Positions 1 through 33,782 of a stretch of 33,782 nt of DNA are shown here, one piece after another. This DNA comes from Candidatus Daviesbacteria bacterium. Its GTDB lineage: Bacteria > Patescibacteriota > Microgenomatia > Daviesbacterales > UBA10151. The notes under the pieces are model-generated. The model did not search any database, was not told the origin of the DNA, and saw only the letters and a program-made list of their open reading frames with translations. Every line of letters begins with the position of its first letter. The first letter of the stretch is position 1. Where the stretch lies: contig JACPKP010000014.1 in NCBI GenBank assembly GCA_016186955.1, positions 1 to 33,782 on the forward strand. Reading direction: 5' to 3'. Made by a program: the position numbers and the translations under genes.

Positions 1-111
1 AAAGATAGCCTGGAAGATGTCGCCTCCAGTTTTTCAAAATAATCTGTTAGGGTTTTGAATATCACAAAGGAATTTTACGTTTTGTAGATGTAAAACGCAA
101 GATTTTTGTAG

Positions 112-2109
112 TTATTTTATGCCTTTTTTCTCTCTCATGATTTCACTAACTTTGTTTAATGCCTCCTGGGCACAAATATTGCAAAACCTATCTTCACCTC
201 TATCCGGGTCCATTAGCTTTTTTAACACCTCCTGGTAACGTTCCTCATCTTCCTCCTGTCTTGGCGGAAATTGTATTAAGACAGCCTCCGCTTTATTCCC
301 GTCTTCTTTGACAAATTTTCTTACCCCGGCTTCAAAATATGGCAAAGTCTTTTCATCACCCGTAATTACTTCAAATCTGAACTGACTTCTATCAGCCGGC
401 GCTAAAGTTCGTCCATGGATTTTATCCTCAAGTGTTTCTGCAGTTTTTGTATTGAGTGGTTCCAGCTTTCCCGTAACTCGGTTTTTCTTCATTTTATTTG
501 GGTTTTTCCCATCCAAGATTATTGCTATGTCTTCAATATAATCATCTATCGTTTTTTTTACCGATTCTTCAAAATTCAGTTGGAAGGCTGATTTTACTTC
601 TTCCGCTAGCCAAGTTTCGTATCTATGTTTTGCAGTTGGCATCCATGCTATCAAATTAGGCCTGCATTTTAGAAAATCATCGGCAGTATTATCAATCAAT
701 TCCTGAAAAAACCTGGCAGCCTTCAAAGGACTCAAACAAGTTTCACCTTCCACTGCGTAATCATTAAGCATGGTGAATAATTTTCCACTCATGAAAGGCG
801 GGGAAATTACGGCTACAATACGTCCACTGGTATCATTTGCAGCTGACTGCAATGCTTCGTATTTTTTCACCCCCTCTTCTTCTATGATTCGCCGGTCTTC
901 TTGGGTAAAACCTGCTATTTGTTTACCATCATATAATGACAGCTTCACCAGCATCCTTAGTTCGGAATCATTAAAGTTTTCCTGCGTGATATTTTTTTTC
1001 TTTTCAGCAAACTTTGAAAACTGACCCGAAATGTATTGAGACTCATCTTTTAGTCTTGATCTGATGGCTATTTCGCCCAAAAACTCCAAAAGTTTTGGCG
1101 CTAAATGTTGTTTGGGATGTTCTATAAAAAAAGGTCTTATTTCTTTCTTGTAAATTTCAACTTCCTTAGATATAGCGGTATTATATGGAATATAAACATT
1201 TCCAGTCCGCTCAACCAGCGGAATATTATCTTCAGGATTTTGAAAGTTCTGCCACTCCTTCGTGGTCGTTAAAGCAATAATAAAACAATCCGGATAGTAA
1301 ACCTTACTTCCTATCTTATGCCTTCTGCCACGGAAAAAATCATGAGTTGTATCAAGATATTGACTGTTTACTTTTTGCAACTCACTAATAACAAGCACCC
1401 CCCCGCTTGCACCTAAAACAATGCTGTTTATTCTTTTCCAGCTTTCCGTCTCAAGAGGTTTGGTATCTTTTGCATCCAACCTTGTTATACCAATTCCAAG
1501 AGATGCAGAATATTGATAAGTTTCAACTGGAATATCCAAAATATGCTCGGAGTCGTGGAGTTGATCACCAAACGTCTCTAGGCAATCCGGACAAAGCCCA
1601 CCCTCTATATGAATTTTATAGTGATCTTGAAAGCTCTGGCGGGCTTTGGGACCCAAAAGTTTCAACGGATTATCCCTTACCAAACATTTCGGTAAGCAGT
1701 AAAAAAACGGCCCTATTTCCGCTGCTTTTTTTTCAACAGCTTCGGTTATGATATCTGCAATATCTGACTTACCTGAACCTGTCGGCCCGATAACCATCAG
1801 TATTCTTTGCTTATCTAATACCATAGCGTTTATATTGGAACCAAGCCTATCCAGAGCACGGGCAATGCCAAACATACACTTTTCATCTTCTCTTTTAGTA
1901 AAAACCGGGTAATCTATATAACCTGTCACCGGATCAACTTTTGGTGCTGGTGAATTTACAGCCATTTTCACCAAATCTCCTGACCTCAAAAATGGATAGG
2001 CTATTTTCCCAGCCTCAATCATGGATAATAAACTTCCCAGATTATCCGCTTTTTCCGATTTAGATTGTGCTGCTTCTTTTTTAACCAGTTCTGCGATTGA
2101 TTCTTTCAT
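112..2109 (-). CDS. Divergent second PrkA-family AAA+ protein
   Basis: A 665-aa PrkA-family protein, the last gene of a four-gene operon. Seen: Walker A GPTGSGKS at residues 108-115, a CxxC (CPDC) at 173-176 after an IEGGLCP segment, and a C-terminal CNIC at 643-646. Each has a counterpart at a similar place in the PrkA at 4800-6737. The middle, however, has lost the very conserved PrkA stretch around the sensor and Walker B region; only a short GGVLVISELQK segment aligns with it. PrkA proteins are AAA+ ATPases described as serine kinases and, more recently, as Lon-like proteases, acting with YhbH and SpoVR in starvation or sporulation. The start overlaps the spoVR stop by 4 bases (ATGA), so translation is probably coupled. 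I infer a specialised paralogue that could form a mixed ring with the canonical PrkA. Family assignment is firm; activity is uncertain. Confidence 0.85.
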   Translation of the reverse strand: MKESIAELVKKEAAQSKSEKADNLGSLLSMIEAGKIAYPFLRSGDLVKMAVNSPAPKVDPVTGYIDYPVFTKREDEKCMFGIARALDRLGSNINAMVLDKQRILMVIGPTGSGKSDIADIITEAVEKKAAEIGPFFYCLPKCLVRDNPLKLLGPKARQSFQDHYKIHIEGGLCPDCLETFGDQLHDSEHILDIPVETYQYSASLGIGITRLDAKDTKPLETESWKRINSIVLGASGGVLVISELQKVNSQYLDTTHDFFRGRRHKIGSKVYYPDCFIIALTTTKEWQNFQNPEDNIPLVERTGNVYIPYNTAISKEVEIYKKEIRPFFIEHPKQHLAPKLLEFLGEIAIRSRLKDESQYISGQFSKFAEKKKNITQENFNDSELRMLVKLSLYDGKQIAGFTQEDRRIIEEEGVKKYEALQSAANDTSGRIVAVISPPFMSGKLFTMLNDYAVEGETCLSPLKAARFFQELIDNTADDFLKCRPNLIAWMPTAKHRYETWLAEEVKSAFQLNFEESVKKTIDDYIEDIAIILDGKNPNKMKKNRVTGKLEPLNTKTAETLEDKIHGRTLAPADRSQFRFEVITGDEKTLPYFEAGVRKFVKEDGNKAEAVLIQFPPRQEEDEERYQEVLKKLMDPDRGEDRFCNICAQEALNKVSEIMREKKGIK

Positions 2110-3599
2110 ATAGATTTACTTGATTGAGTTTTACCGTCATATGTCAAAAGAATTTTTTTCTTGTTCAAAACAGTTTCCAAATGAACCGGCCTACCCCAAA
2201 GCGCATAAACATGCTGCAGGGCTTTTTGAGCAAAATCAATCTTGATTTCCCTATCGTTTTGGTATGCATGCTTTAAATAAAGCTCCCTTTTTTGGTTATA
2301 ATCCACACCATCTACCGGTACATAAATTACCGGTCTGCCGAAATTAGTAAGCTGTTCTGCGATCGTAAACCGGATTTTCTCAGGGTCTTTTTCAGTAATA
2401 ACCCATTTACCATCATCCTGAAGTTCGTATTGGTACAAACCCAATTCCTCAATTAGATAATCCGGTAGAAAATCACGCATAAACCATTTATCGTTGTAAT
2501 CCCTCCTCACTTGAAAAATGTCATATTTAGGGTTGCCAATGGTTTCTTTAGGATCAAGTTCCTCCCCCAACCAATTTTTCTCAACCGCACCCTCAGGATG
2601 TGGGATACCTTTATGCTTTCTGTCGATATCTTCAAATATCTTCATCCCGACATTATAGGGGTTTAAATTATTTCTATGGGCAGCAATTACCCCCGCATGC
2701 ATTTTCGCAAACCTGATCCAATCATCCTGGGAGAGTTTATCCATATCGAGCAATTTTTGCATTATTTTGTGGTGCCAGTATGCAGCCCAACCCTCATTCA
2801 TAAGTTTTGTCTGTATCTGGGGAAGAAAGTACTGCTGTTCGTTGCGAACCATCAGTAATATGTCTTTTTGCCAGTCAGCCAGGTTATTGGGGGAAAACTC
2901 CGAAATCAGCCAAAGCAGATCACTTTCCTCTTCGTAGGGGATTGTGACTTTAACTTCCTCTACTTTTTCCTCTTTTACTTTGCCCAAATCCCAAATGTCA
3001 TCATAGGGTGTTGTGGGAGTCTGCTTTATCTTTTGTTTGTTTTTGCTTTCTTCCCTGCTTTGTTTTACATATTCCTGGGCTGTAGATCTGTTAAATTCTG
3101 CAGGTGTTGTACAAAAATGCATTTGGATCGCCAGTACGTGGTCTTGCCAATCTTCTACTTCGTCTTCACTGGTCTCCTTGGTAAATTCCCTCATCCTTTC
3201 CGCATGTACTGTAACAGTGTCCGGCATCTGTCTGTCCGTATGCTCAAACCAGATATTATTTTTGAAAAAATCCGTATGGCCCAATACATGCCCCACAACA
3301 GTCATATTTGCCACCAAGGCATTAGTCTCCATACAATAAGCTAAGGAGGGATTGGCGTTTATAACCAGCTCATAAATTTTACTCAGGCCATAGTCATACA
3401 TCGTCTTCATCATCCAGTAGTTTTTCCCGAATGTCCAATGGGAAAACCTGCCTGGGATTCCGTATGCCCCAAACTCATACATTTTCGTAGCAGGCACAAG
3501 CTTAAAATGGGTTGTGAAGAAGTCAAGTCCAAAATTTCTTGCCACATCCTCAATATTATCAATAGCTCTGTAAAATTTTTCCCGCTCTGTCATGCTCAA
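2106..3599 (-). CDS. spoVR: SpoVR family protein
   Basis: A 497-aa protein of the SpoVR/YcgB family, a normal length. Seen: the typical N-terminal region with FGLDFFTTHF, then a YGIPGRFSHWTFGK segment and a NANPSLAYCMETN segment, all hallmarks of the family. The biochemical function of SpoVR is not known; in Bacillus it is needed for normal spore cortex, and in many non-spore-formers it sits beside prkA and yhbH. Here it lies between yhbH (4-base overlap upstream) and the divergent prkA (4-base overlap downstream), so the three genes are almost certainly made together. A charged, Lys/Glu-rich linker lies at about residues 180-225, where the family is variable. No signal peptide or membrane segment is visible. 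The organism shows no sign of sporulation, so a stress or stationary-phase role is likelier. Confidence 0.93.
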   Translation of the reverse strand: MSMTEREKFYRAIDNIEDVARNFGLDFFTTHFKLVPATKMYEFGAYGIPGRFSHWTFGKNYWMMKTMYDYGLSKIYELVINANPSLAYCMETNALVANMTVVGHVLGHTDFFKNNIWFEHTDRQMPDTVTVHAERMREFTKETSEDEVEDWQDHVLAIQMHFCTTPAEFNRSTAQEYVKQSREESKNKQKIKQTPTTPYDDIWDLGKVKEEKVEEVKVTIPYEEESDLLWLISEFSPNNLADWQKDILLMVRNEQQYFLPQIQTKLMNEGWAAYWHHKIMQKLLDMDKLSQDDWIRFAKMHAGVIAAHRNNLNPYNVGMKIFEDIDRKHKGIPHPEGAVEKNWLGEELDPKETIGNPKYDIFQVRRDYNDKWFMRDFLPDYLIEELGLYQYELQDDGKWVITEKDPEKIRFTIAEQLTNFGRPVIYVPVDGVDYNQKRELYLKHAYQNDREIKIDFAQKALQHVYALWGRPVHLETVLNKKKILLTYDGKTQSSKSI

Positions 3600-4792
3600 A
3601 ACTCCATTTTTAATACTCTGTCTTTCTTAAAAAACTCCTTAAGCGCCATATAAACATCTGGTTTTTGGGTCAGAGTAACTCTTATAAACCTTGGATTTTT
3701 TATTACCTCATAGGCTTTCATTAGAGTAGAGGTCGCGTATGAACCTCTTCCTCCTTCCCTTATTTCACCATAACCAAACACATTACACCGGGGGTTATTT
3801 ATGTCAGGACCAAGCAATTTATTGATATACTTTATACATTCATTATTATCCACATCCCCCCAATTATCACCGTCTGAAAAATGGAACGGGTAAATATTCC
3901 ATTGTGAGATTGGAAAACGTTCATCAATTATCTTATCAGCCAATGCATATGCCGAAGATACTTTGGTTCCACCTGATTCACCCAGGTTGAAGAAAGCCTC
4001 TTCGTTCACCTCTTTGGCTTCGGTGTGGTGGGTAATAAAAACGATCTTTACTTCCTGATATCTTGACCGCAAAAACCTCACCATCCAAAGATAAAAACTT
4101 CTGGAAATATATTTTTCAAATTCCCCCATAGAACCGGAAACATCCCTCATGGCGATCACTGCAGCCTGGGACAACGGTCTTTCTTTTTCATCCCAGATCT
4201 TAAACATTAAGTCATCATCAATAATCCTATCCCAGCGGGTTTCTCCCCCAACTTTGGGATTTTTTACCCCACCCATAGCCTTACGTTTCAAGTGTCTTCT
4301 TAAAGTATATTTTTTATCCAGGTTGGGCATAAGCCCCTGGTGGCTCAACTCATCAAATTCCACTTCGTTGGTTTTAATCAATCTTCCTCCTTTAGGTAAA
4401 ATGAACGGGAGCGCAAGATCTGCAAATACCAATTCGGCCAGCTCATCCACTGTAATATCAACCTCATAGTAATCCACCCCTGGCTCTTGCCCTGCCTGTT
4501 TTCCTTTACCCGGGCCCTGGCCGCCTGGCTCTTGCCCGATAACATCCCCAACCTCACTACCACCATCCCCTTGCCCGACACCTTTATCATTCCTTCCAAA
4601 ACGGAAATCCGGCAAATCTAAACCACGAACCGGAACCCTGATAATTTTATCTCCATCTTTTGTGATCAGATCATGTTCACCGACGATATCTTTCAGGTTA
4701 TTTTTAATAGCTTCCTTAACCTTTTTGAGATGGCGCTCCTGATCCATTGGCGCCTTCTGATCAAGATCATAAGCCTCCGGTGATGATTTCAT
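3596..4792 (-). CDS. yhbH: YhbH/YeaH (DUF444) von Willebrand A-like protein
   Basis: A 398-aa DUF444 protein, the usual partner of PrkA. Seen: an N-terminal basic helix, the conserved VGQGDG segment at residues 72-77, a Gly/Gln-rich linker to about 105, and a C-terminal von Willebrand factor A-like domain with a MIDAS motif DVSGS at 217-221. MIDAS sites bind a divalent metal and usually mediate protein contacts, so the likely role is an adaptor between PrkA and its targets or SpoVR. The gene begins 7 bases after the canonical prkA stop and overlaps spoVR by 4 bases. The Gly/Gln/Pro-rich linker with repeated GQEPG units is low complexity and probably flexible. Length and domain order match the family. 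Confidence 0.92.
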   Translation of the reverse strand: MKSSPEAYDLDQKAPMDQERHLKKVKEAIKNNLKDIVGEHDLITKDGDKIIRVPVRGLDLPDFRFGRNDKGVGQGDGGSEVGDVIGQEPGGQGPGKGKQAGQEPGVDYYEVDITVDELAELVFADLALPFILPKGGRLIKTNEVEFDELSHQGLMPNLDKKYTLRRHLKRKAMGGVKNPKVGGETRWDRIIDDDLMFKIWDEKERPLSQAAVIAMRDVSGSMGEFEKYISRSFYLWMVRFLRSRYQEVKIVFITHHTEAKEVNEEAFFNLGESGGTKVSSAYALADKIIDERFPISQWNIYPFHFSDGDNWGDVDNNECIKYINKLLGPDINNPRCNVFGYGEIREGGRGSYATSTLMKAYEVIKNPRFIRVTLTQKPDVYMALKEFFKKDRVLKMEF

Positions 4793-4799
4793 ATCGGAT

Positions 4800-6737
4800 T
4801 TATTTGTTAAGCAGTGTACCTACGTATCTAACGAGTTCCCTGGCACAGGATTTGCAGTAGCCTTTTTTTTCAATCAGCAGCATTTCGGCCTCAATAAGTT
4901 TTTTCTCATCTTTATCCTCCAGCTTCCTACCACTTACTACCCCGCTTGTTATAACTCTGATTAAATCCTTGGTATCGTTAAACAGTTTTTTCTCAATCCC
5001 TTCACTTAACCTCTGATTAGAAGTATAGGTGAATTTTTCTCCCTTTCTGGTAAATGCTGCAACACCTATCATTATATCCTGCCTGAAACTTTTTTTCTCA
5101 TTTTCAGATATGCCAATCATTTCTTCGATAGACCGCATCAGTCTTTCATTAGGTTCTGTATACCCGCCTGATATCGGATCTTTAATCTTACCTCCTGTCT
5201 TAGTTGAGGCTTCGGCATTGTCAAGATAATTTTCCAAAATTGTCTGTGCCGCGTCCTGGAAAGCATGCACGAAAGCTTTCTGAACTTCTTTTCTGGCTTG
5301 CTTGTCATACTCTTCCCTGGCTAAATTAATGTGGTTTAGGATCTCTTTTTTCCTTTCCTCCGTATATGCAGGCTGATGTTCAATCTGACCCTTTATTGCC
5401 CGGAGGGCATCAATCGGGTTCACACAGATTTGTCCGTCGCCGCATACGGCTGTTGAAAGGGCATTAATTATAAACCTCGGGGAAACACCATCCATCCCTT
5501 CCCTTGGGTGCTCATCCCGCAGCTCCCTTGCGTCATTCTGATTTTTATCTGCAACTTTCTCCCCGTTATATAAAAGCATTTTCTGCACTATTGAGATTCC
5601 CTGTTTTTTGGGAGGCAGCAGGCGGGACAAAACAGCAACCATGGAACAAACCTTTAAGGTCTCAGGAGCAATGTGTATGTCTTTTATGTCACCTTCGCGG
5701 ATCAGTTTTTCATAAATCTTAATTTCATCATCAATCCGCAAATTGTAAGGAACCGCAATCATATGGATCCTGTCGTGGAGGGCTTCCGACCTTTTATCTG
5801 CTGTAAATGCCTGGAATTCGTGCTCATTAGTATGGGACATAATCACCTCATCCGCGTAAATTAAAGCAAAACGTCCGGTTTTAATATTCTGCTCCTGTGT
5901 TAGGGTTAAAAGGTTATAAAGGAATTTCTGGTCAACTTTCAACATCTCAATAAATTCCATCATTCCCCGGTTGGCAATATTCAGCTCCCCATCAAATCTA
6001 AATGCGCGTGGGTCTGATTCCACACCGAATTCACCGATTGTTGATAAGTCAATTGAGCCGGTCAATTCTGAGATATCCTGGCTCTTCGGGTCGGAAGGGG
6101 TAAAGGTACCAATGCCTTTTCTCCCTTTTTCCGAGAATACAACCCTTTCAAGGGGAACTTCAAAGATATCCCCATTGTACCGATCTTCAGTCATCTTTTC
6201 GCAAACCGGACACAATCTTCCTTCGATACATACACCATGTTCTTTTTCAAGATTGGGTCTGAGCTCCTCCGGAATCAAATGAAGCGGATCCTCATGCTGA
6301 GGGCAACCTTTAATTGATATAACTATACCCTCTTTGGTTTTGGAATATTGTTCTGTACCTTTCTTTAAGTGCGAAACTATCGTAGACTTACCGCCTCCGA
6401 CAGGACCCACAAGAAGCAGTATTCTTTTGCGGATTTCCATCTTCCTCGCAGCGCCGGCAAAATATTTTACCAGCTCATCCAAGGTTTTCTCCTCACCAAA
6501 AATCACCCCATCAAAGAAATGATATTTTCTGTAATCCTCACCTTTCTCTTCATTAGGTTCATCAAAACCATGGCTCATAATCATGTCATAAGCCCGGCCG
6601 TGCGCTAACCTATTAACTTTTGAGTTTTCTTTTAGAAGATCCAAATAATCCTGAAGCTTGCCCGTCCACACTAAACTACGCTCTTTAGCAAGATATTCTT
6701 CATATTCTGATTTTAGTTCAATTCTTTCTGTTAACAT
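4800..6737 (-). CDS. prkA: Canonical PrkA AAA+ serine kinase/protease
   Basis: A 645-aa PrkA, first gene of the operon. Seen: Walker A GPVGGGKS at 111-118, the PrkA signature KGCPQHEDPLHLIP from about residue 143, CPVC at 176-179, the highly conserved GELNIANRGMMEFIEMLK and a nearby TQEQNIKTG segment of the AAA core, and a C-terminal CKSC at 628-631. The length matches PrkA from Bacillus and YeaG from E. coli. Known for the family: an ATPase active in starvation, acting with YhbH and SpoVR. The start codon has no Shine-Dalgarno site. A predicted transcription start about 25 bases upstream fits the promoter at 6769-6796. The two CxxC motifs could bind zinc; that is inference. Confidence 0.95.
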   Translation of the reverse strand: MLTERIELKSEYEEYLAKERSLVWTGKLQDYLDLLKENSKVNRLAHGRAYDMIMSHGFDEPNEEKGEDYRKYHFFDGVIFGEEKTLDELVKYFAGAARKMEIRKRILLLVGPVGGGKSTIVSHLKKGTEQYSKTKEGIVISIKGCPQHEDPLHLIPEELRPNLEKEHGVCIEGRLCPVCEKMTEDRYNGDIFEVPLERVVFSEKGRKGIGTFTPSDPKSQDISELTGSIDLSTIGEFGVESDPRAFRFDGELNIANRGMMEFIEMLKVDQKFLYNLLTLTQEQNIKTGRFALIYADEVIMSHTNEHEFQAFTADKRSEALHDRIHMIAVPYNLRIDDEIKIYEKLIREGDIKDIHIAPETLKVCSMVAVLSRLLPPKKQGISIVQKMLLYNGEKVADKNQNDARELRDEHPREGMDGVSPRFIINALSTAVCGDGQICVNPIDALRAIKGQIEHQPAYTEERKKEILNHINLAREEYDKQARKEVQKAFVHAFQDAAQTILENYLDNAEASTKTGGKIKDPISGGYTEPNERLMRSIEEMIGISENEKKSFRQDIMIGVAAFTRKGEKFTYTSNQRLSEGIEKKLFNDTKDLIRVITSGVVSGRKLEDKDEKKLIEAEMLLIEKKGYCKSCARELVRYVGTLLNK

Positions 6738-6768
6738 GAGTTACGCAGACGCTCACACTAATAGTCTG

Positions 6769-6796
6769 AGTATACATCCAAATATAGACTTGTCAA
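6769..6796 (-). promoter_or_regulatory. Sigma70-type promoter of the prkA operon
   Basis: On the minus strand there is TTGACA, a 16-base spacer and TATACT, close to consensus. It gives a predicted start near 6762 and a leader of about 25 bases before the prkA ATG. An imperfect inverted repeat (CTCAGAC, 5 bases, GTGTGAG) at about 6750-6768 spans the predicted start and could be an operator. Confidence 0.7.
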
Positions 6797-6858
6797 GGGT
6801 ACGAATTGAGGCTAAATTAAGCTTGCAGCTAGAAATTTCCTGCAAAAAAAGGCTCTTT

Positions 6859-7935
6859 TCACTTTAGTTCGTAAGTTGCTTTCTTGGTCCCCCCTACTTT
6901 TTTTACCAGCCCTTTTTGTTTCAAAAATTTCAGCTCCCGCAAAACCGTATCATCTGAGTAGTCAGGAAATATCTTTCTGAAATCTTTATTCATCATTGAC
7001 TTGTACCTGTGCAAATATTCCATAACCATCATCTGCCGCTCATTAAGTTCTACCTGCTCCCCCAGCTTATCTTTTACCCTAGCATCAGCGGAAATCCTTG
7101 AGACCCGCTCCTTAACCCGGTTTAATTCTATCGCCACCCCCTGCACAAAATATTCCAGCCAGGGAGTCAGATCCCGTTCATGGGTATCCAGTACCAGTTG
7201 GTTTGAAACGCTCTGCAGTGTTACATAATAGTCCATCGGGTTTCCGTCAAAATATTCTTCAAGGGAAAAAAACTTGCGGATATCATAACCGTCCAAAAAC
7301 ATGATCAGGGTTGCCACAGCCCGGGCTGTCCGACCATTACCGTCAACAAAAGGATGGACCCTGGAAAGTTCATAATGGATAATGCCTGCCTTAATTACCG
7401 GATGAAGCTGGCGGGTTTCATCGCTGTTTATCCAAGCTATCAAATCCTCAACCAGATAAGGCGCTTCTGCTGCAGGAGGAGGCGTAAAACTGACCTGCCC
7501 TGTTTTGGTATTTTTAACAACTACTTGCCTTACTCTGAATTTCCCTGCGTTTTCATCAGGCAAAATCCGCTGGATAGTTAATTTATGGATCTCCAGGATT
7601 GTTTCAATTGTCAGGATATAACTCCTGCCAACGCCTATTTGGGCAGCTATGTTATCAATAAACTTCAAAACATTTCTGTAGTTGATAACTTCCTGCACAT
7701 CCCTGTCCCTGGCAAAAACCTCCCTCCCATCCAAAACATCCTTGACTTCCTCCTCAGATAAGTTATTGCCTTCAAGGTGGGTGCCGTGATGGACAGTCCT
7801 TTCCATGGCTTCTTTCCTGAATTTTGCTTCCCAGGCAGGGATTAGGGGGGCATTTGCCACTATCTCCCGGGCGGCATCAATAACGCCGACATTTTTTAAA
7901 ATAGAGTTAGTGATCGTGTATTTAGCTATGAACAT
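6859..7935 (-). CDS. Fic domain protein with C-terminal winged helix
   Basis: A 358-aa Fic protein. Seen: the catalytic motif HPFVDGNGRTAR at residues 194-205, a perfect match to HxFx(D/E)GNGRxxR, and an N-terminal THLEGN at 52-57 that resembles the inhibitory-helix motif of class II Fic proteins. The C-terminal about 65 residues (MMVMEYLHRYKSM onwards) look like a winged-helix DNA-binding domain. Fic enzymes transfer AMP to Ser, Thr or Tyr of target proteins. This architecture (inhibitory helix, Fic core, winged helix) is widespread and usually stands alone, without a separate antitoxin. The inhibitory motif is not exact: it has Gly instead of Ser/Thr four places before the Glu. The start lies about 15 bases from an AT-rich repeat, with no clear ribosome binding site. 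Confidence 0.92.
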   Translation of the reverse strand: MFIAKYTITNSILKNVGVIDAAREIVANAPLIPAWEAKFRKEAMERTVHHGTHLEGNNLSEEEVKDVLDGREVFARDRDVQEVINYRNVLKFIDNIAAQIGVGRSYILTIETILEIHKLTIQRILPDENAGKFRVRQVVVKNTKTGQVSFTPPPAAEAPYLVEDLIAWINSDETRQLHPVIKAGIIHYELSRVHPFVDGNGRTARAVATLIMFLDGYDIRKFFSLEEYFDGNPMDYYVTLQSVSNQLVLDTHERDLTPWLEYFVQGVAIELNRVKERVSRISADARVKDKLGEQVELNERQMMVMEYLHRYKSMMNKDFRKIFPDYSDDTVLRELKFLKQKGLVKKVGGTKKATYELK

Positions 7936-7940
7936 TTTTT

Positions 7941-8042
7941 GGATCTCAAATTTTAAATGTCAAATTGCAAATCTGCATCTTAAATTTTAACATTTAATAT
8001 TTACACTGTAGTTTTGACATTTGGGATCTAAGATTTGAGATT
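7941..8042. repeat. AT-rich interrupted inverted repeat
   Basis: The left arm (7941-7964) and right arm (8012-8042) are related in inverted orientation, sharing ATCTCAAAT and AATGTCAAA with a small indel between. It fills the gap between fic and the DedA gene, and the last codons and stop of the DedA gene lie inside the right arm. It resembles the AATTTCGAA and AAATTTGAA tandem family found elsewhere in this window. Confidence 0.6.
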
Positions 8043-8747
8043 TTTCTCCTCTTTCCCCCAAATTCTTCCCAACATCATAATTCCAATAATCAACAACACC
8101 ACCAGGAATGAATATTTTCTTAAAATTACCAAAAATACATCACCCATTGCATAAACTGCCAAACCCCAAAGTGTAGCCCATACTATAGTAGAAAGAGCGG
8201 CAATAATAAAAAAGTTTGCTGGCTTGATCTTTAAAACCCCCGCTGCTAAAGATACAAATGCCCCCAGGTTAGGATGGATAAAACCGAAGATCAACCCTTG
8301 GTTACCAAACCGTTCTATCCTGCCCTTGCTCCGGTCAATCATTTTGCCGTATCCAAGCGTATTAATAATATCAAACAACCCCAAGTACCCAATGACAAAA
8401 TCTAGGGTATAACCCAATACAGCCCCTAAAGATGCAAAAATTATGACCAGGTCAAGCTCTGTTTGCCCTGACCTTGCAAAAATTACCCCTAAAATCAGCG
8501 CCCCTCCCCCGGGAGCAAATAAGTTTAAAAAAATCAGGCTCTCAAACAAAGCAGCCATAAAGATAATCTCATACCCATATTTTGCGTAGAGGTTTTCAAA
8601 AGATATTATCAGCTGTTCAGATGTAGGGAAAACCCCTCTGGCAATGAAAAGAAAGGCCAGATATGACAAAAGCAAAATCAGGGGCAACAAAAGATCATTG
8701 GTGACTACTGCCCGGATAAATTTAACAGGATCAAGTTTGGAAAACAT
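8028..8747 (-). CDS. DedA/VTT-family membrane protein
   Basis: A 239-aa integral membrane protein of the DedA (SNARE-associated, VTT) family. Seen: hydrophobic segments at both ends, a FAPGGGALILGVIFA re-entrant segment, a central GYLGL segment, and the FIHPNLGAFVSLAAGVLKI segment that corresponds to the family's second re-entrant loop. DedA proteins are lipid scramblases or transporters; some flip undecaprenyl phosphate. An upstream in-frame ATG at 8822 would add 25 residues encoded by a repeat element, so I place the start at 8747 (MFSKLDPVKF), where normal family sequence begins. The stop codon lies in the AT-rich repeat shared with the fic side. Confidence 0.85.
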   Translation of the reverse strand: MFSKLDPVKFIRAVVTNDLLLPLILLLSYLAFLFIARGVFPTSEQLIISFENLYAKYGYEIIFMAALFESLIFLNLFAPGGGALILGVIFARSGQTELDLVIIFASLGAVLGYTLDFVIGYLGLFDIINTLGYGKMIDRSKGRIERFGNQGLIFGFIHPNLGAFVSLAAGVLKIKPANFFIIAALSTIVWATLWGLAVYAMGDVFLVILRKYSFLVVLLIIGIMMLGRIWGKEEKNLKS

Positions 8748-8751
8748 AGTT

Positions 8752-8800
8752 ATGTCATTCTGGAGCGAAACGTTAGTTTCGCGATAGAATCTTCTAGTTA
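8752..8800. repeat. Palindromic repeat, GTCATTCTG-ended type
   Basis: It begins GTCATTCTGG and contains a GCGAAAC/GTTTCGC hairpin (8765-8782), followed by GATAGAATCTTCT. The GTCATTCTG end and the GAATCT core match the insert in recF at 9554. It directly abuts the two-hairpin element at 8801-8891, so this stretch is a mosaic. Translation through it from an upstream ATG is possible but looks artificial. Confidence 0.55.
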
Positions 8801-8891
8801 CGCCTGTCAAATTGCTTCGCAATTTGCAGGCGATCTCCTTCGTTCGAAATGATTAGTAGTTAATTTTAATCATTTCTCACTCAGTCCGATT
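8801..8891 (-). repeat. Two-hairpin interspersed element, copy A
   Basis: Read on the minus strand it starts AATCGGACTGAG, then a hairpin with arms AATGATTA/TAATCATT, then GAAGGAGATC, then a hairpin with outer arms CGCCTG/CAGGCG and inner arms CAAATTGC/GCAATTTG. A second copy lies at 21334-21423 with the same order and compensatory changes in both stems. It lies between the divergent DedA and DUF5654-like genes. Confidence 0.75.
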
Positions 8892-8932
8892 ATCGCATAT
8901 TTCCCGCAAAGAAAAAAGTGGCTAACACTTAA

Positions 8933-8957
8933 TGGTCCGATAGGACCAAATAATGTT
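8933..8957 (+). promoter_or_regulatory. TGGTCC-GGACCA palindrome, candidate operator
   Basis: TGGTCC GATA GGACCA followed by AAATAATGTT, about 30-50 bases before the start of the DUF5654-like gene and just upstream of a TATGAT -10-like hexamer (8968-8973). The same palindrome and the same 3' flank recur at 33026-33050. A second short inverted repeat, AAGTG GCTAA CACTT, precedes it at 8916-8930. Confidence 0.5.
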
Positions 8958-8984
8958 TAGGTTAAATTATGATAAAATTAACAT

Positions 8985-9260
8985 ATGACCAAGAAAAAAG
9001 AGACAAAACAAGAAAAACGGTTTCATATTGAGCTGATAACCCAAATGCTGACTCTGGCAACTTCAGGTTTTGGGCTGGTGGCAGCCTTAGCATGGAATGA
9101 GGCTATCCAGGAGTTTGTAAAACAATTTATTGAATCAAGGATTCCCGGGTCAGGGATATTTTATAAATTTATCTATGCAATTTTAATTACTGTCTTTGCA
9201 GTGCTTATAACTTATCAGCTCTCCCGCCTTGCTGCCAGGTTCCAACAGAAGAAAATTTAA
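8985..9260 (+). CDS. DUF5654-like small membrane protein
   Basis: A 91-aa protein with a basic N-terminus (KKKETKQEKR), a first hydrophobic segment at about residues 22-40 containing FGLVAALAWNEAIQ, and a second at about 62-80. The AALAWNEAIQ signature and the two-segment layout match the DUF5654 family as I remember it; its function is unknown. The start has no Shine-Dalgarno site and lies about 12 bases after a TATGAT -10-like hexamer, so the leader is very short. Its stop overlaps the recF stop by four bases on the opposite strand, leaving no room for a terminator between them. Confidence 0.8.
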   Translation: MTKKKETKQEKRFHIELITQMLTLATSGFGLVAALAWNEAIQEFVKQFIESRIPGSGIFYKFIYAILITVFAVLITYQLSRLAARFQQKKI

Positions 9261-10480
9261 GGCGTAAAACGTTTTATTTTACCCTCTTCCACTTTCAACA
9301 CCTCTGCTTCTTGAAACTGGCCATGAAGATATTTATCCAACTCCACAGTTGTAATGATAGTCTGCTGCAGCTTGGCAAGTTCTACCACATGTTTTTTGTG
9401 CTCCAGGTCAAGCTCTGAGAAAATATCATCTAGAAGCAAAACAGGTCTTGAACCTATTTTTTGTTCCATAAAAGATACCTCTGCAATTTTTAGATCAAGC
9501 ACTGCTGTCCTTTGCTCTCCTCTGGAACCGAATTTAGACAGGTCTCTCGTATTGTCATTCTGAGGCGCAGCCGAAGAATCTCTCAACTTGTTTGAGGTTC
9601 TTGCATTCGCAAGAGATCCTTCGCTATCGCTTAAGATGACAAAGCTAAAGTCATCCCTGTGCGGGCCTATCAGTGAAACTGTTGATTCAATTTCCCGCTC
9701 CTGGTATTCACCCAACCTCGTTTGGGTTACCGGGCTTGGCAGATAATCATACCGGAAGCCGCCAAACTTTTTTTCAGTGCTATTAATATATTCAAAAAAT
9801 TTCTTTCTTTTATCAGTAACCTGCGCTCCTAAAATAATTTGCTGCTCGCACCAAAATTGCAGTTCATCAATCTTCCCAAACCCGTCTTTTATAGCTTTTA
9901 AAACCCTATTCTTACGGGTTAAAATATGCTCATAGCTTGAGATTATTTTTTTGTACCCCCGGTCAATCTGGGAGATAACCTGGTCAATATGGTCCCGGCG
10001 CAGTGACGGGGAACCTGTTACCAAGTTTATGTCTTCCGGCGCAAATGCCACAACTGCCAAATTCTCGCTGTAATCTGAGACTCTTCTCGAAATGCCATTA
10101 ATCTCTACCCTTTTTTTAAGTCTTCCGTCAACAAGCTGCATTGTAATTGTTAGGTTTGTCCTGAATGACTCAGAAGAACTCTGTAAATCAGAATTCCGGT
10201 TTATCTGAATTTCTGAATCGCTGATTCTCTGAGTTTTTCCGAGTTGTTCTGAATTTTCCACCACCCCTTCCACCCTCAAAACATCTTCCCCATACCTTAT
10301 CAACTCCCCGTCCCGTTCTGCTTTGGGGGACTGTGCAGTTGCTAAAAAATAGATGCTTTCCAAAAAATTGGATTTCCCCTGGGCATTATCCCCTATTAAA
10401 ATAGTAGTTGGAGTAGTAAAAGAATGGTCTAAAACATGGTAGTTCCTGAAATTTTTAAGTTTTATGGACTTCAAAAACAT
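9257..10480 (-). CDS. recF: RecF DNA repair protein with in-frame repeat insert
   Basis: A 407-aa RecF, somewhat longer than the usual 360-370. Seen: Walker A GDNAQGKS at residues 30-37, the conserved VVAFAPEDINLVTGSPSLRR segment near 143-162, GPHRDDF at 272-278, the signature KFGSRGEQRTA at about 316-326, and Walker B LLLDDIFSELD near 348-358. RecF loads RecA at gaps with RecO and RecR. Two low-complexity insertions explain the extra length: residues 281-311, encoded by a palindromic element (9554-9643), and residues about 78-110, rich in Ser, Glu and Asn. The first sits in the loop between GPHRDD and KFGSxGxQRTA. All catalytic motifs are intact, so the protein is probably functional. It is not next to dnaA, dnaN or gyrB in this window. 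Confidence 0.95.
   Translation of the reverse strand: MFLKSIKLKNFRNYHVLDHSFTTPTTILIGDNAQGKSNFLESIYFLATAQSPKAERDGELIRYGEDVLRVEGVVENSEQLGKTQRISDSEIQINRNSDLQSSSESFRTNLTITMQLVDGRLKKRVEINGISRRVSDYSENLAVVAFAPEDINLVTGSPSLRRDHIDQVISQIDRGYKKIISSYEHILTRKNRVLKAIKDGFGKIDELQFWCEQQIILGAQVTDKRKKFFEYINSTEKKFGGFRYDYLPSPVTQTRLGEYQEREIESTVSLIGPHRDDFSFVILSDSEGSLANARTSNKLRDSSAAPQNDNTRDLSKFGSRGEQRTAVLDLKIAEVSFMEQKIGSRPVLLLDDIFSELDLEHKKHVVELAKLQQTIITTVELDKYLHGQFQEAEVLKVEEGKIKRFTP
9554..9643. repeat. 90-bp palindromic element inside recF
   Basis: The ends are GTCATTCTGA and TTAAGATGAC, an imperfect terminal inverted repeat, with inner pairs CGAAGAATCTC / GAGATCCTTCG. The length is exactly 30 codons, so the reading frame is kept. 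It encodes a Ser/Asn/Arg-rich loop that starts ILSDSEGS and ends SSAAPQNDN. Confidence 0.85.
10151..10249. repeat. Probable second repeat-derived insert in recF
   Basis: This stretch encodes residues about 78-110 of RecF, absent from the normal alignment as I recall it. It contains several copies of TCTGAAT, CTGATTCTCTGAG and their complements, such as CAGAATTCCGG and ATCTGAATTTCTGAATC. The boundaries are approximate. Confidence 0.45.
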
Positions 10481-10513
10481 ATTGGTATAATATACCCCAT
10501 ATGAAAGATAAAG

Positions 10514-10612
10514 TTGGCGAAAATTAATGTGAAATATCCTGCGGATATGAAGCTAGACTATGAGACTTACCACAGGATCAAAGAAGAATACCGCTCAAAC
10601 GAAGATCATTAA
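10514..10612 (+). CDS. Possible 32-aa small protein (TTG start)
   Basis: An ORF starting TTG and encoding a Lys/Tyr/Glu-rich peptide (begins MAKINVKYPADMKLDYE, ends SNEDH). Upstream is TATAAT within GGTATAATATACC at about 10485-10497, and AAAGATAAAG precedes the start. The composition looks like soluble protein, but the ORF is short and I recognise no family. It could also be the remnant of a longer gene. Confidence 0.3.
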   Translation: MAKINVKYPADMKLDYETYHRIKEEYRSNEDH

Positions 10613-10643
10613 AATTACGTTCTCTTGTTACCTGCAAATTTAA

Positions 10644-10751
10644 TCAACCTTTTTGCTTATTACGCACCATGAAATCTTTCTTTAACTCTTCTAATGTTAC
10701 AAAATGACCTTTATCAAGCTCTTTTTCAGCATCTTTTTTCATTAATCTCAT
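10644..10751 (-). CDS. 35-aa antitoxin-tail-like small protein
   Basis: The start ATG overlaps the stop of the metallopeptidase gene by the ATGA arrangement, so translation is probably coupled. The peptide starts MRLMKKDAEKELDKG and continues HFVTLEELKKDFM. The G-x-F-V-T-L-E-E-L-K pattern resembles the C-terminal toxin-binding tail of RelB/Phd-type antitoxins. It lacks a DNA-binding domain and no toxin gene adjoins it, so it may be a remnant. The short length keeps confidence moderate. Confidence 0.45.
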   Translation of the reverse strand: MRLMKKDAEKELDKGHFVTLEELKKDFMVRNKQKG

Positions 10752-11752
10752 TTTATCATTTCTTTTTCTGCTGGTTCCTTAACAAAATAATAAACTGTTT
10801 CTGGTTTAATCTCCGGTAGTTTTATCTGGTCTTTGGGGATTCTTTTAACCTCAATTTTTGGGATGGGCTTTTTTGCATCATGTTTTTTTATGATTTCAAA
10901 TTTTTCAGGCGATACTCTTTTTAGAAGCTCAGGATCATAAAAATAAGCCACCATACTCTCACAAAAATCTTCATCTTCCTTAATCCGCGCATATTTGGTT
11001 ACACACTGTTCGGGTTGCAGGGGTATTTTTCCATTTGGAGCCATTTCCCCTGTTTTTTTATTATAGAATGCTTTCAAACCAGAATCTGGAGTTTTTCTTG
11101 ATTCCCAATCCTCCCTGTCTTTCTTTTCTAAATCAGTAATATGCTGCCAACGTACTACATCAGTCCATTCTTGGTAAAAATCGTCTGCAATCAAGTGGGA
11201 TAATTCATGAATTAAAGTGCCTTCAAAATTGGTAGTTTTAATAATCCTATGTGGGAACATCTCCATTCCCCTGGGTTGCAGCTTAAAAACTTTCCAAGGA
11301 ACCCAAGCGCTACCATTTAAAGGATATTCTTTTTCGTCTCCATAAACACTCCGCCCTTGCTTATCATTAATCAACACCCACCTTAACCTTTCTAATATCT
11401 TCGGAAAGTGTTCTGCAAGTTTTATAAGAACCTGTTGAAATTTTTTTATATGCTCATCTGTAAATTTTTTTTCATTGTAATTGTAGACTGTGATTTCTTT
11501 ATCACCCACCTGAAACTCTATTTGTTCAAAAGGGGTTCCTTTCTCCCGCCATTCTTTAGATGCATACCACAAGGCATCTTCTTTTGTTGCTCTAGCTCGT
11601 TCTAAAAGCTCTTCCTTGGTCCGATATTTTGAATCAATTTTATATTGCCAAACTTTTATATCTGCTTTAGATTCATCATCTGTTTTAACATATGTAAAAG
11701 GAAGTGGAGGTAATTCCTGATTTTTTCCGTCAGATGTTTCTAGATTATCCAT
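10748..11752 (-). CDS. Predicted gluzincin-like zinc metallopeptidase
   Basis: A 334-aa protein without signal peptide or membrane segment. Seen: a zinc-binding HExxH in TLIHELSHLIADDF near residue 185, and about 80 residues later EDEDFCESMVAYFYDPELL, whose Glu fits the third zinc ligand in the (E/D)xFxE pattern of gluzincins related to anthrax lethal factor. The N-terminal third is a charged domain with a VGDKEITVYNYNEKKF segment. The target is unknown. It follows the MFS gene by 12 bases on the same strand and its stop overlaps the 35-aa ORF, suggesting one transcript. In toxins this fold cuts host proteins; here, without a secretion signal, an internal processing role is equally possible. 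Confidence 0.7.
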   Translation of the reverse strand: MDNLETSDGKNQELPPLPFTYVKTDDESKADIKVWQYKIDSKYRTKEELLERARATKEDALWYASKEWREKGTPFEQIEFQVGDKEITVYNYNEKKFTDEHIKKFQQVLIKLAEHFPKILERLRWVLINDKQGRSVYGDEKEYPLNGSAWVPWKVFKLQPRGMEMFPHRIIKTTNFEGTLIHELSHLIADDFYQEWTDVVRWQHITDLEKKDREDWESRKTPDSGLKAFYNKKTGEMAPNGKIPLQPEQCVTKYARIKEDEDFCESMVAYFYDPELLKRVSPEKFEIIKKHDAKKPIPKIEVKRIPKDQIKLPEIKPETVYYFVKEPAEKEMIK

Positions 11753-11764
11753 AATCTCCCCTAA

Positions 11765-13174
11765 CTACTTCTTTCTCCAATGCCCCAGGCCCAAAAACTG
11801 CTTCATATGGAGCGGGAGGTGGTGCTCGGCAAAGAAAAAATCAGGCTTGAGGGCTAAAAACCCTAGTATGGAAATCACCCCACCCAAAGCTATAAATATT
11901 GGTGTTGTCCCAAAAACATCAGCCATGACCCCTGCAAAAAGTACGGGCAAAAGGGACATCCCGGCCATTACTACACCCAAGGTTGAGAAAACCTTACCCC
12001 TGTCCCCCTCGGGCGTACTATCCTGGATTACTGTTTGTGATGGGACAACGATGGAAACCATCGCAACACCCAATAAAAATGACCCAAAAGCTAGGACTGC
12101 TGATAACGGCGGTTGATAGAAAAAAGGCAGGGGTTTCGGCTTCCTCAACATCATAATCCGGTTATTTGTGATAATCCGTTCAGAATATTTTATCGCCGGG
12201 GAAATTATTGGGGCAAACCCGACTGTAAACAGGAGTAAGCCTGCTAAAATAATACCTCTCCCCACTATAATTCTTCTGGGGAATTTATGTCCCAACCTGC
12301 CAAGGCAAAAACCGCCAAGCACCATCCCCAACCCCAATGGCAAAACCAAAACCAGTGATGCTTCTGTTGCCCTAATCTGCACAACCCTTTCAAAAAATGA
12401 AGGCACTAAAACAGCCAAAACCCCTATCACCATCTGTACACCGGCCATAATCATGATTGCCGAAAAAACAATCAGTTTACCCCTTATCAACCTTATAGTC
12501 TCCCCAATCTCCTGTAATACCACCCGTTTGATGGAACCGGCATCCTTTTGCCTTAAAGCTTTTATCAAAAGCCTCCCCTGTTCATCCCGCTTATTCAAAA
12601 TGGGGGGGAACCTGAAAGCCATTAAAAATGCAGCAGATGCCAGGACAGCTTCAAGCTTAAAGACAAAATTTATCCCCAGATGGGTCAGGAGCGGACCGGC
12701 CAGTCCAAACCCGAGCAAAAAAGCTGAAAAAAGGGTTATGGAAAAAAGCGCATTGGCAGCAAGGAGCTGGTGTTTTTTAACTACCAGCGGTATCGCAGAG
12801 GCTTCCGAAGGATTATAAAATTGTATTAAAGTATTTATGAAAAAAGTTACTGCCAAAAGAGCAATAAAGTTTGTCTTTAGATAAATTAGGCTGATAAAAC
12901 ATACTGCCAATAAAAAATTAACCCAGAGGATAACTTTTTTACGGTCAGTTACATCAACCAGGATGCCTGTCAATAAACCCAAAATCACTGCCGGCAGGTA
13001 AACCGCGAAAAGCAGCGCTGAGACTGCGGTATTGGAATCAGTCAGTTTAAATACCCAAATTATGAGTGCAAAGTTTAACGAGTTATAAGCAAATTGCACC
13101 AGTATCTGATTTATCCAAAGGTTTAGAAAACCCCTATTTCTGATCACAGTGCTAAAGGAAGCGTGCTGCTGCAT
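11765..13174 (-). CDS. MFS transporter
   Basis: A 469-aa polytopic membrane protein of the Major Facilitator Superfamily with about twelve hydrophobic segments. Seen: the loop motif GILVDVTDRKK between TM2 and TM3, which matches the MFS G-x-x-x-D-R-x-G-R-(K/R)-type motif, and a second half starting near residue 220. It most resembles multidrug-type (MFS_3-like) exporters, but the substrate cannot be read from sequence. It is a distant paralogue of the transporter at 15450-16685: both begin FLxLWxNQILxQ. A TACAAT hexamer (13193-13198) lies upstream, giving a leader of about 12 bases. The cytoplasmic loop between TM10 and TM11 is long, with a PKPLPFF segment. The metallopeptidase gene follows 12 bases downstream. 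Confidence 0.88.
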   Translation of the reverse strand: MQQHASFSTVIRNRGFLNLWINQILVQFAYNSLNFALIIWVFKLTDSNTAVSALLFAVYLPAVILGLLTGILVDVTDRKKVILWVNFLLAVCFISLIYLKTNFIALLAVTFFINTLIQFYNPSEASAIPLVVKKHQLLAANALFSITLFSAFLLGFGLAGPLLTHLGINFVFKLEAVLASAAFLMAFRFPPILNKRDEQGRLLIKALRQKDAGSIKRVVLQEIGETIRLIRGKLIVFSAIMIMAGVQMVIGVLAVLVPSFFERVVQIRATEASLVLVLPLGLGMVLGGFCLGRLGHKFPRRIIVGRGIILAGLLLFTVGFAPIISPAIKYSERIITNNRIMMLRKPKPLPFFYQPPLSAVLAFGSFLLGVAMVSIVVPSQTVIQDSTPEGDRGKVFSTLGVVMAGMSLLPVLFAGVMADVFGTTPIFIALGGVISILGFLALKPDFFFAEHHLPLHMKQFLGLGHWRKK

Positions 13175-13217
13175 AAACTTAGCCTAAACAGTATTGTACT
13201 ACACTTATACTTGCATG

Positions 13218-13252
13218 AAAAAAGCCGGGGGCGGTTAGGCGCCCCGGCTTTT
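13218..13252 (-). terminator. Strong intrinsic terminator
   Basis: Stem AAAGCCGGGG/CCCCGGCTTT of ten base pairs around an 11-base loop; read on the minus strand it ends in a run of six T. It ends the micro-ORF transcript that starts near 13542 and separates it from the MFS gene. Read on the plus strand the T run is only four. Confidence 0.85.
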
Positions 13253-13332
13253 GAAGAGCCAGATCAGGCTTGGCCGGTCTTCAGACCGCTTGTAGGCCTT
13301 TGACCAACTCTCACCTTCTCAAAGTCTCACCT

Positions 13333-13410
13333 TTAATGCACCGACCAGCCTACCGCCAAAATCGCAAGGGTCGCTAGGATGAAAAATGCTAGATAGGCTA
13401 GATAACCCAC
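13333..13410 (-). CDS. 25-aa hydrophobic micro-protein
   Basis: A GTG-started ORF encoding 25 residues, nearly all hydrophobic (starts GYLAYLAFFILATLAIL after the initiator, ends VGWSVH), which would form one membrane helix. AAGGAG lies six bases before the GTG, an ideal Shine-Dalgarno spacing and one of the best in the window. A consensus-like promoter (13549-13577) and a strong terminator (13218-13252) enclose it in a transcript of about 325 bases. No family recognised. It could be a membrane micro-protein, a type I toxin-like peptide, or the reading frame of a dual-function RNA. Confidence 0.55.
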   Translation of the reverse strand: MGYLAYLAFFILATLAILAVGWSVH

Positions 13411-13437
13411 AACTCTCTCCTTACTGCGTTACCAATC

Positions 13438-13512
13438 TCAATCTACCGGATCATCCGGCAGAAGGGTAACTTGCAGCAACCAGACCACTGATGAAAATGG
13501 GCTGACCGCCAC
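13438..13512 (-). CDS. Possible 24-aa leader peptide
   Basis: A GTG-started ORF upstream of the hydrophobic micro-ORF in the same transcript (begins AVSPFSSVVWLLQV, ends DDPVD). The ribosome binding site is weak (CAGG) and the peptide is of no known family. A CCGGA/TCCGG hairpin falls near its end. It may simply be untranslated leader. Confidence 0.2.
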   Translation of the reverse strand: MAVSPFSSVVWLLQVTLLPDDPVD

Positions 13513-13548
13513 AAACTACCTGAAAAGTATATTTAAAAGAACTTAACA

Positions 13549-13577
13549 ATTATATTAGAATTATAGGCTAAAGTCAA
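13549..13577 (-). promoter_or_regulatory. Near-consensus sigma70 promoter
   Basis: On the minus strand: TTGACT, 17-base spacer, TATAAT. It faces the micro-ORF unit, and the predicted start is near 13542. No other gene lies between it and the terminator at 13218, so it must serve this small transcript. Confidence 0.8.
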
Positions 13578-13614
13578 CTATGTGCTAAAAGATATATCAA
13601 GTTTATACTTGTAC

Positions 13615-13989
13615 TTATGAGGGGGAAATTATCTTAATATCTTTCATTGGAAAATCAGCTTTGTTGTTTGTAACAAGAGTCAGATGGTTTATTTTAGCTT
13701 GCGCTGCTAAAAAATAATCCAACAATTGAACTCTCCTGGTTTTCAGAAACTTTTTCCTATAATGAGCTGCTAATTCAGCTATTTCCAAATCAACTGGTAA
13801 AATAGGAAATCGCAAAATAAGCTTATTTATTTTCTTTTCTTCTGCTTGTAATGCTTGTGCTAAGAATTCACTTACTGTGATTACAGATAAAGAGAGTTGT
13901 TTTCGGGAAATAACTTTTTCAAGAAAACTTTTATCCGGGTTCTGAGCTTTAATCCCAAGAATTAAAACATTAGTATCTAAAAGATACAT
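13615..13989 (-). CDS. PIN-domain ribonuclease toxin (VapC-like)
   Basis: A 124-aa PIN domain. Seen: the first acidic residue in YLLDTNVLI (Asp5), a conserved Glu in ITVSEFLAQ near residue 41, Asp in LLDYFLAAQA near residue 90, and a terminal VTNNKADF. These are the four acidic metal-binding positions of VapC-type RNases, which cut tRNA or rRNA. It begins two bases after the antitoxin gene, the usual order for vapBC. Length is typical. The target RNA cannot be inferred. Confidence 0.9.
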   Translation of the reverse strand: MYLLDTNVLILGIKAQNPDKSFLEKVISRKQLSLSVITVSEFLAQALQAEEKKINKLILRFPILPVDLEIAELAAHYRKKFLKTRRVQLLDYFLAAQAKINHLTLVTNNKADFPMKDIKIISPS

Positions 13990-13991
13990 TT

Positions 13992-14255
13992 TTAAAAGAT
14001 TTTTCTGTCTTTACGGATCTCTCTTTGCCAGTTAATTATGTCTTCTTTGGTCATACCATCCCAACCACTCTTTTTGACTCCAGAAGTGAATTCTTTAGCA
14101 AGTTTTGTAAGATCAATTTTGCTTTTCCTCCGCCTAACAATACGTTCTGAAGCAGCTTTTCTCAAATATTCAGCCCTGCTTTCCCCACTTTGGGCGCGGT
14201 CACGGTCTATCTCTCTCCTTAAGTCTTCAGGTAAATAAATCTGTGTTCTTTGCAT
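13992..14255 (-). CDS. Ribbon-helix-helix antitoxin (VapB-like)
   Basis: An 87-aa protein with an N-terminal ribbon-helix-helix: the strand RTQIYLP, then helices EDLRREIDRDRAQSG and SRAEYLRKAASERI. The rest is a Lys/Trp-rich tail (LTKLAKEFTSGVKKSGWDGM) that would wrap the toxin. It lies two bases upstream of the PIN toxin and would repress its own promoter. A TATAAT at 14264-14269 places the transcription start only one or two bases before the ATG, so the message is probably leaderless; that promoter is inside the 3' end of mutM. Confidence 0.87.
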   Translation of the reverse strand: MQRTQIYLPEDLRREIDRDRAQSGESRAEYLRKAASERIVRRRKSKIDLTKLAKEFTSGVKKSGWDGMTKEDIINWQREIRKDRKIF

Positions 14256-14271
14256 ACATCACCATTATACA

Positions 14272-15249
14272 TCATTTCTGGCATTTAGGGCAATAGTATG
14301 TTCCCCTGCCTCCCAACTTCATCTTTTTGATTTCAGCGCCACAAATTTTGCATCTCTCCCCTTCTTTCCAATAAACATACGCATAATCCAAAAAATAACC
14401 CTTTTTGCCTTCCGGGTTGACAAAATGGACTTTTGAAGACCCCCCATATTTAATACCATCTTTGAGGCATTTAATTATCCCCTTATGTAGCCGTTTGAAC
14501 TGATTATCATCCATGCTGCCAACTTTCATCCGCGGGTCAATTTTGGCATCAAAACAAGCCTCATTGGCATAAATATTCCCCACGCCGGAAACCGCGCTCT
14601 GGTCCATAATAGCCACTTTAACAGGCATAGATTTATGCTTTAACAGGTTATTTTTCAGAACCTGCCATGTAAAATCTTTTTCCAGTGGTTCCGGCCCTAG
14701 TTGACTAAAAAATTTCGAATTTCGAATTTCGAATTTCGAAATTAACCGTATCCAGCCAAACTTCCTCTGGTCGTTGAAATAAAGTTTTGATCCATCTGAA
14801 AATTCAAATATCACACGCGTTGATTTATTTGGCAATTCCCCCATCATATCTTCCGTCGGATGCCCCCCAATAAATCTGTTTGCTGGACTCTGGACTCTGG
14901 ACTCTTGTCTTTGAACAAAAACCAATTGGCCTGACATTTTGAGATGAAAAAGCAATGTCAATGCGGGTGACGGCGAGCGGGGGGCCCCATCGACCGCCCG
15001 CAGCGAAGTTGTTACGAGCGAGGACGTCGGATGGGGCTGCGAGCCGGCAGGATCCGCAATTGACATACCTAACTCCATGCCTAAAATCTTGGCTCTTCTC
15101 CATATTTTGAGTATTTTTTGTCCCCGCAGATTTTTGGGGCTGCCAATGAAACTTTTGGGATTAAAAACTTGGATATCCTTGATTTTTAAACCAACAATTT
15201 TTCCCCGAAGGCCTAAACGGATTGTTTCAACCTCAGGTAACTCGGGCAT
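14272..15249 (-). CDS. mutM: Formamidopyrimidine-DNA glycosylase with inserts
   Basis: A 325-aa MutM/Fpg, about 50 residues longer than usual. Seen: the catalytic N-terminus MPELPEVETIR (Pro2 is the nucleophile, Glu3 the acid), HLKMSGQL near 102-109 with the conserved Lys, SGVGNIYANE at 221-230, and a zinc finger C300-x2-C303-x16-C320-x2-C323. It removes 8-oxoguanine and formamidopyrimidines from DNA. Three stretches look like repeat-derived insertions: residues 62-96 (GC-rich element), 113-124 (7-base tandem) and 171-180 (AATTTCGAA tandem). All fall between core elements, and every catalytic motif is kept. The 51-aa gene ends three bases upstream and probably shares its transcript. Confidence 0.95.
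   Translation of the reverse strand: MPELPEVETIRLGLRGKIVGLKIKDIQVFNPKSFIGSPKNLRGQKILKIWRRAKILGMELGMSIADPAGSQPHPTSSLVTTSLRAVDGAPRSPSPALTLLFHLKMSGQLVFVQRQESRVQSPANRFIGGHPTEDMMGELPNKSTRVIFEFSDGSKLYFNDQRKFGWIRLISKFEIRNSKFFSQLGPEPLEKDFTWQVLKNNLLKHKSMPVKVAIMDQSAVSGVGNIYANEACFDAKIDPRMKVGSMDDNQFKRLHKGIIKCLKDGIKYGGSSKVHFVNPEGKKGYFLDYAYVYWKEGERCKICGAEIKKMKLGGRGTYYCPKCQK
14711..14740. repeat. AATTTCGAA tandem repeat in mutM
   Basis: Just over three perfect copies of the 9-base unit AATTTCGAA. Nine bases is three codons, so the frame is kept whatever the copy number. It encodes SKFEIRNSKF in MutM. The same unit lies in the glycosyltransferase gene and in polA. Confidence 0.9.
14885..14905. repeat. GGACTCT tandem repeat in mutM
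   Basis: Three exact copies of the 7-base unit GGACTCT. Three units make 21 bases, so the frame is kept; other copy numbers would shift it. It encodes the QESRVQSPA stretch of MutM. Confidence 0.75.
14962..15066. repeat. GC-rich palindromic insert in mutM
   Basis: About 105 bases (35 codons) that are much richer in GC than the rest of mutM. It contains GCCCCATCGAC and GTCGGATGGGGC in inverted orientation and GGGGGGCCCC near one end. It encodes a Pro/Ser/Ala-rich loop absent from ordinary MutM. Boundaries are estimated from where family sequence stops and resumes. Confidence 0.6.
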
Positions 15250-15252
15250 AGA

Positions 15253-15408
15253 CTACTGTTTTACAGGCTTGATTTTTTGTGAGGTTTGGGTCTGTTTGAA
15301 CGGAAAAGACAAACCCTTTAAGTATCTCATTTGTTTTGCAGACAAAATATAAGCTTTCCCCAACCCGCTTTCTATGATATCAATTTGTTCCTGTTCTTTT
15401 TTTCCCAT
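15253..15408 (-). CDS. 51-aa protein upstream of mutM
   Basis: A small Lys/Gln-rich protein starting MGKKEQEQIDIIESGLGKAY. I start it at 15408; an upstream ATG would add twelve residues but lies beyond the predicted transcription start. On the minus strand a TATAAT at 15416-15421 puts the start of transcription at or next to the ATG, so the message looks leaderless. It ends three bases before the mutM start codon, implying a two-gene operon. I recognise no family; it shows no membrane segment. Confidence 0.6.
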   Translation of the reverse strand: MGKKEQEQIDIIESGLGKAYILSAKQMRYLKGLSFPFKQTQTSQKIKPVKQ

Positions 15409-15449
15409 ATTATAGATTATAATATATGTTAGGTTTGAATGCAAATTCT

Positions 15450-16685
15450 ATGGATTTACTAAAAAACACCCAGTTTTTAAAACTCTGGAGCAACCAGATA
15501 CTTTTACAAATTGCTTTCAATTTAGCTGGTTTTACAGCGCTGCTTTTGATTGACCATCTGACCTCCTCCCGCTTTGCCTTGGCCCAATTTTATGCAATGA
15601 TCACACTCCCGGCATTTTTAGTGGGGATCTATGCAGGCAGCATTATTGACCTGACAAACCGCAAAAAGCTAATGCTTATAACAGACCTGCTTTTAACATT
15701 GTTGTTTTTAGGGTATATCTTTGCAGCCGGACATTACTGGACGATTCTTTTTGTGGCTTTTTTGGCCTCATCAGTATCACAATTTTTTACTCCTGCGGAA
15801 TCCGCTACCATACCAATGCTGGTTTCAGAAAAACAGCTGGAACATGCCAATGCGCTTTTTTTATTTACGACCCTCGGTGCTGTAATGGCAGGTTACGCAC
15901 TGGCAGGACCTATTATCCAACTTTTTGGGGGAATTGAAAAAGGCGGCGCTGAGGCTGCATTTTCGATAGCTTCGGCTTCAGCAGCAATAGGATCCATTCT
16001 GCTTTTCAGTTTAAAAACCATTGAAACGGAAAAACCACAATTAAAAGCAAAGAATGTATTTAATACAACCTGGAAATTGACCAAAGAAATTTTTTGGGAG
16101 GTCAAAAATAATATTAAGATTTCTTTATCAATCGGCCTGCTTGCTTTAATTGAATTTAGTATAGGCATGCTGGCAATAATTTTTATTGATTATGTAAAAA
16201 TTTACCTGAAATTTCCTTCAACTTCCATCAGTTATTTCCTGATCATTCCTCTTATTATTGGTTTGATTATAGGCATATCAATCATGGAAACAGTCCAAAA
16301 ATGGCTTGGCCGGGGATCGTCAATGTTTATCGGTATATTAACCTTTGGCCTAATTATCCTAAGCCTTGGTTTTGCCTCCAAATCTTTAAGCCTACAATTG
16401 CTTAGAATATTAACCATGGCATCAGCTGTGGCGGTAGGTATAACTGCTGTTTTTGAAACAGTCCATCCCAGGACAATTTTACAGGAAAATACACCGCCTG
16501 AGATGTTGGGCAGGGTTTTTGCTTTTGTGACAGTGACTATATCTGCGGTTGTACCTGTTCCAATCCTGCTGCTCACCCTGATCGGAGAGAAGGTAGATGC
16601 AGCCACTATATTTATGGTTTTTGGAGCCGGGCTAATCCTTATCGCCCTGGGGCTGAAAAGGATCCTTGAGGTTCGATTTAATTAA
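15450..16685 (+). CDS. Second MFS transporter
   Basis: A 411-aa Major Facilitator Superfamily protein with about twelve membrane segments. Seen: the loop GSIIDLTNRKKLM after TM2, matching the MFS signature, and the N-terminal FLKLWSNQILLQIAFN, which parallels the transporter at 11765-13174, so the two are paralogues. The substrate is unknown. An ATG at 15426 is three bases after a TATAAT (15418-15423) and would precede the transcription start from that box, so I chose the ATG at 15450. The 3' end overlaps the convergent glycosyltransferase gene by 54 bases, so neither gene has a terminator in between. Confidence 0.87.
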   Translation: MDLLKNTQFLKLWSNQILLQIAFNLAGFTALLLIDHLTSSRFALAQFYAMITLPAFLVGIYAGSIIDLTNRKKLMLITDLLLTLLFLGYIFAAGHYWTILFVAFLASSVSQFFTPAESATIPMLVSEKQLEHANALFLFTTLGAVMAGYALAGPIIQLFGGIEKGGAEAAFSIASASAAIGSILLFSLKTIETEKPQLKAKNVFNTTWKLTKEIFWEVKNNIKISLSIGLLALIEFSIGMLAIIFIDYVKIYLKFPSTSISYFLIIPLIIGLIIGISIMETVQKWLGRGSSMFIGILTFGLIILSLGFASKSLSLQLLRILTMASAVAVGITAVFETVHPRTILQENTPPEMLGRVFAFVTVTISAVVPVPILLLTLIGEKVDAATIFMVFGAGLILIALGLKRILEVRFN

Positions 16686-17816
16686 CTTTAAAAGTTCTTC
16701 CTTAAACCTCTTTTTTGAAAACATTTGAGCCTGTTTAATGCAATCCTCAGTTTTGTATTTATCAGGATCAAAATTTTTCAAAGTTTCCAGCAGGTTTTCT
16801 ACGGTAACCTGACCAGGACCGCCATAAAATTCCCCTGTTTTTTCTGCGATAACAGTTTCCAAATAACCTCCTGACGCCGGCGCTATAACTGGTGTCCCCA
16901 TCCACTGAGCTTCAATAGATGTTATGCCAAAATCTTCATCTTCTGAGGCTAAAATCAGCGCCTTTGCCCCGCTTAAAAGTTCCAATCTTTTTTCATCGGA
17001 AACCCAGCCCAAAAACTCCACGCTTACCCCAGCTAGGCTTTTTAAATTTTCAAGCTCAGGGCCTGATCCTGCCACCTTAAGCGGAACTCCAAGCTTAGTG
17101 CAAGATTCAACAATCACCTCAGTCCCCTTCCCCCTCACCAGCCTCCCCAAAGATAAGAAATATTTCCTGTTTTCAATTTCGAATTTCGAATTTCGAATTT
17201 CGAATTTTTTAATTTCTATTGGCGGGCCTGCCCGCAACGCTTCGCGTAGCGAAACGGGCGGGTAAATCACCACACTCTCCCTTCTGTAAAATTTTTTTAT
17301 CCTTGAGGCCACATTTTTGGAATTAGCAATTAAAATATCCGGCCGTTGTGACACTTCAAAATCATACATCCTCATAACGTGGTTGATAATCTCCCCGCCA
17401 ATCCTTGTCCACCATCTTTTTTTGTAGTTAAATGAGGTTGTATAACCATATAGGAATCTTGGCGGAGTGTGGATGTAGCTGATATGCAGGGTGCCGGGTT
17501 TGGTGATCACTGATTTGGCAAGATGGGTGGCTGATGAGGAAATAACCAGATCATATCCGGACAGATCAAAACTTTCAAACATCATCGGCCCGAAGATTCT
17601 GAAAGGAGACAAGAGCTGGTTAGCGAAAGGAAAATACTGGAACCAGGAGGTTTTTATATCCCAATCCTTAAATCTCTTACCGTTTTCACCCAAACCACCC
17701 GGATTGTAGTAGGCTGTATAAAGAGGCGCTTCGGGAAAGATTTCATGCAAAACCTCCAGCACCCTTTCTGCCCCGCCGTATTCCCTCAAATAATCATGGA
17801 CAAGCGCTACTTTCAT
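16632..17816 (-). CDS. GT4 family glycosyltransferase
   Basis: A 394-aa glycosyltransferase with two Rossmann-like domains. Seen: the N-terminal KVALVHDYLREYGGAERV (nucleotide-sugar fold, GGAER), SYIHTPPRF near 113-121, the inter-domain SLGRLVRGKG at 222-231, and the EDEDFGITSIEA motif near 297-308 that carries the E-x7-E of GT4 enzymes. It probably adds a sugar to a lipid or exopolysaccharide at the membrane. Residues about 188-213 are repeat-derived: a GC-rich palindrome followed by AATTTCGAA tandems, placed in the linker just before SLGR. The start overlaps the upstream 226-aa gene by four bases (ATGA). It is the last gene of the 16632-20315 cluster. Confidence 0.92.
   Translation of the reverse strand: MKVALVHDYLREYGGAERVLEVLHEIFPEAPLYTAYYNPGGLGENGKRFKDWDIKTSWFQYFPFANQLLSPFRIFGPMMFESFDLSGYDLVISSSATHLAKSVITKPGTLHISYIHTPPRFLYGYTTSFNYKKRWWTRIGGEIINHVMRMYDFEVSQRPDILIANSKNVASRIKKFYRRESVVIYPPVSLREALRAGPPIEIKKFEIRNSKFEIENRKYFLSLGRLVRGKGTEVIVESCTKLGVPLKVAGSGPELENLKSLAGVSVEFLGWVSDEKRLELLSGAKALILASEDEDFGITSIEAQWMGTPVIAPASGGYLETVIAEKTGEFYGGPGQVTVENLLETLKNFDPDKYKTEDCIKQAQMFSKKRFKEELLKLIKSNLKDPFQPQGDKD
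17175..17207. repeat. AATTTCGAA tandem repeat in the glycosyltransferase gene
   Basis: About three and a half copies of AATTTCGAA, the same unit as in mutM and polA, encoding KFEIRNSKFEI. It lies next to the GC-rich palindrome at 17221-17262, so two different elements share one insertion site. Confidence 0.88.
17221..17262. repeat. GC-rich palindrome in the glycosyltransferase gene
   Basis: GCGGGC/GCCCGC (17222-17227 with 17230-17235) and CGCTTCGCGTAGCG form nested inverted repeats, closing again with CGGGCGGG. It encodes VSLREALRAGPP. The length is 42 bases (14 codons). Confidence 0.7.
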
Positions 17817-18493
17817 TCCAACCCCACGTACCTCTTTGAAAGTTCCAACAGTCTTTTTTGGGCTTTTTTTAAATCTTTTTCAAACCTTTCCCTAATTATG
17901 GCTATCTCTTCCTGATCTTTCTGCCCCTCCTCAATATAACCAATCTTTGCCGGCCTGAACATTTTTTCCATCCGCTCCAGAAAAGCTATCTTGTTTAAAA
18001 CTGCCCGCAGCTTATCCTGGAGGATCTGCATGTCATCCATAGCCCGAAGCCCCGGGAAATTGCTCCTGTCAATCCTCTTTTCATCGCCATCCACGATCGC
18101 CCGGTCCAAAGAAGAGTTAAAATCTGAAGAGATGACCAGCGCTGCCCTGCGCCTGATAAGCTCTAAATCTGCCTCGCCCTCAATATCCCCTAAATCATGA
18201 TCCAGTTTTTTCTCGCTCTCTTTATAGATACTGGTGGTTAATATATCCAGCTTCATCTGTACATTGGGATCTAGTGATATATGCCTGAAGGTCTGGATCT
18301 TATTAGCATAGCTGTCAGCAGTATTATATCTGGCTAACGCTACTTGATCACGTCTTAGGTGGGGAAATTTCGCCGGTTCAATCTCTTCATATTGGTCTTC
18401 TTTGCACCAATAAGCCAACCACTCCAATTCATTTTGTACTGCAATCTGGCGCTCTACCTCAGGGTCGATTGGTTGCCTTTGCCTTTCAGCCAT
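17813..18493 (-). CDS. Unknown charged helical protein
   Basis: A 226-aa protein with no recognised domain. Seen: a charged, mostly helical sequence; an N-terminal segment NELEWLAYWCKEDQYEEIEP; and a C-terminal part (IAIIRERFEKDLKKAQKRLLELSKRY) likely to form a coiled coil. No signal peptide or membrane segment. It overlaps the glycosyltransferase by four bases and is probably co-translated with it, so it may assist that enzyme or regulate surface glycan synthesis; this is inference from position only. Confidence 0.75.
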   Translation of the reverse strand: MAERQRQPIDPEVERQIAVQNELEWLAYWCKEDQYEEIEPAKFPHLRRDQVALARYNTADSYANKIQTFRHISLDPNVQMKLDILTTSIYKESEKKLDHDLGDIEGEADLELIRRRAALVISSDFNSSLDRAIVDGDEKRIDRSNFPGLRAMDDMQILQDKLRAVLNKIAFLERMEKMFRPAKIGYIEEGQKDQEEIAIIRERFEKDLKKAQKRLLELSKRYVGLE

Positions 18494-18532
18494 TAAGGCA
18501 ATAATATGTCAAAGAGAGGAAAACTTCCAGTA

Positions 18533-19186
18533 TCAGATTATAGTCTCACCACCTGCGGCAAGCACCCGCACTTCTATGCCTTCAGCCTGAGCCATCTTGG
18601 CAAATTCATCAGGGTCATTTTTAAAAAAGTCATAGTGTATCGGGATAACAATTTCAGCTTTCAAGTCTTGGGCAAATTTAAGCGCGCCTTCCATAGTTAT
18701 GGAGGGTCCTGCAATCGGTAGGGCAACATTCTCCGATAAAATACCCGGATTTCTGTCACCATCCCCCGGGTGGAATAACACCCCACCTGTCCTGAGCGAA
18801 GTCGAAGGATTAATAAGGAACCCCGTGTTGGGTGGGCCACCGGAACCATCCCCCATCTTGCAGTGCGGCAAATCCACAGCCTCAATCTCAAACCCTGCTG
18901 CAACAAACTTCTGCCTGTCGTTTACCATAGTACAATCCACTCCAAGGTTTTTTAGTTTCTCCGCCACATCTGCATTCCCGTAAACAGGCTTTTCGCCTAC
19001 AATCTCTTTGATGGTTTGCAGCCCCAAATGGTCTTCATGCTGGTGGGTAATCAAATACGCATCCGCACCCTGAAACTGCTCTGCTTTGAACCCTTTTGAG
19101 AAAGTTATATTCCCCGGGTCAATTACAATCTTTGTTTGGCCTTGTGTGATTACCAAATGCGACTGTGGGTATTTTTTAACTGTCAT
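18533..19186 (-). CDS. UlaG-like metallo-beta-lactamase-fold hydrolase
   Basis: A 217-aa MBL-fold protein of the UlaG/YtkL type. Seen: KIVIDPG near 18-24, the metal motif HQHEDHLG (HxHxDH) at about 48-55, a FHPGDGD segment carrying the bridging Asp, and a C-terminal IPIHYDFF with the last His ligand. The substrate is unknown; relatives include lactonases and phosphodiesterases. Between NTGFLI and VLFHPGD an in-frame NPSTSLRTGG segment is encoded by a short interspersed palindrome (18790-18809), in the loop before the metal-binding strand. The start overlaps the stop of the upstream small membrane gene by one base (TAATG). Confidence 0.9.
   Translation of the reverse strand: MTVKKYPQSHLVITQGQTKIVIDPGNITFSKGFKAEQFQGADAYLITHQHEDHLGLQTIKEIVGEKPVYGNADVAEKLKNLGVDCTMVNDRQKFVAAGFEIEAVDLPHCKMGDGSGGPPNTGFLINPSTSLRTGGVLFHPGDGDRNPGILSENVALPIAGPSITMEGALKFAQDLKAEIVIPIHYDFFKNDPDEFAKMAQAEGIEVRVLAAGGETII
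18790..18809. repeat. CCTGAGC-TCGAAGG element in the MBL gene
   Basis: TCCTGAGCGAAGTCGAAGGA, an imperfect palindrome followed by TTAAT. A related copy at 30641-30659 in trpS is CCCTGAGCTTGTCGAAGGG, also followed by TTAAT. Both lie in frame in coding sequence. Confidence 0.8.
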
Positions 19187-19407
19187 TATACAAAAACTAA
19201 ATTTGTGGGCGCTTCGCGCTCTCTTCTGTACCTGTCAAGCAGATATGCCAATGAGAAGCCTAAAATAAATGAGACTGCAAGCAACGCTAAAACTTCAACA
19301 TCATAGGAGGGGTCGTGAAACCCTTGTTCAGGTTCATCTTGAATGTATGCACCGGGAAGGTGTGGCATGGGTTCACCCAACCATTCTTCCTCTTTATGCT
19401 CAGCCAC
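19186..19407 (-). CDS. Small single-span membrane protein
   Basis: A 73-aa protein with an acidic, Pro-rich N-terminal half (EEEWLGEPMPHLPGAY), one hydrophobic helix at about residues 39-60 (VLALLAVSFILGFSLAYLL), and an Arg-rich juxtamembrane DRYRREREA. Its stop overlaps the MBL start by one base. I recognise no family. By position it may anchor or accompany the MBL protein. Confidence 0.7.
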   Translation of the reverse strand: MAEHKEEEWLGEPMPHLPGAYIQDEPEQGFHDPSYDVEVLALLAVSFILGFSLAYLLDRYRREREAPTNLVFV

Positions 19408-19436
19408 TTTAAGTTAGTGATTTCGGCATAACACAA

Positions 19437-20315
19437 CTAAATGCTTTTTGCAATATCTATTAATTGTTTTGTTGTAAGAGCTGATAATTTTGCATCAGGG
19501 GAGGAACTGCTTCCACATAGCACCATTTTTTTGCTCTGGTGTAGGTACCATCCGGCTTCGGGTTCGGTTTTTATTAATTTTTTATAAACAGGGGATAAAT
19601 CGACATCAGATAAACCCGGTGCGGTGATGCCGATAAAACCTGTTTTCGGGCTTTTTTGAATTACTAACTGAAAACCGTGCCTATAAGCCAAGGTTTTATG
19701 GAATGCTTCAGAATCCAGCGCCACACTTTTTCCCCATTTTGTCTTAAATTCTATCCTTTTACCCCAATCTGCCAAAGCATGCTGTTTCCTTACCAGAACA
19801 GGTAAAATCCTATCTAAAATCTCACAACCCAATTCCACTGTTTTGAGGCTGTCTTTGGATGAATTCCTGGTTGAACGGATAAAACTTTCAACAGAAAACT
19901 CATCAAATTCCCCCAAAGGCATTTTGGCTGTATCATAAAGCGTATTCCATCTGACTATCTCATCCAGGGCTTGGGCTTCAAACTTATCTTCAGGAGCCAA
20001 ATCTTTATTTTTAATTTCTTTCCAGACAAGGGACATTGCTGACTCTCCTATGTCACCTTTGTGCTCATCCGTAGGAGAGCTGTGCTCATCCGTAGGAGAG
20101 CTGTGCTCATCCGTAGGAGAGCTGTGCTCATCAAACCTCCCTCCTCCGGTGCCAAAAAAAATACGGTCTGTTGTCTCTTTGCCTATATCCCCTGTTTTGG
20201 TTTGGGAAATGAATTCTATTTCTGCTTCCTTAAATTCAGGGTAAAACTTTTTGAAAAGCCAGATGGCAGCTATATCATCAAGATGGGGATTAATATGTGT
20301 TACTAAAATTTTCAT
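19437..20315 (-). CDS. MYG1/DHH-like predicted hydrolase with triplicated DEH motif
   Basis: A 292-aa protein. Seen: an N-terminal THINPHLDDIAAIW (His and paired Asp) and GGGRFDEH about 50 residues on. Together these resemble the metal-binding motifs of MYG1-like and DHH-superfamily phosphoesterases. The rest (GESAMSLVWKEI and DEIVRWNTLYD) fits that fold. The relationship is distant, so I would not go beyond predicted metal-dependent hydrolase. A perfect 21-base tandem repeat (20061-20123) inserts three DEHSSPT units, so the putative metal-binding DEH appears four times. The gene starts the five-gene minus-strand cluster and diverges from the membrane protein gene at 20367. Confidence 0.6.
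   Translation of the reverse strand: MKILVTHINPHLDDIAAIWLFKKFYPEFKEAEIEFISQTKTGDIGKETTDRIFFGTGGGRFDEHSSPTDEHSSPTDEHSSPTDEHKGDIGESAMSLVWKEIKNKDLAPEDKFEAQALDEIVRWNTLYDTAKMPLGEFDEFSVESFIRSTRNSSKDSLKTVELGCEILDRILPVLVRKQHALADWGKRIEFKTKWGKSVALDSEAFHKTLAYRHGFQLVIQKSPKTGFIGITAPGLSDVDLSPVYKKLIKTEPEAGWYLHQSKKMVLCGSSSSPDAKLSALTTKQLIDIAKSI
20061..20132. repeat. 21-bp perfect tandem repeat, 3.4 copies
   Basis: Three identical 21-base units beginning GTGCTCATCC, then a partial fourth. Each unit is seven codons (DEHSSPT on the coding strand), so copy-number changes keep the frame. The perfect identity suggests a recent or still changing expansion. Confidence 0.95.
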
Positions 20316-20366
20316 TAGTTGCTACTTCTTAAGTTTTAAGTATACAATAATTATTGTAATATTTTT

Positions 20367-21335
20367 ATGTTACACATTAAAAAACTTGCCTTTGCGCCGG
20401 TATTTTTGATACTTTTTGCACTAACCAACTATCTTCTGGCCCCCTTGCTGAAATCACCAATGATCCTTTTTGCCACTGACATGCCAAGTATTGTCACCTT
20501 GTTGGTTCAGATCCTTACCTTAAGCGCAATACTCCTGCTGGCAGACCTTTTTTTTGTAGTATTTGCTGCATTGGCGCAGGATTGGCGGCTTATTGCCTTA
20601 GTATCCGCTGCCGCTGCCGCAGTACCCCTAATCTTGGTCCCAATCCAATTGGGGCTTGTTGTTGCAGCAGGGTTTTCAATATCTGTGTTATTAACTTATC
20701 CGCTGCTGGCTGTGAAGCTGAAAACATACATTACTTTCCACCCTACAGAACTACTATCACCCGCTGTTAAAAACTTAACCCTGACAATGGTTTTTTTTAT
20801 TTCCTTTGCCTATTTTTTATCAGCAAACTCAGAAATCAGCAAAAATGGTTTTCAGGTCCCTGACAAACTGCTTGACCAGCTGGTAAATATGTCAGGTTCG
20901 GTAACAGGGGTCAAGCTGCCCGGAAACACCAGTGTAAAAGGGGTGCGTTTTTTAGCTCAGGCGCCCAGTTTATCAAAAGAACAAATTGAGTTGTTAAAAC
21001 AGTACCCTGATATCCTAAAGCAATACGGGATTGACCCTAAAACCCTTGATTCCCTGGAAACACCTCAATCTCCGCAGGATAAAACCACAAAAAGGGCTGA
21101 CAATGGCGCTATAACTAAAATGCTAAAAGATGAGATACAAAACCTTATCAAACCTTTTACCTCCTGGATTCCGGTAACACTTGCCTCATCTTTATTTTCC
21201 CTGATGTTTTTGTATGAGTGGCTTTTATCACTATTCCTGTCGCCTGTAATCTGGTTTATATTCTGGGTTTTCAGAAAAACAGGGTTTGTTAAATTTATCA
21301 CTGAAGTACGGGAAGTTAAAAAAATGGTGGTTTAA
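20367..21335 (+). CDS. Unknown polytopic membrane protein
   Basis: A 322-aa protein. Seen: four hydrophobic helices in the first 160 residues, a soluble loop of about 90 residues (roughly 165-260, with SKEQIELLKQYPDILKQYGID), then one or two C-terminal helices (WIPVTLASSLFSLMFLYEW and LSPVIWFIFWVF). No family recognised. The start is preceded by a 12-base palindrome CAATAATTATTG and TATACA, with no Shine-Dalgarno site. The stop codon lies at the start of the two-hairpin element copy B, which occupies the whole gap to polA. Confidence 0.7.
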   Translation: MLHIKKLAFAPVFLILFALTNYLLAPLLKSPMILFATDMPSIVTLLVQILTLSAILLLADLFFVVFAALAQDWRLIALVSAAAAAVPLILVPIQLGLVVAAGFSISVLLTYPLLAVKLKTYITFHPTELLSPAVKNLTLTMVFFISFAYFLSANSEISKNGFQVPDKLLDQLVNMSGSVTGVKLPGNTSVKGVRFLAQAPSLSKEQIELLKQYPDILKQYGIDPKTLDSLETPQSPQDKTTKRADNGAITKMLKDEIQNLIKPFTSWIPVTLASSLFSLMFLYEWLLSLFLSPVIWFIFWVFRKTGFVKFITEVREVKKMVV

Positions 21336-21423
21336 TCGGACTGAGCGAAAAACAATTATACTTGATCTTAATTGTTTTGAGCAAAGGAGATCCCTTGCAA
21401 ATTGCGCAGCAATTTGACAAGGG
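21334..21423 (+). repeat. Two-hairpin interspersed element, copy B
   Basis: Starts AATCGGACTGAG, then a hairpin with arms AACAATTA/TAATTGTT, then AAAGGAGATC, then a hairpin with outer arms CCCTT/AAGGG and inner arms CAAATTGC/GCAATTTG. The order matches copy A at 8801-8891. It lies between two convergent genes and overlaps the stop codon of the upstream one. Confidence 0.75.
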
Positions 21424-21429
21424 AATATC

Positions 21430-23730
21430 TTAGCTTATTTTTTCCATCTCACCCCAATTTGACCCAACCTTTAAATCCACCACTACAGGCACAGAGAGCT
21501 TCAGCGCATTTTCCATCTTCTTTTTGACCATTTTAGCCACCTCCTCCACAGCTTTAGGATCACACTCAAACAATAGCTCATCATGAACCTGTAGAATCAT
21601 CGCACAAATTTGAAATTTGAAATTTGAAATTTGAAATTCTTTATCTATCTCCACCATCGCTTTCTTGATCATATCTGCGCTGGTGCCTTGGATCGGGTGA
21701 TTTATTGCTGCCCGTTCACCGGCAGATTTAAGCATTCTGTTTGAGGCTTGGAGCTCCGGGATATAGCGCTTGCGCCCCCAGATAGTCTCTACATATCCGT
21801 TTTCATACCCAAATTCCAAAGTTTTGTTCATCCATTCTTTGATTTTAGGGAACTGTTCAAAATATTCGGCAATATAGGTCCTGGCAGTCTCAAAATCCAC
21901 TCCCAGTTGCCGGCTTAAAGCATGCGGCCCCTGGCCGTAAAGCGTGGCAAAATTCATAGTTTTACCAACCATCCTCTGCGCTTTTGTGACGTCCTCCACC
22001 GGGACTTTAAAGATCTTTGCAGCAGTGGCGGTATGGATATCCAAACTCTGCTCAAAAGCTTTTTTAAGCCCGGGATCATCCGCCAGGTGGGCCATGATCC
22101 TAAGCTCAATTTGGGAGTAATCAGCTCCGAGTAAAACTTTCCCCTTAGGCGCTATAAATGCTTTCCTGATTTCACCTCCCAGTTGTCCTTTGATAGGAAT
22201 GTTTTGCAGGTTGGGGTTTTGGGAAGAAAGCCTGCCTGTTGCAGCCCCTTCAACATTAAAAGTGGAGTGGATCCTACCCACCTGCCTGCCGGCAGGCAGG
22301 TCATCACCCACATATTTAGGCAGGGCATCAATATAGGTTGAGATCAGCTTAAACAGCTGGCGGTATTCCAAAAGAAGGTTTATCACAGGATGGGCTACTG
22401 ACAGCTCATGAAGCGTGGCCTCATCTGTTGAACGGCCTGTTTTTGTTTTTCGGACAACCGGTAAATTTAACTCATCAAAAAGTATCTCCGAAAGCTGTTT
22501 TGGACTGTTAATATTGAATTGATGCCCTACATTTGAGTAAATTTCTTGTTCAAGTTTGGTCAATCGGGCTTTCAATTCTTTCCCAAGCTTCCCTAAAAAC
22601 TTCAAATCCACCAGAACTCCGTTTTTTGACATCTGATCCAAAACCTTCTGGACAGCCAGGTCAAGTTCTGTAGTTTGCTGATTTTGACCGTCATTGCGAG
22701 GACTCCGATGTCCATCGGAGGACAAAGCAATCTCTTTCTGATTGTCAGATTGCTTCGCTTCGCTCGCAATGACGTTACCATCCAAACGCTTCACCAAACT
22801 TTTAAACCCCAGCTCTTCAAAAAGGCTTACAACTTTATCAAAGGAATAATCCCCCATCCTGCATTTTTCTAAATCAAGCTTAATCGGAGCATTTAAATCC
22901 AAGGTTACTAAAGCTTTGCTGGCGCCGGCAGATTCAGCGCCCTCTGCAAGCAACATAAGAGTACGCTCTGATATTCCAAAAGTTTTTTTGGGATCACCTT
23001 CCGCTTTAGCGGAAGGCAAGGTTCTTGAGGCGCGAGCCATAATATCTTTAGGCGAAGCGCCGAAAAGGTCCTTATAAATTTTTTCAACCGAATTAAATTG
23101 TTTAACCAGCTTTGTGGCTGTTACCTCCCCTATCCCTGCCACACCGGGAACATTATCAGAGGCATCCCCGGCCAAAGCTTTATAATCAATAATCTGCTTC
23201 GGCAAAAACCCAAACCTGGCAATAAACTCATCCACCCCATATAACCCCACATCCTGCAAGGTTTTCTTGGGCATAAGCACTTTGATATTCTGATCAATAA
23301 CTTGCATAATATCCCTATCCCCTGTAAGTATAATAATTTCGAATTTCGAATTTCGAATTTCGAATTTGGAGGCTTGTCTGGCAAGGGTCCCTATCAAATC
23401 ATCCGCCTCATAGCCTGGCAGACGGAATTCAGGGATATTTAGGGCCTCTGTGACCTCATAAACCCTTTTGTATTGATTTGATAAACCTTCATCTGTAGGC
23501 TCTCTTGTAGCTTTATATTGGGTGTAGGCCTGATGGCGGAAAGTAGGGCCTTTTTCATCCCAGGCCACTGCCATAAAATCAGGCTGCAAATCAGTGATTG
23601 CTTTTAGAAGCATTGAAGTAAAACCATACACTGCATTAACCAGTTCGCCCTTTGGGGAGGTCATCGGAGGCAGGGCATGATATGCCCGGTGTAAAATAGC
23701 ATTCCCATCCACCAGTACCAACCTTTTCAT
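21430..23730 (-). CDS. polA: DNA polymerase I without 3'-5' exonuclease domain
   Basis: A 766-aa Pol I. Seen: the 5' nuclease domain at 1-315 (LVDGNAILHRAYHAL, EADDLIGTLA at 108-117, LTGDRD at 135-140, GDASDNVPGV at 188-197) and the polymerase domain from about 353 with motif A GADYSQIELR at 535-544, motif B RMVGKTMNFATLYG at 586-599 and motif C QVHDE at 714-718. The proofreading exonuclease, about 190 residues in E. coli, is wholly absent. A palindromic repeat (residues 318-347) sits at that junction. Other inserts: 120-131 (KFEIRNSKF), about 224-250, 478-485 (PAGRQ) and 698-709 (FQISNFKFQI). All lie between motifs. It replaces RNA primers and fills repair gaps. Start is 24 bases after the 143-aa gene. 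Confidence 0.97.
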   Translation of the reverse strand: MKRLVLVDGNAILHRAYHALPPMTSPKGELVNAVYGFTSMLLKAITDLQPDFMAVAWDEKGPTFRHQAYTQYKATREPTDEGLSNQYKRVYEVTEALNIPEFRLPGYEADDLIGTLARQASKFEIRNSKFEIIILTGDRDIMQVIDQNIKVLMPKKTLQDVGLYGVDEFIARFGFLPKQIIDYKALAGDASDNVPGVAGIGEVTATKLVKQFNSVEKIYKDLFGASPKDIMARASRTLPSAKAEGDPKKTFGISERTLMLLAEGAESAGASKALVTLDLNAPIKLDLEKCRMGDYSFDKVVSLFEELGFKSLVKRLDGNVIASEAKQSDNQKEIALSSDGHRSPRNDGQNQQTTELDLAVQKVLDQMSKNGVLVDLKFLGKLGKELKARLTKLEQEIYSNVGHQFNINSPKQLSEILFDELNLPVVRKTKTGRSTDEATLHELSVAHPVINLLLEYRQLFKLISTYIDALPKYVGDDLPAGRQVGRIHSTFNVEGAATGRLSSQNPNLQNIPIKGQLGGEIRKAFIAPKGKVLLGADYSQIELRIMAHLADDPGLKKAFEQSLDIHTATAAKIFKVPVEDVTKAQRMVGKTMNFATLYGQGPHALSRQLGVDFETARTYIAEYFEQFPKIKEWMNKTLEFGYENGYVETIWGRKRYIPELQASNRMLKSAGERAAINHPIQGTSADMIKKAMVEIDKEFQISNFKFQICAMILQVHDELLFECDPKAVEEVAKMVKKKMENALKLSVPVVVDLKVGSNWGEMEKIS
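21606..21640. repeat. AAATTTGAA tandem repeat in polA
   Basis: Nearly four copies of a 9-base AAATTTGAA unit, encoding FQISNFKFQI in PolA just before motif C. It is a variant of the AATTTCGAA family and again keeps the reading frame. Confidence 0.85.
22281..22300. repeat. Perfect 20-base palindrome in polA
   Basis: CCTGCCTGCCGGCAGGCAGG, a perfect palindrome encoding DLPAGRQV at residues about 477-484. It sits in a loop before the IHSTFNVEGAATGR segment. The same palindrome recurs, in my memory, in many genomes of this group. Confidence 0.85.
22690..22773. repeat. 84-bp palindromic element in polA
   Basis: Perfect 11-base terminal inverted repeat GTCATTGCGAG/CTCGCAATGAC, inner hairpins CTCCGATG/CATCGGAG and AGCAATCT/AGATTGCT. 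Length is 28 codons, frame kept. It encodes a stretch beginning VIASEAKQS and ending RSPRNDG, exactly at the junction of the 5' nuclease and polymerase domains. Confidence 0.92.
22997..23016. repeat. Short hairpin in polA insert
   Basis: CCTTCCGC TTTA GCGGAAGG, an 8-bp stem with TTTA loop. It lies in a larger non-conserved stretch of PolA, residues about 224-250 (22981-23061), which also holds GGCGAAGCGCC and GGCGCGAGCC and is probably another repeat insertion. Confidence 0.6.
23335..23367. repeat. AATTTCGAA tandem repeat in polA
   Basis: About three and a half copies of AATTTCGAA, encoding KFEIRNSKFEI at PolA residues about 122-132, just before the LTGDRD metal-binding motif of the 5' nuclease. 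Confidence 0.9.
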
Positions 23731-23754
23731 ATGGTAAATTTTAACAGAAGTTAA

Positions 23755-24186
23755 CTAAGAAGTCTTTTTTCTGGTAGCCCGGGAATAGTCTTCAATTAAA
23801 TCATCTAGCTCCGGAGCTTGAGGGATTATATCATCACCATATAATGCTTGTGCTGCAGCTACACCTTTTTCTATCTGCTGGTGTAGACTGTCCTCTTGCG
23901 ATGAGGCAATTTCTGTTATTTCCCTTGATTCCATTGCAGAAATTTGTGTAGGGAATATCCCCATCTCTCTTCTGAGATACTCAAAGATAGCTTCCTCTAC
24001 ACTAAAGCTGGAATAATAGATTTGGTCTACGATTGACTCCCTTATATCTTGTCCAATCATATTTCTATTTGCAGATACATTTTTTTCATACCACCATTTA
24101 AATGCTTCATAGGTTTGTTTTCTCCCCCTTGCAAACCCTTCAGCCCATCCTTTTTCGTAATCATCAGGTTTTTCAGATTCCGGCAT
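23755..24186 (-). CDS. Unknown 143-aa acidic soluble protein
   Basis: A soluble, acidic protein starting MPESEKPDDYEKGWAEGF with an aromatic-rich EAFKWWYEKN and an acidic C-terminus (ELDDLIEDYSRATRKK). No family recognised. The gene has a perfect consensus promoter that puts the transcription start about three bases before the ATG, so it is nearly leaderless. polA follows after 24 bases and is probably read from the same promoter. A 16-base near-palindrome lies just upstream of the -35. Confidence 0.7.
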   Translation of the reverse strand: MPESEKPDDYEKGWAEGFARGRKQTYEAFKWWYEKNVSANRNMIGQDIRESIVDQIYYSSFSVEEAIFEYLRREMGIFPTQISAMESREITEIASSQEDSLHQQIEKGVAAAQALYGDDIIPQAPELDDLIEDYSRATRKKTS

Positions 24187-24195
24187 AGTGGATAG

Positions 24196-24223
24196 ATTAT
24201 AGTGTATAGATGCTGTATGTCAA
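24196..24223 (-). promoter_or_regulatory. Consensus sigma70 promoter for the 143-aa gene and polA
   Basis: On the minus strand: TTGACA, 16-base spacer, TATAAT, both hexamers perfect. Predicted start near 24189, with the ATG at 24186. No other promoter as good is visible before polA, so it may drive both genes. Confidence 0.8.
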
Positions 24224-24230
24224 TTAACTT

Positions 24231-24246
24231 TTGAACGATCGTTTAC
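24231..24246. promoter_or_regulatory. Candidate operator, TTGAACGATCGTT type
   Basis: TTGAACGATCGTTTAC, matching 14 of 16 positions of the perfect palindrome at 30748-30763. It lies eight bases upstream of the -35 of the 143-aa gene promoter. The sequence resembles TetR-family operators, but no such regulator is encoded in the window. Confidence 0.5.
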
Positions 24247-24250
24247 GCAC

Positions 24251-24270
24251 AAAAGGCGTCCCCTTTTGAG
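24251..24270 (-). terminator. Possible weak terminator after the transporter-hydrolase gene
   Basis: CAAAAGG and CCTTTTG arms about the short middle GCGTCC form a hairpin ten bases after the stop of the 24280-26118 gene on the minus strand. The following T run is short, so termination is uncertain. Confidence 0.35.
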
Positions 24271-24279
24271 GCAATTTTA

Positions 24280-26118
24280 TCATTTAAAAATATCCTTTGC
24301 ATATTCCCAATACTGCGGATATCCATGGGTTTTCATAAAATACCACCACTCCACCCCCCAAAGGTAGATACTATCCATCCCTGTTTGTCTGGCAAATTCA
24401 AAATTTTCTTTGAAAGCCTTAACCGGAACAGTCCGGATCTGTTCGTCAAGAGGGGTTTGGACCAGGTTGTTTTTGGATGCCCAAGGCTCAGCCTGGAGTT
24501 CTGAAATTATGGTTTTTGCATTTCCGGGTGCAAAAACGCTTCTGATAAAGCCAGCTTTGAGCGGATAGTAAGCAGGAAAAAGAGGGTAGGTGGTGTAACC
24601 AAAAAAGTCATTATAGACAGTCCTGTAAAGGCTCACCCCTAAGACGTCAGAATTTTGCATCGGGATAACCCATGTATCCAGCTCTCCGCTGGCAGTAACC
24701 ATCACAGGCCTTTCATCAAGGCTTCTGACTAACTCAACCTCTTCTTTTAAAAAATCAGCTCCAAATATTCTGCAGTTATCTCCAAAATGGCTTAGGGTAG
24801 GCTCATTTTCCACCTGCCACATCTTTATAGCAGGGTAAGTCCCATACAGTTTGATTTCTTCAGAAACAAGGTTTAATACAGCCTCCTTAAACTTGGGATC
24901 GGATAAATTTTTTACCCAAGATGGGGCAAAACATTCAGGCCAACGGGGCTGTTTATAACCTATCACCAGAATAATGTTTATCCCTTTTTTTTGAGCTTCA
25001 TCTAAATAATCCATCATATACGTACGGTCAAATGAATTTTGTTCTTTTTGAATCTCATCCCAATAAATAGGCAACCTTAGGTTTTTTACTTTCAACTCAT
25101 CTAAACTGGCGGTGTATGCTTCCCCGGGATCAAGCCCTAAACTTTGTGCATATCTTGGTGAAAAAGTTATGCCTGTTTCAGGCGCTTTTTTGCCGGTATC
25201 TGCCCCGGCTAAAATATACAAACCCAAACAGATCAGCAATATCCCTAAAATTTTTGCTATCAGAGAAAGTTTGGATATACTTTCTTTAAAAATCGCCGGA
25301 TAGCGTTTTGATAACATCAACCCGAAAATCAACAAAAATACATATTGTGTACCCTGCAAAGAGTTCACAACGGAAGGGTCGGCCAGGGAAACGGAAAAGG
25401 TCAAAAGAAGCTCCTGGCTGCCTCCTGTTATCTGCCCCAACATAAACAGTATCCCTGTTTTGGAGAGAAAATTAAATTTTTCATTCTGCTGGGGTAAGAT
25501 AATCCGCCTCAACTTGGGAACCAGTAAAATAATCCCTCCCAAAGGCAGCAGGATAAACCGTGAATAAACCAGGACTGTCAAAAAGTTTTCCTGGAGGTAG
25601 GCCTGGCGTAAAATAATATATGACAAGGCAAAAAAGCAGGCTGATAAAAGCTCAAATACTATCTCCTGCCATGTAATTTCCCCTTTCCAGGAAGGTAAGG
25701 TTATAAAAATAAGCCCTAAAACCAGTATTGAGGCTGCCCATATCTGGTCAATGCTTACAGTTTTGGAAGTATAGGCAAAAAGTAAAAGTATCAGGGGCAC
25801 CAATGTTCCAATCACAGGCACCACCCGGGTAGCAATCCCCTCTTTAAGGCCTTTGTAGAGGAAATAAGCGCCTGCTGTCCAAAGGATGGTTGAAAGCGAA
25901 GCTAAAGCAAAAACCTGGGGGCCGGGAACACGGGCAAACGGTAAAAGAAAAAGCGCCAAAAGACTGACTGCGCTGATATAGAAAATATAAACGAGCGGGT
26001 TTTGGATATGCTTGGTCAGTAAAAATTTATCAACTGTTACAGAGATGCTGTTGAAAAAATACGCCAGGATGGTAAACGGCAAATGGCTCATTGATCCCAG
26101 TTTACCACGAAACTGCAT
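24280..26118 (-). CDS. EamA-type transporter fused to a glycoside hydrolase-like domain
   Basis: A 612-aa fusion. Residues about 12-305 form ten hydrophobic segments in two repeats, as in EamA/DMT transporters. After a short linker (GADTGKKAPETG, 305-316) comes a soluble domain of about 295 residues like TIM-barrel glycoside hydrolases of clan A. Seen: LRLPIYWDEIQ near 347-357, KMWQVENEP at 432-440 with the Asn-Glu acid/base pair (Glu439), IISELQAEPW at 537-546 with a candidate nucleophile (Glu540 or Glu544), and a final YLWGVEWW. If the C-terminus is outside, it is a membrane-held enzyme. It may cut a glycan and let the transporter move the product; that is inference. A start at 26091 (MSHLPFTILAYFF) is as likely as 26118. 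Confidence 0.82.
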   Translation of the reverse strand: MQFRGKLGSMSHLPFTILAYFFNSISVTVDKFLLTKHIQNPLVYIFYISAVSLLALFLLPFARVPGPQVFALASLSTILWTAGAYFLYKGLKEGIATRVVPVIGTLVPLILLLFAYTSKTVSIDQIWAASILVLGLIFITLPSWKGEITWQEIVFELLSACFFALSYIILRQAYLQENFLTVLVYSRFILLPLGGIILLVPKLRRIILPQQNEKFNFLSKTGILFMLGQITGGSQELLLTFSVSLADPSVVNSLQGTQYVFLLIFGLMLSKRYPAIFKESISKLSLIAKILGILLICLGLYILAGADTGKKAPETGITFSPRYAQSLGLDPGEAYTASLDELKVKNLRLPIYWDEIQKEQNSFDRTYMMDYLDEAQKKGINIILVIGYKQPRWPECFAPSWVKNLSDPKFKEAVLNLVSEEIKLYGTYPAIKMWQVENEPTLSHFGDNCRIFGADFLKEEVELVRSLDERPVMVTASGELDTWVIPMQNSDVLGVSLYRTVYNDFFGYTTYPLFPAYYPLKAGFIRSVFAPGNAKTIISELQAEPWASKNNLVQTPLDEQIRTVPVKAFKENFEFARQTGMDSIYLWGVEWWYFMKTHGYPQYWEYAKDIFK

Positions 26119-26163
26119 CTGTCAATGTGAAAAAAGCTTGACCAAAAAGAGTATAATAAATAC

Positions 26164-26346
26164 ATGCATATAAACCTACTTATAAAATATCAAAATCAGT
26201 GGGTAGCCCTATCACCTGACAGGAAAACAGTCATCACTGCTGCTAAAAATATCAATGACCTGGATAAGAAAGTTAAAAAAATACAAAAAAATAATAACTT
26301 GATATATCATCATGTCCTGCCCATTAATGGGAATTACGCACCTTAA
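26164..26346 (+). CDS. DUF5678-like small protein
   Basis: A 60-aa protein with the pattern WVALSPDRKTVITAAKNINDLDKKVKK, which matches DUF5678 (a short beta-strand, WVALS, a turn, then a helix). Function unknown; family members often lie next to small proteases or toxin-antitoxin genes. Its stop overlaps the start of the aspartic protease gene by one base (TAATG), so the two are coupled. A TATAAT (26152-26157) lies a few bases upstream, giving an almost leaderless message. Confidence 0.75.
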   Translation: MHINLLIKYQNQWVALSPDRKTVITAAKNINDLDKKVKKIQKNNNLIYHHVLPINGNYAP

Positions 26347-26777
26347 TGGCAAAATTAGGCTTTTCGTATCTTCCACGCATTGTAATAAACCCCAAAACTA
26401 ATACCCAGGAAGAGATATTTACCCCATTCATCCCAATCAAGTTTTCTGTTGCGCATGAAAATCCCACAAATCTAGTAGATGCTTTAATTGATTCAGGCTC
26501 AGATACAAATTTATTTCCATTGCAGTTAGGAAAAATGCTGGGCATCAAATTCAAGAAGGTAAATGAAAAGACAATTTATGGAATTGGTGGAACACAAATA
26601 AAAGCTTACACCGCAAAAATAAATATCTGGTTAAATAATACAAGATATAAGACAGAAGCAGATTTTAGCCGGGAACACCAAGGTTTGTTATTAGGTAGGC
26701 AAGGGTTTTTTAACCTGTTTAAATCTGTAACCTTTGATGAAAAAGGCAGATTTACATACATTGAAACATTCAGTTAG
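26346..26777 (+). CDS. Retropepsin-like aspartic protease
   Basis: A 143-aa single-domain aspartic protease. Seen: the catalytic DSG at residues 49-51 in DALIDSGSDTNLFP, a flap-like YGIGGTQIKAYTAKI, and the hydrophobic LLLGRQGFF motif at 114-122 that supports the active site. Such proteins act as homodimers, like retroviral protease. There are no retroelement or phage genes around, so it looks like a cellular member, perhaps processing a membrane or partner protein. It follows the DUF5678-like gene and ends ten bases from the ftsH stop on the opposite strand. Confidence 0.82.
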   Translation: MAKLGFSYLPRIVINPKTNTQEEIFTPFIPIKFSVAHENPTNLVDALIDSGSDTNLFPLQLGKMLGIKFKKVNEKTIYGIGGTQIKAYTAKINIWLNNTRYKTEADFSREHQGLLLGRQGFFNLFKSVTFDEKGRFTYIETFS

Positions 26778-26786
26778 AAAATATCT

Positions 26787-28628
26787 TCAAACTGTCACTT
26801 TTTTGCCAACTATTTTTTCAAACTCTTCAGACTCCAGGGTCTCTTTTTCCAACAAGGCTTTAGCTACTTCATCAAGCTTGGCTCTATGTTTTCTGATAAG
26901 GGCCAGTGCCTCTTTATAGGCATTATCAAGGATTTTTTTAACTTCCCTGTCTACTGCAGCCTGCAGCTCATCCGAGGACTCTGAACCCTCATCCCCTCTC
27001 CACATCCCAAACATCGCCCTCGGGCTGATATTAATAGGCCCGAGCGCAGACATCCCATATTGGGTCACCATCTGCTTGGCAATACTAGTTGCAACTTCGA
27101 TGTCTGAAGCAGCCCCTGTTGAGACATCTTTAAAGATAAGTTCCTCAGCAGCGTGGCCTCCCAAAGCAGCTGTTATCTGCTCCAATAAGCGCGATTTGGT
27201 TTCATTAGACCTGTCCTCCGTGGGAGGGAAAAGGGTATGCCCCCCTGATATGCCTCTTGAGATGATGGAGATCCTGTGCACCGGGTCAACCTGTTTTAAG
27301 AAATGTCCGACTATAGCATGCCCTGCTTCATGGTAGGCCGAAAGGTTGCGGTCACGCTCAGACTGCATCCTTTTTCTCTGCGGCCCCAGTTTTTCTTTGG
27401 TGGCTGCCTCTTCCAGGTCTTTGTTGTCAATTGCGGATTTACCCTCCCTGGCTGCCAAAATTGCTGCCTCATTTAACATATTGGCCAGATCAGCCCCGGA
27501 AAAACCGACTGTCCTTCTGGCAAGTTTTTCAATGCTGACATCTTTGGTGAAAGGCTTGCCTTTCATATGGATCTGGATTATGGCTTTTCTCTCTTCCAAA
27601 TCGGGTAAATTCAGCACTACCCGCCTGTCAAACCTGCCCGGACGCACCAATGCCGAGTCCAGCAGATCAGGCCTGTTGGTGGCGCCGATCACAATCACAT
27701 GGTCATTGGGGGTAAAACCATCCATTTCCACCAAAATCTGGTTTAAGGTCTGCTCCCGCTCATCATGCCCTCCTGAGATCCCCATACCACGCATACGCCC
27801 GATGGATTCAATCTCGTCAATGAAAATAATCGACGGGGCATTTTTCTTGGCAGTGGCAAACATATCCCTCACCCTGGCTGCACCGACCCCCACCAAGATT
27901 TCCATGAACTCAGAGCCTGCAATCGAAAAAAACGGCACATTGGCCTCCCCTGCAACAGCCCTCGCCAGGAGTGTTTTCCCCACACCGGCTGGGCCTACCA
28001 ATAAAACCCCTTTGGGGATTCTGGCGCCCAACGCTTTAAACTTATCAGGGGTTTTTAAAAATTCCACAACTTCTGAAAGTTCCCTTTTGACCTCATCAAC
28101 ACCTGCCACATCTGCAAATTTAACCTGGGGGGAATCTTTGGTAAAAAGCCTGGCACGCGATTGTCCAAAGGAAAAAATCCCCTGGCCTGCATCCTTGGCC
28201 TGGCGGAAGATCAGCATAAAGAAAACAACCATTATCACAATGGGTAAAACTGTGCCTAAAATAGACACCCAGGCGTTTTGTAAAGAGAGGTCTTTAACTT
28301 CAATAGAGACTACTTTTGGATCAACATCGGAGTTTTTTAAAACCTGGTAGATAGATTCCCCTTCCTCTTTCCTGGAACTTGCTATCTTCTTATCCTTGTA
28401 GTCAACCTTGACTTTATTACCCTCAAGTTCAAGCTTCTCAACCTTTCCGTCTTTGATGTCATTGACCACCTGGGACAAAGGGATTTCATCACCTGTGGGT
28501 ACCCCGGAAGCCAAACCGGAGAAAAAAACCAGGGCCGTCAAAGCTATCAATATATAAACTGCAATACCTTTAAAGGTAGCAAGAAACTTATTTTTAGGTA
28601 ACTTAAGAGGTCTTTTGGCATTTACCAT
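26787..28628 (-). CDS. ftsH: FtsH ATP-dependent zinc metalloprotease
   Basis: A 613-aa membrane AAA+ protease of typical length. Seen: TM1 at about 20-40, a periplasmic-side loop, TM2 at about 120-140, Walker A GPAGVGKT at 212-219, Walker B IIFIDE at 267-272, the second-region-of-homology segment ATNRPDLLDSALVRPGRFDRR from about 316, and the zinc site HEAGH at 433-437 with the third ligand in ASDIEVAT. It degrades misfolded membrane proteins and regulators. No repeat insertions are visible in it, unlike its neighbours. The message starts close to 28628 with no clear Shine-Dalgarno site. Confidence 0.97.
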   Translation of the reverse strand: MVNAKRPLKLPKNKFLATFKGIAVYILIALTALVFFSGLASGVPTGDEIPLSQVVNDIKDGKVEKLELEGNKVKVDYKDKKIASSRKEEGESIYQVLKNSDVDPKVVSIEVKDLSLQNAWVSILGTVLPIVIMVVFFMLIFRQAKDAGQGIFSFGQSRARLFTKDSPQVKFADVAGVDEVKRELSEVVEFLKTPDKFKALGARIPKGVLLVGPAGVGKTLLARAVAGEANVPFFSIAGSEFMEILVGVGAARVRDMFATAKKNAPSIIFIDEIESIGRMRGMGISGGHDEREQTLNQILVEMDGFTPNDHVIVIGATNRPDLLDSALVRPGRFDRRVVLNLPDLEERKAIIQIHMKGKPFTKDVSIEKLARRTVGFSGADLANMLNEAAILAAREGKSAIDNKDLEEAATKEKLGPQRKRMQSERDRNLSAYHEAGHAIVGHFLKQVDPVHRISIISRGISGGHTLFPPTEDRSNETKSRLLEQITAALGGHAAEELIFKDVSTGAASDIEVATSIAKQMVTQYGMSALGPINISPRAMFGMWRGDEGSESSDELQAAVDREVKKILDNAYKEALALIRKHRAKLDEVAKALLEKETLESEEFEKIVGKKVTV

Positions 28629-28726
28629 ATCTTTTACTGAAGGTCAGTTTACCACATCCAAATTCCTATGTCATTTATCCCGGCAATACCACCTTCCAGG
28701 TGAGAGCTGCGTTAAATACATCTCAA

Positions 28727-28885
28727 TCCCACCCCGGGGGTGGGATTCTATAATTGTTCAAGAGTACCACGGATTTATCCGTGGGTGAATTGAACGATTA
28801 GAACTCGCCGAAGGCGTAATGCGCCTTCGGATACCACGACTTTGTTCCGACGAAGTCGGAAGGTGTATAGCCGTGGTAGTTCATT
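28727..28885. repeat. Cluster of palindromic hairpins (REP-like)
   Basis: In order: ATCCCACCCC/GGGGTGGGAT (28727-28748), CCACGGAT-TTATCCGTGG, CCGAAGGCG/GCGCCTTCGG and CCGAC-GAA-GTCGG, with TACCACGG and CCGTGGTA repeated in inverted orientation around the set. It fills most of the gap between ftsH and the promoter at 28898. It resembles REP or insertion-sequence end structures, but no transposase gene is nearby. Confidence 0.65.
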
Positions 28886-28897
28886 GTAAACCCATAG

Positions 28898-28926
28898 TTG
28901 CTTTTGGCACATAGGTACTATATAAT
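28898..28926 (+). promoter_or_regulatory. Sigma70 promoter for the two small membrane proteins
   Basis: TTGCTT, 17-base spacer, TATAAT. Predicted start near 28933, giving a leader of about 36 bases that ends in the Shine-Dalgarno AAGGGAG before the GTG start. Confidence 0.75.
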
Positions 28927-28968
28927 CTCCGTGCACTTTGACAGTGTAATCGGAACAAGGGAGAAAAC

Positions 28969-29325
28969 GTGGAGAACGTAACTGCCTGGGTCTGGGGTTT
29001 ATCCGTCCTTGACATCCTGGTTTTGGTTATGCTCGGGTCGTTTGTATCAATCTTCGTGAAGTTTCTTTTTAAAAAGACTTCACGGCGTTTGATCAATATC
29101 CCGGTCGCGATCGTAGAACTTGGCATCTCATTAGGGTGCGTCGTTCTTGGCGCAGTAGCTGTCATCAAACTTTTGTTGTCCATGTACGAAGAGATACGGG
29201 TTTTACCGCCGGCAGAAGCAGCGGCAGGCCTCATTTTGGGGTTGTTTCTTGCTGTGGGGATGTGGCTTGTTATTGGATGGGCAGCCAATAAAACAGCATC
29301 ATTCCCCAAAAGCTTGAGACACTAA
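28969..29325 (+). CDS. Small three-span membrane protein
   Basis: A 118-aa protein started by GTG with AAGGGAG five bases upstream. Seen: three hydrophobic helices at about residues 10-33, 46-70 and 83-106, with a KKTSRR basic loop between the first two. No family recognised. Unlike most neighbours, it has a good Shine-Dalgarno site and a strong promoter, so it is likely well expressed. It is followed after 13 bases by a second small membrane gene. Confidence 0.7.
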   Translation: MENVTAWVWGLSVLDILVLVMLGSFVSIFVKFLFKKTSRRLINIPVAIVELGISLGCVVLGAVAVIKLLLSMYEEIRVLPPAEAAAGLILGLFLAVGMWLVIGWAANKTASFPKSLRH

Positions 29326-29338
29326 AGGAGGAGGGGTT

Positions 29339-29545
29339 ATGGAAATTCTTGTTGCTATCGTCGTGATGGCACTAATGGTGCTATGGCTTTGCGCCGTAGC
29401 AATTGTCGTTGCATCATTTTTAGGACCCTCCAATCGAGGAGGGTCCCAATCGAGAAGGACGCGCAGGGACGACCATGAGAGAGACCATAAGAGATTCGAC
29501 GATCGTACGAGATTTCGGGACCGAGAGAGTCCCTACAAATGGTGA
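29339..29545 (+). CDS. Small membrane protein with Arg/Asp-rich tail
   Basis: A 68-aa protein with one hydrophobic helix at residues 4-27 (VAIVVMALMVLWLCAVAIVV) and a tail rich in Arg, Asp and His (RRTRRDDHERDHKRF) that would lie in the cytoplasm if the positive-inside rule holds. A perfect Shine-Dalgarno, AAAGGAGG, precedes the start. A 9-bp hairpin GGACCCTCC/GGAGGGTCC (29423-29446) lies in the coding sequence between helix and tail. A terminator follows. No family recognised. The tail might bind RNA or another protein. Confidence 0.65.
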   Translation: MEILVAIVVMALMVLWLCAVAIVVASFLGPSNRGGSQSRRTRRDDHERDHKRFDDRTRFRDRESPYKW

Positions 29546-29594
29546 TTTCGTAAGGTTCTCCTGATTCCGCACTATTCCGCACTGCCAAGGTTTT

Positions 29595-29632
29595 GGGCGC
29601 TTGATCCACAATGTGGAGAAAGCGCCCTTTTT
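29595..29632 (+). terminator. Intrinsic terminator of the small membrane gene pair
   Basis: GGGCGCTT/AAGCGCCC stem (29595-29602 with 29620-29627) with inner TCCACA/TGTGGA, followed by TTTTT. The trpS stop lies just downstream on the other strand. Confidence 0.8.
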
Positions 29633-29634
29633 CT

Positions 29635-30678
29635 TTAGAAGTAATTTAACCTCATCACCTTTTTTACCTCTTCCAAAATTTTCTGCGCCTCAGCGCGGGC
29701 TTTTGCAGTTCCTTCTTTCAAGATCTTTTCCACCAATTCCGGCTGGCTTTCATATTCAGCCCGCTTTTTTCTGATCGGATCCAGGAAACTATTGAGGATT
29801 TTGGCCAGGTACTTTTTTACCTCAATATCGCCTACTTGGCCCGTCCTATAGAGTTCTTTGTACTTAGCTATTTGAGCTTTATCATTATCTAAACCAAAAG
29901 TATCTAAATAAATAAAAACAGGGTTTCTCTCCACATGCCCCGGGTCAGTCGCCCTGATTCTGGTGGGGTCTGTGTACATATTCATCACTTTTTTCTCAAC
30001 TTCTGCGTTTGAATCACTTAAAAATATGGCGTTGTTTAAAGACTTCCCCATCTTCTCCTGCCCGTCTGTACCGGGAAGTGTTTTATCCTCTCCCCCAATC
30101 AAAGGCTCAGGTATAGTAAAGACGTTACCGAATAACCCGTTAAATTTTTGGGCGATGTCTTTGGCAAATTCAACATGGGCTTTCTGGTCCTTTCCAACAG
30201 GCACCAAATCCGCTTTGAAGGTTAATATATCCGCTGCCATTAGCACCGGATAGTAAAACAATGCCACCGTATCCTGGGAACCCTGATCCAGTTTTTCTTT
30301 CAAAGCAGGCTGTTTGGCGATAACAGATCTCGGGGTGATTGTGCTTAAAAAATAAGCGACCTCTAAAACTTCAGGTGCTTTTGACTGGATGTAAAAAGTC
30401 ACTTTTTTAGGGTCTAAACCCACAGATAAATAATCCAGCATTAAACCTTTAATATTATTTTCAAGCTCAGCGGTGCGGTCAAAATGGGTAGTCAAAGCAT
30501 GAAGATCTACCAGAGGCACAAATGTTTCGTATGCGTCTTGCAACTTAACAGTGTTTTTAAGCTTTCCGGCATAGTTGCCCAGATGGAACCTGCCAGCAGT
30601 TGGCCTGTCGCCAGTGAGAATTCGTTTTCGAGAATTCTCACCCTGAGCTTGTCGAAGGGTTAATATTCTTTTTTTCAT
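29635..30678 (-). CDS. trpS: Tryptophanyl-tRNA synthetase with N-terminal insert
   Basis: A 347-aa class I synthetase. Seen: the HIGH-type motif FHLGNY at 31-36, the KMSKS-type motif EKMGKS near 206-211, GDRPTAGR at 23-30, and LVPVGKDQKAHVEFAKDIA. It charges tRNA-Trp with tryptophan. The usual N-terminus, MKKRILTGDRPTGR, is interrupted after residue 6 by 15 extra residues encoded by a palindrome plus a CCTGAGC-TCGAAGG element (30615-30659). As a result RILT occurs twice, but with different codons, so it is not a simple target duplication. A promoter (TTGGTA, 17 bases, TATAAG) gives a leader of about nine bases. Confidence 0.96.
   Translation of the reverse strand: MKKRILTLRQAQGENSRKRILTGDRPTAGRFHLGNYAGKLKNTVKLQDAYETFVPLVDLHALTTHFDRTAELENNIKGLMLDYLSVGLDPKKVTFYIQSKAPEVLEVAYFLSTITPRSVIAKQPALKEKLDQGSQDTVALFYYPVLMAADILTFKADLVPVGKDQKAHVEFAKDIAQKFNGLFGNVFTIPEPLIGGEDKTLPGTDGQEKMGKSLNNAIFLSDSNAEVEKKVMNMYTDPTRIRATDPGHVERNPVFIYLDTFGLDNDKAQIAKYKELYRTGQVGDIEVKKYLAKILNSFLDPIRKKRAEYESQPELVEKILKEGTAKARAEAQKILEEVKKVMRLNYF
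30615..30659. repeat. 45-bp composite repeat at the start of trpS
   Basis: A 9-base perfect inverted repeat TGAGAATTC/GAATTCTCA with 8-base loop (30615-30640) joined to CCCTGAGCTTGTCGAAGGG (30641-30659). Exactly 15 codons. Encodes the TLRQAQGENSRK stretch. Confidence 0.85.
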
Positions 30679-30693
30679 AGTCTTAATTGTTAT

Positions 30694-30722
30694 CTTATAT
30701 CACGAGTTGTGTATTTTACCAA
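30694..30722 (-). promoter_or_regulatory. trpS promoter
   Basis: On the minus strand: TTGGTA, 17-base spacer, TATAAG. Predicted start near 30687 and ATG at 30678, so the leader is too short for a ribosome binding site or a tryptophan leader peptide. Confidence 0.6.
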
Positions 30723-30747
30723 GTTTTGCTTTAACTTTTGCATTTTC

Positions 30748-30763
30748 TTGAACGATCGTTCAA
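30748..30763. promoter_or_regulatory. Perfect 16-base palindrome, candidate operator
   Basis: TTGAACGATCGTTCAA, a perfect palindrome about 26 bases upstream of the trpS -35. It shares 14 of 16 bases with the site at 24231-24246 before the 143-aa/polA promoter. It looks like a TetR-family binding site by form. Confidence 0.55.
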
Positions 30764-30796
30764 TATTTTGACAAAAAATACTGGCAAAAGAAACTC

Positions 30797-31075
30797 TTAA
30801 TCCAAAGCTTGTTCAGCGTCACAATCTTTACACACACCTCTGACTAAATAAGCCGTTGTCCCCCAGCCTCCCTCACCGAATGAGAGAATATAAGTCCTAA
30901 TCCCTGATTGTTTTGGGCAGTTTGCCAGATGATTAAAATCAGGGTAGGTAACCAGATTTCCCACCTCTTCTGCCTGTCTCCTTTCCTTTCTCTCCAGTTC
31001 TTTTTCTTGCTGCCTTTTTTGATACCCTTCTATTTTTGACCTGATTTTTGAAAATATACTTTGTTGCCTCTCCAT
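30797..31075 (-). CDS. Unknown 92-aa protein with C-terminal Cys motif
   Basis: An N-terminal highly charged helix (IRSKIEGYQKRQQEKELERKERRQAEE) followed by a compact domain with HLANCPKQ and a C-terminal VCKDCDAEQ, whose Cys residues could bind zinc with the upstream His/Cys. No family recognised. The start codon lies inside the 3' part of a 50-aa ORF in another frame, and a GGGGG stretch precedes it. It is read in the same direction as the Phd/RelE pair and may be part of the same transcript. Confidence 0.6.
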   Translation of the reverse strand: MERQQSIFSKIRSKIEGYQKRQQEKELERKERRQAEEVGNLVTYPDFNHLANCPKQSGIRTYILSFGEGGWGTTAYLVRGVCKDCDAEQALD

Positions 31076-31182
31076 TCCCCATCACCCCCTACAACTAATT
31101 TATCCCTTATTTTTAAAAGTTTCTCAACTGGCATTTTATCCGGGATTTCATCCAGTTTTTCCCCGGAAGAATATCTGGGCAC
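31030..31182 (-). CDS. Possible 50-aa protein overlapping its neighbour
   Basis: A GTG-started ORF four bases after the relE-like stop, encoding a soluble, charged peptide (PRYSSGEKLDEIPDKMPV, then EKLLKIRDKLVVGG, ending VYFQKSGQK). It overlaps the start of the 92-aa gene by 46 bases in a different frame. The amino-acid composition looks like real protein along its whole length. No family recognised. A frameshifted fusion of the two ORFs is an alternative. Confidence 0.45.
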   Translation of the reverse strand: MPRYSSGEKLDEIPDKMPVEKLLKIRDKLVVGGDGEWRGNKVYFQKSGQK

Positions 31183-31186
31183 AAAA

Positions 31187-31447
31187 TTAGTATGTGGTGG
31201 TTCTTCTGAAATCTATGTCCAGTATAAAAATTGCTTTGCTTTTAGTATCCATTTCATATATAACCCTAAGTTCCCCTACCCTTAATCTATAGCTTTGTTT
31301 ACTGGCTACCATCTTTTTAATATTGAGTTCCCGATTAAAAGGATTGTTTGCCAGTTTTGAAAGCGCTATAAAAATTTTTTGCTGGGTTTTTTGTGGAAGT
31401 TTAGCAAAATGTTTTTCTGCACGGGGAAGGGTTGCCAGACGGTACAT
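31187..31447 (-). CDS. RelE/ParE-family toxin
   Basis: An 86-aa RelE-superfamily protein. Seen: the N-terminal helix RAEKHFAKLPQKTQQKIFIAL, a central NIKKMVASKQSYRLRVGELRVIYEM with the RLRVGxxRVIY signature, and a final strand. RelE toxins cleave mRNA at the ribosome; ParE relatives hit gyrase, and sequence alone cannot fully separate them, but the RVGELRVIY pattern favours RelE. Its start overlaps the antitoxin stop by one base (TAATG). Confidence 0.9.
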   Translation of the reverse strand: MYRLATLPRAEKHFAKLPQKTQQKIFIALSKLANNPFNRELNIKKMVASKQSYRLRVGELRVIYEMDTKSKAIFILDIDFRRTTTY

Positions 31448-31719
31448 TACAATTTAAGCTTATATTTTTTAGCCATCTCTTCTAAAGTAATCCCTCCCTT
31501 TTCACGGTTTTCCTCCAGTTCTTTGGCTGTTTGATTATCAAAATAATCCTCTACCATATCCAGCAGGTTTGCATATTCATCAATAGAAAGCATCACTGCT
31601 TTGGGCTTGTTGCGGTGCATAATAAATGTGGGGCCGCCTTTTTTGAGTTGGTTTAAAAGCGGGATCGCTCTTTCCCTTAAATCAGTAACACTTTTGGTAT
31701 TTTGAGCATTAGGTATCAT
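31447..31719 (-). CDS. Phd/YefM-family antitoxin
   Basis: A 90-aa antitoxin. Seen: the Phd/YefM N-terminal fold with TKSVTDLRERAIPLLNQL, GPTFIMHRNKPKAVMLSIDEY (the typical strand-turn-strand before a helix), and an acidic C-terminal tail (ELEENREKGGITLEEM) that would wrap the toxin. It neutralises the downstream RelE-like protein and probably represses the operon. Its start codon is in a nested inverted repeat (31719-31770) that may be the operator or a translation-control hairpin. Confidence 0.9.
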   Translation of the reverse strand: MIPNAQNTKSVTDLRERAIPLLNQLKKGGPTFIMHRNKPKAVMLSIDEYANLLDMVEDYFDNQTAKELEENREKGGITLEEMAKKYKLKL

Positions 31720-31770
31720 GAAACTCCGTTTCTTTCCGTTGCCTTCATCTCCGATTAAATCGGAGTTTCC
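31719..31770. promoter_or_regulatory. Nested inverted repeat at the antitoxin start
   Basis: GAAACTCCG (31719-31727) and CGGAGTTTC (31762-31770) form an outer stem, and CTCCGATTTAATCGGAG (read on the minus strand) an inner one. The ATG of the antitoxin lies at the edge. It could be the toxin-antitoxin operator or a hairpin hiding the start codon. Confidence 0.45.
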
Positions 31771-31792
31771 GGTAGACTACAATGAATCTTCC

Positions 31793-31882
31793 ACGGGCTT
31801 ACGCCCGTGGTATCTTCTTGTTGCTCCGCTTCGCGGAGTACTCGCTTCGCTCGTAAAAACTTCATCCACAACCTCAACGGTT
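31793..31882. repeat. Second hairpin cluster (REP-like)
   Basis: Consecutive hairpins with small loops: CCACGGGC-TTAC-GCCCGTGG, CTCCGC-TTCG-CGGAG, and CCACAACC-TCAA-CGGTTGTGG. The CCAC...GTGGTAT pattern is shared with the cluster at 28727-28885. Together with the next feature it accounts for the non-coding gap between the antitoxin and the oxidoreductase genes. Confidence 0.6.
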
Positions 31883-31922
31883 GTGGTATTGCGTTTGGAC
31901 AATAAGATTTTCCTAAGATTAT

Positions 31923-31944
31923 TCTAAGATTTTTCTTAGAATTT
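31923..31944 (-). terminator. AT-rich palindrome after the oxidoreductase gene
   Basis: ATTCTAAGA-TTTT-TCTTAGAAT, with related TCCTAAGATT copies beside it. It lies about 45 bases after the oxidoreductase stop and could weakly terminate it, but no strong T run follows, so an operator is equally possible. Confidence 0.3.
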
Positions 31945-31987
31945 GTCAAATTTCCTAAATTCAAAAGAGTTCATGTTTTGGATTCTT

Positions 31988-32974
31988 TTAGAAAGTAACT
32001 GTTCTGCTTTCTCTGATTGATTGCTCGATTCCCTCTGTAAGTTTAATAGCTATGACCGCATCATCCAGCGTAGACAACGGTTGCTTCTGCCCCCGGATAC
32101 AATCAATAAAATGGGCATCTTCTCTTCTGATAGTCTCCGGGTAATCAAGATAGGTATGGGAGTGAACACTGGCTTTTTTATTAACCACCCTGTCGTTGTG
32201 GCCATATCTGGCTGAACCCTTGGTGCCAATGACTTTAGCATATAAACTCCAGGGGTCTGCACTATGATCATCAGCTGCAAAATTCACCTCCATATGAGCT
32301 AAAGCACCGTTTTCCATCTCAAAATTTGCCATAAAGATATCTTCCTGATCATAATCTTTATAATGTTGGATGGTTTTCATCGCCTGGACACTCTTTGGTC
32401 TGCCTGCTAAAAACAGCAGTGTGTAACATTTGTGTATACCGGTTTCCCTAATAACACCATGGTATCTTTTGGCCACCTCCTCCGGGTGACGGATGTTATA
32501 AAGAAGATAAATTGCACTTAACTTGCCGAACTTACCCCTTTTTATCAGATCCTGGGTTTCAACCATATCAGGGGCATAAATCTCATTATGGCCCGGCATA
32601 CAGATAAGTCCACGCCCGTTTGATAACCTTTTCATCTCTTCTATCTGGGTAATTGTTATTCCAACCGGTTTTTCAACCAGCACATGTTTGCCTGCCTCAA
32701 GGGCTAGTTTGACATTAGGAAGATGGAATTCAAGAGGAGTTAAAACTTCCACTGCATCAATTCTGGGATCATTGACTAACTCTTCAGCTGAATCATATCG
32801 TTTACAATGGTATTTTCTGGACCTAGCTGCAGCCCGCTCAGGGGAAATATCATATAATCCTACCAGGTTGGCTCCTTCACAAGCTTTAATACCGGGAGTA
32901 TGATTAAGAGAAACATCACCTGCTCCAATAAAACCCACTCCAATTTCTTGCTTCACAGTGAAGGAATGTATCAT
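31988..32974 (-). CDS. Gfo/Idh/MocA family oxidoreductase
   Basis: A 328-aa NAD(P)-dependent oxidoreductase. Seen: the N-terminal dinucleotide fold VGFIGAGDVSLNH, the LTPLEFHLPNVKLALEAGKHVLVEKPVG segment with the EKP lysine near residue 102, and a C-terminal substrate domain containing GIHKCYTLLFLAGRP. Such enzymes oxidise or reduce sugars, inositol or sugar-nucleotides; the exact substrate cannot be told. The usual GxH(D) catalytic pair is present only as GIHKC. It stands alone: no sugar-biosynthesis genes adjoin. The promoter region contains a palindrome shared with the DUF5654-like gene. Confidence 0.92.
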   Translation of the reverse strand: MIHSFTVKQEIGVGFIGAGDVSLNHTPGIKACEGANLVGLYDISPERAAARSRKYHCKRYDSAEELVNDPRIDAVEVLTPLEFHLPNVKLALEAGKHVLVEKPVGITITQIEEMKRLSNGRGLICMPGHNEIYAPDMVETQDLIKRGKFGKLSAIYLLYNIRHPEEVAKRYHGVIRETGIHKCYTLLFLAGRPKSVQAMKTIQHYKDYDQEDIFMANFEMENGALAHMEVNFAADDHSADPWSLYAKVIGTKGSARYGHNDRVVNKKASVHSHTYLDYPETIRREDAHFIDCIRGQKQPLSTLDDAVIAIKLTEGIEQSIRESRTVTF

Positions 32975-33025
32975 AAAACAAATAATAAATCAATTTATCG
33001 TTTATCCATTCAGTTATCATATTAT

Positions 33026-33050
33026 GGTCCGTACGGACCAAATAATGTTA
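33026..33050. promoter_or_regulatory. TGGTCCGTACGGACCA palindrome, candidate operator
   Basis: A perfect 16-base palindrome followed by AAATAATGTT on the plus strand. On the minus strand it lies just upstream of TATGAT (33017-33022), the likely -10 of the oxidoreductase gene, so a bound protein would block transcription. The second copy is at 8933-8957. Confidence 0.55.
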
Positions 33051-33126
33051 CCAAGCATAACCAGGGTCTACGAAAAACCAACCTGGCCTTGCAAGCATAG
33101 CAAGTAACAGCAGTAGTGGTAAAAGA

Positions 33127-33150
33127 AAGGCGGGCTTACAAGCCCGCCTG
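33127..33150 (-). terminator. Intrinsic terminator of the 33170-33514 gene
   Basis: GGCGGGCTT/AAGCCCGCC stem with a tiny loop; on the minus strand it is followed by TTTCTTTT. It ends the transcript of the small gene 20 bases upstream. Confidence 0.8.
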
Positions 33151-33169
33151 TTTGACCTTCTTGCAGGAA

Positions 33170-33514
33170 TTACGGATTCAGGTCGGAAATGAAAGAGTAC
33201 AGCGCGTCAAGCGCCTCCTTTAATCCGACGTTATCCTTCTCCATCCTGTCCGGATCGTTTTCGCCAAACCCTGAAACGACCTTTATGACCTGTTCCAAAA
33301 CCCGGTTTTCCAGCTCGTTGAGCCGGATAAGTTTTCCGAGGTCATCCCCCAGAAAACTGACGGTAGATGATAGCAGGCTTAGCTCCGCCGCTGAAGGGCC
33401 TCCGGTCCTCCGCTCACTCGCTATGGTCTCCTTCACAGCGCCGGACCAAACCTCAACCACGATACCAAGATGAGTGAGGTCAGTCACCCTTGCCAGAATC
33501 CTTGGTAACAGCAC
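33170..33514 (-). CDS. Unknown 114-aa helical protein
   Basis: A GTG-started protein with a perfect AGGAGG five bases before the start. Seen: an N-terminal TDLTHLGIVVEVWSGAVKETIASE, then helices (ELSLLSSTVSFLGDDLGKLIRLNELENRVLEQVIKVV) and a C-terminal KEALDALYSFISDL. Largely amphipathic, no membrane segment, no family recognised. A strong terminator follows. With the 31-aa and 38-aa ORFs upstream it makes a small-gene cluster. Confidence 0.7.
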   Translation of the reverse strand: MLLPRILARVTDLTHLGIVVEVWSGAVKETIASERRTGGPSAAELSLLSSTVSFLGDDLGKLIRLNELENRVLEQVIKVVSGFGENDPDRMEKDNVGLKEALDALYSFISDLNP

Positions 33515-33523
33515 GTGTTCCTC

Positions 33524-33619
33524 CTACCTATTCTTCTGCTTAAGCAGCTCCTCGAGCTGCTTACCAAATGCGCTGTCAGGAGTGTAGGTTCCTCCGGGCC
33601 CTCTCCATTCCCCTTTCAT
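33524..33619 (-). CDS. Possible 31-aa small protein
   Basis: An ATG-started ORF (MKGEWRGPGGTYTPDSAFG, then an amphipathic KQLEELLKQKNR helix). It has no ribosome binding site of its own but overlaps the preceding 38-aa ORF in another frame, so it could be reached by re-initiation. It ends nine bases before the 114-aa gene start. No family recognised. Confidence 0.35.
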   Translation of the reverse strand: MKGEWRGPGGTYTPDSAFGKQLEELLKQKNR

Positions 33620-33692
33620 ACTTGTAAAAGAACGACGCTAATGCCGATAATATACCGACCCCACTGCCTCCTTCTTGTGCCTGTGCACTCAC
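33576..33692 (-). CDS. Possible 38-aa small protein with strong ribosome site
   Basis: A GTG-started ORF (SAQAQEGGSGVGILSALASF, then FYKYERGMERARRNLHS) with GGAGG a few bases upstream, one of the best Shine-Dalgarno matches in the window. It has a short hydrophobic patch and a basic tail. No family recognised. Its 3' end overlaps the 31-aa ORF. Confidence 0.45.
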   Translation of the reverse strand: MSAQAQEGGSGVGILSALASFFYKYERGMERARRNLHS

Positions 33693-33782
33693 TCTCTCCT
33701 CCTGCAAAATTTTTACACCCGGAACAGCTTTTGGCTGCAAATTCACCTAAGCCATCCCAGGTGCAGGGGGAATTTTAACATA

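Follow-up and report, generated by a model that had tools for sequence, protein, structure and literature searches.

What might be encoded by the compact unit, running from a promoter to a terminator, that lies between a VapC gene and a gene for an MFS transporter in Candidatus Daviesbacteria? The unit lies in a stretch of 33,782 nucleotides (hereafter the window) from the tiny genome of this CPR bacterium, for which an earlier note had described a promoter, a ribosome site, a hydrophobic ORF and a terminator in close succession. We confirmed this observation: the minus strand carries all of the elements, and from 13577 to 13218 they follow each other with correct spacing in the order promoter, two 5' hairpins, Shine-Dalgarno (SD) site, ORF and terminator. 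The interpretation offered with it was partly supported. We tentatively favour, with a confidence that stops a little short of even, the reading that the unit is a lineage-specific, free-standing gene for a single-pass membrane micro-protein, and that its SD site is probably occluded by the structure of the mRNA itself.

The promoter (13549–13577, minus strand) consists of TTGACT at 13577–13572 and TATAAT at 13554–13549, separated by a 17-nt spacer, TTAGCCTATAAT. It matches the consensus at 11 of 12 positions and was the top-ranked site in our promoter scan, so that its description as near-perfect holds. Transcription is predicted to start at approximately 13542, and the predicted transcript (13542–13218, minus strand) is 325 nt long, in agreement with the earlier estimate of about 325 bases. 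The intrinsic terminator (13218–13252, minus strand) is indeed strong, with a predicted folding energy of −22.5 kcal/mol and a run of T (U in the RNA) after the stem, although its perfect stem (arms at 13252–13242 and 13230–13220) has 11 bp and not the ten bp claimed. The GC content of the unit is 0.49, compared with a mean of 0.40 for intergenic 328-nt windows of the host genome.

Within the transcript, the sequence AAGGAG (13417–13422, minus strand) is located 6 nt 5' of a GTG codon that opens an ORF of 25 codons with a TAA stop (13333–13410, minus strand). The deduced peptide, MGYLAYLAFFILATLAILAVGWSVH, contains no Lys, Arg, Asp or Glu, and its best 19-residue Kyte-Doolittle window scores 2.29, which corresponds to one hydrophobic segment of transmembrane length; the reported 25-residue hydrophobic ORF is thus present, with GTG as its start. 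When the transcript was shuffled 3000 times with its dinucleotides preserved, 1 shuffle contained an SD-led ORF as hydrophobic as this one, a figure that overstates the significance because the test was chosen after the unit had been seen, and 13 contained an ORF of 20 codons or more with such hydrophobicity, with or without an SD site. Only one of the 42 intergenic SD-led small ORFs of the genome is more hydrophobic. Its codon usage is atypical (0.557 versus 0.756 ± 0.066), in that 99.7% of native windows score higher, as do 99.3% of GC-matched ones, and it includes three rare CTA codons for Leu. Such usage is compatible with a gene that was acquired or born recently and with a non-coding RNA.

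Folding of the 328-nt transcript yielded a z score of −3.45, with none of 100 dinucleotide shuffles being as stable. The structure is located in the two UTRs, with z scores of −3.7 for the 5'UTR (mononucleotide shuffles) and −4.4 for the other, versus −0.85 for the ORF body, the least structured part. The 5' region is predicted to form a first hairpin of 56 nt (13465–13520, minus strand), with a 19-bp stem that includes G-U pairs and is extended by 5 bp, and a second hairpin (13442–13462, minus strand) with a 9-bp stem and a 3-nt loop. The ribosome site had been called ideal, which is correct for its sequence and its 6-nt spacing but not for its accessibility: the SD site is predicted to be mostly paired, with a probability of being unpaired of about 0.03–0.26 across AGGAGAG in the ensemble, and when the 5'UTR is folded in isolation, CUUUUC at 13527–13522 is the pairing partner of GGAGAG. 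A 13-nt motif resembling AAGGWGAGAGTTG is present in three copies on the minus strand (window positions 13305–13333 and 13410–13422), one of which contains the SD site of the ORF and two of which lie directly 3' of its stop codon.

These features also make room for the main rival to the micro-protein gene, namely that the unit is a gene for a structured non-coding RNA, for instance a trans-acting sRNA, whose 25-codon ORF either has no role of its own or does no more than stabilise the transcript. The strong folding of both UTRs, the elevated GC content, the unusual codons, the predicted occlusion of the SD site and the three copies of the AAGGWGAGAGTTG-like motif, one bearing that site, are all consistent with such an RNA. 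The correctly spaced SD site and hydrophobic ORF would then, however, be a coincidence on the order of 1 in 3000, albeit by a post hoc choice of test, and covariation has no relatives to draw on. A search of Rfam with the unit gave no match at the gathering threshold and, even at an E value of 10, only one match, of 8.8 bits (E = 8.8), as expected by chance; ARAGORN found nothing in the unit, whereas the host tmRNA was found elsewhere, on L115. We consider an RNA gene of this kind unlikely, though by no means negligible, and a known Rfam RNA (6S, tmRNA, a riboswitch or others) was rejected given that no covariance model matched.

The use of SD sites in the host bears on the favoured reading of the unit as a micro-protein gene. 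The 3' end of the 16S rRNA, GGATCACCTCCTTT, is present in the genome and carries the usual anti-SD sequence. By approximate counts from a simple longest-ORF caller, run on successive stretches that together span the genome, a GGAG, GAGG or AGGA 4-mer precedes only 76 of 676 ATG-start genes (11%) genome-wide, and AAGGAG only 12 of 676. The statement that surrounding genes mostly lack ribosome sites therefore holds for the whole genome, in which 89% of ATG-start genes are without an SD-like 4-mer. Orphan units that extend from a promoter to a terminator are likewise few, with only 7 in a genome of 1.37 Mb and 58 strong terminators. Two further members of these 7 are small-protein genes, one with an SD site and a GTG start for a double zinc ribbon protein of 73 aa (L105:9906-10252, minus strand; Pfam Zn_Ribbon_1, 1.9e-8) and one for a 65-aa Cys-rich protein (L115:8266-8573, minus strand) that has no homologue in the family genomes. 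A 57-aa SD-led membrane ORF with a GTG start (L081:2810-3240, minus strand), for which no convincing homologue was found in the family, is preceded by the promoter TTGACTTTAGACCTATAATATGCTATATT, the only other promoter of the genome with the spacer of the unit, TTGACTTTAG(A)CCTATAAT, with one gap. Given these two small-protein units and the L081 ORF, the design of the unit recurs for small proteins.

The same genome also contains a 32-aa SD-led membrane ORF, MDFYATVFAVAYTVFALFVLVISGTIKVPGLH, on the minus strand of L127 (at 15534 of the reverse complement), in a GC-rich stretch and with a strong terminator after it. Orphan promoter-terminator units at L110:2284-2503 (minus strand) and L108:10871-11080 (plus strand) have strong folds and no convincing ORF; they are candidate non-coding RNAs, with no Rfam match.

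Lack of conservation of the ORF in relatives had been named as an outcome that would refute the proposal, and the ORF was found in none of the genomes searched. A search of 45 family genomes and 374 genomes of the class with the peptide detected no homologue, only weak matches (L032, L152-L159); among those that lay in small frames, inspected together with some from the L081 control, none proved to be an SD-led small gene. The peptide had no match in Pfam, PHROGs or NCBIfam. The DNA of the unit gave only chance matches, of at most 37 bits, in 57 relatives; phages and plasmids gave only chance matches to the AT-rich promoter region, and a pattern search of viral contigs for the unit found none. 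The same kind of peptide search did recover a 34-aa ORF of L093 from other genera. Since the genomes searched include no other species of the genus, the missing homologues indicate lineage specificity rather than lack of function. The proposal of a membrane micro-protein still stands as the best reading on the strength of a non-chance ORF, its SD site and the similar small-protein units.

Upstream of the unit, on the same strand, are the genes for VapC (PIN; 13615–13989, minus strand) and an RHH antitoxin (13992–14255, minus strand). Downstream is the MFS gene (11765–13174, minus strand), which the earlier note did not mention and which is conserved in the family without the unit: orthologues are present in 39 of 45 family genomes, and relatives of the protein occur in records from Candidatus Daviesbacteria and from other Microgenomates/Patescibacteria. 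The unit was missing from every relative among the 30 MFS upstream regions that we read, the window's own being one of the 30. The gene directly upstream of MFS was most often MutM, usually 5 to 65 nt away. Given its absence from relatives, the unit represents an insertion or a local birth between VapC and MFS that is private in the available data.

The same comparison invites the reading that a fragment without function in this host, such as the remnant of a mobile cassette, was inserted here recently or came in by horizontal transfer. The private insertion amounts to about 390 bp (roughly 389 bp) in a region that is otherwise tight in relatives. It is flanked by a 9-bp direct repeat, TTATACTTG, at 13205–13213 and 13603–13611, a possible target duplication; about 1% of random pairs of intergenic 45-mers have a 9-mer in common. 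Atypical codons and GC content point the same way. On the other hand, promoter, SD site, ORF and terminator are each intact, nothing similar was found in phages, plasmids or viral contigs, and the unit is a single copy without terminal inverted repeats, so that we claim no transposon class for it. We regard a functionless fragment as improbable, and an insertion element or MITE was rejected, the 9-bp direct repeat being the only such feature present.

The proximity of the MFS gene, whose ATG is only 43 nt from the end of the terminator, raises the further idea that the unit is a 5' leader of that gene, in which a leader peptide and the terminator would form a drug- or amino acid-responsive attenuator as in mef(E). 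The MFS protein is Mef-like by profile, the ORF has three rare CTA codons, and leader-peptide attenuators are used in the lineage. The mef(E)/mel leader, comparable in size and parts, contains hairpins, an SD site, a leader peptide and a terminator within 327 nt upstream of an MFS efflux gene (PMC4335068). The unit shares with it the hairpins, SD site, short ORF and terminator upstream of an MFS gene; its peptide, however, is a hydrophobic one of 25 aa, whereas Mef(E)L has 8 residues and is related to known stalling peptides. No competitive antiterminator was found in the unit, pairing of the 5' arm of the terminator with upstream RNA reaching −11.7 kcal/mol versus −22.5 kcal/mol for the terminator. 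The MFS gene moreover has a promoter-like site of its own, TTTTCA-17-TACAAT, outside the unit (13193–13221, minus strand; promoter scan), and in 28 of the 30 loci a −10-like hexamer, TACAAT in the window, precedes the ATG by 13–59 nt. The sequences of loci L034-L062 suggest that the MFS genes of the family may have very short or leaderless mRNAs. With this promoter conserved where the unit is missing, and with no mutually exclusive antiterminator, we disfavour attenuation of the MFS gene and judge it quite improbable.

More doubtful still is a recently acquired dual-function RNA, combining a regulatory transcript that hides its SD site with a membrane peptide, as one of a set of SD-dependent, GC-rich micro-gene cassettes (L081, L105, L115); the unit is probably a micro-protein gene of an ordinary kind. 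The suggestion of a type I toxin was not borne out with respect to the antisense RNA that defines this class: a consensus promoter scan, which would miss a weak or distant promoter, detected no promoter-like site on the plus strand that reads across 13218–13542, and the only one nearby (13532–13561, plus strand) is directed away from the transcript. We therefore do not claim membership of a type I toxin-antitoxin system. Adjacency to a VapBC pair, as noted earlier, is real, but a functional association is not apparent, in that VapC is the direct upstream neighbour of MFS in L042, L043, L057 and L059, where the unit is missing; a VapBC operon accessory was rejected and the link is positional only.

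For the micro-protein gene that we favour, we infer the following course from the arrangement of its parts. The strong sigma-70-type promoter would give rise to a highly folded mRNA of about 325 nt that stops at its own terminator. Ribosomes would bind AAGGAG and start at GTG to produce the 25-residue peptide, which would be inserted into the membrane as a single spanning helix. The 5' hairpins may let the SD site meet pyrimidines that lie close to the 5' end and, with the site so covered, translation would probably stay low as long as the leader has not been opened, cut or melted. The peptide would act at the cytoplasmic membrane, either by modulating a membrane protein or by depolarising the membrane.

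MgtS, KdpF, CydX and AcrZ are small single-pass regulatory membrane proteins. The unit resembles this type in size class, in its predicted single helix and in being a standalone short gene, but differs in having no identified partner complex and no match to a sequence family. In layout, DinQ is the closest working analogue: dinQ of E. coli has a structured transcript of about 330 nt with a GTG start, encodes a 27-aa peptide with a single transmembrane segment, and forms a type I system with agrB (PMC3567139). The 325-nt transcript, the GTG start and the 25-aa putative membrane peptide of the unit are similar, whereas no antisense sRNA was detected for the unit; the phyla are far apart and no sequence similarity is claimed.

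The significance of the unit is modest given that no relative carries it. Annotation of CPR genomes relies chiefly on large conserved genes, and standard procedures miss micro-genes of this sort that run from promoter to terminator. Given that an SD site and a leader set the unit apart from the 89% of ATG-start genes without an SD-like 4-mer, SD-led micro-genes may mark a gene set that is separately controlled or acquired.

The 34-aa ORF of L093 proved to belong to a conserved RNA element, for which we built a covariance model, R1, from four sequences. Of the 45 genomes of the family, R1 matched 41 at E ≤ 0.1 and about 37 (~80%) at E < 1e-6, with weaker matches in other families of the class. 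The copy in the host genome is at L181:1501-1624 (= G000:C15:55124-55247, minus strand), with further copies at L179, L180 and L182-L208. Covariation was strong, with both sides changed in 20 of 26 pairs across 44 aligned matches (alignment A2); 93.9% of cells were paired, compared with 83.7% in shuffled controls and at most 64.6% in slid controls, figures that are flattered by an alignment fitted to the structure. The leader ORF is near-leaderless and hydrophobic, rich in Leu, Val and Ile, and ends with LGGLFR* in many copies. As judged from the sequence, the segments CCUCC, GGGAGG, CCUCCC and GGGAGG could pair either as 1:2 and 3:4 or as 2:3, and the 3' part contains a terminator, often followed by an SD-led gene; one copy is upstream of an HMGL-like (leuA-type) gene. 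R1 has the layout of an amino acid-type attenuator, and naming the regulating amino acid would be a guess. Rfam gave no match at the gathering threshold for the host copy, and the best weak matches in relatives, to gltS RNA (41.3 bits, cut-off 47.5) and Phe_leader, were both below the cut-off; R1 is an attenuator-like element without an Rfam family. The unit shares with the R1 attenuators its lineage, a promoter, a hydrophobic ORF and a terminator, whereas R1 members differ in being near-leaderless, in their covarying fold and in often having an SD-led gene downstream. Model R1 had no match at the unit, which was therefore rejected as a member, a result that also counts against attenuation of the MFS gene. 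The R1 attenuator across Daviesbacteria is better supported than the unit and probably of more importance.

Elsewhere in the window (112–6737, minus strand), genes for a PrkA kinase, a YhbH-like protein and a SpoVR-like protein lie side by side in this CPR genome.
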